Assembly: GCF_000264995.1 (NCBI RefSeq)
Contig: NW_006767447.1
Location: forward strand, 197,384-261,383
DNA length: 64,000 nucleotides
Source of the DNA: Punctularia strigosozonata HHB-11173 SS5
Taxonomy: Eukaryota > Basidiomycota > Agaricomycetes > Corticiales > Punctulariaceae
Reading direction: 5' to 3'
The position numbers and the translations under genes are program-made. The notes under the pieces are model-generated. The model had not been told where the DNA came from. It saw only the letters and a list, made by a program, of their open reading frames with translations, and ran no database searches. Below are positions 1 through 64,000 of the stretch, one piece after another; the first letter of the stretch is position 1, and each line of letters begins with the position of its first letter.

Positions 1-1174
1 GAAATCCTGGACATCATCTTCAGCTACGCCTGTATAGACGGCGTGATCTCCGGCACGACGTTGTCCAGCGTCTCCAAGCATGTGCGCCCCGTGTCGGCGC
101 GGAGCAGATTCGGATCTCTGGCCCTCACATTGGGTGAACAGCAGCTCAACTCGTTCTCTGCACGGTTACCGGACCTATTGGCGGAAGGACGTCTCGATAG
201 ACATCACTTGCTCATATTCATTGACGAGGTCGCGGGACGGAGCCCTTGGGCCGACATGGACCTCGACACGGGGGCGGCAATGAGGATTGATGAGCGGGTG
301 AACGCCCCGTTGGATCAGGTCATGCCAGGTCGAGTGAGAGCAGACCCAGGTACGCAGTGAGTGATGTAACTTGGCCACGCCTATCATCTAACATGCGTGC
401 GTATATCATGAAGAGGACGAATCTCGGGAGAGGACTGCGCTTTATCAGCAACGACAGCTCGCGGTCAAACAGTCCGTCGCCAACATCCTCTGTGCAGTCG
501 GCGCGACGTTGCTCAGCTTGACGCTCGTGGCCCGCCACATCGACCTGTAAATGCTGCAGTTTTCTTCTTTCCTGTTCGCACGACTCGTCGATCTCACCGT
601 GGACCTAACCGCCTTCTCGGTCCGCCCCTGCGCCACGTTCGCGACCGTGCGCCGCTTGCACGTCATACGGAGCGCACCACACCTAGGCTGCTTTAGCCTT
701 GCACTACAAGTCATCGATCGTGCCTTTCCCTTGGTCGAGCACCTCCGGTTCTCCGGCATTGCGCACCGCGACCGACTTTTCGCCGTGCTGCGCATCTATC
801 TTGACATCCCCACCACGTCGGTGAATGCAGACACCTCGCTCACACCCATCGAGAGGGATCGGTTGACAGGGCGCTTGTCTCGTGCGCCTGCGGTCATCAA
901 CGCAGGGGTGGATGCAATGAGGGGCATCGCCAGCCGGGCTCTGGAGCGGCTTTACCTCCAGTTTCATTTCCAAAGACCGGTGCCTGCGTATGGGGCAAAC
1001 ACCGGCGCTCTCCGCTCCCGCCAGTCGCACGCATTGAACTGGTTGGTGAGCCGCGAGCGGGATGGACGGTTCGTCCTGCTCCCACCCCCGGTTGAGGACT
1101 CGACCTCGAAGTTGGCCCATACGTTGTGGTTGGCCAACGTGCAGAGTATCGAGCAGTGCTGGCCGGCGACATAG
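1..1174 (+). pseudogene. F-box-like protein gene, 5' part outside window, in-frame stop
   Basis: The reading frame is open from base 1 and begins inside an F-box-like segment (EILDIIFSYACIDG, then TTLSSVSKHVRPVSARSRF), the usual opening of basidiomycete F-box proteins, which recruit substrates to SCF ubiquitin ligases. A first intron fits at 350-413 (GT...AG, phase 1), after which the frame continues as EDESRERTALYQQ. At 548-550 a TAA stands directly before an in-frame ATG (551). The same frame then stays open to the stop ending at 1174 (207 codons, with the LRR-like leucine spacing seen in the C-terminal half of these proteins). No intron removes the TAA, because the only GT and AG around it are about 10 bases apart. 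It is either a decayed copy or an assembly error. The F-box identity is inferred from the start motif and general composition. Confidence 0.55.
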
Positions 1175-2521
1175 GGCATCGCACCAACCGAAGGGACCGA
1201 ATCTTCAGTCGGATAACGGTGTTCGCGCTTATACGCCCCGAGTAGCTCGGCAAGCGTTGTCCCCGATATGCGGGTTTCCTGGTGACTTATCATGTTCTAT
1301 GAGCAGGCGCCGCACCGTTGAAAGTCGCGTTGTGCGGGTTGCTCACTCACGACCGTGTTACGTCAGGACCTAGTCATCTCCCCAACCCTGTTTCACGCCC
1401 ACCGGAATCATTCCCCGGTCCCCGTGAGCGATGACTGTTCGAATCCCGCTCCTTGATTCAAAGATTTCACATCTCAGTCTCTGAGATCGCATAGACTGGT
1501 TGGTCGGTTGAGAAACAACACCGTGTGCGGCGTACAGTTAGACAGTGTACTGGCATGTGCATCGGCAGCGTGGGCGACAAGCCCTCTGGCCCTCCGACAT
1601 TTCGTATTCGATCCAAGATTGCTTTGCACATAATCGTAAACTTGGTGCATGGCTTCTCCTCGGGTTCATGGGTTCATGACAGCGCATCAACATATTATAC
1701 AGACACGAACGAACCGCAAGGAAATGGTGGTGAGGATTCCCCGCATCGTTCACACCATGGAACTGATATTCACTCTGTATATTGCAGGGAATAGAGAGTT
1801 TAAACGTGTACTCTATAACCGCTGCCGCAATCAACAAGGTTGCTTCGTCGACGCATCGCCTCGACATCTTCAAACTGACGGAAATATCACGACCCACTAT
1901 TCATGGACGAAGCACGTTGCTTACCCCCATTTAGCGACGGAGGGCGCATGTTACACCTCGGCTGGATTCGAGAAGTGCGCATCCATGGTCTCTTTGGCGG
2001 GCCGTGGAGGACGCAGCTTCCGTAATTCTGACGTCATGACCCTCCTGATCATATGAAATCGTAGCTTCGCATAACGCAGCCTGCAGATCTCCGCCCATGC
2101 CGTCCGACAACTCGGACTCATCGACAGTAGTCAGGTACGCTGGTCACACACGGATGCTCTGTATAGGTTCAATCAAAGAACAGGACAAAGTAACCAACTG
2201 CGCGCCTCGAACAATACATGCGATGTCGGCTGCTACGGAGCTGAAACTGCAATCGCATGGTCACCAGAGAAGTCGTCCGTAGTTTGTTGGTCTCTCCGTG
2301 TCGAGCGTGGGATGATGCACACACTCGACAATGACCCTCGGGAGCCAACGTGGGCCATTCCTGCATCCCCGCATTTGACATTCTATCCATTCGCTCCAGT
2401 CCTGCGCAAACATTTCTCGCGCCTCGCCGATTGGCTTAGCGGCGCTGTCTGCATAACGGGATCGAATGGTCGGGTGGCCGGATGTTGGTCATGGAATTGG
2501 CAAAGGATGGCCCTCATCAGG
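1175..2521. other. intergenic stretch, no gene seen
   Basis: Open frames here are short, overlap on both strands and show no family motif. Base composition is less GC-rich than the flanking genes. No tRNA cloverleaf could be drawn, although one TTCGAATCC-like box occurs near 1438-1446. Its distal part should hold the upstream control region of the secreted-protein gene that follows. Confidence 0.5.
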
Positions 2522-2528
2522 TATAAAA
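2522..2528 (+). promoter_or_regulatory. TATA box of the secreted glycopeptide gene
   Basis: TATAAAA stands 87 bases upstream of the ATG at 2615. It is the only such element in the upstream stretch and lies at the spacing normal for strongly expressed fungal secreted-protein genes. Confidence 0.6.
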
Positions 2529-2614
2529 GACCAAACTGCTCGACCAGATCCTTCAGCGGACAACACATCCAAGCCAACTCATTCTCGACTTGTATTTGCC
2601 TCCGAATTGACACG

Positions 2615-3296
2615 ATGTTCGCCCTCTCCATCGCCGCCGTCCTTGCCGCATTCACCTGCTTCGCCGCTGCTCAGGAGTCTCACCAGATCGCTGTACGTAC
2701 CATAACAACTGCATCGACGACGCTTACGCTCATGTACCTCGTCGGTGACTACAGATGACCAACAATTGCGGATCCGGCAGCCCCGTTTTCCTCTACGAGG
2801 CTAATGGCAATCCTCAGGGCCCGACCACTATCCAAGGCCAAGTGCTCGGCGGCATCGCCTGGGTCGACGGCTTTGCTGGTGCCAACTGCCAGAGCTCGGG
2901 CGTGAACTGCGGAGCCGTCGAGTTCACGCTCCGCAATGACGCTCCCAACCAGAACGCGGCCGACTTCACGCTCGAAGCCCAGGCTGCGAACGGTAACCAC
3001 CAGTTGTGAGTCCCTCGCATTCTCGACCGAACACGCTCGTCTTTGTGCTGACGTTATGTTGCTTGTCAGCACCTACCCAATGTCGTTCAGCTACACTGGC
3101 GGCGGTGCCTGCGCCGGCATCAGCGACAATTGCCCGTCCGCCAGTGACTGTCCCGATGCGTTCACGGACCCTACCAACGGCACTCCGAAGCAATGTGTCG
3201 GTACTAACGCTGGGGTTTGTTTCCTTCCCTTGTTTCTGGCCCGCCCAAGAAATCATACTAATCCTTGCGGTCTAGATTCAGATTACGTTCTGCTAA
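2615..3296 (+). CDS. small secreted thaumatin-like glycopeptide
   Basis: Exons 2615-2692, 2755-3005, 3070-3214 and 3276-3296 give 164 residues with consistent phases. Residues 1-19 are a signal peptide (MFALSIAAVLAAFTCFAAA, then QESHQIA). The mature part carries the TNNCGSGSPVF start, several paired cysteines (GANCQSSGVNCGAVEFTLRN; CAGISDNC; CPDAF; KQC) and ends in IQITFC. This is the pattern of the widespread Agaricomycete secreted family annotated as glycopeptide, with a thaumatin-like beta-sandwich. The last exon is only 21 bases but restores the conserved C-terminal cysteine. It is probably extracellular or wall-associated; no enzymatic role is known for the family. All introns are GT-AG, and the third has a CTAAT-type branch point. 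Confidence 0.85.
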
Positions 3297-3724
3297 ATGC
3301 ACTCCTCTCGGACAACGGCCTAGGTACCAATTTTCCCTGTACCGATATTTGCACGTTTGTCCTTCTTGCGGAATATGAGACATGAATATTCCTGGGACAC
3401 TCCATCTCAGTAAGGAGCTGGAGTTCGGAGGCAAACAGGAATCTTGGCTTCGATTCAGATTATAAACGATAGCACCATCTCTTAGTACGAATGGTAAGTT
3501 GCCTTCTGGGCCCTGGTATGCCGTCACTGCTCTTAGCAGGTTGAAGGTTCCGATAATCGATTTCAAAGATGCTCTGGATAATGTGTGTTGCTGATACATA
3601 TTGCATGGCTAGTATTGCTACAAGTATTCTCTATGGAACATTCACGCGTACTGAGAACATCGTGCTATCTGTTCGGGTGACCTGAAGTCAAATAATCAAC
3701 ATCCTGGATTTCGAACTAGATGGG

Positions 3725-6700
3725 TTAGTCAGAGGTATCATTCTGGGAACGTGGATAAAAAGTGAGCTTACCAGGCTCATAACATCGCTGCCAATGAGTG
3801 CCGTGAGCAATCCTGCTGAGATCAACATGTGTGCTATACCGTTTTGCAACGCTCGTAGGTATTACCAACTCATGGAAAAGTGGCCATAATTTATCGCGGT
3901 GGTGTACGGGAACCCATAACAGACGCTCGCCTTGAGGACCTAGTATCCAGCCATCCTCCAGTCTGATCGAGTTTGAGCTGTATTTGCTGGTGGTACTGAG
4001 AAGCAATGATGGGACAATCTGGTCTGCTGCGCGGAGGGAATGCTGAATCCGAGGAGATAGAGAAATCGCGGGGGCGCAATCATGTCGTGCTAACATGTGC
4101 CTAGTCAGAATCTGGATGCTCCGTACATCCCACATATGGATGTTCCCGTCATCAGAGCCAGAGATCATATGTGTCCCGTCCGTGGAGAATGCCACAGAGT
4201 ACACGAAGCCTGAATGTCCTCGGAGTGGTTCTCCGACCGGGCGGCCGGTGGCAACGTCCCATAGGCGCACCGTCCAGTCCGTAGATCCGGATGCAACGAG
4301 CGTCCCGTCGGGTGAGAATGCAACAGAAGTCACCATATGATCATGACCCCTCCATGGGCCTCCAATGGGTTTGCCTGAATCAGCTTCCCAGAGACGGACG
4401 CTGCAATCATCCGAGCCGGATACAACATACATGCCGTCATGCGAGACTGCAATCGCATGAACGGAGCCGCTATGCCCTCTGAACAGCGAGATCCTGGCCC
4501 CGGAACGGGCGTTCCATAGACGAATGGTGGAGTCCTCTAAGCAAGCGATGATGCGTGCGCCATCCCGGGAAAATGAAATGCCTCGGATGGTGCTGCTGTG
4601 GCCTGTAAAAGGGCCAGCGGATAGATGCCCGGTGTCAACATCGAAAACGCGTATTGTTTTGTCCAAAGATCCCGATGCAACGCGGGTTCCGTCGGGCGAG
4701 AAGGCAACGCACCACACGGGAGCATTGTGAGAGTAGACCTGTTTGTCAACGACGCGGTAGGAGTTGAGTCTCCATAATCGCACTGTACTGTCATCGGATG
4801 CCGAAACGATGCACGCGCCGTCTGATGAGATAGCAACCGCGTTGACTTGGTCGCGATGCCCGACCAATGGTTCGCCTACGGACTCGCCAGTGCGTGCATT
4901 CCATATTCGAACAGTGCTGTCAGAGGACCCGGAGACGATGTACGAGCCGCAAGGGGAGAAGATCACAGATTGAATTCCGACGCTATGTGCACCTTTGCCG
5001 GCACCTTGCACGGAAAAATCGCAGGCATTCGAGACAGTACGTGAGTCCTCTTCATCCATGTCTAAGGGTGACATCGGCGAGCTGTCGATACCTTGATCGT
5101 CTGGTATATTGGAATATGTCAGATCCCAGAGACGGATTGTGCAATCTGTCGATGCAGATGCGATACGTGTCCCGTCTGCGGAAAACGCAATACACCCTAC
5201 TGCGGACGAATGCCCCTCCAACGTCCTCCGAACTGTATAGCCGGGGTGAGTATCCCAGACGTGCACAACGGAGTTGTGTGATCCTGATATCGACCGTGTT
5301 CCATCCGGTGAGAAGACCATAGAACGAACGCCCGCGGGGTATTCTGGCAGCTGCATGGTTTCGCCTATAGGCTTGCGCGCGCGAACATTCCAGACTTGAA
5401 CAGTTCCGTCACGAGATCCGAGTACAAGGCGCTCTCCATCCGAAAGAAATGCGATCGCGCATACTTTGCCGATGGGCCAATCGGCAAGTGAGTGATCATA
5501 TATCATTCCATCCTGCTCGTTCCATATGCGTACTGTCTCATCCGCTGACAAGGACGCAAAGCAGGATCCGTCTGAAGCGAATGCTATGGACATGATACGG
5601 TCAGTATGTCTTTCAAGGGGTCCACCGATCGCCAGACCAGTGTGGCTGTCCCATAGCCTAATGGTCCAGTCCCAAGACCCCGACACAACGCGCCTGTTGT
5701 CGGGAGAAAATGCCACACACCGAACATCGTCAGTGTGGCCTCTGTAAGGGTCGCCAATCTGTTCGCCAGAGGACAGATTCCACAACCGAACAGTGTGATC
5801 TTGCGATCCTGACACAATTCGGGAGCCATCGCGGGAGAAGGCCACAGAAAGGACTGCATGCGTATGGCCCAGCAATCGTCGGATGAGGTGTCCCGTGTTG
5901 GTACTCCATACCCGGATCGCGCCATCCTCGCATCCCGACGCAAGCACTTCTCCATCGGGCGAGAAGGCACAGCAGTATACCCAGCACCCAGCATCCATAA
6001 CACAATACCACTGCGGCCAGTCATGGTCGGCACCGCCGACGACGGAGGCAATGCCGGGGAATTGAAATCGCGGAAAGCGTGACTTCAAGGGTGCGAAGGC
6101 AAGCGCGGAAAGGTATATATGAGGGGCGGATTGCCTGATCACTACGCCAAACTCCCGAGTGAATCGCAGTATGTCCTTCAGCAGTGGTTGTAGATCAGTG
6201 GATAATTTCTGAAGGGCGAGAGGTTCCTATAGCCAGGATGATTTAAGTATGGACTGCTGAAGCCATCCGAGACGAGCTTACCGCATCTGATATCCGTAAC
6301 AACGCCGACGCCGAGAATACTGAATCGACAGAATTAAGCAGGCTCAGCGCTTCAAGCCAGAATAAACTCTTCTCTCGTAGCACGTCTGTCGCGAGCGAGA
6401 TTATATCCAAGTTGAGTGAGGACCGCGCAAGGTGCTGAGCCCAGTACCTGCATGCGTAGGCGAGTGGGGAATCGATCGAGGAGTTTCCTTGTTCATGGTT
6501 GAGCGTATACGACGATTGCAGATTACACATATTGAAGTGCAGCGAGGATCGCATGAGTGTCATGGTCCCAGCGGCAAGCGAAGTTTCGGCGGCTGTTATA
6601 TCGACATAGAAACATCCACCGCGGTGTCGGTCGAGGAGGAAGTCCCGGAATGAGGTGTGGATTGGCCGTATGGTATGTGTAGTATCGTGAATACCGGTGA

Positions 6701-8662
6701 GGAGGGACCCCATTCGGCGTAGAATAAGTTCAAGGTCTCGTTTAGACAACACGTTGGCAAGGATGGTAGTGAGATCCTGGATAGAAAGGGGCTCCCGAGC
6801 CGCTAAGACGCTCTGCATAACGGATCTATAACGCCGCATCACCTTCTCGTTATAGGCGTTGAAGATGGACGCCAAAACCCGAGTGTACAAGTCGTCCAGG
6901 AGATACGTGCTAGTTCCCGTGGGCGTCTTTGCGTGTGGAAATAACGAGTCCATCCGTTCCTCTCCCGTCGTGCCAGCTGAGGAGTCATCTGTCAGGGCCG
7001 TACAAACGGTAAAGGCGAATTGGAACAGCCCCTCGGACAGCTCGGCGAGCCGCCAACAGAGAGATTCGTAGTCGTCGAAGTCGTCTCGGAGATCTTGCAG
7101 TGTACTTCTGATGTACCTATATATGTCGATGCGAGTCGATTCATACAGTTCCCTGCCCATACTCTTGCAACGAATGTGCGGCCGATTGACGAGGCGCGTA
7201 TGAATGTCGTCCTCTGGTCGGGCGGTCACTATGATACGGAGGTTACGAGGGAGAGACACGGTTCTATTTGCAAGGACGGAGAGTAGCGACCGCCGATCTT
7301 CGGAGCCGCTGGTCCCGCTCTCGTCGAGGGCGTCAATCACGATGACGATGGGGCCGGAGAGAGTAATTTGCTGCGTGGGGAGCAAAACGAGGCTCTCAAA
7401 CTGCGTCTCAATGTCCGTTGACGTAACGTCAGAGGGACGTAACGAGATGACCCTTGACAACGCATTCCTGATCTGAGGGTCGATGGCGGCAAGATTACGG
7501 GCGATAGTAGGAAACATCAGTGCGCATGTACGTTCCGGAAACGAGCGATTGAAGCAGAACACGGAGCCTAGGCGCCCCATGTCCTTGAAGCGCGCTGCGA
7601 TGGAATGGGCAACGGCCGACTTTCCGCTTCCAGCCTGGCCGAGAAGGAGATAGATTGATTGGGAGGACTCGTCGTCGTTGATCCATGAACATATGTCGTC
7701 CAGAAGTACCGTTCGAGTATCGGGGTGACACCGCTTGGTGCTATTGTAACCTGCATCCTTGGCGTACGGCAGCGTGCTCAAGGACATGTCCGTAGCTATC
7801 AAGGCGTGAGTTACGGGCGACCAAATCAGGGAGACGCCGAAAGTCACCGATATGTTCCGCGATATCCACAACCCCTAGTACCCGATTGACCGTAATTTCC
7901 GTACGAATCGTGGAAGATGTCGCCATTCGACTCCTGAGCTCCGAAAAAGCCATTTGGTATGCAGCAATCTTGCTATCAATGTCGGTGAATCGGTTCTTCA
8001 CAGCTCGGGTCCCTGGCATACGCGGAAGGGGTCAGTGTGGGTTGCCGCGAGCGTGAGATATCGACCGATGCCAGAAAACGTACAGAAGCCTGGAATCTTG
8101 GTGAAAGCTCGTAGGAAGTAGGCGCAGTCCAATGTCTGTTTTACCAGATAAGATATATGCAGCTCGGCCGAGCGCACGCGACTCAGTGGTTGCACTTCCT
8201 CTATGAAGGCGAAAGTGTTACAAAGCGTCTCGACTAGTCCTTGGATAGATTCGTCCTGCTTCATCTGCGCAACTATAGCCTGAGAGGGCGTGAGGTCTTG
8301 GAGACATAGAGAAGAAGATTACACACACATGAGGTATGGCAGATAGCAGGCTCCAAGCCATCTTCGCGTACGGATGAATCTGCGCAAGACTATCATGTAG
8401 GCTAATCAGCAAATGATGATCTGGTGTGTACCTCTGCCAATCCATCCACCAAACTAGCGAAAACCTGCAATCGCTTGACCAACGAATACCAGGCCTTGTC
8501 CATGACCCTATTCACACCGTCGGGCGCGGCTGAGATGTCTGTTATATCCGCCTTCGCTGACTCCATGTGCATGTGGCTGACTCCTCGGACAACTTCGTCT
8601 ATGACCCGCTGGATTTCAGCGACTTCTGAGCGCATAGCGGCGTCCTTATCCGTGCTCGTCAT
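3725..8662 (-). CDS. NACHT-WD40 STAND protein with 14 WD40 repeats
   Basis: Six exons (8432-8662, 8329-8379, 8084-8279, 7848-8012, 6282-7795, 3725-6208) join in phase to 1546 residues. The N-terminal 220 or so residues are helical and resemble the leader common to Agaricomycete NACHT proteins (LAEIHPYAKMAW across the first intron). The NACHT NTPase follows, with Walker A GQAGSGKSAVA and Walker B IVIVIDALDES, then a helical region and 14 WD40 units with the usual H...VxSVAFSPDG...SGSxDxTVRLW pattern, enough for two seven-blade propellers. The tail (GWILGPQGERLLWVP ... LDLSRIAHGT-type) is the conserved C-terminus of this fungal group. STAND proteins are NTP-driven molecular switches; in fungi some act in nonself recognition. 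The ligand is unknown here. A GTAAGC donor lies just before the last 15 codons, so the extreme C-terminus could differ. Confidence 0.9.
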
Positions 8663-10958
8663 CGCTTTATGCTCCTCAATGCCTTGAAGAGTGGTCTGAT
8701 GTGGCTCCTTCGTGAGCGAATCGTCAAATTAGGCGCTGCAACGAACCGATAGCATCTTCTGCCCCATAACCACGTCGTTCTGTGTCCATGGCTCATCTGC
8801 GATAGTGCCAAGCTTGAACAGGCGAGGAACAAACATTAGCGAAGGAAAGTAGTAGGACGAGGAAAAACGCACTAGTGTCGATGATCCATCTCCCGCACCG
8901 CTCAGAGCGTACAGAGGGGACGAGCCTGATCCTGATCCCCATTTCTCCTTGAACACTGCCCTCCCCTTCCGGATTATCTTCCGCATAACCTGACACTCTC
9001 GTAAGAAATGCGCAAAGGGATGAGCGAGGGGTGGCGGGGAAGGTCTTCACTCTTCCAGGTCCGATCAGACGGCGATGGTGGGGAATGGCCGTTATATGTA
9101 AAGCAGTCCAGAGAACTAACGATAGTATACTTCCGCGCCGAATACATAGCCCATCGAAGTATGACGGACGTTTATCAAAGCATGAATGAACAGCATTGGC
9201 CAAGAACACATGAGGACGAGGGGTCCGAAGTTAGATCCGGAACGCCGCGACGGAGCCATGAGGTTGTGCACTACAGCTCCGACGGCAGCTATGGATGTCA
9301 TTGGGATTCTTTGTGGGCGCGCTGGATAGCATGTTCGTATCGCACAGCCTGTATGGAAGGCACGAGGCGTGACGTCATCATCATTGGCATGCATGCGCGA
9401 GCTGAATCGGATGATCAGTATAGGTTGTATAGAAGTGAAGATCGAGGGTTTTACAGATGGCGAGCTTGAGACGTTGAACGGGAGTCGTTACGGTTCTGAC
9501 TCTCAGGGAGTGAATGTGGCAGCCACGACGAATGATATGTCGAACTTTTCCGTCCGATGACTCTGGCCTGAGCTTTGACCGGTGAACGATACGAAGTAGC
9601 ACCTAGAGTATTCGCTGAGGGGATAGATCAGTACGGTGCCACGCGCATAGCGTACTCGTTCCGATCTCCGAACCCGAAACTGGAAGACTCGCACGATCCA
9701 TGATATGCGGGCAAGCAGTCTGGATGTTATCGGATGATAAGCTTGACAAGCTTGACGACTCGTCCAGCACTTACACATCAGGTTCCTGCCCCGCAGACCG
9801 AAGGCCGAATCATGGTGGAATACTGGTCCTCGGCTCGAGGAAATCAATGAGCGGTAGTAGCCAGGATGACTTTCAGTGCAAGATCTACTGGTGAGATCAT
9901 CCTAACAGCAATTCGGCCTGAATGGTGCGGGGTAAAACCATGACACAGTGGCGCTCCGAACGTAGTAACCGTTCCCCAGCAGATGTCTGATTAGACGCCA
10001 GCTCCCTCAAAAGATACAATCGGTGCGGCCAAGGTGCGGGCGCGGGCGAGAGGTGCTCTTGTTCCCAATAAGGCAGAGATCGGTTGTCGATACCGCCCAT
10101 ACAGGCTGGCCAAAGCTCGCGATAAATCGGCGCAAGCTTCTTGATGCGCGCTGTTTTTGCGCCCCGCCGGTCGTCGACACGGGTCTGTCGGCGAGAAGCG
10201 TTCGATGGCCCCAAGATGCGAAGTACGTCGTTGTACATACCTCGACATCAGCAGAACGATCAGCAGAACACACGTGGCTTTCGACCTGCCCTGACGCTGA
10301 CCGTTTTCCCAACTTCTTCGAAGCTCGACCCAAGCCCTCGCAGAGGGACTCGTGACCAGCTGCCAGGAACGCAATACGAGGGAGTACGGTCGCCGCAGCC
10401 TTCTCGATTCGGAGCGACGTCGCGTATGGAGAGAGTGGCATGGCATGTCTCAAATCATACACCTCGATATGCCCGGCGCGGGGTAAGAAATGCAAGCAGA
10501 GAATTACATCAATGACAAAAGACCCAGCGCAGTTAGTTAGCCCGGAATCGGAGCGTACGGTTGTCGCGAGGTTGCCGCAGGAATAGCCCAGGAGGCACGC
10601 GGAAGCACGTGGCGACACCCGCCTCCTCCTTCAGAGAGCACCATCACGGTCGATCGCGAGTGGTCGTCCATTGCGGACCTTCCGACAGAACATTCCTTCA
10701 TGGCATCGGGAATAGCGCTCGCCCTCGTGAGACGGACTGCGTCATTCTCTCATCCTTCTCCGTGATCAACGCGCCGACTCTCCTGCGACGCGGACCTGAC
10801 CGACGAACGATGGCATGCGGTCGACAGCAGTCATGGGTCACATCCCCGCCGCAATCTTGGCGCTTTGACTCTGATCTACGCCGCGCTTGCCTTCTCTGGA
10901 CAACCTAGCATATTAATACAGGCTATCCGTGTCTTGCCTTCAGTCGTCGCGTTTCACG
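8663..10958. other. gene-poor stretch of 2.3 kb
   Basis: I see no supportable gene. The longest open frame is a 203-codon one on the minus strand (10007-10618) that matches no family I know, lacks a signal peptide or domain pattern and overlaps equally long frames on the other strand. No long terminal repeats, inverted repeats or transposase motifs were noticed. It could hold a fast-evolving orphan gene or decayed sequence. Confidence 0.4.
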
Positions 10959-10964
10959 TATAAA
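10959..10964 (+). promoter_or_regulatory. TATA box of the glucoamylase gene
   Basis: TATAAA lies 52 bases before the glucoamylase ATG at 11011, inside a short AT-richer patch. The position suits a highly inducible secreted-enzyme gene. Confidence 0.6.
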
Positions 10965-11010
10965 GAGATCTCGGTTTTCTTCATCGCACTTCACCGGTTG
11001 TTCCAGCGAG

Positions 11011-13645
<2,635 letters not shown>

Positions 13646-14011
13646 GCTCTCTGCCATGGATCGGAGCGAAGGCTTGCCCGATCACGCTCCGCGCGATGAA
13701 ATATACCACCCGCAACAAAGAGATTATTACAGTACGCTAACATCCTTCTTTCACACGAGATAAATCCGTGTTGTTTGCCGTTGATTGCCCTTTTTATCAA
13801 TATCGATGGAATTCCGATACCATATGCGCCGCCATGGTTCTTCATCTTAGCAAACGTCTTGCGAAACCGGGATGACCCGTACCTTCCCATGAATATACAG
13901 GCATACCCCGGACACGCATAGCGAAGCGAAACGGACGAAAGATGTGATATTCAACTTACGCCGGCGCGATTACGCGCATACGAACGATTTTGTAGATACG
14001 AGTAGACGCGC

Positions 14012-17000
14012 TCATCTCCGTTTGCGCTTTCCAAACCCTTTGAACGTTGATCCGTCGTCGGAATCGTCATCCAAGATGGTCACCGTGGGTGCCTTTTTCG
14101 CCGCGGATCGCCTCGTCGAGGCTCGAGTTTGTGTCGCAGCTTTACCGCTCGATCGCAGGGTCAGTGTCTCTCCGGTACCATGGTGGGCCGGCTCCTCGTC
14201 AACGGCATCGTCGCCACGACGGCCTGTTGTGGGATCAGCCTCTCCGTCTGAATCGAGGAAGAGCGGTTGTGGCGTTGGGGATGGCCGACGGTTCGCGGTT
14301 CGTCTCGGCGGAGCAGAGCCAGCGCTCTTCGCCCGCGAGGAGGGTTTGGGCGGTATGTGTCCCTCGTCCTCGGACTCGACGACCGGGGTCAGTGCTGGTG
14401 CTTCGTCGAATGATTGTTCGGGTTGACGCAACGGCCGCTGCGATGCTGGTTCACGTCGCGGCTGGGTTAACCGTTGTGATTGTGACGATTGGGTATTTCG
14501 ACCCCAGACAGCTGCGAAATATGATCTGACCTGAGCGACATCACGCCATTTGACAATATCGAGAACTCACCATCATAGGAGTCATCATCGACGAACAGGG
14601 GGACAGGCTGCTGCCTGCCGGCTTTCGTTTTCTGTCCATGTGTTCAGCATCCAAACAAAGGTTGCAAGGTAAGAAAAGACACTGACCTTCTTGAACTTCT
14701 TGAAGTCTGGTCGACCTTCCCATTCTGGTCTCGTTCCGACGCGCCTTGTGGCGGATGACGCTTGGGGCCGGAAGGGCTCCATCTCGACGACGACCATGAA
14801 ATTACCCCGCATGCCCGAGTCATCGCCGAAATCGGCGAGAACGTTCCAATCCTCCTCACGTTCTTCCTCTGCGGCATCGGGCACAGCTATCCGCAAGTTG
14901 TTAAATTCGCGGTCAAATTGGTCTTCGTTCTTCTTGCCCTTTTTCTTGGTCGCCAGGGCTTTGAGGAACGCGGGATCCTGGTCGGGCTTACTTGTCGCTG
15001 CTGCGGTCTTTGAGGATGGTTTCGAGGTCCCTGCTGCAGGGACATCCGCTGCCGACCTCGACGAGAAAGTAGACAATGGTTTTCGAGACGACGGCGGCTT
15101 GGAAGTAGGATTGACGACTGCACTTGCATGTTGAAAGGCAGGCGGTTGAGGCTGGTCCACGGTCCGTCTCTTGGCAGGTGGGCTAGGGAGCCTCTCAATT
15201 CCGTGTAAAAAAACGCCAAACGGACGAACGCACCCGTCCATATCAACGTCTTCGCCATTCTGTTCCGGCGCCTTCCTCTTGCCTGCCCTTGGCACAGAGA
15301 ATCTGTCCGTCATCTGGCTCTCCTCCTCTTCTTCCGGCACTGCAGCGAGACTAGAGACCGCGCCAGATCGGGTGCCATAGTCTGTCATCCTCGACTCGGG
15401 CTGGGTGTAGCTCTGCGTCTGCTGAGCGATACTGGCAAACATCGCGTCCGGATCTTCGTCGACCGCGTCCGGTCGCGCGCTCTCTTCGAAAAGGGCTTTG
15501 AACCGCTTCAGAGGCGGCTCCTCCTCCGGTTCCATGCTGACAGTCGGGATGTCGTCCGAGTTGACAAGGAGAGCCGCAGCCGAGGTCCCCACCCGACGCT
15601 TCAAACGTCCTGATCGAGCTGGCGTTGGAGGCTGAAGATACAACTCTGTTAAAACAGGACACCGACGAACGGGCTTCGTGACAGCTTACCTCGACCTTCT
15701 CCGTATTCCGGGCAGTAGGCTGAGACATATCTTCGTCAATGATATGGGAAGGATCATCAACGCCAACGATCATGGGCTTGGCAGCTTTCGCTCGCCTAAC
15801 CAATGTCTGCCGGAACGAATATCTTAACGACGCGACGCGACGCTCCGGAGTGTGCGACTCACTCGTTTAGGTCTGACCTCGACTTCCGCGTCAGAACCGC
15901 CCCAGGCTGCGTCTGGTACGGTAGCTGAACTGGCTGTCGCAGTGACCGCGGGAGGGGCTTCAGAGGCCTCTCGCGAAGGAGCTCGGCGTTTCAATGGCCG
16001 TCGGGCAACAGGACCCGCAGGGGCATGCGAAGATTCGGCATGTTGCGATTGTGCGACGTCATCGTGAGCCTGTGCGTCGACCGGACTCGTGGATCGCGAT
16101 TTCTGCTGGGTCGGATGCGTCGGAGGAATGATGGAAGGGATGGGAGAGGATGTGGGCATCGCCGCCTCTGTTGAACAACGTATCAGTTGAGTCGCAGTGA
16201 ATTGCATTTACTGGATGCACCCTGTCCTTCGTCCGATAGGTCAGAATGCAGCTGATTCGCATCAACGAGTAAGATGGCTCTGAATACATGGTCCAGCGTG
16301 AGGAAGCGCAAGTCGAAGCTGACAAGACAGTGCGTCAGGCACCGCCGTCGAACAGACCGGATGCTCAACGTCACCTACCTTTTGGCTTCTTCCGCGAGGT
16401 CAACGAGGCCGGGATCATCCTCGTCCACATCGTGCCGGATGAGCACTAACTTCTTCTCCGTGGAGGAGTGCTTGACCAATACGCGATGAAACCTCGTCCG
16501 ACCCCATTCTGCGCGCCATTGAGTAGGTTCTCAAGAATGCGCGCATCACGACGCACCCAGTGCGAAGCCTTCGTAATGGCCCTTTCCGCGGAGGATCAGA
16601 TCCCTCACATTTTCTTTGACCTCTTGCTCATGCGTGACGATGACGAAACGGATATCCTGAAACGAACATGGGTGATCGACATTCAACGAAGGAATGTTAC
16701 TCACCGAGAAGAAGTCTTGAAAGCGATCGAAGTTTCGATCGTGGTCAGGATCCCAGGTAGACCATTGCCTGATCTTGTTCGCGGAAACGCTGTCTTGGAG
16801 GCAGACCGGCAGAGAGTCAACCGACGGGAGGGAAGGTCGATATTTGGGAAGTTTCTCGTCCGGAAGTGTGAATTGCTTCTCCAAGGAGGCTAGCGCCATG
16901 ATAAGTTGATGTTAATGTTGATGTGGGCAGACGAAGAAGCATGCTTACATCGAGTCTGTCCCTCCTCCATCTTTCCGAGCGCGACGACCTCTGCAAGCCA

Positions 17001-17800
17001 CTCGGGTTTGACAAACTTCGTTAATGTGAGGAGTGCGGTTGCGGTGAGTAAGGAGGGGGATAGCTTGGCAGTAACGAAATGGGTCGTCGAAGGCATGGGA
17101 GATGTGGTTAGATGTACGCCTACACAGCGTACACAAGGGTGAGTATCTATTCGCCCTGCGGGAAGATTGACACGGACCAATTTTTGCGCATTTTTCCAGA
17201 AATTTGGGCTCTTGAGGACGCGAATAAGATGCGGAGTAACATGTTAGTTCGTGCCACTTCACGCTTTGACGCCAAACAACAGAACGCTCCAGATCAGAAG
17301 AAGACCAGACGCATAGAATCCGCGACTGCTCACGTTAATCGTATGCCTTGCACAATTCTCACCACATCCCCGTGTTGAAGAGAAATATCGGTGTTCCCGT
17401 TGACCACAACTGCCTCGATTTTCCCGGTGATAGTATCAGCACGATCGACCGTAACGATCTTCGCCCGGTCGTTCGTCATCATCAGACTCGGCACAAACTC
17501 GGGCTTCATCTAGCGGCAGTCAGAAACGAGCACGTACGAGAGGTGGTCATGTCTCCTACCACGTCTGGTATGCTCATAGGTCCAACAGCGAAGCTGCAGT
17601 GACGCGAAGACACCTTCTTGTTGGCAACTATCAAGTCCTGATCTTTCCGGCCGAGCGTGTATTCCCTCCCCGGTTTAAGCAACTTGTGCTCTAATGGAAC
17701 ATGTGAAGGACTGTGAGCATGGTCATAGCGAGGCTCGATTAATGAACTCACTCTCGCCTTCACCTTCGACATCATCGAACGGTCCACTGATGACCCACAT
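14012..17800 (-). CDS. nbs1: Nbs1/nibrin, DNA-break sensor of the Mre11-Rad50 complex
   Basis: Fourteen exons join in phase to 1012 residues: 17752-17800, 17560-17690, 17334-17509, 17178-17263, 16949-17119, 16705-16889, 16557-16656, 16379-16508, 16212-16318, 15863-16167, 15690-15806, 14687-15631, 14571-14607, 14012-14511. Start MWVISGPFDD; FHA domain (LKPGREYTLGRKDQDLIV, KVSSRHCSF, ITGKIEAVVVNGNTDI, LQHGDVVRIV); BRCT region (CAKIGVHLTTSPMPSTTHFV, TKFVKPEWLAEVV); a long basic/acidic disordered middle; the Mre11-binding motif DFKKFKKVPLF; and an acidic C-terminus with FKGF near the end, like the Tel1/ATM-binding tail. In the FHA core the usual S-R-x-H reads S-S-R-H. The protein is longer than human NBS1 (754 residues) because of the middle. 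It is nuclear and tethers Mre11-Rad50 and activates Tel1. It converges with the glucoamylase gene. Confidence 0.9.
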
Positions 17801-18909
17801 TGGATTCTGAGCCCAGTAGCGTTCAACTTGTCCAATATTCGAGACCTTTCAGGTAACGATCACTGAGCGCTGGGTAGCGTTTATTGGGCGTGCAGCGGAT
17901 ATCCGAGATGTGCCCAAAAGCTGTTGTAATGAGAGCAGTATGATAGAACAACAATTGGAAGCAAAAGCTTGACTCGGTCCAGAGGCTCAGACTGGCTCTA
18001 ATCTCCCCAAGGCAGACTTTCGATGGGTAGTGAAGACAGTCGTTACCGTGGACTAACTGAACTCAGAGCGCCGGATGTGAGCGCCGACGGTCTTTCGCGT
18101 CGCGGAGCGATCACGTGGAAGGCTTACATCTCTCGAGAGTCGCGCCCAGCGCCAGCGTTTCAATGTCATCTGAGAGGGTCAAGAGCGATTCCTCTTGCAT
18201 GGGTCTGAAACGGCGATATCATTCACTGAGCTCAACCCCCCAGGCTCAAACTTCCCCTTACCTTCGGAGGTGTTGAATATCGTGTCTTGTTCACTGAGCG
18301 GCGATTGCCCACTACATATATGTCAAGACCGAGAGCAATGACAAGAATCGGTGGTGTGTATGTGCTAGTCTATTTGAACGCTACTTCATATCACGCACGT
18401 TTACAGGACGTTGGAAGCAGGGCGATGCATGATTCCTCGTTGAAGGGCTGCAATTCATGCCGTAGCGGTCCATAGTTGTAAGATGGCATGCCAGTCTGAG
18501 CCGCACCGATGTTCCAATCCAGAAGCGAAGCTTGGCATGAAGACGCAGTCCTATTGATTGACATGTCCTGCTGTCTGTGAGATGGTCGAACGAGGGGCGT
18601 GGTAGGCATACGGATGCCGTGACCTACATGACGTACCAGCAGGCCATGGATCTTAGCAAGGCCTGTGCGTCAGCAAAACCCCTGGGAGCGGTGTATGTAT
18701 CAAAGAGCCCGGTGGGAGACTTCCTCTGACTAGGAAGCAGAACAGAACTGCTTACGATCTATCAATAACGACATGAATGGTGCCGGGCCCGAAATCGCTC
18801 CACACACTCAACACCGATGCAGTCATAAAATCTCATGACCGACGCTACTTAACGCGCAGCTCTCTGCTTGTTTGACTCCCGTTTCCTGTCTAAAGGTCCT
18901 CCGTAAATC
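17801..18909. other. divergent intergenic region between nbs1 and a P450 gene
   Basis: Just over 1.1 kb with only short overlapping frames and no motif. It must hold the promoters of the minus-strand nbs1 gene and the plus-strand P450 gene. Confidence 0.5.
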
Positions 18910-21406
18910 ATGTTTGATATCATCGGGATCTGCGCACTCGTCTTGGCGCTATGGGGATTGCAGAAGTTCTATAATCGCGCAGTGATCAAGTCCGTTCTCA
19001 GGAACCTGCCAGGACCATCGAATCCATCGTTTATTGTTGGTATGTGCTCCCGTGCTCCCGTCCAAGTCGGTACTCTACACGAGTCCTACCACTGACGGCC
19101 CACATTGGGGGTTAGGAAACTTGAAGCAGTTGTGGAATGCTGATGCATTCCCGTTCCATCAAGAGATCGCCGATATGGGTTCGGCTGTCAAAGTGCATGG
19201 TTTCTTCGGGGTACGGATCGCGAGCATTGCTACAGTCTGTGATCCAAAGCTGACAGCGCGCCGTAGGACGAACAATTATATCTCACGGATCCTCGGGCTT
19301 TGCACCACGTTCTTGTCAAGGATCAGGAGATCTTCGAGGTAAGTGCCAACAATCTGGAGTAAGACTTTGCACTTGCTATTGTTATTACTTTTGATTGCTT
19401 ATACACCGTGATACCATTGAAGAATTTCGAGGCTACTGTGGGGGAATGGTCTCGTTGCAAGCCTTGGTCAGTGTAAGATATGCGCTTGTGTAACGATAGA
19501 TACTCAAAGCATCCGGTATCAGGAGAGCAGCATAGACGGTTCGTAGTTTCAATATACCATGTTCGGCCTTACTGAACTACATATTTACGATGGTGCCTAG
19601 GCAGCGAAAGATGCTCAACCCTCTGTTCTCCCCGGCGCATCTGCGCACGCTGGTCCCAGTCTTCATCACAATCGCAGAACAGGTTCGCCTTGCTTGAAGC
19701 CGTGGACAGTGACAAGTCATCTGATGATCGTACTCGCTGGCAGCTGCGTGATGCATTGACTCGACACATCAGTGGCTCGGATAACGAGATCGATGTTTTG
19801 GAATGGTGTTCCAAGGCAGCCCTAGAATATATAGGGATCGGCGGCCTGGGCTATTCATTCGAAACGCTGAAAGAAGGGGCGAACAATGCTTACAGCAATT
19901 CGGCAAAGAATCTACTGTGCGTCCTTTCTCGCTTTATGTGATGTACAGGTCATGACGGACATGATCAGCCCAGCCGTTTTCCCCATCGCTCCACTTAGCA
20001 TCCTACTTCCCTATATCACAGCTGTCATCTCACCTGACTTTGGAAGGAAGCTGGTGGATGTGCTGCCATTTCCCACGTTACGGAACGTTAAGAATATTGT
20101 CGACATGATAGACGAGACAAGTAGAATGATCTACGAGCAAAGGAAGCAGACGATACTGCGCGGGGATGGCGAGGAGTACGACCAGGTCGCAAATGGGAAG
20201 GACATTATGACCACACTTTGTCAGTTCCTCTGGTTCGTACTACCTGCGACGTACTGATAAGCTATCAGTGCGCGCAAACTTGGCAAGCGATGAGAAGGAT
20301 CGTTTGCCAGATGACCAGATGTTCGGGCAAATGAAGTGCGTTGTGGCCCCTATACCGCGATGAGAACTGGCCTAATATCCGCAGCTTGCTCATATTCGCC
20401 GCATATGATACCACGTAAGGCAGTATGATAGTTTCCGCACCACTGAGCCCCGGCGCTGACCGGCCATTTTCTGAAGATCATCTGCCCTTGCTCGAATACT
20501 TCACTTGCTCTCGGACAACCAGAGTGTTCAAGACGAGCTTCGGCACGAGATCAAGGAGATGCATATACAACTCGGAGACGTAACGCCAAGCTACGATCAA
20601 TTGAACTCCCTTCCCCTCCTGGACAGTGTCATTCGCGAGACGCTTCGCTTGTGAGTCACCGTGATCATTTTCTCGTTGAGTGGTCCTCATTCAAAGCGAC
20701 AGGTACGCTCCTGTCCCTTTCGTGCTAAGAACGTGAGTAATCTTTGCGGAGTAAACATTATTAACCTGATTTCCCCCACCAGAGCGTGCAAGGATGTCGT
20801 TATACCCCTTCGCACGCCTACAATCGGTATTGACGGCACGATTATCCACGATTTACCCATCCGCAAGAATCAGGGTATATTCGTGGGCATCACCATGGCG
20901 AACAGGAACAGCGCCATCTGGGGACCAGACGCCGCGGAATGGAAGCCGCACCGCTGGCTGAAGCCGCTTCCGCATAGCGTCACAGATGCGCGCATCCCCG
21001 GCGTGTATTCCAATCAGTGAGTGGCGAGAGCAGTGTCCGACGATGCCAAATTCTGATTATCACGAAAAATTACGAAGGCTCACATTCATTGGCGGAAGTC
21101 GTGCGTGCATGTGAGTAACTCGTGTCATGCACCGACGGTCTCTCCCTCTCCTGCTCACCTAGGACCACAGCGGGTTCAAATTCTCGGAATTGGAGATGAG
21201 TGAGTATAATAACTTGATCCGGGTTGCTGCATTCTCACACGGAAACGCGCACAGAGGCCGTCTTATACATGCTCATGCACAACTTCAAGTTTGAGCCATC
21301 CAAATCGGAGATCATCTGGAAGTTCGGGACCGTGATGGCCCCCTCTGTCAAAGGATCACCGGAGGAATCCACACCCCGCCTTCCGATGAAGATCACGGTC
21401 ATATAA
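18910..21406 (+). CDS. cytochrome P450 monooxygenase
   Basis: Membrane-anchored haem-thiolate oxidase of unknown substrate. Hydrophobic anchor MFDIIGICALVLALWGL, then LPGPSNPSFIVG. Exons in phase: 18910-19039, 19116-19210, 19267-19338, then a block ending at 19466 (LLWGNGLVASLG), 19523-19538 (16 bases), 19601-19682, 19744-19916, 19969-20219, 20269-20335, 20385-20414, 20477-20650, 20703-20732, 20783-21016, 21078-21110, 21171-21199, 21255-21406. Landmarks: QRKMLNPLFSPAHL (C-helix), LEYIGIGGLGYSF, FAAYDTT (I-helix), ETLR (the ExxR motif), the haem loop FIGGSRACIG with its cysteine, and a VMAP-type C-terminal segment. The junction between IFE (to 19338) and LLWGNG could not be resolved; a small exon may be missing from the model, or that part may be damaged. 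The rest looks intact. Confidence 0.85.
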
Positions 21407-21678
21407 ACTGACATTCCTGTGTTCGTCGCGTTTCAGTGTAGAGTACTTTGAGTGGTGTTCGGCACTCCGCTTCGTTACCTCGAATTGACGTAGATGGCAG
21501 ATCCTTGCAAAGCTTATAGACGGGCGCTGGAGCGCTGGGCCCATCTTTAGTGCTACTGAGTATGGCTGAATGAAGTATCGAACGACTACTTGGTTCAGAC
21601 GCGCTTAATGCCGATGCGATTATATCCTGTGGGAGGGCTACGATGAGACCACGAATGCGTACACGACGGCCATAGTTT

Positions 21679-22376
21679 TCAAGAAAGAGACAAGCTCTCC
21701 AGGTTGAACGAGCTTGTAGGCTCGCAGGCAAGTTGGATCAGACCCGCGCTGGTGGTGATAGGTGCGGACGTCTCCGGATCGGATTCGTAGAACGCGCCGG
21801 GACTTGAACAGTCCGCGCTACCGGCGAAGCCGATCGTCTCGCCGAAGTCCGAACCGATGTTCCACACCTGCTTGGCGGGTGGAGTCGTGGCGTCCCCGCA
21901 CGTCTGCGCTTTGATGAGCCAAGGCTCGGCGCTGGGGAAGTTTTCGATGGTGAGGCAGGTGTTGGGGCCTACGAAGGAGCTTTGTTGGACGACAATGCGG
22001 CCGAGGAAGATGTCCGCGTTGGGGAATTGGCCGCCGAGAGCGGGGCAGGCCTGGATGACAGAAACAGTGTGAAATGGGTTCAAGTCTAACGCTTAGGGAT
22101 GCGTACCTGGAAGTCGACGCCGAAGGACGTCACGATACCATGGTCGGCAGTGACAACCTCATGATGCTCATTCAGTCCGAAGTGAATCGTATCTAAGGAT
22201 ATACATCTCAGCGACATCGGTGACAGCACGAGAATTCCAGGAGACGTACCGTTAGTGAAACCGCTGAACAATCCGGAGTGCACGGTTGAGCATGCTTGGC
22301 TTTGCCGCTCAGCGATGGTGGCGCCGTGCACCGCGAGCATTGCGCTCAAGAATGAGAGAGCGCGCACAGTGAACAT
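21679..22376 (-). CDS. small secreted protein of unknown function
   Basis: Exons 22250-22376, 22107-22192 and 21679-22050 join in phase to 194 residues. The start MFTVRALSFLSAMLAVHGA is a signal peptide. The mature protein has cysteines at QACSTV, FQACPAL, NTCLTI, KAQTCGD, ADCSSP and LACEP, consistent with a disulfide-bonded extracellular fold. The repeated hydrophobic-plus-WNI or WLI pattern hints at a beta-trefoil, but that is a guess. I do not recognise the family. Similar secreted proteins of about 200 residues are frequent in Agaricomycete secretomes. A TATA box stands 54 bases upstream. Confidence 0.75.
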
Positions 22377-22429
22377 AATTAGGGGTACGGTGCTGAAGAC
22401 CGCGTCTTCAGGACCGAGACGCACACGTA

Positions 22430-22435
22430 TTTATA
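22430..22435 (-). promoter_or_regulatory. TATA box of the small secreted protein gene
   Basis: TATAAA on the minus strand, 54 bases before the ATG at 22376. Confidence 0.55.
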
Positions 22436-23202
22436 CGAGGTCGATGCGTAGCCGCGATCACGAATCAGGTCACAGGATGCTACCTGTGATGAGAGATGGC
22501 GGCGAACACGGCATGCAGCTGCATTTCATTTGTTGAGTAATCCGATCGGCACGGAGCTTGTCCGTTCATAGCGCTGGAGCTACTTACCTTGCTGGGACCT
22601 GCCGAAGAGTTGGTGACGGACGGGTTTGAGCATCAAGTGCATTGCGTTCAACTCTGTCATGTCTCATAACTCATTTCCAATGGCGGAACCTGCCCCGCTT
22701 CCATGAGCTTCTTCACGACACGACAAACGCGAAGACATTGCTAAGATCAAAGTGATTTGTATGAGAGAAGTAGCCCTGAATACGTAGGCCAAAGCCAGAA
22801 GGTTTCAACTAGTTGCGTCAGCCTGGAATGCGGTACAACAGCCTCGCTGTCGGACTGGCAAGCGCGATGTGCCGATCGCAGGCGACACGGTCGCCGTCGC
22901 CGGACTACAAGTCGGATGATGTGTAAGGGTGCCGGCGTCGAGCGAAGACATGACCGTAACTCAAGCAGTGCGCATGTGGGCTCGTCGAGTGAAGCGCGTA
23001 CAGTGATCAAGAAACATGCTGTTGGTATCGTGCTCGCTCCAGACTGAGTCTCCAGCCAGTCGAGACGGAGGCATTGGCGAAGTTCGCACGCCGTCGGGTC
23101 CATGCGGGAGTCACATCCGCATCACAACGCGTCACAGCGAATATTCCGTCACACTATCGCCCGCCCTCCTCCTCCCCTCATCGAACACCACCGACCGAAA
23201 CG
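22436..23202. other. divergent intergenic region
   Basis: No gene seen. It lies between the minus-strand secreted protein and the plus-strand oxidase subunit, so it carries both promoters. A CT-rich tract precedes the ATG of the latter, common in fungal housekeeping promoters without a clear TATA box. Confidence 0.5.
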
Positions 23203-23834
23203 ATGTTGAACGCGGCCCTTCGTGCTGCGCGCCCCGCTGCGCTCGTCGCGCGCTCCGCTGCCAGGCGCTCCGCTGCCAGGCCCGCCGCCCGCCTGCCCGC
23301 GCGCGCGCTCTCCACCACCGCGCTCCGCGCGTCCGACCACGGCCCCAAGCCGCCGAGCCTCTTCGGCCCCGGTGGAAAGCCCGGTGAGGTGCCCACCGAC
23401 GAGGAGCAAGCCACCGGTCTCGAGCGCCTGCAGCTGCTCGGTGAGCTCGAGGGCGTTGACGTCTTCGACATGGACGAGGTCTTGGACTCGAGCCGCCTCG
23501 GCACGCTCGCGGACCCGGTCAAGGTCCCGTCCTTGGTCAGTGGTTCTCCTCACAGAACCCGGGAATGAATGCGTTGTACTGACTGCCTTTGCTGCCTCTT
23601 GCGTGCAGGCTCCCGCTCGCCTGATCGGCTGCACCGGTGTCCCCGCCGACTCGCACGATGTCATCTGGATGAACCTCGAGCACGACAAAGTTCGTCGTTG
23701 CGGCGAGTGCGGCTCCGGTTCGTCCAGTATCTTGCCGCCATCTGCGAACTTGCACTCATGCTCCCCGTTCAGTCTATGCACTCGACTACAAGGGCGACCC
23801 GGAGGCCCTCCACGGCGAACACGCCCACCACTAG
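23203..23834 (+). CDS. cox4: cytochrome c oxidase subunit 4 (mammalian Vb-type), mitochondrial
   Basis: Exons 23203-23535, 23609-23717 and 23773-23834 join in phase to 167 residues. The first 45 or so residues are Arg/Ala-rich without acids (MLNAALRAARPAALVARSA ...), a mitochondrial presequence. The body has ATGLERLQLLGELEG, then PARLIGCTGVPADSHDVIWM and RRCGECGSVYAL, where the cysteines and histidine form the structural zinc site of the COX5B/Cox4 family, and a short histidine-rich end. The protein is a nuclear-encoded subunit on the matrix side of complex IV. The presequence coding is repetitive (two near-identical GCTCCGCTGCCAGGC units around 23260-23282), which may vary in length between strains. 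The gene looks intact and is probably constitutive. Confidence 0.9.
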
Positions 23835-24187
23835 AAGATGATACTACGCTGTACTCCGGCTGGCTGCTGTTGAAAAGACCTGCAATCGTATCTTCATGCC
23901 CTCTTCTCAGCCGAGTTTGAGAGCTAGATCACGTCGACTGAGGTTTACTTGACGACCTCAACACGTGTGATTAGCTGGTGGGCATCGAGTCCCCACGCAA
24001 GCTCGCGCTCCAGTCTGAAGACTGGTCACCCCGCCAAGTTCAACACTCGAGATTTGCAATGCCTTGCGAACAGGCGACCGGCTTGTATGCAATCTAATGT
24101 ACAACATGCTTGGTAGGGAAATCTATCTACAAACTCAAGACGACAATTCGTTTCTTTTTCTCCCTGAAAATACCTTCTGCAGTAGGA

Positions 24188-26332
24188 TCACGCTGTCGTC
24201 GCGGCTGCATTGCACTGCGTCTGCTGATCGCCGCACGCGGCGACGGTGAGCGCACCCTTGTTGCCGGACGCGTTCGCTGCGTTGGCGCATTGGTTGTGCT
24301 GCACGTCGCACGAGCGCACGAGCGCGTTCTGCTCGTCCTTGAACGACGCGTTGCCGTCCACCTGGAACGAGCCGTCCGCGTTGGCGGTCACGGCGGGGGC
24401 CGTGACGCCGCCGAGCGCGCCGGTGAAGGTCTGCAGGTTGCCTCCGGCGGACGCGGCTGAGGTCGAGGACGCCGCGGCGGACGACGTGATGGACGAGGCA
24501 GAGGCGGAGCTGGAGGCGCTCGAAGCGGCGGAGGAGCCGGTGCCGGCGATGACGTTGCCCTGGTCGTCGACGCTGGCGACGGCGGCGAAGTCGGTGGTGA
24601 TCCCGAAGACGGCGTTGAAGGCGTCGGCTTGCCCGCCGGTCTTCGCTGTGACGGTGTCCGCGGCGGCCTTGGCCTTGGCGCAGGTGTCCTTCGCGGTTTG
24701 GTCTGCGCCGCAAAAGTTGACGAGCTGGTCGCACATGAACTCTGTAGGCCGTCGGGGGGCTATGAGTGCTTGGCGTACAACAAGCACACTGTGATGAAAG
24801 ACTCACGAGTGATGATGTCGATGTTCTGTGCGCTGCCGTGGTCGTAGGACGTCTTGTCGACGGGCTGGAACGAGGTCTCTTTCCGGTTGTCGAAGCCGGT
24901 CGCGAACTCGATTTGCGGGACGGTGCACTTGCCGAAGTCGCCGATCGCGGACGAGGACGCGGTGGAGGAGGCGACGGCGGCGGAAGCGGACGCAGAGACG
25001 GTGGCGGAAGCGGACGCAGAGACGGTGACGGTCGAGGTGATCGTGCTGGTGACTTCGGCCGCGCAGCTTGCGCTATCGTCCCCGGAGGCGGAGTCGTCGA
25101 CGGCGGCGGAGGTGGTGGTATCTGCCGCGGCGGAGGCGGTGACCGTCACCGTCACGTCGCCGGGGCAGTCCGTGGCCGTCGCGTCCGCTGCAGATGTGGT
25201 GGTGGTGGTGGTGGTGTCGGCGGCGGCAGAGCTCGCGGCGCTGGACCCGGTGCCCGCAACGACGTTGCCTTGGTTATCCACTTCGGCGACGGCGGCGAAG
25301 TCGGTGGTGATCCCGAACACGGCGTTGAACGCGTCCGCCTGGCCGCCGGTCTTGGCGGTGACGGTGTCCGCAGCGGCGCGCGCCTGCTGGCAGGTGTCCT
25401 TCGCGGTCTGGTCAGCGCCGCAGGTGTTGGTGAGCGTATCGCAGATGAACTGGGTGATGATGTCGATGTTCTGCGCCGAGCCGTGGTTGTACGAGGTCTT
25501 GTCGACGGGTTGGAAGGATGTCTCCTTCCGGTTGTCGAAACCGGTGGCGAACTCGATCTGCGGGACCGAGCAGGAGCCGAAGTCACCGATGGCGGAGGAG
25601 GAGGAAGCGGTCGACGATGCTGCCGCGGCGCTGGAGGTGGACGAGGCGATGTCGACGTTCGCAGCTGACGTCGCGGCTGCGATGGCCGACGACGAGGATG
25701 CGCTCGCGACCGCGCTGGACGTCGTATTGGAGCTCGCGGAGCCGGCGGTGCCGAAGGGGAACGTGTTCGACTGAGACCCCTTCTTCACCGTCGCCTGCGG
25801 GGAGGCAGGGTCGAAGAAGGAGTTCGGGTCGTTCGCCGGGTCCTGAGCCTGCACGAGCCCGTTCAGCTCGGCGTGCTTGGGCGCCTTCTGGCAGAAGACG
25901 GAGTTTCGGAGGATGTTGGGCTGCACGGAGAAGTCGGGAGGTGTGTTCTTCTCCACCTGGCGGTACTCGACCGCGAGCGCGATCATGTTCGCCTTCGTCG
26001 CGTCGTCGAACTGCTGGGCCGCGTCTGAGTTGTCAAAGGGTGAGAACTTGTGGGCGACAAACAGACTGGGACATACCTATGATAGCGTCTGCCATGTCTT
26101 GCTGCGTGCACTCGCCTTGCGCGGCGAGGAGGGGTGTGATGGCTTGGCCTGCGAGGACGCCGCAGACCTCGCCGGGACAGGCGGCAGAGAGCTTATCGAT
26201 CATTGCGGGGTGTTCCTGGCCAAAGCGACGGGGGTGAAGGAGGACGGCGTGGCCATCGCGTTCAAGCCAACGCTCGCGGGCGAGGCCATGGAGGGCAAGG
26301 GAGACAAAGACGAGGAGCGACTTGGAGAACAT
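24188..26332 (-). CDS. secreted Ser/Ala-rich protein with tandem duplicated module
   Basis: Exons 26077-26332, 24807-26024 and 24188-24741 join in phase to 675 residues. After a signal peptide (MFSKSLLVFVSLALHGLA) comes a domain of about 150 residues (AACPGEVCGVLAGQ, QQFDDATKANMIALAVEYR), then Ser/Ala/Thr-rich linkers separating two near-identical modules of about 120 residues. Each module runs from AIGDFG through PQIEFATGFDNRKETSFQPV, NIDIIT, CGADQTAKDTC and DAFNAVFGITTDFAAV to GTGSSAAS (about 25229-25595 and 24512-24955). The C-terminal part has paired cysteines (RSCDVQHNQC, ACGDQQTQC). The module occurs singly in many Agaricomycete secreted proteins of unknown function. The second copy is split by a 65-base intron that the first lacks at the same codon. 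The protein is probably extracellular or wall-bound and heavily O-mannosylated. Confidence 0.85.
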
Positions 26333-27179
26333 GTCGAGATAGAGGTTCGGAAAGCGTAGTAGATTGACACCTGGCCGGTCAGGAAGTGAATGTGAAGGCT
26401 TCGCCGTTCAACGACACCGAGCACGCAATGAGGGGAAGGAGATAAAGAAGGAATAGACGGACAAGCCGCGGGTTGTGAACGAGAACGAGAACAAGGGGAT
26501 GGAGGCGAGGGTCGTGTTCCCTTGAGCCTTTTATCTTGGCCGGCACCATTGCTCGTGTTGATGACACGACGAGCCGCATGCGAGACAGCCACGCCGGCAT
26601 CTTGTTGGTCGACAAGAAGAATTTTTCTATAGAAGGTCCGCGGGCGAATATGGTTACTCGGAGGGTGTATCGGTGGTTATAGCTCGGGAGAAGTAACGCA
26701 TCCGCGGTCTCGGGCGATTCTGTGCCTTGGCAGGCATAATGAACGAAGACGCGGATTGCTGTCCGGGACCTTACAAGGTTCCCTCCATCCAGGAGAATAG
26801 ATGGTGGTATGCAGGCTTGACATCTGAGGAGTTTATTGCCTTAGAGAAATCCGCGCTGAAGCTAGTGCTGGCATTATCCTGGTTTCTTTTGCTCGAGGCG
26901 AGCAAGCCGAACGATCAGAAGCCCATTGTCGTCCGCGGCCCGGACCGAGCCCGGACTCTTGGGTCGTGCACCGAGGATGTGTTTGCCGGTTGTCAAGACG
27001 TGGACGAGCAGTCTAAGCGCCCACAATATTCCCACACATACGAGCGCCTATCGCGAAAACCTTGCTTCACTTTCAACGCCCGACTGACTCTTACCTATTG
27101 ACCTCACCCGCATGCCCTCGTAGACAGTGAGGGTCGCCGCTTTGTATCCATACGTCGTTCTGATATCTGCTACAGCTAC
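26333..27179. other. divergent intergenic region, no gene seen
   Basis: A 124-codon frame (26727-27101, plus strand) shows no motif and no codon pattern like its neighbours, so I leave it out. The stretch must hold the promoters of the flanking divergent genes. Confidence 0.45.
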
Positions 27180-29795
27180 ATGAGCGAGGACGACGCCGAG
27201 TCGCTGTTCGGCTCGCCGCCGCCGTCGCCGCCGAGCGCGACGCTCGACCTCGCGCTGCCCACGGGGGGCGCCACGACAGAAAATGTGGGGACCATTGCAC
27301 TTCCTGGCTCCCGTGCACGTTCTGAACACACAGTCGTCCCGCCAGTCTCACGTCTGAGCGGTGCGCATCCAACGCACCCTCGATCGCATTCGCAACAGCA
27401 GCAGCAGCAGCAGCAGCAAGCAGGTGCGCATACGTCCTGGTCGGCGTCGCCCATCCCGGCGTATCCGCGTTCATCGTCGACTCCGACACCGACGCCATCG
27501 TCTCGAACGTCTTCGCCGTACCCAGTAACAACGCCCGAGACGACGACCACCTTGACGTCAGGCCTTGCCTCAATTCCCGCCTCCGACTCCTTCGAGCGCC
27601 GCAAACGCCGCAAAGTCGAGGTGTCGCCAACTAGGACAGCCACCGCGCCACCTGCGCGCCCGCAACCGCCGCCGATACCACTGCCAGCCCCTGGAGAACG
27701 TGCCCCGGCAAACTTTCTGCGCAACCAAGCCGCGCTCCTTGGTGTGGCGGGCCTCGTGGGCGGGCTCAAGCCGTCTAGGTTGACGACCGGCACCAACAAG
27801 GGGAAAGGCAGGGAACGGGAGAACGGGAGGGGATCGGGTTTCGCGACAACGACAACGCCGGCTAGGAGAGGGTCCACTCCAAACGATCCGATCGTCGTCG
27901 ATGGTGACGACGACGACGCCGTCGCCGTCGCCGACCCTTCACATCCGAAATCGGCAGTCCCAGGGTCGATACCGGGAACAGCCCCCGATAAAGATATCAT
28001 TGCGAATCTGGCCCGGAACCAGAACTTCTATCCGGTCCTGCAATCCATATTGAACTTCATCGCCTCTGCCGGTGGAGCTTCAGCGGCTTCTGCTCCCGCT
28101 TCTACTCCTGCACCTGCGCCCGCATTTGTTCCTGCACCACCAACCACGTCCGCCCCCCCTCCGTCCACCTTGTCTCCCCAATCCGTCCAAACCGATCCCC
28201 AACCCGCATTGCAATCACAACCTCGTCCATCTCCCTCGCCCTACTACCGCGACACAGCGCTACCTGCTTCTCCTCCGAAGCTGCCTTCCACCTCGCACTA
28301 CCGCACCCGTTCCAAGCCGACCACGCAAATCGAAGAGCAGAAGCGGGGGTGGGAGATCACGCTCAAGCTAGCAGCCATGATTCAGGATGCGGCGATCAAG
28401 GCCGCCGCTGCGCGGTCGACAAGCGGCGGGACGGCGCACCCCTCTCCTAGCCGCGAGTCGTCCATCTCCGCACCGATATCCGTGGATGCGACGGCGCAGG
28501 TTCCACCGACTTCCAAAGGCCATTCTGCTGAACAACCCATCTCATCGTCTTCTTCGATCGCCTTCGTCGATCCGCCTATGCAAATGGATGTCGATGAGAT
28601 TCTGCCTTCCTGCGCAGACGACACGGGGAGCGGCTGGACATTCGATGCGAACACTATCAACGACGACACCACGGTCGACTGGATGGCCCTGCTGGATGGT
28701 CACTCCGCCGGCATCGGCGAGCTATCGTTGGCCCAGCTGGGTATCCAAGAACTCGATTTCTCGCTCGGATCCTCGACACAGCTATCCTCAGAAAGCACCG
28801 ATGATATGGTTGCAGATGTCCTGGCCGCCGCTGCTGCCTCCGGTACCGAGGCATCGCCCTCTGCGTCGGACATGGAAGCCATGGCTGCCGCGATCGATCC
28901 CACCCTTCTAGCCATCTCGGGTGCGGGCGCGGAAAATCATCAGACGAGCCTGCAGCCCAACGTCGCCACTGCCCCATCGGACGTGGACGCCACCTTCGAC
29001 TTCTCCCCTACCGCTCCCGCCTCAGAGTATGCGGGCTTCAACATGGACACCGCAATGGACCTGGATCTCTGCGCCCTCCTTGCAGTATCGGAGACGTCGG
29101 GAAGCAGCGTTGCCTCGCCGGGCGGGCCGCCCACACCACTATCCGCCGCCGGCGAGGGCGCGAACTCTACCCCGTGCGTGTTCACGCCCTCCACTTCCAC
29201 GACCGATGTCAACTACCAAGGTCTCAATGCACAACAAGGCCACCATCAGGCCCCGATGGGGAGCAACCAAGGTACGCACGTCGTGGAGCTGCGCCGGCGA
29301 ATCGTCGCTCATCAGGGCTTCATCGACCTCGCAGCGGACGATCCGATAGCTGCCGCCGCGATCCTCATGCAGCTCGCTTCCATGGCCTCCCTTCCTGCGC
29401 GGGACGAATCCACTGGACCTGCAGTGCCCGGTCCGGTTACCAAGCCCGCCGTCGTCGCTGGGGTAGCGCCTGCGTTCGCCGCGTCCAGCTTTACCGCGCC
29501 CACCTTCACGGTACCCTCGACTTCCACGGTACACGCAACGTCCGCACAGCCCGCCGCTGCGCCTGTCGCCAAGCGTCAGGCCGCCGGCCCCGGCCGACCC
29601 GCGCACGACCCGCAAAAGGCGAAAGACGCGATCGCCCGCGCGAAGGAGCGTCGGGCGCAGCTGGCGGAAGAGCTCAAACGGGCGCGGGTCGAGCTTTGGG
29701 AGACGACGATCGAACAAGGTGTCTTACTGAACCTTGCGAAGGAGATGGGGGCAGGGCAGGGCTTCGGGATGTCGGTGCCCTTCCGGAGTTCGTGA
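27180..29795 (+). CDS. large low-complexity nuclear protein, intronless
   Basis: One uninterrupted frame of 871 codons starting at ATG 27180 (MSEDDAESLFGSPPPSPPS). It is Pro/Ser/Thr/Ala-rich and mostly disordered. It has a run of nine glutamines from an almost pure CAG tract, a basic cluster ERRKRRKVEVSP (likely nuclear signal), acidic patches (DGDDDDAVAVAD; QMDVDEILPSCADD), a short conserved-looking helix LARNQNFYPVLQSILNFIAS (split here at the basic residues for reading only), and a C-terminal PGRPAHDPQKAKDAIARAKE helix that could form a coiled coil. The layout of acidic patches in a disordered protein suggests a transcriptional regulator or co-activator, but no DNA-binding domain is visible. 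The family is not recognised. Lack of introns over 2.6 kb is unusual beside its neighbours. Confidence 0.75.
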   Translation: MSEDDAESLFGSPPPSPPSATLDLALPTGGATTENVGTIALPGSRARSEHTVVPPVSRLSGAHPTHPRSHSQQQQQQQQQAGAHTSWSASPIPAYPRSSSTPTPTPSSRTSSPYPVTTPETTTTLTSGLASIPASDSFERRKRRKVEVSPTRTATAPPARPQPPPIPLPAPGERAPANFLRNQAALLGVAGLVGGLKPSRLTTGTNKGKGRERENGRGSGFATTTTPARRGSTPNDPIVVDGDDDDAVAVADPSHPKSAVPGSIPGTAPDKDIIANLARNQNFYPVLQSILNFIASAGGASAASAPASTPAPAPAFVPAPPTTSAPPPSTLSPQSVQTDPQPALQSQPRPSPSPYYRDTALPASPPKLPSTSHYRTRSKPTTQIEEQKRGWEITLKLAAMIQDAAIKAAAARSTSGGTAHPSPSRESSISAPISVDATAQVPPTSKGHSAEQPISSSSSIAFVDPPMQMDVDEILPSCADDTGSGWTFDANTINDDTTVDWMALLDGHSAGIGELSLAQLGIQELDFSLGSSTQLSSESTDDMVADVLAAAAASGTEASPSASDMEAMAAAIDPTLLAISGAGAENHQTSLQPNVATAPSDVDATFDFSPTAPASEYAGFNMDTAMDLDLCALLAVSETSGSSVASPGGPPTPLSAAGEGANSTPCVFTPSTSTTDVNYQGLNAQQGHHQAPMGSNQGTHVVELRRRIVAHQGFIDLAADDPIAAAAILMQLASMASLPARDESTGPAVPGPVTKPAVVAGVAPAFAASSFTAPTFTVPSTSTVHATSAQPAAAPVAKRQAAGPGRPAHDPQKAKDAIARAKERRAQLAEELKRARVELWETTIEQGVLLNLAKEMGAGQGFGMSVPFRSS
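27393..27419 (+). repeat. CAG microsatellite coding polyglutamine
   Basis: CAA, seven CAG and CAA in a row within the coding frame give nine glutamines. It is a likely length-variable tract between strains. Confidence 0.8.
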
Positions 29796-29956
29796 GGACA
29801 GCGTTGGATACACGGATACGACTTGCATACGATCCACACAAAAAACTGCACTTTTCGGCATAATGACGCAATAATTATAATATCGAGCACGGCATACATC
29901 CCGACATGAGAATTTGCATGTGTATGAGATGGGGAAGTAGTAAATGCGAACACAAT

Positions 29957-32347
29957 TCACCGTCGACCAAGGTTTGAGCCCGTTCTACTGAAGACGGAAC
30001 GGGGAGGTATGACCGACGTGTCCTTGACAGGGGATAGTGTGGTCGGGATGTCGAGGCCGCCAGTCCCACCATCCTGGATCCACGCGAACACGTAAGCCCG
30101 TTGTACAGGCATGAAAGTGCAGCGAGACGCACCTGTAGGAAGTCGTTCCAGGGTATCGCTGTTTGGCCCTGGGGGAAAAGGTTGATCTTCCGCTTTTTCT
30201 TCTTCACCTGAGCAGACGAGGTGTCCTCCGCCTCGGGCTCTGGTTCAACGCCGTCCACGTCCTTCGAGCCTCGGTTATCCTCTCGCGCGCGCTTTGCAGA
30301 CCTCGCTGCGGTGGTGCGTTTGGCGGTATCCAGATGTTCGTGGTCTTCCGCCGGCTTGTTCTTCGGGGGGCGGCCGCGCCGCCTCGTCGGCGGCTCGGGC
30401 TCGTCGGCGGAGTCGTCCACATCGATGGTGGAGTCGTTTTTGGACTTGGCTTTGGGCTTAGGTTTTGCTGGTGAGCGATTCCTCTTTGGCGGTTCGAACT
30501 CTTCCGCGTCATCATCGTCCAGGTCGATTAACTTGCCCTTGCCTTTGCCCTTCGGGTCTTTCGCCTTGCCATTGGCTTTCGTCTTAGTCTTGGCGGGCTC
30601 GTCGACGAGCTCGACTTCACTTCCCAGGCTCTCTTCCTCCTCTTCGTGAGCGGGGGCGGCCTTGCCCTTGCCCTTGCCCTTCGCGACCGCGCTCTTCTCT
30701 GCAGGCGCTGGGTCGTCCGCGACCATGATCTCGTCGTCAGCCTCTTCTTCGAGCGTTGCCAAGGCCTTGGCCGAGGACGCTTTCGACTTCGCAGCGGCGG
30801 TGCCCCGTTTGGAGGTTAGTTTGTCTGACGAGGAAGACGGCTTGGAGGTGGGCGAGGATGCAACTGGCGTCTTCTTGATTGGACGTGGTTTGGGTCGACC
30901 TTTGGGCTTCTCCGGCGGCTCTTCCACTTCTTCTTGCTCCAGAAGCTCGTCGACGGGTGGTGAGCGCGCTCGTTCCCGCTGCTGTGAAAGTATGTTTTCG
31001 ACGACAAACACATTGGACGCATTTGCGCATGCTCACTTTCCCTTTGCCGAGCTTTTCTGCAGGATCAGCTCGCGCCTTTAAGTCGTCGATGAGCCTGTGA
31101 GCTGCGTCAAGCTCATCTGCGAGTCGTTCAGCTTCATCGCGCGTACGCGCAACTTCGGCGTTGGCCGCTTCCGTGTTCGCCTGCGATATCCTATAAGCAT
31201 GACACAGAATATGGATAAGACGAAACGTCGAATTCTCACCATTTGTTCCTCGAAGGCGACTTTGTACCTCTCAACCTTCTTCCTCAGCTTCTCCTCCGTT
31301 TTGCCACCCTGCCTATCGCTGCTTTCCAATTCGGCCAGTTTCTCCTCGAGTTCCTTTACCTGCATCTCAAACTCGAGACGCCGTTTCCGCTCTTTATCGA
31401 CCTCAGCCTCGTCTTTTCCTCCTATTCATGAGACAACCGGGTCGATTAGGGTAAGAATTAAGCCACCGGAGACGGACCAGTCGGCTAGCCACTGCTGACC
31501 TATTGTTTCCCATTCCTTGACCTGACGTTTGAGCTCGGTGTTACGCGTGGTGAGTTCTTGATTGACTTTGGTAAGGTCGGAGATAGTGGTCTGCGCGCCG
31601 GCCAGCTGAAGTTGGATACGCTCAACTTTGGAGGTGGAGGACTCGGATGTGGACTTCAGCGCGTGGTACGTCTCTCGTAGGGACGTGTATTTGTCCTGTG
31701 CAATCCACAATAAGATATCCAATGAAAATAAGGACCACAGAAACATAGTGAGCGCGTACCTCGAGCTCCTCCAGTGCCTGCTTCGTCTGCGCCAACTCAG
31801 TCACTGACGCGTCCAAATCGGCGGTGACCTCCTCTAGCTGTGTCTGCAGCTCCCCAAGCTCCCCTACACCCTCATTCCTCAGGCGCTCCACCTCCTCCTC
31901 TGCCTCCGCGAGCTGGTCCTCCAGTTCCTCAATCCGAGTCTCTAGCTCCCGCTCCCGGCTTTGAAACCGCACAATGCTCACGTCCCTCCGCGCCAACGCG
32001 ACCTTGCACGCCCGAATCTCATCCTCTGCCTTCAGCGCGCCTGTCCGGTCGCGTCCGAGTTCTATCGCCGTCCGCAGGTGCGCGATACGGTGGAACGCCT
32101 GCACGGTGTCGCATCCCGCGCGCCACTCTGCGCGCTCTGCATGCCATTGCGCGGTAATTTCCTGCATTGCGATGGTACTGCGCTCCTCTTCGCGCCTAAG
32201 GGCAGCTTGTTGTTTCTTAGAGAGCGCCTCGAGTGTGCGGTTCTTCTGCACGAGGTCGTCAATGTGGGCCTGCTGTGAGGCGGCCATGGCCTCGTACGGC
32301 GCGGACGATGGTCCTGAGCGGAGCGCGATGGGAGTTCTCCCTTCCAT
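29957..32347 (-). CDS. coiled-coil protein with AT-hook and acidic/basic tail
   Basis: Six exons join in phase to 690 residues: 31760-32347, 31500-31695, 31240-31418, 31037-31180, 30133-30981, 29957-30073. The N-terminal 370 residues are nearly continuous heptad repeats (for example RIEELEDQLAEAEEEVERL and VKELEEKLAELESS), a long coiled coil. The second half is disordered, with alternating Lys- and Asp/Glu-rich blocks, one AT-hook-like RRRGRPPKNKP and a basic KKKKRKINLFP. The end (TAIPWNDFLQ, GLDIPTTLSPVK, IPPRSVFSR) looks conserved and may be a docking peptide. The composition suggests a chromatin or kinetochore-associated scaffold. I do not recognise the family. It converges with the preceding gene, 161 bases apart, and diverges from the broken F-box gene. 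Confidence 0.8.
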
Positions 32348-32514
32348 GGCTCAATTACGTGTTGACCGTCAGCGTGAGCGCTAGAGAATTGTAACTAGTA
32401 ATGCTATAGGAGTAGGGATGAAGGGAGAGCCAAAGAGCCCCTAACTTCAAATATGCGCAAACAAGTAACCACGTTGCGCAAAGCCAATACGTTGTCCGGT
32501 TTTCGACAACAGTC

Positions 32515-33747
32515 ATGGCCACATATACAGCGGTCCCATCATTTACGTGTCGTCTTCCGCCAGAACTCCTGGTGAAGATAATAGAACAAATCTCGAGTCC
32601 TTGAAAGCCGCCTCCCTCGTTTGCAGGTCACTTCGACGCCGCAGTCAATGCTGCCTCTTCAACACCGTCTACATTGACGTCGGACAATCTGAACGCACCG
32701 GCAGTGTCGCCGACCTGCTCTTTGACTCGAAAATCATTGCATCGGGCGTACGACCGTTATTTCTAGAAGACAAGACGTGGCCATTTGTCGTTGACAGAGA
32801 AATCACCCCCTTCACGAAGGCGTTTGCGGCATGCACGCATGTGACCAGGCTTAGTCTCACAGCTCTACCGGATCTCCATCTACACTTACTCTGCACTTCG
32901 ACAATCTCTCCCAACATTCAAGCGCTGCACATATATAATTGTCGATTCTCTTCGTACAGCGCGTTGGCTGAACTCCTTTGCCACACGCCCAACTTGACCA
33001 CCTTCCTCCCGGATCACTGCTGCGTCGATCATTCTTTGCCGGAGGAAGAACCGTCAGCAATAGCCCCTGTCCCTGTGCGATCGCTGGATCTGAACAAGAA
33101 ACCCTAAGTCCACATGGATGCTAGATTTTACGACTGTTTCATCTTTGATCAGCTGAGAAAGTTGGCTATTGAGGTTCAACTTGTCTCAGATGTCGAAAAC
33201 CTGAAGAAGATCTTCACCGAGTGTGAACCGGTGTTGAGAACGTTAGACCTTGGCCTCCGCAAGAAGTATTTGGGTCAGCATCGACCCCTGCATGCAAGGA
33301 CATTCTTACTGATCTGCGTGTTTAGACATCCTCTCCGATCTACTGTCTGAATTCAACTCGCCAGTGTTGCAGAAACTTGTGCCCATAGCTTCCTGCCTCG
33401 AAAACGACTTCACCTTCTCCCGTCTTCGCGGGTGCATCGTCGAGCGCATCGGCATAGGCTTCCCAGTGCATCGGTTGCACTATTTGCGCCACCATCATTC
33501 ATCCCGCTGGGACATACTTTGGGATGGGATCGATAGCGCGCTCTCGTCGACCACGGTGTTTCCTTCCTTGAACGAGGCCGCGGCTTTTGAGATACCGAAT
33601 AACCCCCTGAATAACAGAGTCTCGATGATCCCCGACGTGCACGACCTTCTCCCCAGGACTGCTTTCCGGGGTGTTCTCCTGTCGCAGTCTAAATATCACG
33701 GATACGCCCGCAGACCAAGGTTCCGATTGAACGAATTGCATTGGTGA
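32515..33747 (+). pseudogene. F-box protein gene, disrupted
   Basis: The ATG at 32515 opens MATYTAVPSFTCRLPPELLV and KIIEQIS, a clear F-box start, but that frame meets TGA about 25 codons on. The expected continuation (SLKAASLVCRSLRRRSQCC LF) is in another frame, so a one-base shift is needed near 32590-32605. That second frame runs to a TAA at 33105-33107 and resumes in the same frame (DARFYDCFIFDQLRKLAIEV), passes a normal phase-1 intron (about 33273 to the TTTAG before 33327) and ends at 33747. So at least two lesions affect an otherwise well-conserved F-box/leucine-rich layout. It could be a recent pseudogene or sequence error. If active, the product would choose substrates for an SCF ubiquitin ligase. 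Confidence 0.65.
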
Positions 33748-34047
33748 CATATACGGGGACAGTCCATCGTCCGGCGCGGAAGATGGCACGGGGCGGAAAA
33801 GGAAGCTGCTCGCACATGCACACGGAAAAATATGATAGCTTACCTCAATGGCAACGAATAACACTCGACACTATTTACCTTCGACATTCACCTGAATCAG
33901 CATTACGTAATTGGTCCGGACAACGCGAGTCACTTAACCCCTTCGCAGACGTGACTCAGGGAGCTCGCTGGAAAACTCGCTGCACGTATATCCGCTTCTT
34001 TTTTCACCGCGGAGAGTCCCCGAAGAGACGAGGGCTCCGAGAACGAG

Positions 34048-34909
34048 ATGAAGGAAACCAAACACGCACCTCTTACGTACCGGGTGAAACCTGCAGAGAC
34101 ACCCGATGACCTCAAAAGATGTATGGATATCAGAAAAGCAGGTGTGCACGTTCATTCTACTGACTGTCACGTCAATTGAATGACTTGGATATCCAACAGT
34201 ATTCATTGACGAACAGGTATGTGCGGCACTATGGCCAATCTTTAAACACGGCGGGAAGCTCACTGAACAGCTCGAACGACCAGGGTTACGACATAAGTAT
34301 AGAGACCAATGAGTGAGTTCGGCAAAGCAACTGGGAGGGATTTGAAAGGCGATCCTGAGTGATGAATCAGCGACGACTGCAGGAGCACTCACTTCCTCAT
34401 GACGCTTCCTGACACCGGTGAACCCGTCGGCACGGTCCGAGTCATCAATACGAGCGGCCAGGTGCGTTGTCGTGTTAATGTGCTACAGGTATATCAAAAC
34501 GTAGCGCAGATTGGTCGGGTCGCGATCCTCAAACCTTACCGGGGGCGTGGCTGGGGTAGACCGTTAATCGAAACCGTGCATGAGTATGTTCGGTCCATCG
34601 GCGGGACAGAGGTTTGGTGTCAAAGCCAAGTAAGTTGCGAAACGTTCAGGACTGGACATCAGCCATGCTTCTCATTCCGCTCACCTGTCGTGTTCACTCG
34701 TGTTGACTTGCCACTTGTTAGGCTAGTGACCCTTCGAAGGGAGGAGTCGATGCCACCGCGTTCTATAAGCGCCTCGGTTATGTAGAACGAGGGAGCAGAT
34801 ACATAAAGGAGGGGAGTAAGTCAATTCTGAACTTCATATTGGATTTCGTACGGGTGCTAATGTAATCGCGTTAGCTGAACATCAAGATATGGTTCTCAGC
34901 CTGATATGA
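34048..34909 (+). CDS. GNAT-family N-acetyltransferase
   Basis: Exons 34048-34141, 34200-34216, 34284-34312, 34383-34629, 34722-34815 and 34875-34909 join in phase. The start is MKETKHAPLTYRVKPAETPDDLKR; then MDIRKA-VFIDEQ-GYDISIETNESTHFLMTL is assembled over exons of 17 and 29 bases. The acetyl-CoA loop is RVAILKPYRGRGWGRPLIE (R/Q-x-x-G-x-G/A pattern). The end AFYKRLGYVERGSRYIKEG fits the GNAT C-terminal half. Within 34383-34629 a further intron may run from the GTGCGT after SGQ to the GCGCAG before IGRVAIL. The family resembles the ElaA/YitI-like GNATs, which lack a fixed substrate. It has no targeting signal and is probably cytosolic. Confidence 0.75.
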
Positions 34910-35808
34910 GGGTCATCGCAGGGAGAATACGCGCCCCTCAGGCGACAACTCTGCCTTCCATCAGTCTTCGCTTCCTCTTCTATCTCTCGTGGCAATGTGT
35001 CTCCGTACCTCGTGGCTCTCTCGATCATGAAAGGTTTTCTCCGAAAACTTCCCTCAAGCGCGTTGTGCGGCGTGCCCCACCAGCGCATATCGGTGGTTTT
35101 TCGTTTCTAGCGTGCAGACATGCAAAATGCACATTCTTCCGGCGATGGCCTTGTAGCATCGACCACGGACTTCGTTTCTTTGCGGTTCGTTTATTGCTTC
35201 TTTACTGCATAGCCATCTCTCTCAGATGCTCGTAAATTTGATTAGCGACGCACTGACCCAAGGAGTAATCGCGCCTATCAAGCAAGCGCCTTCACCGACA
35301 GCAGTGCAACCTTTGCACATGTCTATCGCTCTAACTCCCTTCACGGTCTCTCAGGCCCCACCTAGAAACTCATTAGAGGTGGCTTGATGGCTCGACTGTA
35401 ATCTGGCGCTATCACTTACGGCCCTGTATGTATCTATTTCCACTTTCAGCTTCCCGAGTCGTGATGGCCCAGGTTCGATACCATATTCGGTACGGTGGGT
35501 AATTGCTGACAATGCTATGCTACGCGCCCGGTCGTTACACATTTTTCTCAGGCCGCACTCAGAAATATGCCCCATTCGTACTTCATGCATCAAATTAGGA
35601 GGGCGGAGGCTCGGAGACAGGTGAAAACAACAAGTCGATGCGTGCTTCTGCACGGGGGTACCTCGCTACTGCTCCGAACACAGCCTACAGACGATGTCAT
35701 TCGTCCGCGTGCATGCAGTTACAGACGCCATCTCCGGGATGGCTTCACCTGGAGTCAAATATTTCAGATCGGGTCATGCATTGATCCTCTCTGTGAGCAT
35801 CGCTCGCA
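34910..35808. other. intergenic stretch, no gene seen
   Basis: Only short frames without motifs. The distal end leads into the TATA box of the propeller-protein gene. Confidence 0.5.
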
Positions 35809-35814
35809 TATAAA
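35809..35814 (+). promoter_or_regulatory. TATA box of the secreted propeller gene
   Basis: TATAAA 72 bases upstream of the ATG at 35881, followed by a CT-rich tract. Confidence 0.55.
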
Positions 35815-35880
35815 TCATGCTCAGCTTGGATGTGCGTTGTTCATTACCCTTCCTTCTTTTCTGCTTCTACTACGAAAATC

Positions 35881-37621
35881 ATGTTTTTCAAGTCGTTCGC
35901 TTCTCTCACTTTGCTTGTTTCTGCCGCCTGCGGCTCTGCGGTTCCTGCTTCCAGCAAGAACACGATGGTCATGAACAACAAGCTGGGCCTCAAAGGAAAG
36001 TCTGCCGGTGCCGTGTACTGTGAGCAAGACAAGACATCCTACCGCCTCCGAATGCTTCGACTGACCAATTCCGTTATAGTCATTACGAATGAACCTAGTG
36101 GCAACTTTGTCGTGTCTGCGGACATCAAGAGCGACGGTACCCTGGTACGAGAAGTTAACTTCAACATATGATCGCGAGTCACGGAGACGTGTAGACACTT
36201 GCCAGGGCCGTAAGCGCAGACGGTCGTGGGCAGCATGGCAATGACAGCCCCGCTGCGGAAGGCCCAGATGGTCTTTTCTCTCAAGCCTCCATCAAGGCGT
36301 CTCAAAACGGCAAAGTCTTGGCAACCGTCAACGTACGTACCTCACTCGTCCGTAAATCAATACAATAAACTCTTGATTTCTCTTTGCTAGCCTGGATCCA
36401 ACACTATCGCGGTGTTTGCCATCAATGCAAAGAACCCGTCGGTAATTGACATGATTGGTACGCGACCATAGGGCTGCTTTGGGCTTCTCGAATTCATGTT
36501 GGGCGCCTTCAGGCGGGCCCGTATCTACCGAAGGGGAATTCCCCATGTCAATTGCTTTCAATGAGGCGGGAAACAAAGTCTGCGGTTCGTTCAACCGAGT
36601 ATCCCGGACGAAAGTGGTGCTAATCCATCTCCAGTCCTCAACGGAGGTCAAGTGAACGGAGTAAAGTGAGTGCAAGTTTTTTCTTTGCCACACATGGCGA
36701 TGACACTTTTCAACCAGCTGCTACAAGGTCGATCCCAAAGACGGGCTCGAGGCGATCCCGGGCACTCTCCGCTCCCTTGGTTTGAACCAGACCACACCAG
36801 CCACCGGTCCTGCGGGGACCACCTCACACCTCCTCTTCAGCTCGGACGAGAAGTCCCTCATGGCCTCCGTCAAAGGCGTTCCGCCCCAGCCCGGTTTCAT
36901 CGCCGTCTGGTCTGTCAATGACGACAACTCACTCTCGCCCAATTTCACCAAGGTCGCGCCCGCAGCCGGCGGCCTGCTTCCGTTTTCGATGACCCCTATA
37001 CCCGGCAAGAACGCGCTGCTCGTGACCGACCCCGGCCTCGGCTTCGACGTGTTCGACATGTCCAACGTCCAGGCCGGCGGTAGCTCGCAGAGCACGGTCA
37101 ATGCCACCGGCCAGAGCAGCGCGAACCCAATTTCCGGACAGAGCGCGACGTGCTGGAGCAGTTTCAGCAACAAGACAGGGAGCTTCTATCTCATCGACAT
37201 CGGGACCGCAATGGTGACGGAGGTTAACGTTGACTCCAACCTGAACGGCACCATCGTCAAGGTATGTTATATGTACTCGGCGGGGCGGGGGAATCGGGGG
37301 AATGGGCTAACTGTTTCATCAGCAATACGCGCAGACTGCGAACTCCGGGCCCATCGACAACACCGTCGCCACCGTGAACGGTAAAGAGTATGTCTTTCAT
37401 CGTGATAGCTACCGGATGAAAGATAGCAACATCGCTTACCACTCTCTAGCTTCCTCTACGTCCTTGGCGCCAACGCGACCCAGATTGACGTCCTTTCTCT
37501 CAACGCCCCCGGTCAAGCGAAAGGCATCCAGACCCTGGATATTGCCGGTCCGTCAAAGAAGGCCGGGCTCACGGTCAACCGTCTCAACCTGCAAGGCATG
37601 ACCGCGTTCATCAAGAACTGA
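35881..37621 (+). CDS. secreted lactonase-like beta-propeller protein
   Basis: Nine exons in phase: 35881-36019, 36080-36136, 36220-36332, 36391-36457, 36513-36584, 36635-36665, 36718-37261, 37323-37387, 37450-37621, giving 419 residues. There is a signal peptide (MFFKSFASLTLLVSAACGSA). Propeller-type repeats are visible: AVYFITNEPSGNFVVSADI, DGLFSQASIKASQNGKVLAT, GSNTIAVFAINAKNPSVIDM, KSLMASVKGVPPQPG, GLGFDVFDMSNVQ, GSFYLIDIGTAMVTEV, FLYVLGANATQIDVLSL. This is the pattern of secreted seven-blade proteins related to 6-phosphogluconolactonase/muconate-cyclase folds, frequent in basidiomycete secretomes and without a proven reaction. The second-third exon junction is the least certain: the family leads one to expect a few more residues after KSDG. 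Confidence 0.8.
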
Positions 37622-38588
37622 GTATGATCGGGAAAGATCTGATTGAAAGTTGGAATCTTACGATGCTCTCAGGTTATTGATTCTCGTACAGTAGTCCTAA
37701 TTAATCAGTCTCCGATGTCGATCCTTGGTATTGTGCCTCGGCCTATTTATTATCAATACTATTGCTCGTGATGGCTTCGGTGTTGACTCGGGTTCCGAGC
37801 AACGTATTCAGCTATTTTCCAACTCGTCGAAGGTGGAGGCGGCTTGCGCGCCTGTTCGCTGACATGTCAGGCATGGCCTTCTCTCATCCAACACCGGCTG
37901 TTTACGGATATCAACCTGGCCCACGTCTACGATCTCGAAGACATGTTAGAATTCGTACGCCTCTTCTTTCCATTCGCCCCATCTGCTTCCTTACATCAAC
38001 CAGTATGACGGTCAAGGCTGACCTGCCCCTCCCCTTCTCCCCAATTTTCCTGCCAAACATCCGGCACCTACATCTCGGATATTCCGACGACAAGGAGAGG
38101 CGGCGAGGCATCTTGGCCTGTCCGAGCCTTCGCACCTTGCAGGTTCATCAGGCGTCGTTCGCCCCCTGCACCAATTCGTGAACCGGGTCGACAAGTTGCC
38201 TGTCGGTTATCGTCCGTCTCGATCCGTGGAGTGTACGCTGGTCGCCTGAATACAGACGAGACTACCTTGTTCCGACGAGGGTTCGATTGCCAGCTGCAGT
38301 GCGGGTTGCAAGAATGTGAGACTCAGGCTGCGAGAAAGGCAATCAGAGGCCGACGTCGAATTGTCCGTTTCCGATATACATTATCAGAATTTGTGTGTGC
38401 ATTTTGCGTGCCTCGATTGTTGCATAGCGTTCGGGGTCGAGCGAGCAAGTATCAGCAGTGTCGGTCAATTGCGGTACGCGGGGTACGTACGCTACATTGT
38501 ATTTCGAGTACACAGACTCGGATACCAGGAGAGATATTGAAACCCGCTTATCATACAAGTCACTAAGTACCGTTCGCGCCGACGTCGC
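37622..38588. other. intergenic stretch with possible decayed gene
   Basis: A 139-codon plus-strand frame (37762-38181) has leucine-rich text (FLPNIRHLHLGYSDD, CPSLRTLQVHQASF) recalling the C-terminal half of F-box proteins. It has no F-box and no clear start or exon partner. I treat it as a possible remnant and do not call a gene. Confidence 0.3.
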
Positions 38589-41500
38589 CTAAGAGGAAAG
38601 GAATCCAACGCGCTTCCAGAAGGCGATCCACTTCATTGCTTCCTCCGGGCCCAGATCACGGATTCGCGTTGCGTCCGATAGAAAATCGCATTCTTCGCAA
38701 GCACGCTCCATCGAGAGCCTTGGTTCCTTCCATCCCCCTTTGAAAAAGTCCAACAGCATCAGGGCAGGAGTGGTGGAAGGATCCGTAGCGCCTTGTAGTT
38801 TACCGAGCCATTCATCGTATGGCACCATGTCGAGACGAAGCGAGTCCGCGAAGGCCCGGAACACGGACGAAGCGGGAATCGGATGGGGATGTGCGAGATG
38901 GAGAACACCTGGAGATGCCTTGCGCATGGCCGCTATGCAACGGGCAGCGATATCGACAGGTAGCCAAGCGAGATTCTATGATGAAACGGCAGACACGTCA
39001 AAGCAATGTAATGCGGCATGGAAGGGAACCTTACCTGTTGCATGGATGGCATGAAGCCCAGTTGTTGACTGGACTTCACGAGCGCAGGGAGCCATTCCGT
39101 ACTAAGGATTGGGTGAGAAATCTAGCAGATGAGAAATAATGAATGACGTACGTCTTCCAAGCGCCGTTCTTCGCCCCTGACAGCTGTCCAACGCGGATGG
39201 TCACCGCATGCAGGCCGCTTTTCTCCGAGGCGACCTGGAGAAGGCGCTCTCCAACCCATTTGGATTGCGTGTAACCGTTACTCAAGGCCACCGACGCGCC
39301 GACGTACGTCTCTTGGATTGGTTCTGTAACTCCCTCCCCTGGACACTTAGATTAGCGCAATGATCGATTTGGTGTGTCATACGCGTACCACTGACCACCC
39401 CGATGGAGCTGACAAAGCATAATCGTGCACCGGACGAGAGCGATAAATCTATGAGGTTGCGCAGGCCACGGACATTCGCCTCAAAGGATGGCAACGCCGC
39501 CCCGAAGTGCACGTTCCATGCTGTGGAATGACCTTGGTCAGCGAATGACACAGGAACGGCACCGCTCCTGGCACACCGTTTTGAATGACGTGGGTCACGG
39601 AGCTGCGGATCTGCGACGCGGGCAATGTCAGCCACGTTTACCGAAGCGTGACGGCTAACGCCCACCTCCGTCAGGGTCTCCGAATCCAGCCCGAAGTCCG
39701 CGCGGTTCCAGTCCACGGTCAAGAGCGTGAGTTTAGGCGATCGCGCAAGGCCAGGATCTATACCATGCGTCTGGATCACGGATTCCTGCCTCTCGAGGAG
39801 CGACTTATGGCCAGTCCCGTTGCGATTGAATGCAAAGACCCGTGCCACGGATGGGTCGTCCAAGAGGGTCAGCAAAATCTCGGCACCGAGGTTCCCCGTC
39901 GTACCCGTCACTACGACGACATCGCTTCCACTCGCGCATAAACGTGCCGGAACGCTTTCAGGAAGATCGCGAGAATGCGTATCGACCAAACGAGTCATCG
40001 CGTCGAGGACGATGCGAGCATCGGATATCGCCGACGGTGCACCGCGAGCGAAAGTCACCACGAACGAAGTGAGAGCACGGATCGAAGGATGCTGGTAAAC
40101 CAGGCTGGATGATACAGATCGCGTGTCAAGACTCGTGGTTTGACGCAAGGCGCGGAGCAGGGTGTTCCTGATCCACGTCGCTTGAAGGCTAGTCCATATT
40201 CGATCAGGACTAATGTACGCGGCGGTATGATCATCAAGGCCGACATACCTGTCGCAGCCGTGCTCGAAGAGGTCGTCTTCGTCAGATATTTCCCGCTTGA
40301 GCATGTTCTTGACGAGGGACCGTAAGAAAAGCTCCGCCGCGTCATCGGACCAGCTGGCGGGGGCCTGGATTTCGAGTTGCGTGGATTCTTCGAGGGCAGC
40401 GTAGGCCAAGTCGATCTCGTCCTCGTACTCTGCGAGAACCCCTTGGCGCCGGGCCGTCGCCTTGGCGGAATAGATGAAAGGCTTCTTCGGCGAGGCCACT
40501 AGGATCATCTATGGCGCTGATCAGCGCAAGCTCACGCAGGAAATCTGGACGAGTCCTCGCCTCTTTGAAGATGCGCGAGTGTTGAGGGGCGAACCGATTC
40601 ATGCGCTCCACGCTCGGCCTGCGAAGAAATACACGATTAGCTGCGTGAGCTCGGGCTTGACAGCATGGGTCACCCATTACCAGATTTTGTTTCGGAAATC
40701 GGCGAGCTTTGCCTCATCGCTAGGGTCGAATTTCTCCTGAGGTATCGGCTCGACTATGACGCCAGCGTGGAAACGTTCCCGGCCAAACATGACGGCCCCG
40801 GCGACGTAGGGATCTTGATTCAGTATCGTCTCTATATTTCGAAGCGGGAAATGAGCACAGGGCCCGCGACACCAGAAAATAGGTGCCGACCAAGCGGTCC
40901 CGGATTAGTCTAGAAAGTGATAGGGTGAGTGTATCGAACGCGGACTGAATGGGGGATGGAATCGACCTTTTCCCCGGTGCTGTGCATGATCTGATCGTCC
41001 GCGCGGCCGAATACCTTCCACAGATCCGGTTTCGTGGGGTGTCTTTCGAGCAGGTCCCCTGTATCGTACGCGTCTACGCCATCGACCTTCGTGTTTGTTT
41101 TCACGGGAACGGACAAGGGGTTACCCTGGAACTCTCGAGTTAGAAAACATTATGGCACCGAGCGATGTCCACATACGACTAGCACCATCTCCACCTGTCC
41201 AAAGCCGTTCTCGACGAGGTGCGGCTTGACGTGCTTGCTGAACCGGAAGTACTGCCAGTCCAAACCGGGCCGATCTCCTGAGCTTCCTGGTCAGACCGTC
41301 TCAAGATCACGGCGTGCTCGCGACTTACTGGGAAGGATGACGTTCACCACCGTCGTCTCCGTGCTTCTCTCGTCAGCGAGCCCTCCTAATATGTACCGGC
41401 GAGCGCACCTTCCATAGAGCGTGTAAATAGCCACGCCTTTCTCGGTCAAGGCATCCCCGACTGCCTTGTTGAGGGGACCTGCTCCGTAAAGCTGGCCGAA

Positions 41501-42862
41501 AGAGTCTAAGCGCATACTCATGGATGGACAGTAGCCTCTACTCACGACACCTTTTATCCCCGCAAGATACTCCACATACGAGGGTGATTTGAGCCAAGCC
41601 TGGAACGCTGTATCATTAAGCGTCGTCAAGACAGGCAACCGTGGTCGAACCTCTATAAACGACGGCACCGAGAGCACGATGTCGGACTTCGTATGCATGG
41701 CGCCTTGAATGACGTGATCCGGAGTGGGAAGGATCGCCGGAGATCGGGGCGGAAAGGTGCTGATCACGAAACCGCAAGCCGGCTGCAGCGACTGTCCGTC
41801 AGCATCGCTCGGCGCGTGAGGCAGCAACCGGCGCTGCTCACCGCCCAGAGCAAGATCGTCAAGCCCATACCATGAAACATGGCCACGGAGTGACAACCGA
41901 GCGTGAGCCCAGCAAAGTCGATCTCTCCCCACGCTGAAAACAAGACATCGATAGTCAGCCGGGCCAGCACACTCTTGTTCCCCGCGGACAGAGCTCTCAC
42001 CCGGGATGCCGGCAACCTTGATCATGAAGAAATGCGTGCAGGTGATGACCTTGGGGAACGCCGTTGATCCTGACGATCGCCGGGGTGTCAGTACTGGTCG
42101 ATAGTGGCGTTTTGAAAGAGCAGTACCTGAGGAATGCAGTATGTATACCGGATCATCGGGGCCGACGTTGGGGTCAGGCAGAGGGTCACAAGGGTCGGAT
42201 GATAGGTACAGATCCTCGAAATTGGGTATGATCGAGGTCGAGGGCACCGAATCCGGCGGCATCAATGAAGTCGCGGCCGTCGCCAGCTGAGAGAACGCGC
42301 TCTCGAAGCCGAGCAGAACGTGATCGACCCCAGCAGTCGAGAGCAGATGGGCGAGCTATAGGTATATGGTTCAGCTCGTCTGGCACTGCGCGCCCGGAGA
42401 GTGCATCGTGCGTACCGCAAGGGGGGAGTTTCTCGGAGAAATCGGGAATACGGTACATCCAGCGCGCATGATGCCCAAGCAGCAGGTGAAGTAAGTGATC
42501 ATGTCTATGTAGCGTCGTAGTCAGCGCTCAGATGTTCAATATGGGTACAAGTAAGATCACTGACCTGCGCCGGCCAAGATCGCGATTACGGGCTTCTTTG
42601 ACTTGCTATCGACGTGGTCGCGAATGATGCGACCGGCGCGGTGGCTTGCGCGAACAACGTCCGGCCAGTAGAGGGTCTTCGTCGTGCGATCCTCTTCGGC
42701 ATATACGAAGAGAGGGTGCTTGGAAGACTTGCTTGCGTGCCAGTCATAGCACTGGAGAATGGTGAGTGTCCCATCAAGCGGTGGAACGGAAAATGTCGCG
42801 CTCGAGAGTCCCTGGGTCGCTGGTGGGGGGCTGAAAGGTATAGCCCTGAAATCGTTCGTCAT
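38589..42862 (-). CDS. NRPS-like adenylation-thiolation-reductase enzyme
   Basis: Multidomain enzyme that activates a carboxylic acid as an adenylate, loads it on a carrier domain and releases it reductively with NAD(P)H. The ATG at 42862 gives MTNDFRAIPFSPPPATQGLS. The adenylation domain has the core motif DDPVYILHSSGSTAFPKV when one intron is removed, then FHGMGLTILLWAPACGFVIS, ESPSFIE-like sites, TLYGR, VDAYDTGDLLERHP and VFGRADDQI. The carrier domain reads DLFEHGCDSLQATW across an intron, with the phosphopantetheine serine in GCDSLQ. The reductase domain starts VVVVTGTTGNLGAEILLTLL (Rossmann glycine motif), then LCFVSSIGVVSG and NGYTQSKWVGERLL (catalytic Tyr-x-x-x-Lys), ending at 38589. 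There is no condensation domain. The checked junctions are in phase, one of them only with a GC donor (40509-40560). The substrate is unknown; the layout matches Lys2-like and aryl-acid reductases of basidiomycetes. Confidence 0.85.
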
Positions 42863-44655
42863 GACCAACGAAGGGCGGGGTCAGACTGTCGTTAAGACTC
42901 TCACTGTGAATGACCCACTAGCATATTTATATGTGAGGACGAAGTGACAAAGGCAGCCCAGTCCGCCGATGCTGTTGTCACGCAGAAGTGCAAGTCTCTG
43001 CCCGCTCGTCAGTACGGTCTCGAAACGGACTCTCCTCATTCCCATGAGACCGTGACACTCGGGACGTCTGGTCTGGATCAACTGCAAGGTTCCTGTTGTT
43101 GAACGATCAAACTCGCTTTCCAACTTGCTGGTCTTCGAGTAAAGGCCGGCCGGCCGGGATCAGCGTTCAATACAGATGTGAATGCACTCTTCTCTCGGCA
43201 CCCCGTTGCGAATCCGAGTCTTGGGCTGCACGCGTAGTGACTAGGCCCAACACCTAGGCCTCTGACGGCATCCGTGCTGAACTATGGAATAATTCGATAA
43301 GTATACTCAATTACCTCAAGCGAATTGTGCAAGCAGTGTTTGGTCGCGCTTGATTCGCAACGGCGCTACGTCACCCCAACGAAGGTTTGAACTTCCTACT
43401 TTCAGTAAACGAGCGCCCATTACTAGTAGCAATGGAGGGGAACACCTACTTATACCGCCATGTTATCTGCACCCTGTCCTTGGCACCATCCCATGATCAC
43501 AGCTTAGGGCTGGGGAAACGGCATCTTTCGCTTGGATGCACTCCGCACATACGCTTGCGTCGACGGTGGTTATACCTTTGTCAGAACGACTTGCCGAGAT
43601 GTTACAGAAGTGCGATACCATTCTTCCTTCATTCTGTTGTTCACCACAGGCTTTTTTGCATTCGCCACGTCAGACTCTACGGCATAGTTGATTGCGCGGA
43701 GAAGTCAATAGGACCGTGGAGAAGACGAGGCCGAGCGCGAGAGTGACGCTTTCAAACGCAAATGAAGTCAGGAAGAAAGAGCATCGGTGAATCATTCACG
43801 AAACGCACCGAGACGCGGGCTGGCGAGGACGCGGTCGAAATACGAAACGAGGAGCACGCGGTAGTGAGTGACTCCCACGTAACCTACCCAAATGAGGCGG
43901 ACGAAGCGAAAACCGCGCTCCTTCAGTTTTCAGAGCTCGGGTGCGGTCCAGGTGCCGTGTTGGGCGATCGTGGAGGGGGCATAAAGTCGCGCCTTGCGTG
44001 TCAGACATTGCTACTTGGTAGATACAATACGCAGAGGTGCTAATCTGTGGTTGCTCGGTGGCCGGTGTCTTGGGCAGGTCCGAGTTGGTGAGCTTGGAAA
44101 GCCCCTAACACAGGGGGCCAAGCATGAACAAACAACGTGAGGTATTTTTCTTCGCGCGTCGCCATGCCTCTTCAGATAGATCCACGACCGGCGTCTTCCT
44201 GATGTCGCACCAATCCTGTTCTTCACGATGTTCAGTCGGGAAGAATGCAGGCAGGGTGTCGAAGCTCGTGGATACCGGTCCAGAGCAACATGGCCTCCTT
44301 AATCGCTCCAATCACGCTATTCTACGTTGAGAGGAGTTTCATGACGTGGCGACAATCCGCGAGCATATTATGTGTAGATTAATGCCATTGAGGTGGTGCT
44401 GGAGTATAGTGCCAAAACAACAAAATGCTATTGCCTACGAGCACACGCCTGAGTCTTTCGGGCCTGCAACCAGGAGGGCCCGTCGCAGTCGGTGAGAATA
44501 ATGAGTCATAAATCAAATGAGCGCAATCGTAACAGACGGGCGCGCGCAGTACAGTGCAACGGATTTGAATATCTCCATCTGCCCCCGGTTTCGATATCCT
44601 CGCGCCGACAACGCCTGTCAGGTAGTATTCATACTACTGACATATCCCTCATACG
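42863..44655. other. divergent intergenic region of 1.8 kb
   Basis: No supportable gene. Frames of up to 119 codons (43387-43746) overlap frames on the other strand and show no motif. The stretch holds the promoters of the NRPS-like gene and the GNAT gene. Confidence 0.45.
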
Positions 44656-45503
44656 ATGTCCTGGACGAATTCGTTTCAGCCTCCACCACTACCAGATGCA
44701 TCCGCGCTGTGGGGTCCCGATCCTTATGACCTCAACTTCGCCTTCCCTATCCACTCCTCCACGCTCCAGAACGCCCTCGTGGCCATCGTCCCCTTCATCC
44801 CCCGCGTCCACGCCGAGGCAATCTACAACGCCTTCGGTTCCGACGCTGACAAGGCTAAGCTCTTCAAGTACTTACCATGGAGCTTCCCCAACCTCGAGAC
44901 GATGCTGGGATTGCTCGAAGTGGCGGTCAGGCGCGACCCGGGCGGGTGCTTGTTCGCGGTCATCGACAAGACCGCGCCGGGGCCCTTCGCGTTCGCGGAG
45001 GACGGGCAGGGCAGCGGTGCGCTGGCAGGCATCATCGGCATCATCAACGGCTCTCCCCTGCAGCTGACCGCCGAGCTCGGAGCGTTGACGATCCTGCCTG
45101 GATACCAAGGAACGCACGTCGCGAGGAACGCGGTCGGCTTGATGCTGCAGTACTGCCTGGAGTTGCCCACGGCGGAGAAGGCTGGATTGGGCTTAAGGAG
45201 GGTCGAGTGGTTTGCCCATCAGGATAACGTCCCCAGTAGGAAGACGGCGGAGAAGATGGGGTTCGTTGAGGAAGGCCTGACGAGGTGGAGCTGGGTGAGT
45301 GCTCTGATCCTCTGCACGCGAATCTCAAGCAGTAACTCGACCGACAGGTTCTGCCCCCGGATAAGGAAGGCCTCGACGTACGATCGGGGGATCCAAAAGA
45401 GGATGGAAAGGGTCGGCACAGTGTGGTGTATTCTCTGTGCTGGGACGACTGGGAGGGCGGAGCAAGAGAGAGGGTGCAGTCGGTCTTGGAAAGTAAGAAA
45501 TAA
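44656..45503 (+). CDS. GNAT acetyltransferase (RimJ/RimL-like)
   Basis: Exons 44656-45294 and 45348-45503 join in phase to 264 residues (MSWTNSFQPPPLPDASALWG ...). Family signs: LWGPDPYDLNFAFPI (substrate-side N-terminus), GLLEVAVRRDPGGCLFAVID, GALAGIIGIINGSPLQLTAELG (central beta strand), GYQGTHVARNAVGLMLQY (acetyl-CoA loop) and RRVEWFAHQDNVPSRKTAEKMGF (the N-x-x-S-x-x-x-A-x-x-x-G-F block typical of RimJ/RimL-type GNATs), ending SVVYSLCWDDWEGG. It lacks targeting signals and is probably cytosolic. The acceptor is unknown; in fungi such enzymes act on small amines or protein N-termini. Confidence 0.85.
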
Positions 45504-45593
45504 GTCTGTCGATGCGGTACAATAGGATTAGCTACGCCTCCGAGTAATTGGTCGCTCAGGTACTTACAGGCCGTCTCGAATTCTCTGCGTATG

Positions 45594-46452
45594 TTACCGC
45601 CCCCATCCATTCAAGTCTTCGCCATTCATTCCCCGCGTCATCATCCGCCTCCCTTGAGCTTGTGCGTGAGACATTAAGGGCACTCCCCCATCTCCACCAC
45701 CTTGCCCTGGGTTGCTGCCATAGAACTGATTAGGCGGTATACCACCTCCCATGTTCATGCCACCCATTTGTCCACCCATACCGCCACTCATGTTCATGCC
45801 CATGCCGCCCATAGCGCCCATGTTGCCCATGCCCGCATTCATCCCTCCGTACGGCGAGATCGGGGAGAAGGGTTGATTCTGATTGGGCTGGCCGTAAGGA
45901 TGCGCAGCGTTCATGCCTCCGGACATGCTAGGGGCCCGCCGGAGTTGGGGAGATATAGCCATGGGCACGAATTCTTGAGCCTGAGGAACGGAATTAAATC
46001 CGGATAAATGAGAAGAGCTGGCGGCGGGCTCTTCCTTGGGGGGTGCTGCGTCGGCGGGTTCTCCTCGCAATGGGGTTGGGTCATAGTACAATTCAGATCC
46101 TTCGTCCACAAAGAACCTATAGAGACATGTTTGTTAGCCTCCTGGAGCACCAAAAGCATAGTGAATCATGAGTCAGTGACACTCGCATTTGCGTCGCTAC
46201 GTCCCACTGGGGACCTCTCTCGGCGCGTGCGCTCGCCAGCATGCTGTTCCACTCGCTGGCGCTCTCGATAGCCTTTACCAGGTCGCTACCCGCTTCATGC
46301 GTGTTGTGAATGCTCTGCCGAGTGTCGACCTTCACGTTTCCCTCCGTGGCGGCAATGGAGACGATCTTGGCGGACAAGGCAGGACCGACACGCTGCGAGT
46401 GGTGGCGAGGTACACGGACCCGAATCTCTTTCGGAGGATGACTTGGAGACAT
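45594..46452 (-). CDS. Gly/Met-rich tail protein of unknown function
   Basis: Exons 46181-46452 and 45594-46116 join in phase (GT at 46180, AG before 46116) to 264 residues. The N-terminal half is MSPSHPPKEIRVRVPRHHSQ, then KIVSIAATEGNVKVDTRQSI, SEWNSMLASARAERGPQWDV and RVFFVDEGSELYYDPTPLRG. The C-terminal half is Pro/Gln-rich, followed by a Gly/Met/Asn repeat (GGMG, GMNMSGGMGGQMGGM) and a final basic RRMMTRGMNG. The conserved front and low-complexity back suggest a small regulatory or RNA-associated protein, but no domain is recognised. Its 3' end lies 90 bases from that of the GNAT gene, a convergent pair. Confidence 0.7.
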
Positions 46453-46636
46453 AGCGAGGCTGAGGATGTGCAACCGCACAAGGACGAGGCCAGGAGGTTG
46501 CGCCGGAAGCAGTGCAGGGTTTCAGCGCGGTTCAGTGCGTCACTACTGCCTTCCTACATATGAGAATACGATTTAACCAGCCTGCAGGTCGCAATGACAT
46601 GTAACTTTACAAAACTACGGTCGATGAGACATGTAC

Positions 46637-47455
46637 TTAGTCTTTCCGGCATATAATCTCCCCGTGCGCGATGCTGAACCACCCGTCCTCGTTCTGCACC
46701 CAATCTCTCCAGGCCGCAGCGAGCCGCTCTAGGTCCTCCCGCGCGCAGTGCCCATCTCCAACGGCGATGTCTGCGTACGCTGAACCGACGGACCTGTCCG
46801 CCCACATATTGCCCCACCACTTTCTCTCATCCTGCGTGCTGAAGCACCAAGTTCCGACGGAGCACTTGATGCTGGCACGGTCGAAGCCCGCCTCCTTGGC
46901 CCAGACATGGATGTAGCTGCCTGGGTCGGGGTTCCCACCCCGCGCCTTCGCGATTCTATTGTATAGTTCCTTCCACTCGTCGAAGGCGGGCAAGCGAGGG
47001 TACCAGAGCATAGCCCCGGATTCGCGAGCGGCAACAATGCCTCCGGCCTTCGTGACGCGGCGCATCTCGCGAAGAGCTTGCACGGGATCGCGAATGTGCT
47101 GGAGGACCTGGTGGGCGTGAACAACGTCGAATGTATTGTCTGGGTACTGCAGCGCATGCACGTCGCCGGTCACGAACTCGACGTTGTTCACGCCCTCCTG
47201 GGCAGCGAGCGTGCGCGCGCCGTCGAGAGGATCGGGCGAGTATTCAACGCCGACGACGTGTCCCTGCGGGACGTGGCGAGCAAGGTCGATTGTGATGGTT
47301 CCGGGACCACATCCGACGTCGAGGATGCGGAGATCGGGTTTGAGATGGGGAACGAGATATGCGGCCGAGTTGTCGACGGTGCGCCAGCTGTGGGACCGGA
47401 TAGGAGCCGCGCTATGGTCCGAGATGTAGACACGTTCAGAGTCTACGCTAGCCAT
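46637..47455 (-). CDS. class I SAM-dependent methyltransferase
   Basis: Single exon, 272 residues. Motif I is LRILDVGCGPGTITIDLARH (residues about 42-61), post-I VVGVEYSPDPLDGA, motif II DNTFDVVHAHQVLQHIRDPV, motif III LREMRRVTKAGGIVAARESG. This is the UbiE/MenG-like subgroup of small-molecule methyltransferases, common in fungi as single-copy or cluster genes. The C-terminal third (FDEWKELYNRIAKARGGNPD, then WCFSTQDERKWWGNMWADR) probably forms the substrate lid. It has no signal peptide and is probably cytosolic. Substrate unknown. A TATA box stands about 80 bases upstream. Confidence 0.9.
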   Translation of the reverse strand: MASVDSERVYISDHSAAPIRSHSWRTVDNSAAYLVPHLKPDLRILDVGCGPGTITIDLARHVPQGHVVGVEYSPDPLDGARTLAAQEGVNNVEFVTGDVHALQYPDNTFDVVHAHQVLQHIRDPVQALREMRRVTKAGGIVAARESGAMLWYPRLPAFDEWKELYNRIAKARGGNPDPGSYIHVWAKEAGFDRASIKCSVGTWCFSTQDERKWWGNMWADRSVGSAYADIAVGDGHCAREDLERLAAAWRDWVQNEDGWFSIAHGEIICRKD

Positions 47456-47535
47456 CGGGCGTGGTAGTGAAGTCGCGTTGGGGTTGGGTGAACGAGGAAT
47501 GCTGATCAGAACTTCTAAGCCGCGGCAACATATAG

Positions 47536-47543
47536 TTTATATA
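47536..47543 (-). promoter_or_regulatory. TATA box of the methyltransferase gene
   Basis: TATATAAA on the minus strand, 80 bases before the ATG at 47455. Confidence 0.5.
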
Positions 47544-47877
47544 GGCCAGATGGTACTCGGGAGGTGATTTCCATGCATCGATAGTCGGGAGGTTACAGTC
47601 TTTCCTGCCCGCATACCGTGACGAAAGCTATCCAAAAACACCCAGAGAATAATGCTCGAGTCCGGGACCAAGCACGAATATATCGTAAACCTTTGCCGAC
47701 CGCCTGCTCGCCTCCCGAGGGCCTCCCGAGCTCGGCAGAGTCATTGCAGTTCACTGCGTGGCTGTTCAGTGCCATTCAGTTATTGGACGCGGTCACATGT
47801 GCAAGGTCCTCTCCTTCCTCCTGACGCGGTGCACTGCTGAGCTGCATTCTATTCAACATTCGTTTTTTATTAGCTAA
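47544..47877. other. divergent intergenic region
   Basis: About 330 bases with no gene, shared by the methyltransferase (minus) and alpha-amylase (plus) promoters. Confidence 0.5.
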
Positions 47878-50528
47878 ATGCCGTTCATTAACTGGCTTCC
47901 CCAATTCTTGAGGCCTTGGCCTCACCCAGCGCTACCTGGAATGCGCCTTGCACCAGAGTCCAGCTGTGACAATCCACTTATGGTACGTTATTGTTGCCTG
48001 TATGGCTTTAATCCAGTTCTGACGTTAATACAGATACAATGTTTCACGTGGGATGCTAAGTTTGAAGGGAAAAGCTGGTGGAAACACTTGGACGACGAAA
48101 TACCTCGTCTGAAGGAGCTCGGCGTCACTCAGCTCTGGCTACCACCGGCACATAAAGCTATGCGGCCGGTGCGTCTATTTTTAGCCCACTCACTCGTCCG
48201 TGAAGAGCGCTGAACGCATTACAGGAGGGGCAGGGATACGATGCATATGATTTGGTACGGCGCCATGGCTCAACATTGTATTTACGCTCCAGGTGCTGAT
48301 GAAGATTAGTGGGATCTCGGCGAGTTCGACCAGAAAGGTGCTATCGCCACGAGGTGGGGCACGAAGGATGAGCTCCTCCAGCTTTCGGCTACCGCAAAGC
48401 TCGCTGGGATCGATCTCATACTTGATGCGATCTTGAACGTGAGATTTCTACTTGTTTCTGTGGTGTGGCTGGAAGCACGATTCATCTTAACATGTATCTT
48501 GGACAGCACAAGTTGGGAGCAGATCGGTGCGAACCGTGCTTGGCAGTCCCTGTAGACCCTAAGAATCGCATGCGAGACCTTGCACCTCCACGCGAAATCG
48601 AGGTAAGCGTTTGAAATGCTATAGCGAAAAAGCTTTCTCAACGAATCTGGCCAGGCATGGACTATTTATGAGTTTCCTGGGCGTGGAAATCAGGTACAGT
48701 TACCCTCTGGATCTCTTGTGGGTGATGCAACCTCACGATACACTTCAGTACAGCGCGATGAAATGGAATCACGCACATTTCACTGGCGTAGACTGGGATC
48801 AACGTACCAAGACGGGTGGCGTATACCGGCTCGTCAGCGATCGTCATAAAGGATGGTCGAGGAACGTCGACAACGAACTTGGCAACTATGACTATCTGCT
48901 GGGCTCTGACGTGAAATATAGGTCATTACCTAGCCGATACACTAAGACTGATTTTCGCCCTTGAAATAGATCGATCACCGGCACTCAGAGGTAATCCAGG
49001 ATCAAGAGGCGTGGGGCCGCTGGGTTCTCGAGGTACGTTCTTCCGTCACGTCGGCCCCGGGACAAGTCGCCACCCCTATTGCCTAATCCGAAGTGCTCGC
49101 GAGCTAACCCCAGATTCGTACAGACCACTGGCGCGCAAGGTTTTAGGCTTGACGCAATTAAACATATGGACAGGGTGTTCTTGAGAAACTTCGTACGTCT
49201 TTCCGTGTCCAGAATAGGAGAGCAATGGCACACTTGCTGATAGGGCATGCGATGATTTCGCGAATTGTATTCCTAGCTCAGTCGCACCCGAGACGCGAGT
49301 GGGAAATCCCGGATGTTCGCCGTCGCCGAATACTGGTCTGCTAAGTGCGTGTTTGACTCCTGGGCTCGACAAAATTGTTATATATCGGTTGTATTGTTCA
49401 TACAGTCTCAAACTTATTTTGCCGTACGTCCGCGCATTCGGAGGATTGGTGAATACTGTCACTTTCATTGAATTCTAAGTACTTATCCATGGTCTTCGAC
49501 AGACTTCGTTCTTCGACGTGCCTTTGCACGACAACTTCCATCAGGCCAGCAAGAGGGGTCCATCGTACGATCTGCGCAGAATCTTCGACAAGACCCTCGT
49601 TAAAGCTAGACCGGGAGACGCCGTCACGTTCGTGGACAACCATGAGTGAGCAATTTTACTCCATGCCGTGGATAGCCACATATCAAGCTTCGTTGCTCAT
49701 CGAGCTTTGGGTTCGTAGCACTGTACGTCTTCTGAAGTAACTTCGTCTCCCGTCCGAAGTTCCTTCAATTGACTGCTGGCGATCCCACGTTATAGCAAAT
49801 AGGACAAAGCCTCGAGAGCTGGGTAAGCGCAGTCCCCGCATCTGATCTCCGTCCGCTTCGATGAACATTCATGCTTGCGATTCCGGACTTTGTATTCCAG
49901 GTTGGTTCGAACTTCAAGCTCCAGGCCTACGCCCTCATATTGCTGAGAGCCGAAGGTCATCCGTGAGTGCATCTCGGACGCATGAGCCGCTTAGAGCACA
50001 CATTGAAACCCGTCCTTCTCCACCTTTCATGTGAACGCATGTCGTCGTGCGTACGTATTACGTTGCAGATGCGTCTTTTACGGAGACTTGTACCCCAACA
50101 AGGAGTGTTATGACCCGGAAGTCGCCCAGCCGTTAGACACGCTCATCCGAGCGAGGAAGTTGTATGCGTACGGCCCCACGCGCGACTTCTTCGACAGTCC
50201 GAACTGCATTGGTTGGGTCCGCGTGGGCGACTCCACCCGCCAAGGGAGCGGCTGCATGGTCGTCGTTAGCAATGCTCCGTGAGTTTGCCATCTCGCCCCT
50301 CTGCGTGTCACGTACGCCGCTCACTCACCACCCTGAACGTTGCCCAGCCCAAGATCGCAGCCACAAATTCTGCGTATGAATGTGGGTGATACGGCTGGCG
50401 CAGGACCGCAGCGCACATACCGGGCACTGCTAGGATCCGAGATCCCGGTCGTTACGGTGGGCGCCGATGGATGGGCAGCGTTCTCGTGCCCCCCCGGAGG
50501 CGTTCAGGTGTGGGTTCCTGAAGGATAG
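47878..50528 (+). CDS. alpha-amylase, GH13 (intracellular fungal type, GH13_5-like)
   Basis: Seventeen exons in phase give 521 residues: 47878-47982, 48034-48168, 48225-48254, 48310-48438, 48507-48602, 48655-48693, 48749-48910, 48970-49032, 49124-49192, 49277-49344, 49406-49448, 49503-49645, 49719-49722, 49796-49822, 49901-49962, 50069-50278, 50348-50528. There is no signal peptide. Barrel motifs: IQCFTWDAKFEGKSWWKHL, LGVTQLWLPPAHK, YDAYDLWDLGEFDQKG, DAILNHKLGAD, GFRLDAIKHMD (nucleophile Asp), FAVAEYWSA (acid/base Glu; Ala replaces the common Gly before it), SFFDVPLHDNFHQAS, FVDNHDTQIGQSLESW (third catalytic Asp), CVFYGDLYP. The DT of NHDTQ depends on a 4-base exon. It hydrolyses alpha-1,4-glucans, in this subgroup probably in the cytosol or linked to wall alpha-glucan. 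It converges with a sugar transporter. Confidence 0.93.
49719..49722 (+). other. predicted 4-base micro-exon of the alpha-amylase gene
   Basis: CACT lies between an acceptor (GTTCGTAG) and a strong donor (GTACGT). It joins GA of the previous exon and CAA of the next to read N-H-D-T-Q-I-G-Q, the expected GH13 motif. Both flanking introns are 73 bases long. Confidence 0.75.
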
Positions 50529-50766
50529 ACTTCCAGGGATTGTGCGACGATCGGAGTTGCCATATGCGAACATCGGGCCAGAAATTGCGGGACACGGTCT
50601 ACAACGATACAGTGTTTGCTTGATATGATTGAAGGTGTATATAATGATACATACTTTTGCACAAATCGTAAAAGTCCCAATGTGGATAGACAGGCATTAC
50701 ATCAGAATATCGTTGGACGAGAGAACGTCGTCCAAATCACCGGCAGTTGTTTATGCTACTCGCACG

Positions 50767-53139
50767 CTATAGCGCACGTCCGACCACAGGGCTGGAAGGG
50801 CCCGCATCCGTAACGGAGTCGTCGTACTCACTGCTATCGCTCCCGTTTTTGCGCTTCATCCCGTACAGCTCGCCGTGAGAATCGTCGGACTTCTCAACCG
50901 AGACAGATATCTGAAGTCCGTTCGGCGCAGTATAGATACCGCTGAGCACGCGTTGATCCATCTGCATCGTCGCCGCGTCGCCACCTTGCTGCGTGAGCTC
51001 CAGCGCGGGACGGTTCCCGTCGAAGAGTGCGGCCTGACAGGGGATCGAAATTAGTATCGGTGAGCTTCACTGAACTAGATGGGCAACTTGCCGTTTCCTC
51101 CAAAGTACGGCCCTTCGTCTCAACGATGAACTTCATGACGAAAGCAAGTTCGAACGCTAGCCACGCGCAGTATACGAGGTAGTACTTCCATCCCATGGCG
51201 TCGAGAGCCCAGGGATTTATGAACTGGTTGAACGCGATTCTGGATAACGTGGAATGTCAAGCCCGATATCGACATAATCGGGGAGGTGCACTGACGTTAA
51301 ACCGACCGTCATGTTCATGATCGCGAAACCTTTCGCTCGGATATGGAACGGGAGGATTTCCAAGGTATATGCGACGAGCATCGGAGTGTATGCCAGATCG
51401 TACATGAGGAAGAACAAGAAGATGAGTGGAACGGTTGCTGCGAGGGACAGTCAGCATCAGATAGCTCGAGTTGGATGTCAAATGAAGGGAATCACCTTTC
51501 GCAGCCGCGGTATTGCCGGTGGTACTGAAGAGTGCCGTGGTAAGTGTCCACATTGCGAAGACGACTGCCATGCCGGCAGTAGAGATGATGAATAAGGTTC
51601 TCCGACCAAGACGGTCGACGAGCAAGGCACCGGTCATGGCGCATGCCAGGTTCCAGGCCTGTAACTGGTTACAATGGGGACGAGCTTTCTAGAAAGAAAG
51701 GCCCACCTGAAGACCGCCATTGATTTCGGCTTTACGGCGGGTATCAATGATACCAACACCTTCCAAAACAAGGTTGATATAGTAAGAGACCAGACCGTTG
51801 CCACTGATGAATCGCAGTTGAACGCAAAATCAGTCCTCATTGAACCGCGAATGAAGGTAAGCGCCCTCGTACCTCCACTGGGAGAACAACGCGATGGCGA
51901 TAATGATCATCATGCGTTTCCGGTTTCCCGGCGTCGCCCATAGGGTGGAGAAGCTGGTGCTTTGCGAGTACTCCTTTTCCGTCCTAAGCGCATGTCGGAT
52001 CTGGGCCAGCTCGAAGACAACCAAGGGATCGCGCTCATCCCGGCTGCTAGCATGATAGCGCGCGAGAACAGCCGCCGCTTTCGACTCCTAGGGACGAGAA
52101 ATTGATCTGAGACACGAGAGTCGCGAAGGATATGGTGATGCAAATACCATTCCCTGTGCTACAAGCCACCGCGGGCTTTCGGGGATGAACCATATGAGGA
52201 GAATCTGAAAGACCGGAACAAGCCCTTGAATGAGTGTGGGGATCCTCCAGGTCCATGTAGACCCTGCGACTCTGTCGTAGGAGGCGAAACACGCCCAAGC
52301 GGCTGCCATTTGCGCCCTTAGCATACAGCCGAGCAGATCGACCTGGCGGAACTCACAGATGATACTGCCTATGTACCAGGATGCGTTGTATCCCGCGGAG
52401 AGTTTACCGCGCTGCAAGAGATCGTGAGTATGCGCATCGCATGCTGCAGATAGTGGCTTACCTGTGTAGGGTACGCCAGCTCGGTGATGAGAAGTGGAGA
52501 CGCGCTCAATGCCAGAGCCAGCCCAAAGCCGATCAAGACGCGGGCTCCGGTGAACATCGCTACGGATGTGGAGGTCGTTTGTGTTATAGTACCGGCGAGC
52601 ATGACTATCGACCCCATGAACAGAGTGGCACGACGACCAAGGTGGTCGTTGGCGAACGGCGTCAGCGGATAACCCTGCGTCTCGAGATCAATTGACAATG
52701 TTCATCTGGGCGTACGAGAGGCTAACCATCAGGGCCCCAATATTCTGAGCCGAGTTTATCAAACCTAGCATGCGTCAGTTTGTGCAAACGTGCATCTATC
52801 GTGAGATGAGGATACCTAAAGCCTTTCCCTCTGGATGATGAAAGTATTCCTGCCAATCTGGTAATATTTGGAGACCTAGACCTGAGCGCGTGAGCCACGC
52901 AACGACAATGGTCGACAGGCGACAGACGACACTCACCATTGACCAAGGACGAGTCCAGACCATTCATCCATGCCGTCAATAACGGCAACAGAAGAGACAA
53001 GTTCAAGATCAGGATCCCTGGGCTGCTGGTCAACGGTGCGTGGAGTCAACAAGGCCATACCGCACTTACCGCTATGGCGCCAGAAGGGACCGGTGTGAAT
53101 GAAGTCAACCACAGTCCAGTCTGGTCGGTCGGAAGGCAT
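50767..53139 (-). CDS. MFS sugar transporter
   Basis: Multi-exon gene from ATG 53139 (MPSDRPDWTVVDFIHTGPFW) to the stop at 50767. First membrane span ILILNLSLLLPLLTAWMNGL after a 52-base intron; then LINSAQNIGALMVSLSYAQM, GRRATLFMGSIVMLAGTITQ, GARVLIGFGLALALSASPLL, a loop with WFIPESPRWLVAQG (PESPR signature), the second-half signature DRLGRRTLFIISTAGM, YDLAYTPMLVAYTLEILPFH, and a last segment ending in FIVETKGRTLEE, the closing signature of the sugar-porter family, followed by a cytosolic tail (TMQMDQRVLSGIYTA ... SSEYDDSV). It is a twelve-helix plasma-membrane proton symporter or facilitator, closest in style to fungal lactose-permease-type carriers. I have not fixed every intron. Its end faces that of the alpha-amylase gene 238 bases away. 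Confidence 0.85.
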
Positions 53140-54462
53140 GGCGGTCGTCCAGAACTGTCACTAGACTGTCCCCGACAGTGATAGGGAGTATAGGAAGGAG
53201 CGGATGCGGATATCGGGGAACTTCTCGTAGTAGGCACGCGTAGAGCTATATACCGACCTCCCTCCGCACAGAGGGTTCCTCTGGCCATTGGTCAGTCGAT
53301 CCGAAAAGGCATCCAGTCCGGGATTTTTGCGGCGATCGCGAACAGAGTCCGGGGTAGAATGTGGGGTTAGCCGAGATGTGCGACGAATGCGAGGGCCGCC
53401 TTGGGAACTTTCCGTCACGCGAGCTGATGGCATATCTTAACCTGAGAGTCTCCAAGAGGAAAGTGCGGGGAAGACCGACATCGGAGGCGGTCATCACCTT
53501 CTTGGTCTGCGGGGGTGTCCAAAGCATAGTGATGCTTCTCCGAATCTATCGTGAGCATCGCATAACTTGTTGCCTTCTAAATGCACCAGCAGTCAAGCGA
53601 ATATCTGTTGCAGTAGTATATGGCTGACAAGCAAACGAGATTATTCGACCTGCTGACCGGAGCAGGGGCAAAAACAAGCTTAGGCCGTGACTCCCGTGAC
53701 CGAAGTGAATCGCGCAACGGATCTGGACGCACGCCATGTCACGGTGCGTGACAACCTTCGCGTGGTAGGGTTTCTCCTCTTTCTGACCACGTTCACCACC
53801 AAGGGACTTCGTCGGGAACAAGCTGGCTGAACCCAAAGAACCTTGTGATAACTTGTGGTGCGGTCATATGAACCCTCGGCCTCTTCTTTGGAAGTGTCTT
53901 GCCTGTGCTAGCATCCTACCACCCGCTTATGCTCTCACTTCGAAGCTTGAAGTGCACTTTATCGGATCATTTCCACCCCTACGGGCGAGGTAATGCGTTA
54001 CTCAGAGACTGCGGGTCGCGATCAACGTTGTGCAAACCTACGATGAAACGAACTGAACGGTCTACGTTTCGTCTCAACACAAGGCCGCCGGGCGGGAGCG
54101 GAACCAGATAACCGCCATCTACCTGCGTCGGCTCGCGGCGGACAGGTATCACGTATATTCCCGCGTCTCGCTACTGAATTCAGTCAGGCCCCTTCATGCG
54201 CTCCTGTCGGTAGCATGTATATCGCCGCGCCCCCATCACGGGTTTTGGCAGTCCCGAGAGCCGCAACCCGCGCATTGTTGATCGGAGCGCCTGCTTCACT
54301 CCTCAGACGCCCCCGCCCGTGGTATTTTGAGCGTTATGACGTCCTGCGCAGTGCGCTCGCTCCTCAACGGCGCATGGATCATGTCCGCGATAATGACGTT
54401 CCCCGTCGCCCATCCGGTTGAAAAGCGCGGCGTAAGCGGTCCAGTATGCGACAGATTCCCGC
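53140..54462. other. divergent intergenic region, no gene seen
   Basis: Frames up to about 96 codons lack motifs and overlap. A minus-strand frame 53161-53433 shows no link to the transporter. This 1.3 kb carries the transporter and the following small-gene promoters. Confidence 0.45.
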
Positions 54463-54981
54463 ATGATGCGACCCTCGGCATTCTTCACGCTCGTTGCTTG
54501 CGCAGCTGCATGCGCCGCTAGCGTTTCCGCGCAAGACAGCCAAAGCCAATCCACGTAAGACCCTGTCGCTAGTCTCGAGGCCTATGAATACCTTAATGAA
54601 ATCCGCACAGGACGAGCGTCCCGAGCCCCTCCACGAGCGCATTCGAATCTCACAGCTTAACGTCCGCTACGAACTCGAACACGCTCATCCATTCATCTAT
54701 CCGGTAAGGGCTTCCCCCTTCTCCTTTCGTCTTATTCGTCCCACTGACCCCCCGTGTCTATTTTCCCGACATTTACCAGCTCGAAGTTCAGCTCCTCCAC
54801 CGCTGCGGCAGCTGCTTCGAGCGCATCGGCATCCTCGGTGTCCGCCGCAAGCGGGCCGTCAACGACCTCTCCCTCCTCCTCCTCCTCGCCTACTTCAACC
54901 TCGGACGCCGTTTCGAACGTGCCCTTCGGTCTCGTACCTCTGCTGGTGGTGACGATCCCATCGTTGATGATGTTACTGTGA
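54463..54981 (+). CDS. small secreted Ser/Thr-rich protein, GPI-like tail
   Basis: Exons 54463-54554, 54656-54703 and 54780-54981 join in phase to 113 residues. The signal peptide is in MMRPSAFFTLVACAAACAAS, then SAQDSQSQST. A middle of almost only Ser, Thr and Ala follows (for example TAAAAASSASASSVSAAS, then TTSPSSSSSPTSTSD), and the hydrophobic end VPFGLVPLLVVTIPSLMMLL. Such a layout suits a GPI-anchored, O-mannosylated surface protein. The middle exon (TSATNSNTLIHSSI) is supported by its phase and composition only. Skipping it gives a shorter product that is also in frame. Function unknown. Confidence 0.65.
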
Positions 54982-55425
54982 GATCAGTGTGACATTATTT
55001 AGTCGCAAGGAGGGCTTCTCTTCCTGTAGTACCCGTAGAGCTGCTGCGGATGGCTTCTCCGATATTCACGAGGGCTGAAGCCTGATGCAATCCTAATATT
55101 ATTTGAATAGCCAAAAAAAAACCTCGGATAAATCGTCGATCGGTCGTGGGGCGTTACTTGAGCGAAGTGTGGGGAAGGTGGTACTGTAAAAAGGCTGTTC
55201 CGGGATAAGATTCGTTGGCCTGCGGTCCTGCGGCATGATTCGTGATAATACGCCGGCCGAGCTTCCCTTGTCGTGGCCTCATCTACCTTCTCAGTCACCA
55301 TGCATCATAAACAGGCACCCATGGCCAGGTAATGGTACCGGTAGGGACTCGAGAGCTGCTACTGGGTTGCGTCACCGTGACGGTGCCGCGAAAGACTCAT
55401 ACATTAACGTCCTGTCCCTTTGCCT

Positions 55426-56050
55426 TCATGCAAGCAAAACCACCATAGCCGCCCCAACCACGGCGGCGACTTCGATATGCATCCCGGACTCCAAGTTCTT
55501 CTCAGCAAAGCTTGACGTCTGACTCGGCGCCGCCGCATCGCTCGTGCTCGCCGAACTGCCCGTAACCATATATGGTCAACCACCCATCCATCACGGTCCG
55601 CCCAACGGCGTTCAAGTACTCACCCAGAACTAGCAGTAGCCGGAGCGGTGGAACTGGATGCAACGCCGCTCGTGGCGCTGGCCGGCCGGCCGGACCCCGA
55701 CCTCGAGATCGCGGAGGACGCAGCGCTTCCGGCGCTCGAAAACTCGCTGCTGAGGCTCGACGCGACGCTCGACGATATCGACGAGAAGGACGAGGATGTC
55801 GAGGTCGGGATGAGCGTCGACCCGGGCGGGAGCACGCTTCCCGAGGGCGCAATGCTCGAGATGTCCGTGCCCGACGCCGTGAGCGTCGACTGCGTGGTTC
55901 TGGGAACACCCCCCACGTCGTGCTTTAGCACTTTGCATCTCCGCTCATCGTGACCCAGCGCCGCGGCGGGCTCTGCACTTACACCGAACTCTGTGCCATC
56001 GCTCCTGCTGCCAATGCGACGACTACGGACAGCTGTTTCTGTAGCTGCAT
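55426..56050 (-). CDS. small secreted Ser/Thr-rich protein, GPI-like tail (paralogue A)
   Basis: Exons 55983-56050, 55624-55899 and 55426-55555 join in phase to 157 residues. Start MQLQKQLSVVVALAAGAMA is a signal peptide. The body is TTQSTLTASGTDISSIAPSG, then GSTLIPTSTSSSFSSISSSV, rich in Ser/Thr. The tail has a hydrophobic IEVAAVVGAAMVVLLA preceded by a small-residue stretch, typical of GPI attachment. The splice phases (2 and 2) and start sequence match the next gene, so the two are tandem paralogues. No catalytic motif; probably a wall or surface protein. Confidence 0.75.
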
Positions 56051-56538
56051 GATTAGCGCTGGTGTTGGTTCATGGAAGAGAGCCGTGCGGAGTGCTTGGC
56101 TTGCAACGTATTACTTTAAATCTGCATCTCAAGATGGTCACCGGGTCGGTCATGCGACACGATTGCCACCGCCGTCGCCACGCGTTCGAGAACGCTTGTA
56201 GCAATCTAAGTTATAGGGCGACACATACGTAGCTCCACATGCAGAACCTTTCTCGCCTTCTTCAACACTGATCAGCGCCCAACATGTTGCTTCGAGGCTG
56301 CAAGAGTACCACAATTCCCTTGTTTGGCGTTCCATCAACGATTCAACATGCAGGGCTGAGCGCTCAGCATACGACGCTCAGCCTCGCGCCTCAACATGAT
56401 CAGAATTATAGTCATACAACGCATTGCATTCGCATGTACCAAGCTCATTTCGAGGAATCGTATGACGATGTATGCTCGTAAAAGCGCCCAATTTTCTAAC
56501 AAACTAGTCCATGGAGCGCATGCTCTCTGCTCACATGC

Positions 56539-57127
56539 TCAAACCAGGACGATCGCGGCCACGCCGACGGCAGCAGCCAACCCGTACCGAGCGACCTCGA
56601 CCGCATCAGCAGGACTCGAAGTCTGGGTGGCCGAAGCGCTGGCGGTACCACTGCCAGATCTAAAACGCGACCCATCAGCCTCATGAAGTCGTCTCGCCCA
56701 AGGCGCAGGGATCCGGCGCGAGGCTCACCCAGTTATGGACGATGCCGCGGACGAGCCCGACCGGCTGAGCGACGAGACCGAGCTGCTCTCGGCGGAGGCC
56801 ACCGACGCGGCGAAACTGCTCGCGCTGGACGCGAAACTGCTCGCGCTGGCCGCGACGCTGCTCCCGGCGGACCGCGCGCTCGACGCGGGTGCGGTAGCGC
56901 TCGACGCGAGGGACGACAGCGCCCCCGTGCCCGCCGACTCGAGCGAAGACAACAGGGTGCCGGTGGGCAGGTCGGACGAAAGGACGCTGGACAGGAACGA
57001 GGTTCTAAGGCGCGAGTCGTCAATACTGGCATAGCAAGCGAAGATCGTGGAGGTGTACCACTCACACTTGGGCGGCAGCGCCGGAGGCGAGGAGGGCGAC
57101 GAGCGCGAGCTGCTTGATGAATTGCAT
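56539..57127 (-). CDS. small secreted Ser/Ala-rich protein, GPI-like tail (paralogue B)
   Basis: Exons 57066-57127, 56729-57025 and 56539-56659 join in phase to 159 residues. Start MQFIKQLALVALLASGAAAQ; the body has IDDSRLRTSFLSSVLSSDLP, TGTLLSSLESAGTGALSSLA and a run of Ala/Ser heptad-like text; the end is RYGLAAAVGVAAIVLV, a GPI-type hydrophobic tail. Intron positions and phases (2 and 2) equal those of the neighbouring gene at 55426-56050, and both begin MQ-x-x-KQL, supporting a tandem duplication with divergent bodies. A TATATAA box lies about 80 bases upstream. Confidence 0.75.
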
Positions 57128-57206
57128 GTTCGTAAGAATATTAAATTCGGGAGGTAAAAGTGGGTGGTAACGTTGGTATAGCCAGGTTGCGACGAAAACC
57201 TACGCC

Positions 57207-57213
57207 TTATATA
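57207..57213 (-). promoter_or_regulatory. TATA box of paralogue B
   Basis: TATATAA on the minus strand, 80 bases before the ATG at 57127. Confidence 0.5.
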
Positions 57214-57885
57214 TGCTTTCAACCGCTGCTTTACTACCGCCGCCCCATAATTGAAAGTCCATTTGGGGTGCACTGTCAGAGACGGGAAGCTGGCGGAGCA
57301 TCATGATGAAGTCATCCGGAGGCATGTACCGCCGCAAACAGCCACGGTACTTCCAAGGCCACTTCGCAAAGCTGTGGTCATAGGTTCCAGTCCATACGTA
57401 TATTGCGACTGCGCAGTCGCGGATTGCACGCCTTGCGCCGGACCAGCACTGGCTTGCGAAGTGGAATTCCCGTTGGAGTAGGCGACGGACGAACCGGAAT
57501 ATCTCTATGCGCGAATATCACATCGTTCATGACCTCTTTCTGAATGGGCTACTTACCTTACCTCCCAAGGTGGACTCGCTTCTCGGTCACAAAAGTAGGA
57601 AGCCGGACGCGGAAAGCTCGTCTCGTATTATGTGCAAAATCAACATTACATCCGGAGCGCCTATGCAGGCTACACGGTACTTTCTGGGGTGTTGAGATGG
57701 AAAGATGTCGTATATTAGGGAAGCTTTGGCCAAACCGCTCGAAAAACCGAAAAGGGACAGGAACGCGAGAGGGTATATCCGCTCACAACACACGCGAGAG
57801 TGCCTCTGAGGATGAGGAAAACAGAGATAGGAGGGGAGAGGATAAGGTCCGTACGCGAGACGCGCTAGTTTGTTGATTGCGCTCT
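57214..57885. other. intergenic stretch, no gene seen
   Basis: About 670 bases between two minus-strand genes, with short frames only. It would hold the upstream part of the paralogue B promoter and the 3' flank of the Kre9-like gene. Confidence 0.45.
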
Positions 57886-58752
57886 TTAAGCGAGCATGGC
57901 AGCAACGGCAGCGCCGAGGACGGCGGCGGCACCGAATTGCGCAACGTTGGTCGGGGCGGCTGCCGAGCTGCTGGTGGTGGGCGCAGCGGCGCTGGAGGAC
58001 GTGCCGGCAGCAGCCGAAGAACCGGGGGTGGAAGCCTTCGAGGTGCTGTTACACGTCGTCTCAGAACAAGTTTGCACAATATAAAAGAGCGAAAGACGTA
58101 CGCGGCGCTTGAGGGGGCAGTCGAAGTCGAGTGCGCCGAGGTCGCGGCGGCGGTGGTGGTCACTGCCGAAGAAGTTGCGGCGGGTGTCGATACGGTGGTC
58201 GAAACCGCAGAGGACGTACCGGCTGCCGAGCCAGAGGTGGACGAGCCAGAGGCAGCAGTCGACGAACCGGCAACGCTGGACGAGAGCGAGTTTTTGCCAA
58301 TGCACGAGCTATCGGCTGCGAGACGTCATAGAAACGAGCGTGAGAAGATGGAGCTGCGGAGGCATTGACACGGGCGTGCTTACAAGAGCCCTGAACGGTG
58401 AACTGACCGGACTGCGCGAGGGCACCGGTCGAGTCGCGGAGGGTCAGGCCGAGGGAAGTGCCTGCGTACGGGCGTCAGGAGAGGCACGAAAGAGGACATA
58501 AGACGGATGCTCACCGGCCGCGATATCGACTGTCCAGGTGAGCGAGGTACCGGTCTGTTCACCGAGATCCTCAAGAGCGGCGGCGCTGGGCTGTCCGCCG
58601 GGGAGGACGCTCAGGAAGTAGGGGGGAGCTCCACCCTGCCAGCTGAGGAGGACGGGCTGGCACTGCACCGCCGACGTCGGGGTGTTGATCATGAACGTCT
58701 GGGCGAGGGCACCAGACGCGAGAACCGCGAGAGTCAAAAACGAGGAGAACAT
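57886..58752 (-). CDS. Kre9/Knh1-like GPI-anchored surface protein
   Basis: Exons 58515-58752, 58384-58461, 58102-58315 and 57886-58045 join in phase to 229 residues. Signal peptide MFSSFLTLAVLASGALAQ; then the conserved front of the fungal Ser-Thr-rich GPI-anchored membrane family (FMINTPTSAVQCQPVLLSWQ, GGAPPYFLSVLPGG, GTSLTWTVDIAAG, then LGLTLRDSTGALAQSGQFTV and a cysteine SC-SDSSCIG). The rest is Ser/Thr/Ala-rich and ends in FGAAAVLGAAVAAMLA, a GPI-type tail. The domain is an immunoglobulin-like fold linked in yeast to beta-1,6-glucan assembly. In mushrooms the family is large and of open function. A TATA box lies 87 bases upstream. Confidence 0.85.
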
Positions 58753-59224
58753 CGTCGGAGAAGGGGGGAGCGCGGGGAGCGAGTGCGAGGGGGGATCAGC
58801 AAGCAAAGGCTTGAAAATTGAACCCGAACCTTGTGCGCTTTATATGCCGGCTCGGCGGAGCCCGGCCGCCCTGTCAGAAGTCGCGCGGTCGTTCGATGTT
58901 TCTGATGCCGACTCGTTCTCGATTGGCTTCATCACTGTCGCTAACAATGAGCACACGCGTACATTCACATTCATCCTTGAAGCCAACTGCGCCGACGCTG
59001 TCCGCAACGACCGAGGCACTGTGTCTCCCGTCGCCGAGGACGGTGTTCCAACAATATCGACTTCCCGCGCGCACCCCGCAGGCCATGTGCTGACCGGGCC
59101 TAGTGCGTCATTGATCGGGCTGACTTGCGTAACGCGTTATACAACACGGTCCCCGAGATAATATCCACATCGAACAGCCCAGAAGAATACAGAATGCATA
59201 TACACGCACTAGGCCTCAAGCTCG
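58753..59224. other. intergenic stretch, no gene seen
   Basis: Contains the promoter of the Kre9-like gene, with a TATAAA on the minus strand at 58839-58844, and the 3' flank of the next minus-strand gene. Confidence 0.5.
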
Positions 59225-60329
59225 CTATAGCACACTCACCGTCGTCAGCAGCCCAAAGTGGTCGCTCACGTAGTCTGTCGGCCCAGGCCCCCAACGCACG
59301 CCCTCGCCGATCCGCGTCGGCTCGTCCACGTTGAATCCCACGTTCTTCGTGAAGAATATCCTGAGCGGGAACGTTGCATCAGCTCTTCCTGTTAGCACGC
59401 CAAGCGATGTCGCTCGACTTGAACGTACCTATCTAACCGCCCAGGCGGAAACCGGCCCCTACATTGTATATCATCAGCAAGAGAACGCGTTTCAGGTGAG
59501 GTATGTATAAATACTCGCCGTGGCTGATAGCCCCAGGTGTGCCCCGACTTATCACCCCGCTTCCCGTTCCAGGCGTCCTGCAGGCCCGCGTCCTCGGCCA
59601 ACGACTCGTCCTCCCGTCGAATGACGTTCATGTCGCCGCACACGATCCCGCCGGCCAAGTTCCCTTCCTGAAGCGCGCGCGATATCAAGCTCATCTGGAT
59701 AGGACGCATTTCGAAGCCCTCCGGCAACGACTGCGCACCGCGGGTCAGGGTGGCGGTCTCTTGGCACAATGTCCGAAGGGAAAGCTCACTTCAAGATGCG
59801 TGTTCGCGATGCGCATGGTCGACCGTCGCCACCCCTCGCTCGTCGGAACGCTCATCAGCACGTCGACGAACAGCGCCGTCCTCCCCATCCTCGTCTCCTG
59901 GAACTCCAAGCTGTATGCCCTCTGCACCGGTATCGTCCTCGCCACGAGCGTCACCTGCCCGTAATAGATCGGGAACATGTTCGGTCCCTCCGGCACGAGC
60001 ACGAAATGGTTCCGGATCCAGTCGTCCTCCATGATCACCGAGAACGCGCCTTCGTGCACCTCCTGCAGCAAGATGCAGCACGGCTCCGGCGCCCCGCCGT
60101 CCGCGCACTTGAAGACGCCGTTACGGAGGTGAGCGAGCGCGGCCGCGAGGCGGGGCTTCGTCCCCTGCTGCATGAAGTCGATATTCCAGGTGACGACCTT
60201 GATCCAGGACGGGAACGGCTCCTGGAATTTATCCTTGCGCGAAGTCGAGATCCACTTTTTCTTGCTGCTTGACCATCGGCATCCCCGTATTTCCAGCAGC
60301 ACGTCTGCGGGCCTTCCTGTTGTACTCAT
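59225..60329 (-). CDS. TDP2-like endonuclease/exonuclease/phosphatase
   Basis: Exons 59790-60329, 59519-59730, 59429-59458 and 59225-59360 give 305 residues. Motifs in order: IKVVTWNIDFM, CCILLQEVHEG (metal-binding Glu), RIANTHLE, GGIVCGDMNVI (the G-D-x-N motif) and TDYVSDHFGLLTT (catalytic Asp-His). The TWN, LQEV, GDxN, SDH set defines tyrosyl-DNA phosphodiesterase 2, which removes trapped topoisomerase II from 5' DNA ends, and its relatives. The N-terminus here is short and has no visible ubiquitin-binding domain, as in many fungal members. The second intron (59459-59518) keeps the frame only with a GC donor, yielding GYQP-RGRFPPGRLDR. It is probably nuclear or cytosolic. A general EEP phosphodiesterase with another substrate is possible. 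Confidence 0.8.
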
Positions 60330-60932
60330 AACGCTGACGTGTTGGTACTGTCGATAGGAAAGATGTAAGGTAGCGATGTATATGAGACCGATTTGATGTC
60401 GCAGCCGTCGAGTGAGGGCAGAGTATCTGAGCGTCAAGTGGCGCGGAGGGGGGTCTCGATTATGTCGGGTGCTTAAGTACGCCCCCCTCGTGTATGTGCA
60501 GGATTAGAAACTCTGATCAATCGGTACCTCCGCACCATGAGCCGGAGAGAATCAATACACGAGGCAGCCAATGGGGTGACCGCATTACACCATCCCCGTG
60601 TCTTGTTATCGTATGAGAGGCCCACGTACATACATCAGCGAGACATCTCAAGACAATCTTCGTCAAAAGGCGTTTGAGTTGCGTTCCCGATCTGCCATAA
60701 TTGCGCTTCCTTTATCTTTATCTTAAGATCTCTCATCCGCGCTCGTCGGAACTGTCCCAAATCTAGCACAGCATGAGGTCTCTTGGGTTTTTGAACGCCG
60801 CTCGATATCCTGGTGGATCCGTGTTTGCGCATCGACCGTCCACGCAGCAGATGATCCAGATAGAATAGCTCTAACGCGCGATCGATAACATGAAGGAGTA
60901 ACTCAAGCTAGGAGGACACGCTCAAACCATGC
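60330..60932. other. intergenic stretch, no gene seen
   Basis: About 600 bases upstream of the TDP2-like gene and downstream of the disulfide isomerase gene, both on the minus strand. Only short frames. Confidence 0.5.
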
Positions 60933-62406
60933 CTACAGCTCCTCGTGCACCTTCTCATCAAAGGCCTCCTTCGCCTCCTCGGCCTTCTGCGCAGCGAACG
61001 CGGCAAGGACGTTGGCCTTGATTTTGATCTCATCGAGCTTCTTCGGCGCGAGCGTCTTCTTCTGCAAGATCGACGACAGCCTAGACCAGCGATGCAAATC
61101 GCGATCAGTAACCCGGGCTCCACGAAACGCACGAAGCGCGGCTCACCGCTTGGACTCCTTCTGGACGTAGTCCTCCGTGCCGTTCACGACCTTCTCCATC
61201 ACGCGCAGGTAGTGCTTGCTCGTCTCGCCGCCCGCCTTCGCGAGCGCGAGTGCTTCCTGGTAGATGCTACTCCGCGCGTCCGCGGCCGCGACGAAGAACT
61301 TGCTCGCGAGCGCGTCGAACTCGGGCAGGCGGCCGGCCTCCTCGTTGAGTCCACCGCCGACGGCACGCTTCTTGCCGCACTTCTCGTTCAGGAAGTCCAC
61401 AAAGTCGGCTTCGGTGCGCCCGCCCTCGTACTCCTCGGGTTCCTTGTTGTCCTTCGAGAAGAACTTGAGAGTCGGGAAGGAGCCGATCTTGTATTTCTGG
61501 GCTAGGGGCTTGTTGGGCGCGGCGTCGGCGTCGACGTTGGCGACAACACACTGAACATAGCTGTAAGCCATCTGTGCCACGCTTGAGTGGTAGAATCAAA
61601 CTCACGTCCTCATCAGCAAGGAAGTCAATGGCTGCCTTCTCAAACTCTGGCTTCATGCGCTTGCAGTGGCCGCACCAAGGCGCAGTGAACGCGACGAGTA
61701 CGTTCTTGGTGGGGTCCTGCACACAAACGTAGGTCAACAGGCATTCTATGTGGTTTGGGCCTCCTTCCGCACCATAACCAGATTATCGAAGGTGTGGGTG
61801 TCGAGAACAGTGTAAGCGGGAGGCGGGGGAGGCTTGATGTTGGACTTCACGCCCGACTTCGCCGTTACACTTGACACCAAGATTCAGCTTGCTGAGGAAA
61901 CAAGGGCGGAGTCGCGATACTCACTGTGCGACAAGGTTTTCCAAGTCACGTCCGCCTTCGTACTTCTCTGGCTCCCCGCCGTCCGCATTAAACCACTTCA
62001 GTGCTGCAGGGCCCTATGAGCCGCAGCATAGTGATAGGAAGGGAGTGATGCTCACTTGGGTAGCCCGTCACACCGTACTTCTGACCAAGAGGCTTGCCCT
62101 CGCCGTCGGCATCAACCTTCGCGATGATCACTTTGTCCTTCGCATGTGCGTATGCATCCGCGAGCTGTTCGTATACGGGCGCGAGGTTCTTGCAGTGGCC
62201 ACACCAGGGTGCAAAGCTAAGGCATTGCTAATGCATGAGTGTGTATGTCAATAAGTTGTCGACCTCCCGAAGACGCACAATTCGACGAGCGCGGGCTTGC
62301 CCTTGCCAATGTATTCGTCAAAGTTGTCCGGGGTGAGCTCGATGACGTTGGAAGCGAGTACACCGCTCAGCAGCGCCGCACCGAACGCAAAGAAAGAGAG
62401 TCTCAT
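60933..62406 (-). CDS. protein disulfide isomerase with two thioredoxin domains, ER
   Basis: Seven exons join in phase to 375 residues: 62279-62406, 62056-62216, 61925-62003, 61773-61869, 61606-61716, 61147-61550, 60933-61080. Signal peptide MRLSFFAFGAALLSGVLA; first thioredoxin domain VELTPDNFDEYIG-type start and APWCGHCKNLAPVYE; second domain DPTKNVLVAFTAPWCGHCKR with ANVDADAAPNKPLAQKYKIG. A helical ERp29-like C-terminal domain follows (YQEALALAKAGGETSKHYLR), ending in HEEL, an ER-retrieval signal close to HDEL. The order a-a'-D matches fungal ERp38/P5-like isomerases that make and rearrange disulfides of secreted proteins. Both CGHC sites are whole. A TATA box lies 46 bases upstream. Confidence 0.92.
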
Positions 62407-62451
62407 GGCGGAAACTAGTGAAGGAGCTCAGTGCACCTCCGGTCCTCCGGA

Positions 62452-62457
62452 TTTATA
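62452..62457 (-). promoter_or_regulatory. TATA box of the disulfide isomerase gene
   Basis: TATAAA on the minus strand, 46 bases before the ATG at 62406. Confidence 0.5.
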
Positions 62458-62825
62458 AACACTGCGGTGAGCAGTGGCGACGTGGAAGGGGCACAGCGTG
62501 TGGAGAAGTCGTGGGAACGCGTTCTATGTCTCTTCCCCTCGTTCCCCTCGGCCTCGGCATCGCTCGCACCGGCGTTCGCACAACTCGAATCTCAGTATGA
62601 GCAAGCTGGATGGGTTTACTTAGTCTCTGGCTGCGCGGTATAACCTGCAAGGGCCGCTGGATGGGTTTGTTCGACGATGTTTGGCGTCGTTAAAAGCGCG
62701 CTTCGAATTCGGTTCGTCGTAGAGGATGGCCCCCATTGGCGTGCTATACGCACTGGCATAGTACCCTCTCATCCACCTGGTGCGCTATCGTGTCATTGCA
62801 TAAGATCGCTACGTATTCATTCAAT

Positions 62826-63422
62826 ATGGAACCATCGCAGCTCCAAGCCGTCGCAGCGTATAGCGGCATTGAGGTGACGGTGCCCGAGTTCGAGTACGAG
62901 AGGGACAAACACGCCCTACGTCTCGAGGTACAGCGCTGCCCTCGTGTTCGCACGTTGGTTACCTCCTTTCATCCATTTTCCGTCACCAGCCCTGGTTCCT
63001 AGCGAATTTTCCCTTAGGCAAAATCCGGGTGTTCGAGGCTGCCGATGGCTTCACTCTCTACGAGGTCATTGCCGTTGCGCGTTCCAGTGAGCAGATCCTA
63101 CCTCGTCTTTGCCTGCTCTATCTATAGATGCACCTCCTAGCGCATACCTACCTAGTGGCGAACGCATAACCCTTGCCGTCTCGTTAGCCCCATCAGCTTC
63201 GCTGTCCAGGTCCGTACCTTTCTGTTTTGACATCGAGAGACGATGCCAACGTGTTTATGTGGTGCTTCCATAGATTATCCTCGACTCTCTGACCCGCGCC
63301 AAGTACTCGGACCTCATCCGCCACTTCGAGAGCATCGTCCGCCAGCCCCAGTTCGCGCCCATCTTCGGCGAGCCCAATTTCACAGACAGGCCTTTGGCAT
63401 ACACTCCTCCCCAAGCCGTATA
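62826..63422 (+). pseudogene. remnant of elongation factor 1B-gamma (GST-like part)
   Basis: An ATG at 62826 opens MEPSQLQAVAAYSGIEVTVP, EFEYERDKHALRLE, matching the front of the GST domain of eEF1B-gamma. After a likely intron (62927 to the TTAG before 63018) follows GKIRVFEAADGFTLYEVIAV-AR, the next block of the same domain. The next recognisable text is RTKYSDLIRHFESIVRQPQF, then APIFGEPNFTDRPLAYTPPQ ending at 63422, which is the end of that domain. The roughly 80 residues normally in between and the entire C-terminal EF1G domain are missing. It is a partial, decayed copy of a host gene rather than the working gene. Confidence 0.7.
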
Positions 63423-63848
63423 GGCGGGCACGCGAACCAGGTTGTCCCAAAGCTACAGTGCTTGTCAGATCGAATTCGTGTTGTATGGTATGTGCTTCGC
63501 GTGTCGAATTCTCTACACCCGATGAATGAATCGATTGGATCGTTCAGTCGTGTGCTACTCGCCCTCGCGCGATACGATGATGCTGAGGAACCCTAGCTGG
63601 CTTGCCTGCGACTTGACTGAGGGTTGTGTATTGCTCTAGAAACTTACATGTACGATCACATAAATTCTTGAGAGCCGGTAAACCTGATTTGGGGTTAGGG
63701 GTATCACCGACGTTGCTCAAATTATCGCAGTTGACTCAAAGATCTCATTGTGCTGACTGATTATCGTCTTTACTCAGCACCTTCTCCTTGTATATATTCT
63801 GGTTCCGGTAGGCGGGGGTTTGCAAGACGAACTGAACTCTCTGGAGCT
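63423..63848. other. intergenic stretch, no gene seen
   Basis: About 425 bases leading to the last gene; a TATATATTC-like box near 63793 is the likely core promoter of that gene. Confidence 0.45.
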
Positions 63849-64000
63849 ATGTCTGCCCCGAACGATCACGAAGAACAGTACGACGGTGATGGTGAAGAAG
63901 CCTACATCGAAGGAGAGGAGATTCTGGCCGTGTACGACCTCCCCGAGGATGGCGACCACCCGATGGATGAGGACGAAGATGAGGCTGCAGACCAGCTCGG
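63849..64000 (+). CDS. 5' end of a gene with very acidic N-terminus, runs off window
   Basis: ATG at 63849 opens MSAPNDHEEQYDGDGEEAYI, EGEEILAVYDLPEDGDHPMD and EDEDEAADQLG, still open at the window end. The acidic leader resembles the start of fungal Sqt1/AAMP WD40 proteins (ribosomal protein uL16 chaperones), but no WD40 repeat is inside the window, so the identity is a guess. Confidence 0.6.
   Translation, partial: MSAPNDHEEQYDGDGEEAYIEGEEILAVYDLPEDGDHPMDEDEDEAADQL

Follow-up and report, generated by a model that had tools for sequence, protein, structure and literature searches.

A putative 4-base exon in the catalytic region IV motif of an alpha-amylase gene of Punctularia strigosozonata, with a counterpart in a distant paralogue

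The four bases CACT at 49719-49722 of the window (the whole stretch of 64,000 nucleotides that was analysed) are, with high probability as judged from the genomic sequence, a genuine coding exon in the interior of a gene for a GH13_5-type alpha-amylase, flanked by 73-base GT-AG introns on both sides. The exon would complete the codon of the catalytic Asp of region IV, and a synonymous 4-base exon occupies the same place in a distant paralogue of the same genome. If real, a very small constitutive exon within an enzyme's catalytic motif has survived an old gene duplication, and the case is relevant to two questions: how the spliceosome deals with exons below the size needed for exon definition, and how these exons are maintained. 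Gene models that lack the four bases give an amylase that is truncated or altered at the catalytic Asp.

Gene model and the 4-base exon

We built a gene model by hand on the plus strand at 47878-50528, in which 17 exons, separated by GT-AG introns throughout, encode 521 residues followed by a single terminal stop. Exon 1 (47878..47982) begins at an ATG that is the model's choice. It is followed by exon 2 (48034..48168), whose introns on both sides lie at positions common to the paralogue, by the 30-base exon 3 (48225..48254) and by exon 4 (48310..48438), the 3' end of which encodes DAILN of region I. Exons 5 (48507..48602), 6 (48655..48693, again with both neighbouring introns at positions common to the paralogue), 7 (48749..48910) and 8 (48970..49032) lead to exon 9 (49124..49192), which carries region II, GFRLDAIKH, with the nucleophile Asp263. 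Region III, AEYW, with the acid/base Glu294, lies in exon 10 (49277..49344; acceptor CCTAG at 49276), and exons 11 (49406..49448) and 12 (49503..49645) complete the part of the gene upstream of the 4-base exon 13. Beyond it are exon 14 (49796..49822; 27 bases, QIGQSLESW), exon 15 (49901..49962), which is followed by a further intron at a position common to the paralogue, exon 16 (50069..50278), carrying (P)CVFYGDLYP of strand beta-8, and exon 17 (50348..50528), which ends VWVPEG-stop and whose acceptor we judge to be the least certain junction in the model. Apart from the two introns that flank the micro-exon, the remaining 14 introns measure 51-106 bases.

As long as exon 10 was read from 49282, where it is out of frame, a further micro-exon between it and exon 9 was a candidate; the acceptor CCTAG lies five bases upstream and restores the frame. 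This candidate was dropped because an exon 10 starting at 49277 is in frame and has the length expected from the family profile. Upstream of the amylase gene, on the minus strand at 46637-47536, we also noticed a 299-residue open frame with matches to methyltransferase families (PF13847, E 6.3e-32).

The predicted protein scored 556 bits against the NCBIfam alpha-amylase profile NF006969 (cut-off 382), covering profile positions 3-481 of 483. The paralogue protein scored 650.5 bits against the same cut-off, and both proteins were above cut-off for Pfam PF00128. The best relatives with a solved structure are bacterial alpha-amylases (41 matched). The catalytic triad of the window protein consists of Asp263 (region II), Glu294 (region III) and Asp361 (region IV), and the corresponding motifs of the paralogue read GFRFDAIKH, GEFW and NHD. 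Judged by its sequence, the window protein is a GH13_5-type alpha-amylase with a full-length match to its family, which takes in bacterial alpha-amylases of the liquefying type and intracellular ones of fungi; the GH13_5 label follows published usage, the family match itself having been made through NF006969.

Exon 12 ends in FVDNH followed by GA, the first two bases of the Asp361 codon (...GTG GAC AAC CAT GA|GTGAGC), and exon 14 reads CAA ATA GGA CAA AGC CTC GAG AGC TGG|GTAAGC, its first codon being Gln363. Both ends were found where the initial annotation had put them, at 49645 and 49796, and its observation that a direct join runs into a stop after one codon also holds: exon 12 joined straight to exon 14 gives NHDK-stop, 362 of 521 residues. 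Four bases reading [C/T]AC[N] are needed between the two exons. CACT, preceded by CGTAG| and followed by |GTACGT, has this form, and the features first described for it (the framing TAG and GTACGT, the product NHDTQ) are all in place. With CACT included the frame stays open and reads NH-D-T-QIGQ, the four bases contributing the third base of the Asp361 codon and the codon of Thr362. Intron 12 (49646..49718; GTGAGC...CGTAG) is in phase 2 and intron 13 (49723..49795; GTACGT...TTATAG) in phase 0. The predicted spliced product over the micro-exon is ...AACCATGACACTCAAATAGG..., and its counterpart in the paralogue is AACCATGATACGCAAGTCGG.

The Asp of region IV is described as the transition-state stabiliser of GH13 (PMC8467227), in agreement with the earlier reading of N-H-D as region IV with its catalytic Asp split over the micro-exon. 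Bacterial relatives were met in 2 of 38 stretches when genome contigs were scanned; the same scan of viral contigs gave 0 of 31 stretches. D and T of NHDT are kept in all five bacterial relatives among the matches listed (of 41), with DTQ in one and DTE in four, and in both bacterial loci compared, each reading DTQ. The sequence DTQ after NH, given in the initial annotation for this subfamily, does occur among these relatives.

A counterpart in a distant paralogue

We searched the genome of the organism with each half of the protein at E up to 0.01, counts from these searches being lower bounds, and found at least one further gene of this amylase family, on the minus strand of contig C3 (L018). 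Its hand-built model has 22 exons and 505 residues, and its protein is 47% identical to the window protein (232/492 aligned residues). The junction in the paralogue reads GA|gtgagt...tttgtag|TACG|gtatgc...gagtag|CAAGTCGGTCAG, the 4-base exon TACG lying at L018:2392-2389 between GT-AG introns of 52 and 54 bases, as compared with 73 and 73 in the window gene. The introns on either side of the micro-exon interrupt the two genes at matching codon positions and in matching phases. GAT ACG in the paralogue and GAC ACT in the window gene both encode Asp-Thr; two of the four exon bases differ, and both differences are synonymous. Altogether 7 of the 16 intron positions of the window gene are common to both genes, introns 12 and 13 included.

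A layout pattern written from these two genes found 2 matches in 33.57 Mb (32 contigs), one per gene (1 forward, 1 reverse), with no third place in the genome and 0 matches in the reversed control sequence. The intron-CACT-intron layout, looked for in homologous genes, is thus present in one homologue, this distant same-genome paralogue, where the synonymous TACG stands at the same position and in the same phase. The proposal of a true 4-base exon is supported by this counterpart, by the uniqueness of the layout and by the enumeration of parses given below.

Several further features of the paralogue were noticed. Its first intron (L018:4184-4127, minus strand) is of the GC-AG type (ATG|GCACGT...CCATAG|ATA) and lies at the position common to intron 1 of the window gene; it is the one GC-AG intron among the 33 that do not flank a micro-exon in either gene. 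The exon before its 4-base exon has 21 bases (L018:2465-2445), so that two very short exons in succession encode parts of one motif. A PF00128 family search of the same genome gave 11 matches, none of them at either GH13_5 gene, both of which were presumably missed on account of their short exons. The matches, which lie apart from the two GH13_5 genes, are on contigs C2, C4, C8, C9, C10, C13 and C24.

Alternative parses, chance and splice-site strength

For the window interval we enumerated 198 one-intron and 2,463 two-intron parses, with GT-AG, GC-AG and AT-AC introns of at least 30 bases. NHDTQ was obtained from the CACT parse only. One- and two-intron parses together left 181 that were open and in frame, and the CACT parse came first of the 181 against each of two bacterial reference peptides, with scores of 86 (next 79) and 78 (next 71). 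The paralogue interval gave 273 two-intron parses to test; 12 parses were open there, and the 4-base exon again ranked first.

We estimated how often such a site arises by chance, searching for AG|YACN|GT with at least 40 bases on each side in dinucleotide shuffles of both intervals. The motif appeared in 139 of 20,000 shuffles (0.7%) of the window interval and in 80 of 20,000 (0.4%) of the paralogue interval; it was found 0 times in the 1,986 bases that make up the remaining 33 introns of both genes. Taken as one intron, the window interval would measure 150 bases, above every other intron of the gene (14, maximum 106), and the paralogue interval 110 bases, likewise above every other intron of its gene (19, maximum 67). 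Splice sites were scored with weights built from the introns of the same two hand models, which are themselves fitted to homology; on this scale the donor after CACT has the top score among the 11 GT sites of the window interval, and in the paralogue the donor that follows TACG comes third of 7. Weak scores were obtained for the acceptor preceding CACT (3.0; 3 of the 33 other acceptors are lower) and for the one following TACG (2.4; 2 of 33 lower). A CTRAY branch site is absent from window introns 12 and 13 in the range searched, which holds CTCAT and TTGAC only; of the 33 introns elsewhere in the two genes, 19 have no CTRAY either.

The results bear on three other explanations of the interval. 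The region could be spliced along a different path, through another micro-exon or as one intron with shifted sites. CTTC at 49688-49691, giving NHDF, is the other open 4-base parse in the window and ranks second of the 181, and seven one-intron parses are open as well. The CTTC parse, however, swaps out the Thr kept in the relatives listed (5 of 41), uses a poor donor (GTTGCTCA, score -1.7) and leaves introns of 42 and 104 bases, whereas all seven open one-intron parses drop at least six residues of the motif, yielding 4 to 13 residues over the stretch as against 19 for the CACT parse; in the paralogue there are 0 open one-intron parses. We regard a different path as very improbable. Slightly less so, and still quite unlikely, is a decaying gene copy or an assembly error, with CACT restoring the frame of the model by mere coincidence. 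A plain two-exon join does produce a frameshift, but the remaining exons are open, the protein covers almost the whole of its family profile, the paralogue requires a 4-base exon at the corresponding site and possesses one, and the motif occurs in less than 1% of shuffles of either interval.

Two adjacent introns are also the appearance expected of a spliceosomal twin intron (stwintron), and stwintrons have been described in fungi. Such a unit consists of nested introns removed in two steps, with no exonic base retained between them; zero bases would end the window protein at NHDK and lose the frame in the paralogue. This reading, to which we give hardly any weight, was rejected because it breaks the frame in both genes. 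In the preferred reading, that of a 4-base coding exon, the retained bases keep both the reading frame and the conserved motif in each gene.

Predicted splicing and comparison with known genes

Both 73-base introns would be short enough for recognition across the intron (intron definition), and both must be removed to give the enzyme. Since four bases leave no room for the splicing factors of two introns simultaneously, the introns are probably removed in sequence. Once the first is out, the four bases would belong to a long exon, and the remaining intron would be spliced in the ordinary way. Intron-by-intron removal of this kind has been proposed for an Arabidopsis 1-base exon (PMC4674806).

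We followed the consequences of mis-splicing in silico. Skipping of the micro-exon gives NHDK-stop in the window gene and, in the paralogue, loss of frame with a stop at 364 of 505 residues. If intron 12, or the equivalent intron of the paralogue, is kept, either protein ends in NHE-stop, and retention of the second intron gives a stop a few residues further, again in both. With skipping or either retention the protein thus ends at the motif Asp/Glu or at most 20 residues beyond, in both genes, which argues that inclusion of the exon is obligatory for the enzyme and that it is not an optional insert. The products of failed splicing may play a role in lowering expression. The 4-base exon would be older than the duplication behind the two amylase genes of this genome.

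Fungal amylases with an altered region IV have been published. A survey of fungal amylolytic enzymes gives the region IV Asp as invariant in GH13 except in three sequences, which have Glu, Ser or Tyr; one of them is A. niger AmyD (CAK37367.1; PMC3502345), whose region IV reads HSTNID. In the same survey table Amy1 of H. capsulatum and of P. brasiliensis has NHD, and the P. brasiliensis Amy1, sequenced through cDNA, keeps the Asp (PMC3502345). A. nidulans AmyG was reported without the beta-7 region, yet the cDNA-cloned enzyme is an active amylase (PMC8592254). AmyG, AmyD and P. brasiliensis Amy1, which are intracellular enzymes of fungi, resemble the window protein in regions I-III and are filed under GH13_5; unlike it, AmyG and AmyD have a region IV that is lacking or changed (PMC8592254, PMC3502345). 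The parts of these papers that we consulted on AmyG, AmyD and Amy1 contain no mention of a micro-exon (PMC8592254, PMC3502345). The Asp reported as missing or replaced in CAK37367.1, EGN99260.1, XP_001210924.1 and AmyG is the very residue that spans the micro-exon here.

We tentatively consider, at somewhat less than even chances, that the 4-base exon is ancient and common among fungal genes of GH13_5 and that at least one of AmyG, AmyD (CAK37367.1), XP_001210924.1 and EGN99260.1, the last of which we take to be a Serpula (basidiomycete) record, is a model that misses the exon. For XP_001210924.1 and EGN99260.1 membership of GH13_5 is presumed. The Asp-to-Glu exception could be explained in this way, since NHE results in silico in both genes when the GA|GTGAG donor is read through. 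Against a missed exon in AmyG, its authors state that the clone was Sanger-verified and, in the parts consulted, report no extra bases (PMC8592254); against one in AmyD, HSTNID is not obviously produced by skipping a 4-base exon. If true, the proposal would offer a checkable explanation for published fungal amylase models without the region IV Asp.

The initial annotation placed the exon near the lower limit for spliceosomal exons. This is to be qualified, as 1-base exons have been published in plants and in Fusarium: in Arabidopsis APC11 and plant VPS55 (PMC4674806, PMC8831610), and in Fusarium CYP621A, with SRA read support, in 2026 (PMC12940212). Exons of 2-5 bases are given as known in Arabidopsis, Drosophila and humans (PMC12940212). 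For a micro-exon in a fungal amylase we found nothing in searches of an open-licence library, as judged by titles and the openings of abstracts. Among intron-dense genes of basidiomycetes, the Phanerochaete P450 genes have a shortest exon of 6 bases and introns often of 45-55 bases (PMC1184071), and the bglA genes of basidiomycetous yeasts a shortest exon of 5 bases, mean introns of 59-81 bases and occasional GC-AG introns (PMC9142197). Both resemble the window gene in being intron-dense, with mostly short introns and several tiny exons; they differ from it in not being alpha-amylase genes and in their shortest exons, 6 and 5 bases as against 4 (PMC1184071, PMC9142197).

APC11 and VPS55 share with the present case an ultra-short coding exon that annotation missed; they differ in being other genes, of plants, with proof from RT-PCR and RNA-seq, whereas the exon here is read from sequence (PMC4674806, PMC8831610). 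The argument made for CYP621A is like ours, built on misfitting phases, an intron of double length and a conserved motif (PMC12940212). That exon is of 1 base, in another enzyme family, and is kept among 20 orthologues (PMC12940212), whereas the exon described here is of 4 bases and is known from the genes alone of two distant paralogues. Very small exons are thus already known, and the one proposed here is a further case, distinguished by its conservation across an old duplication.
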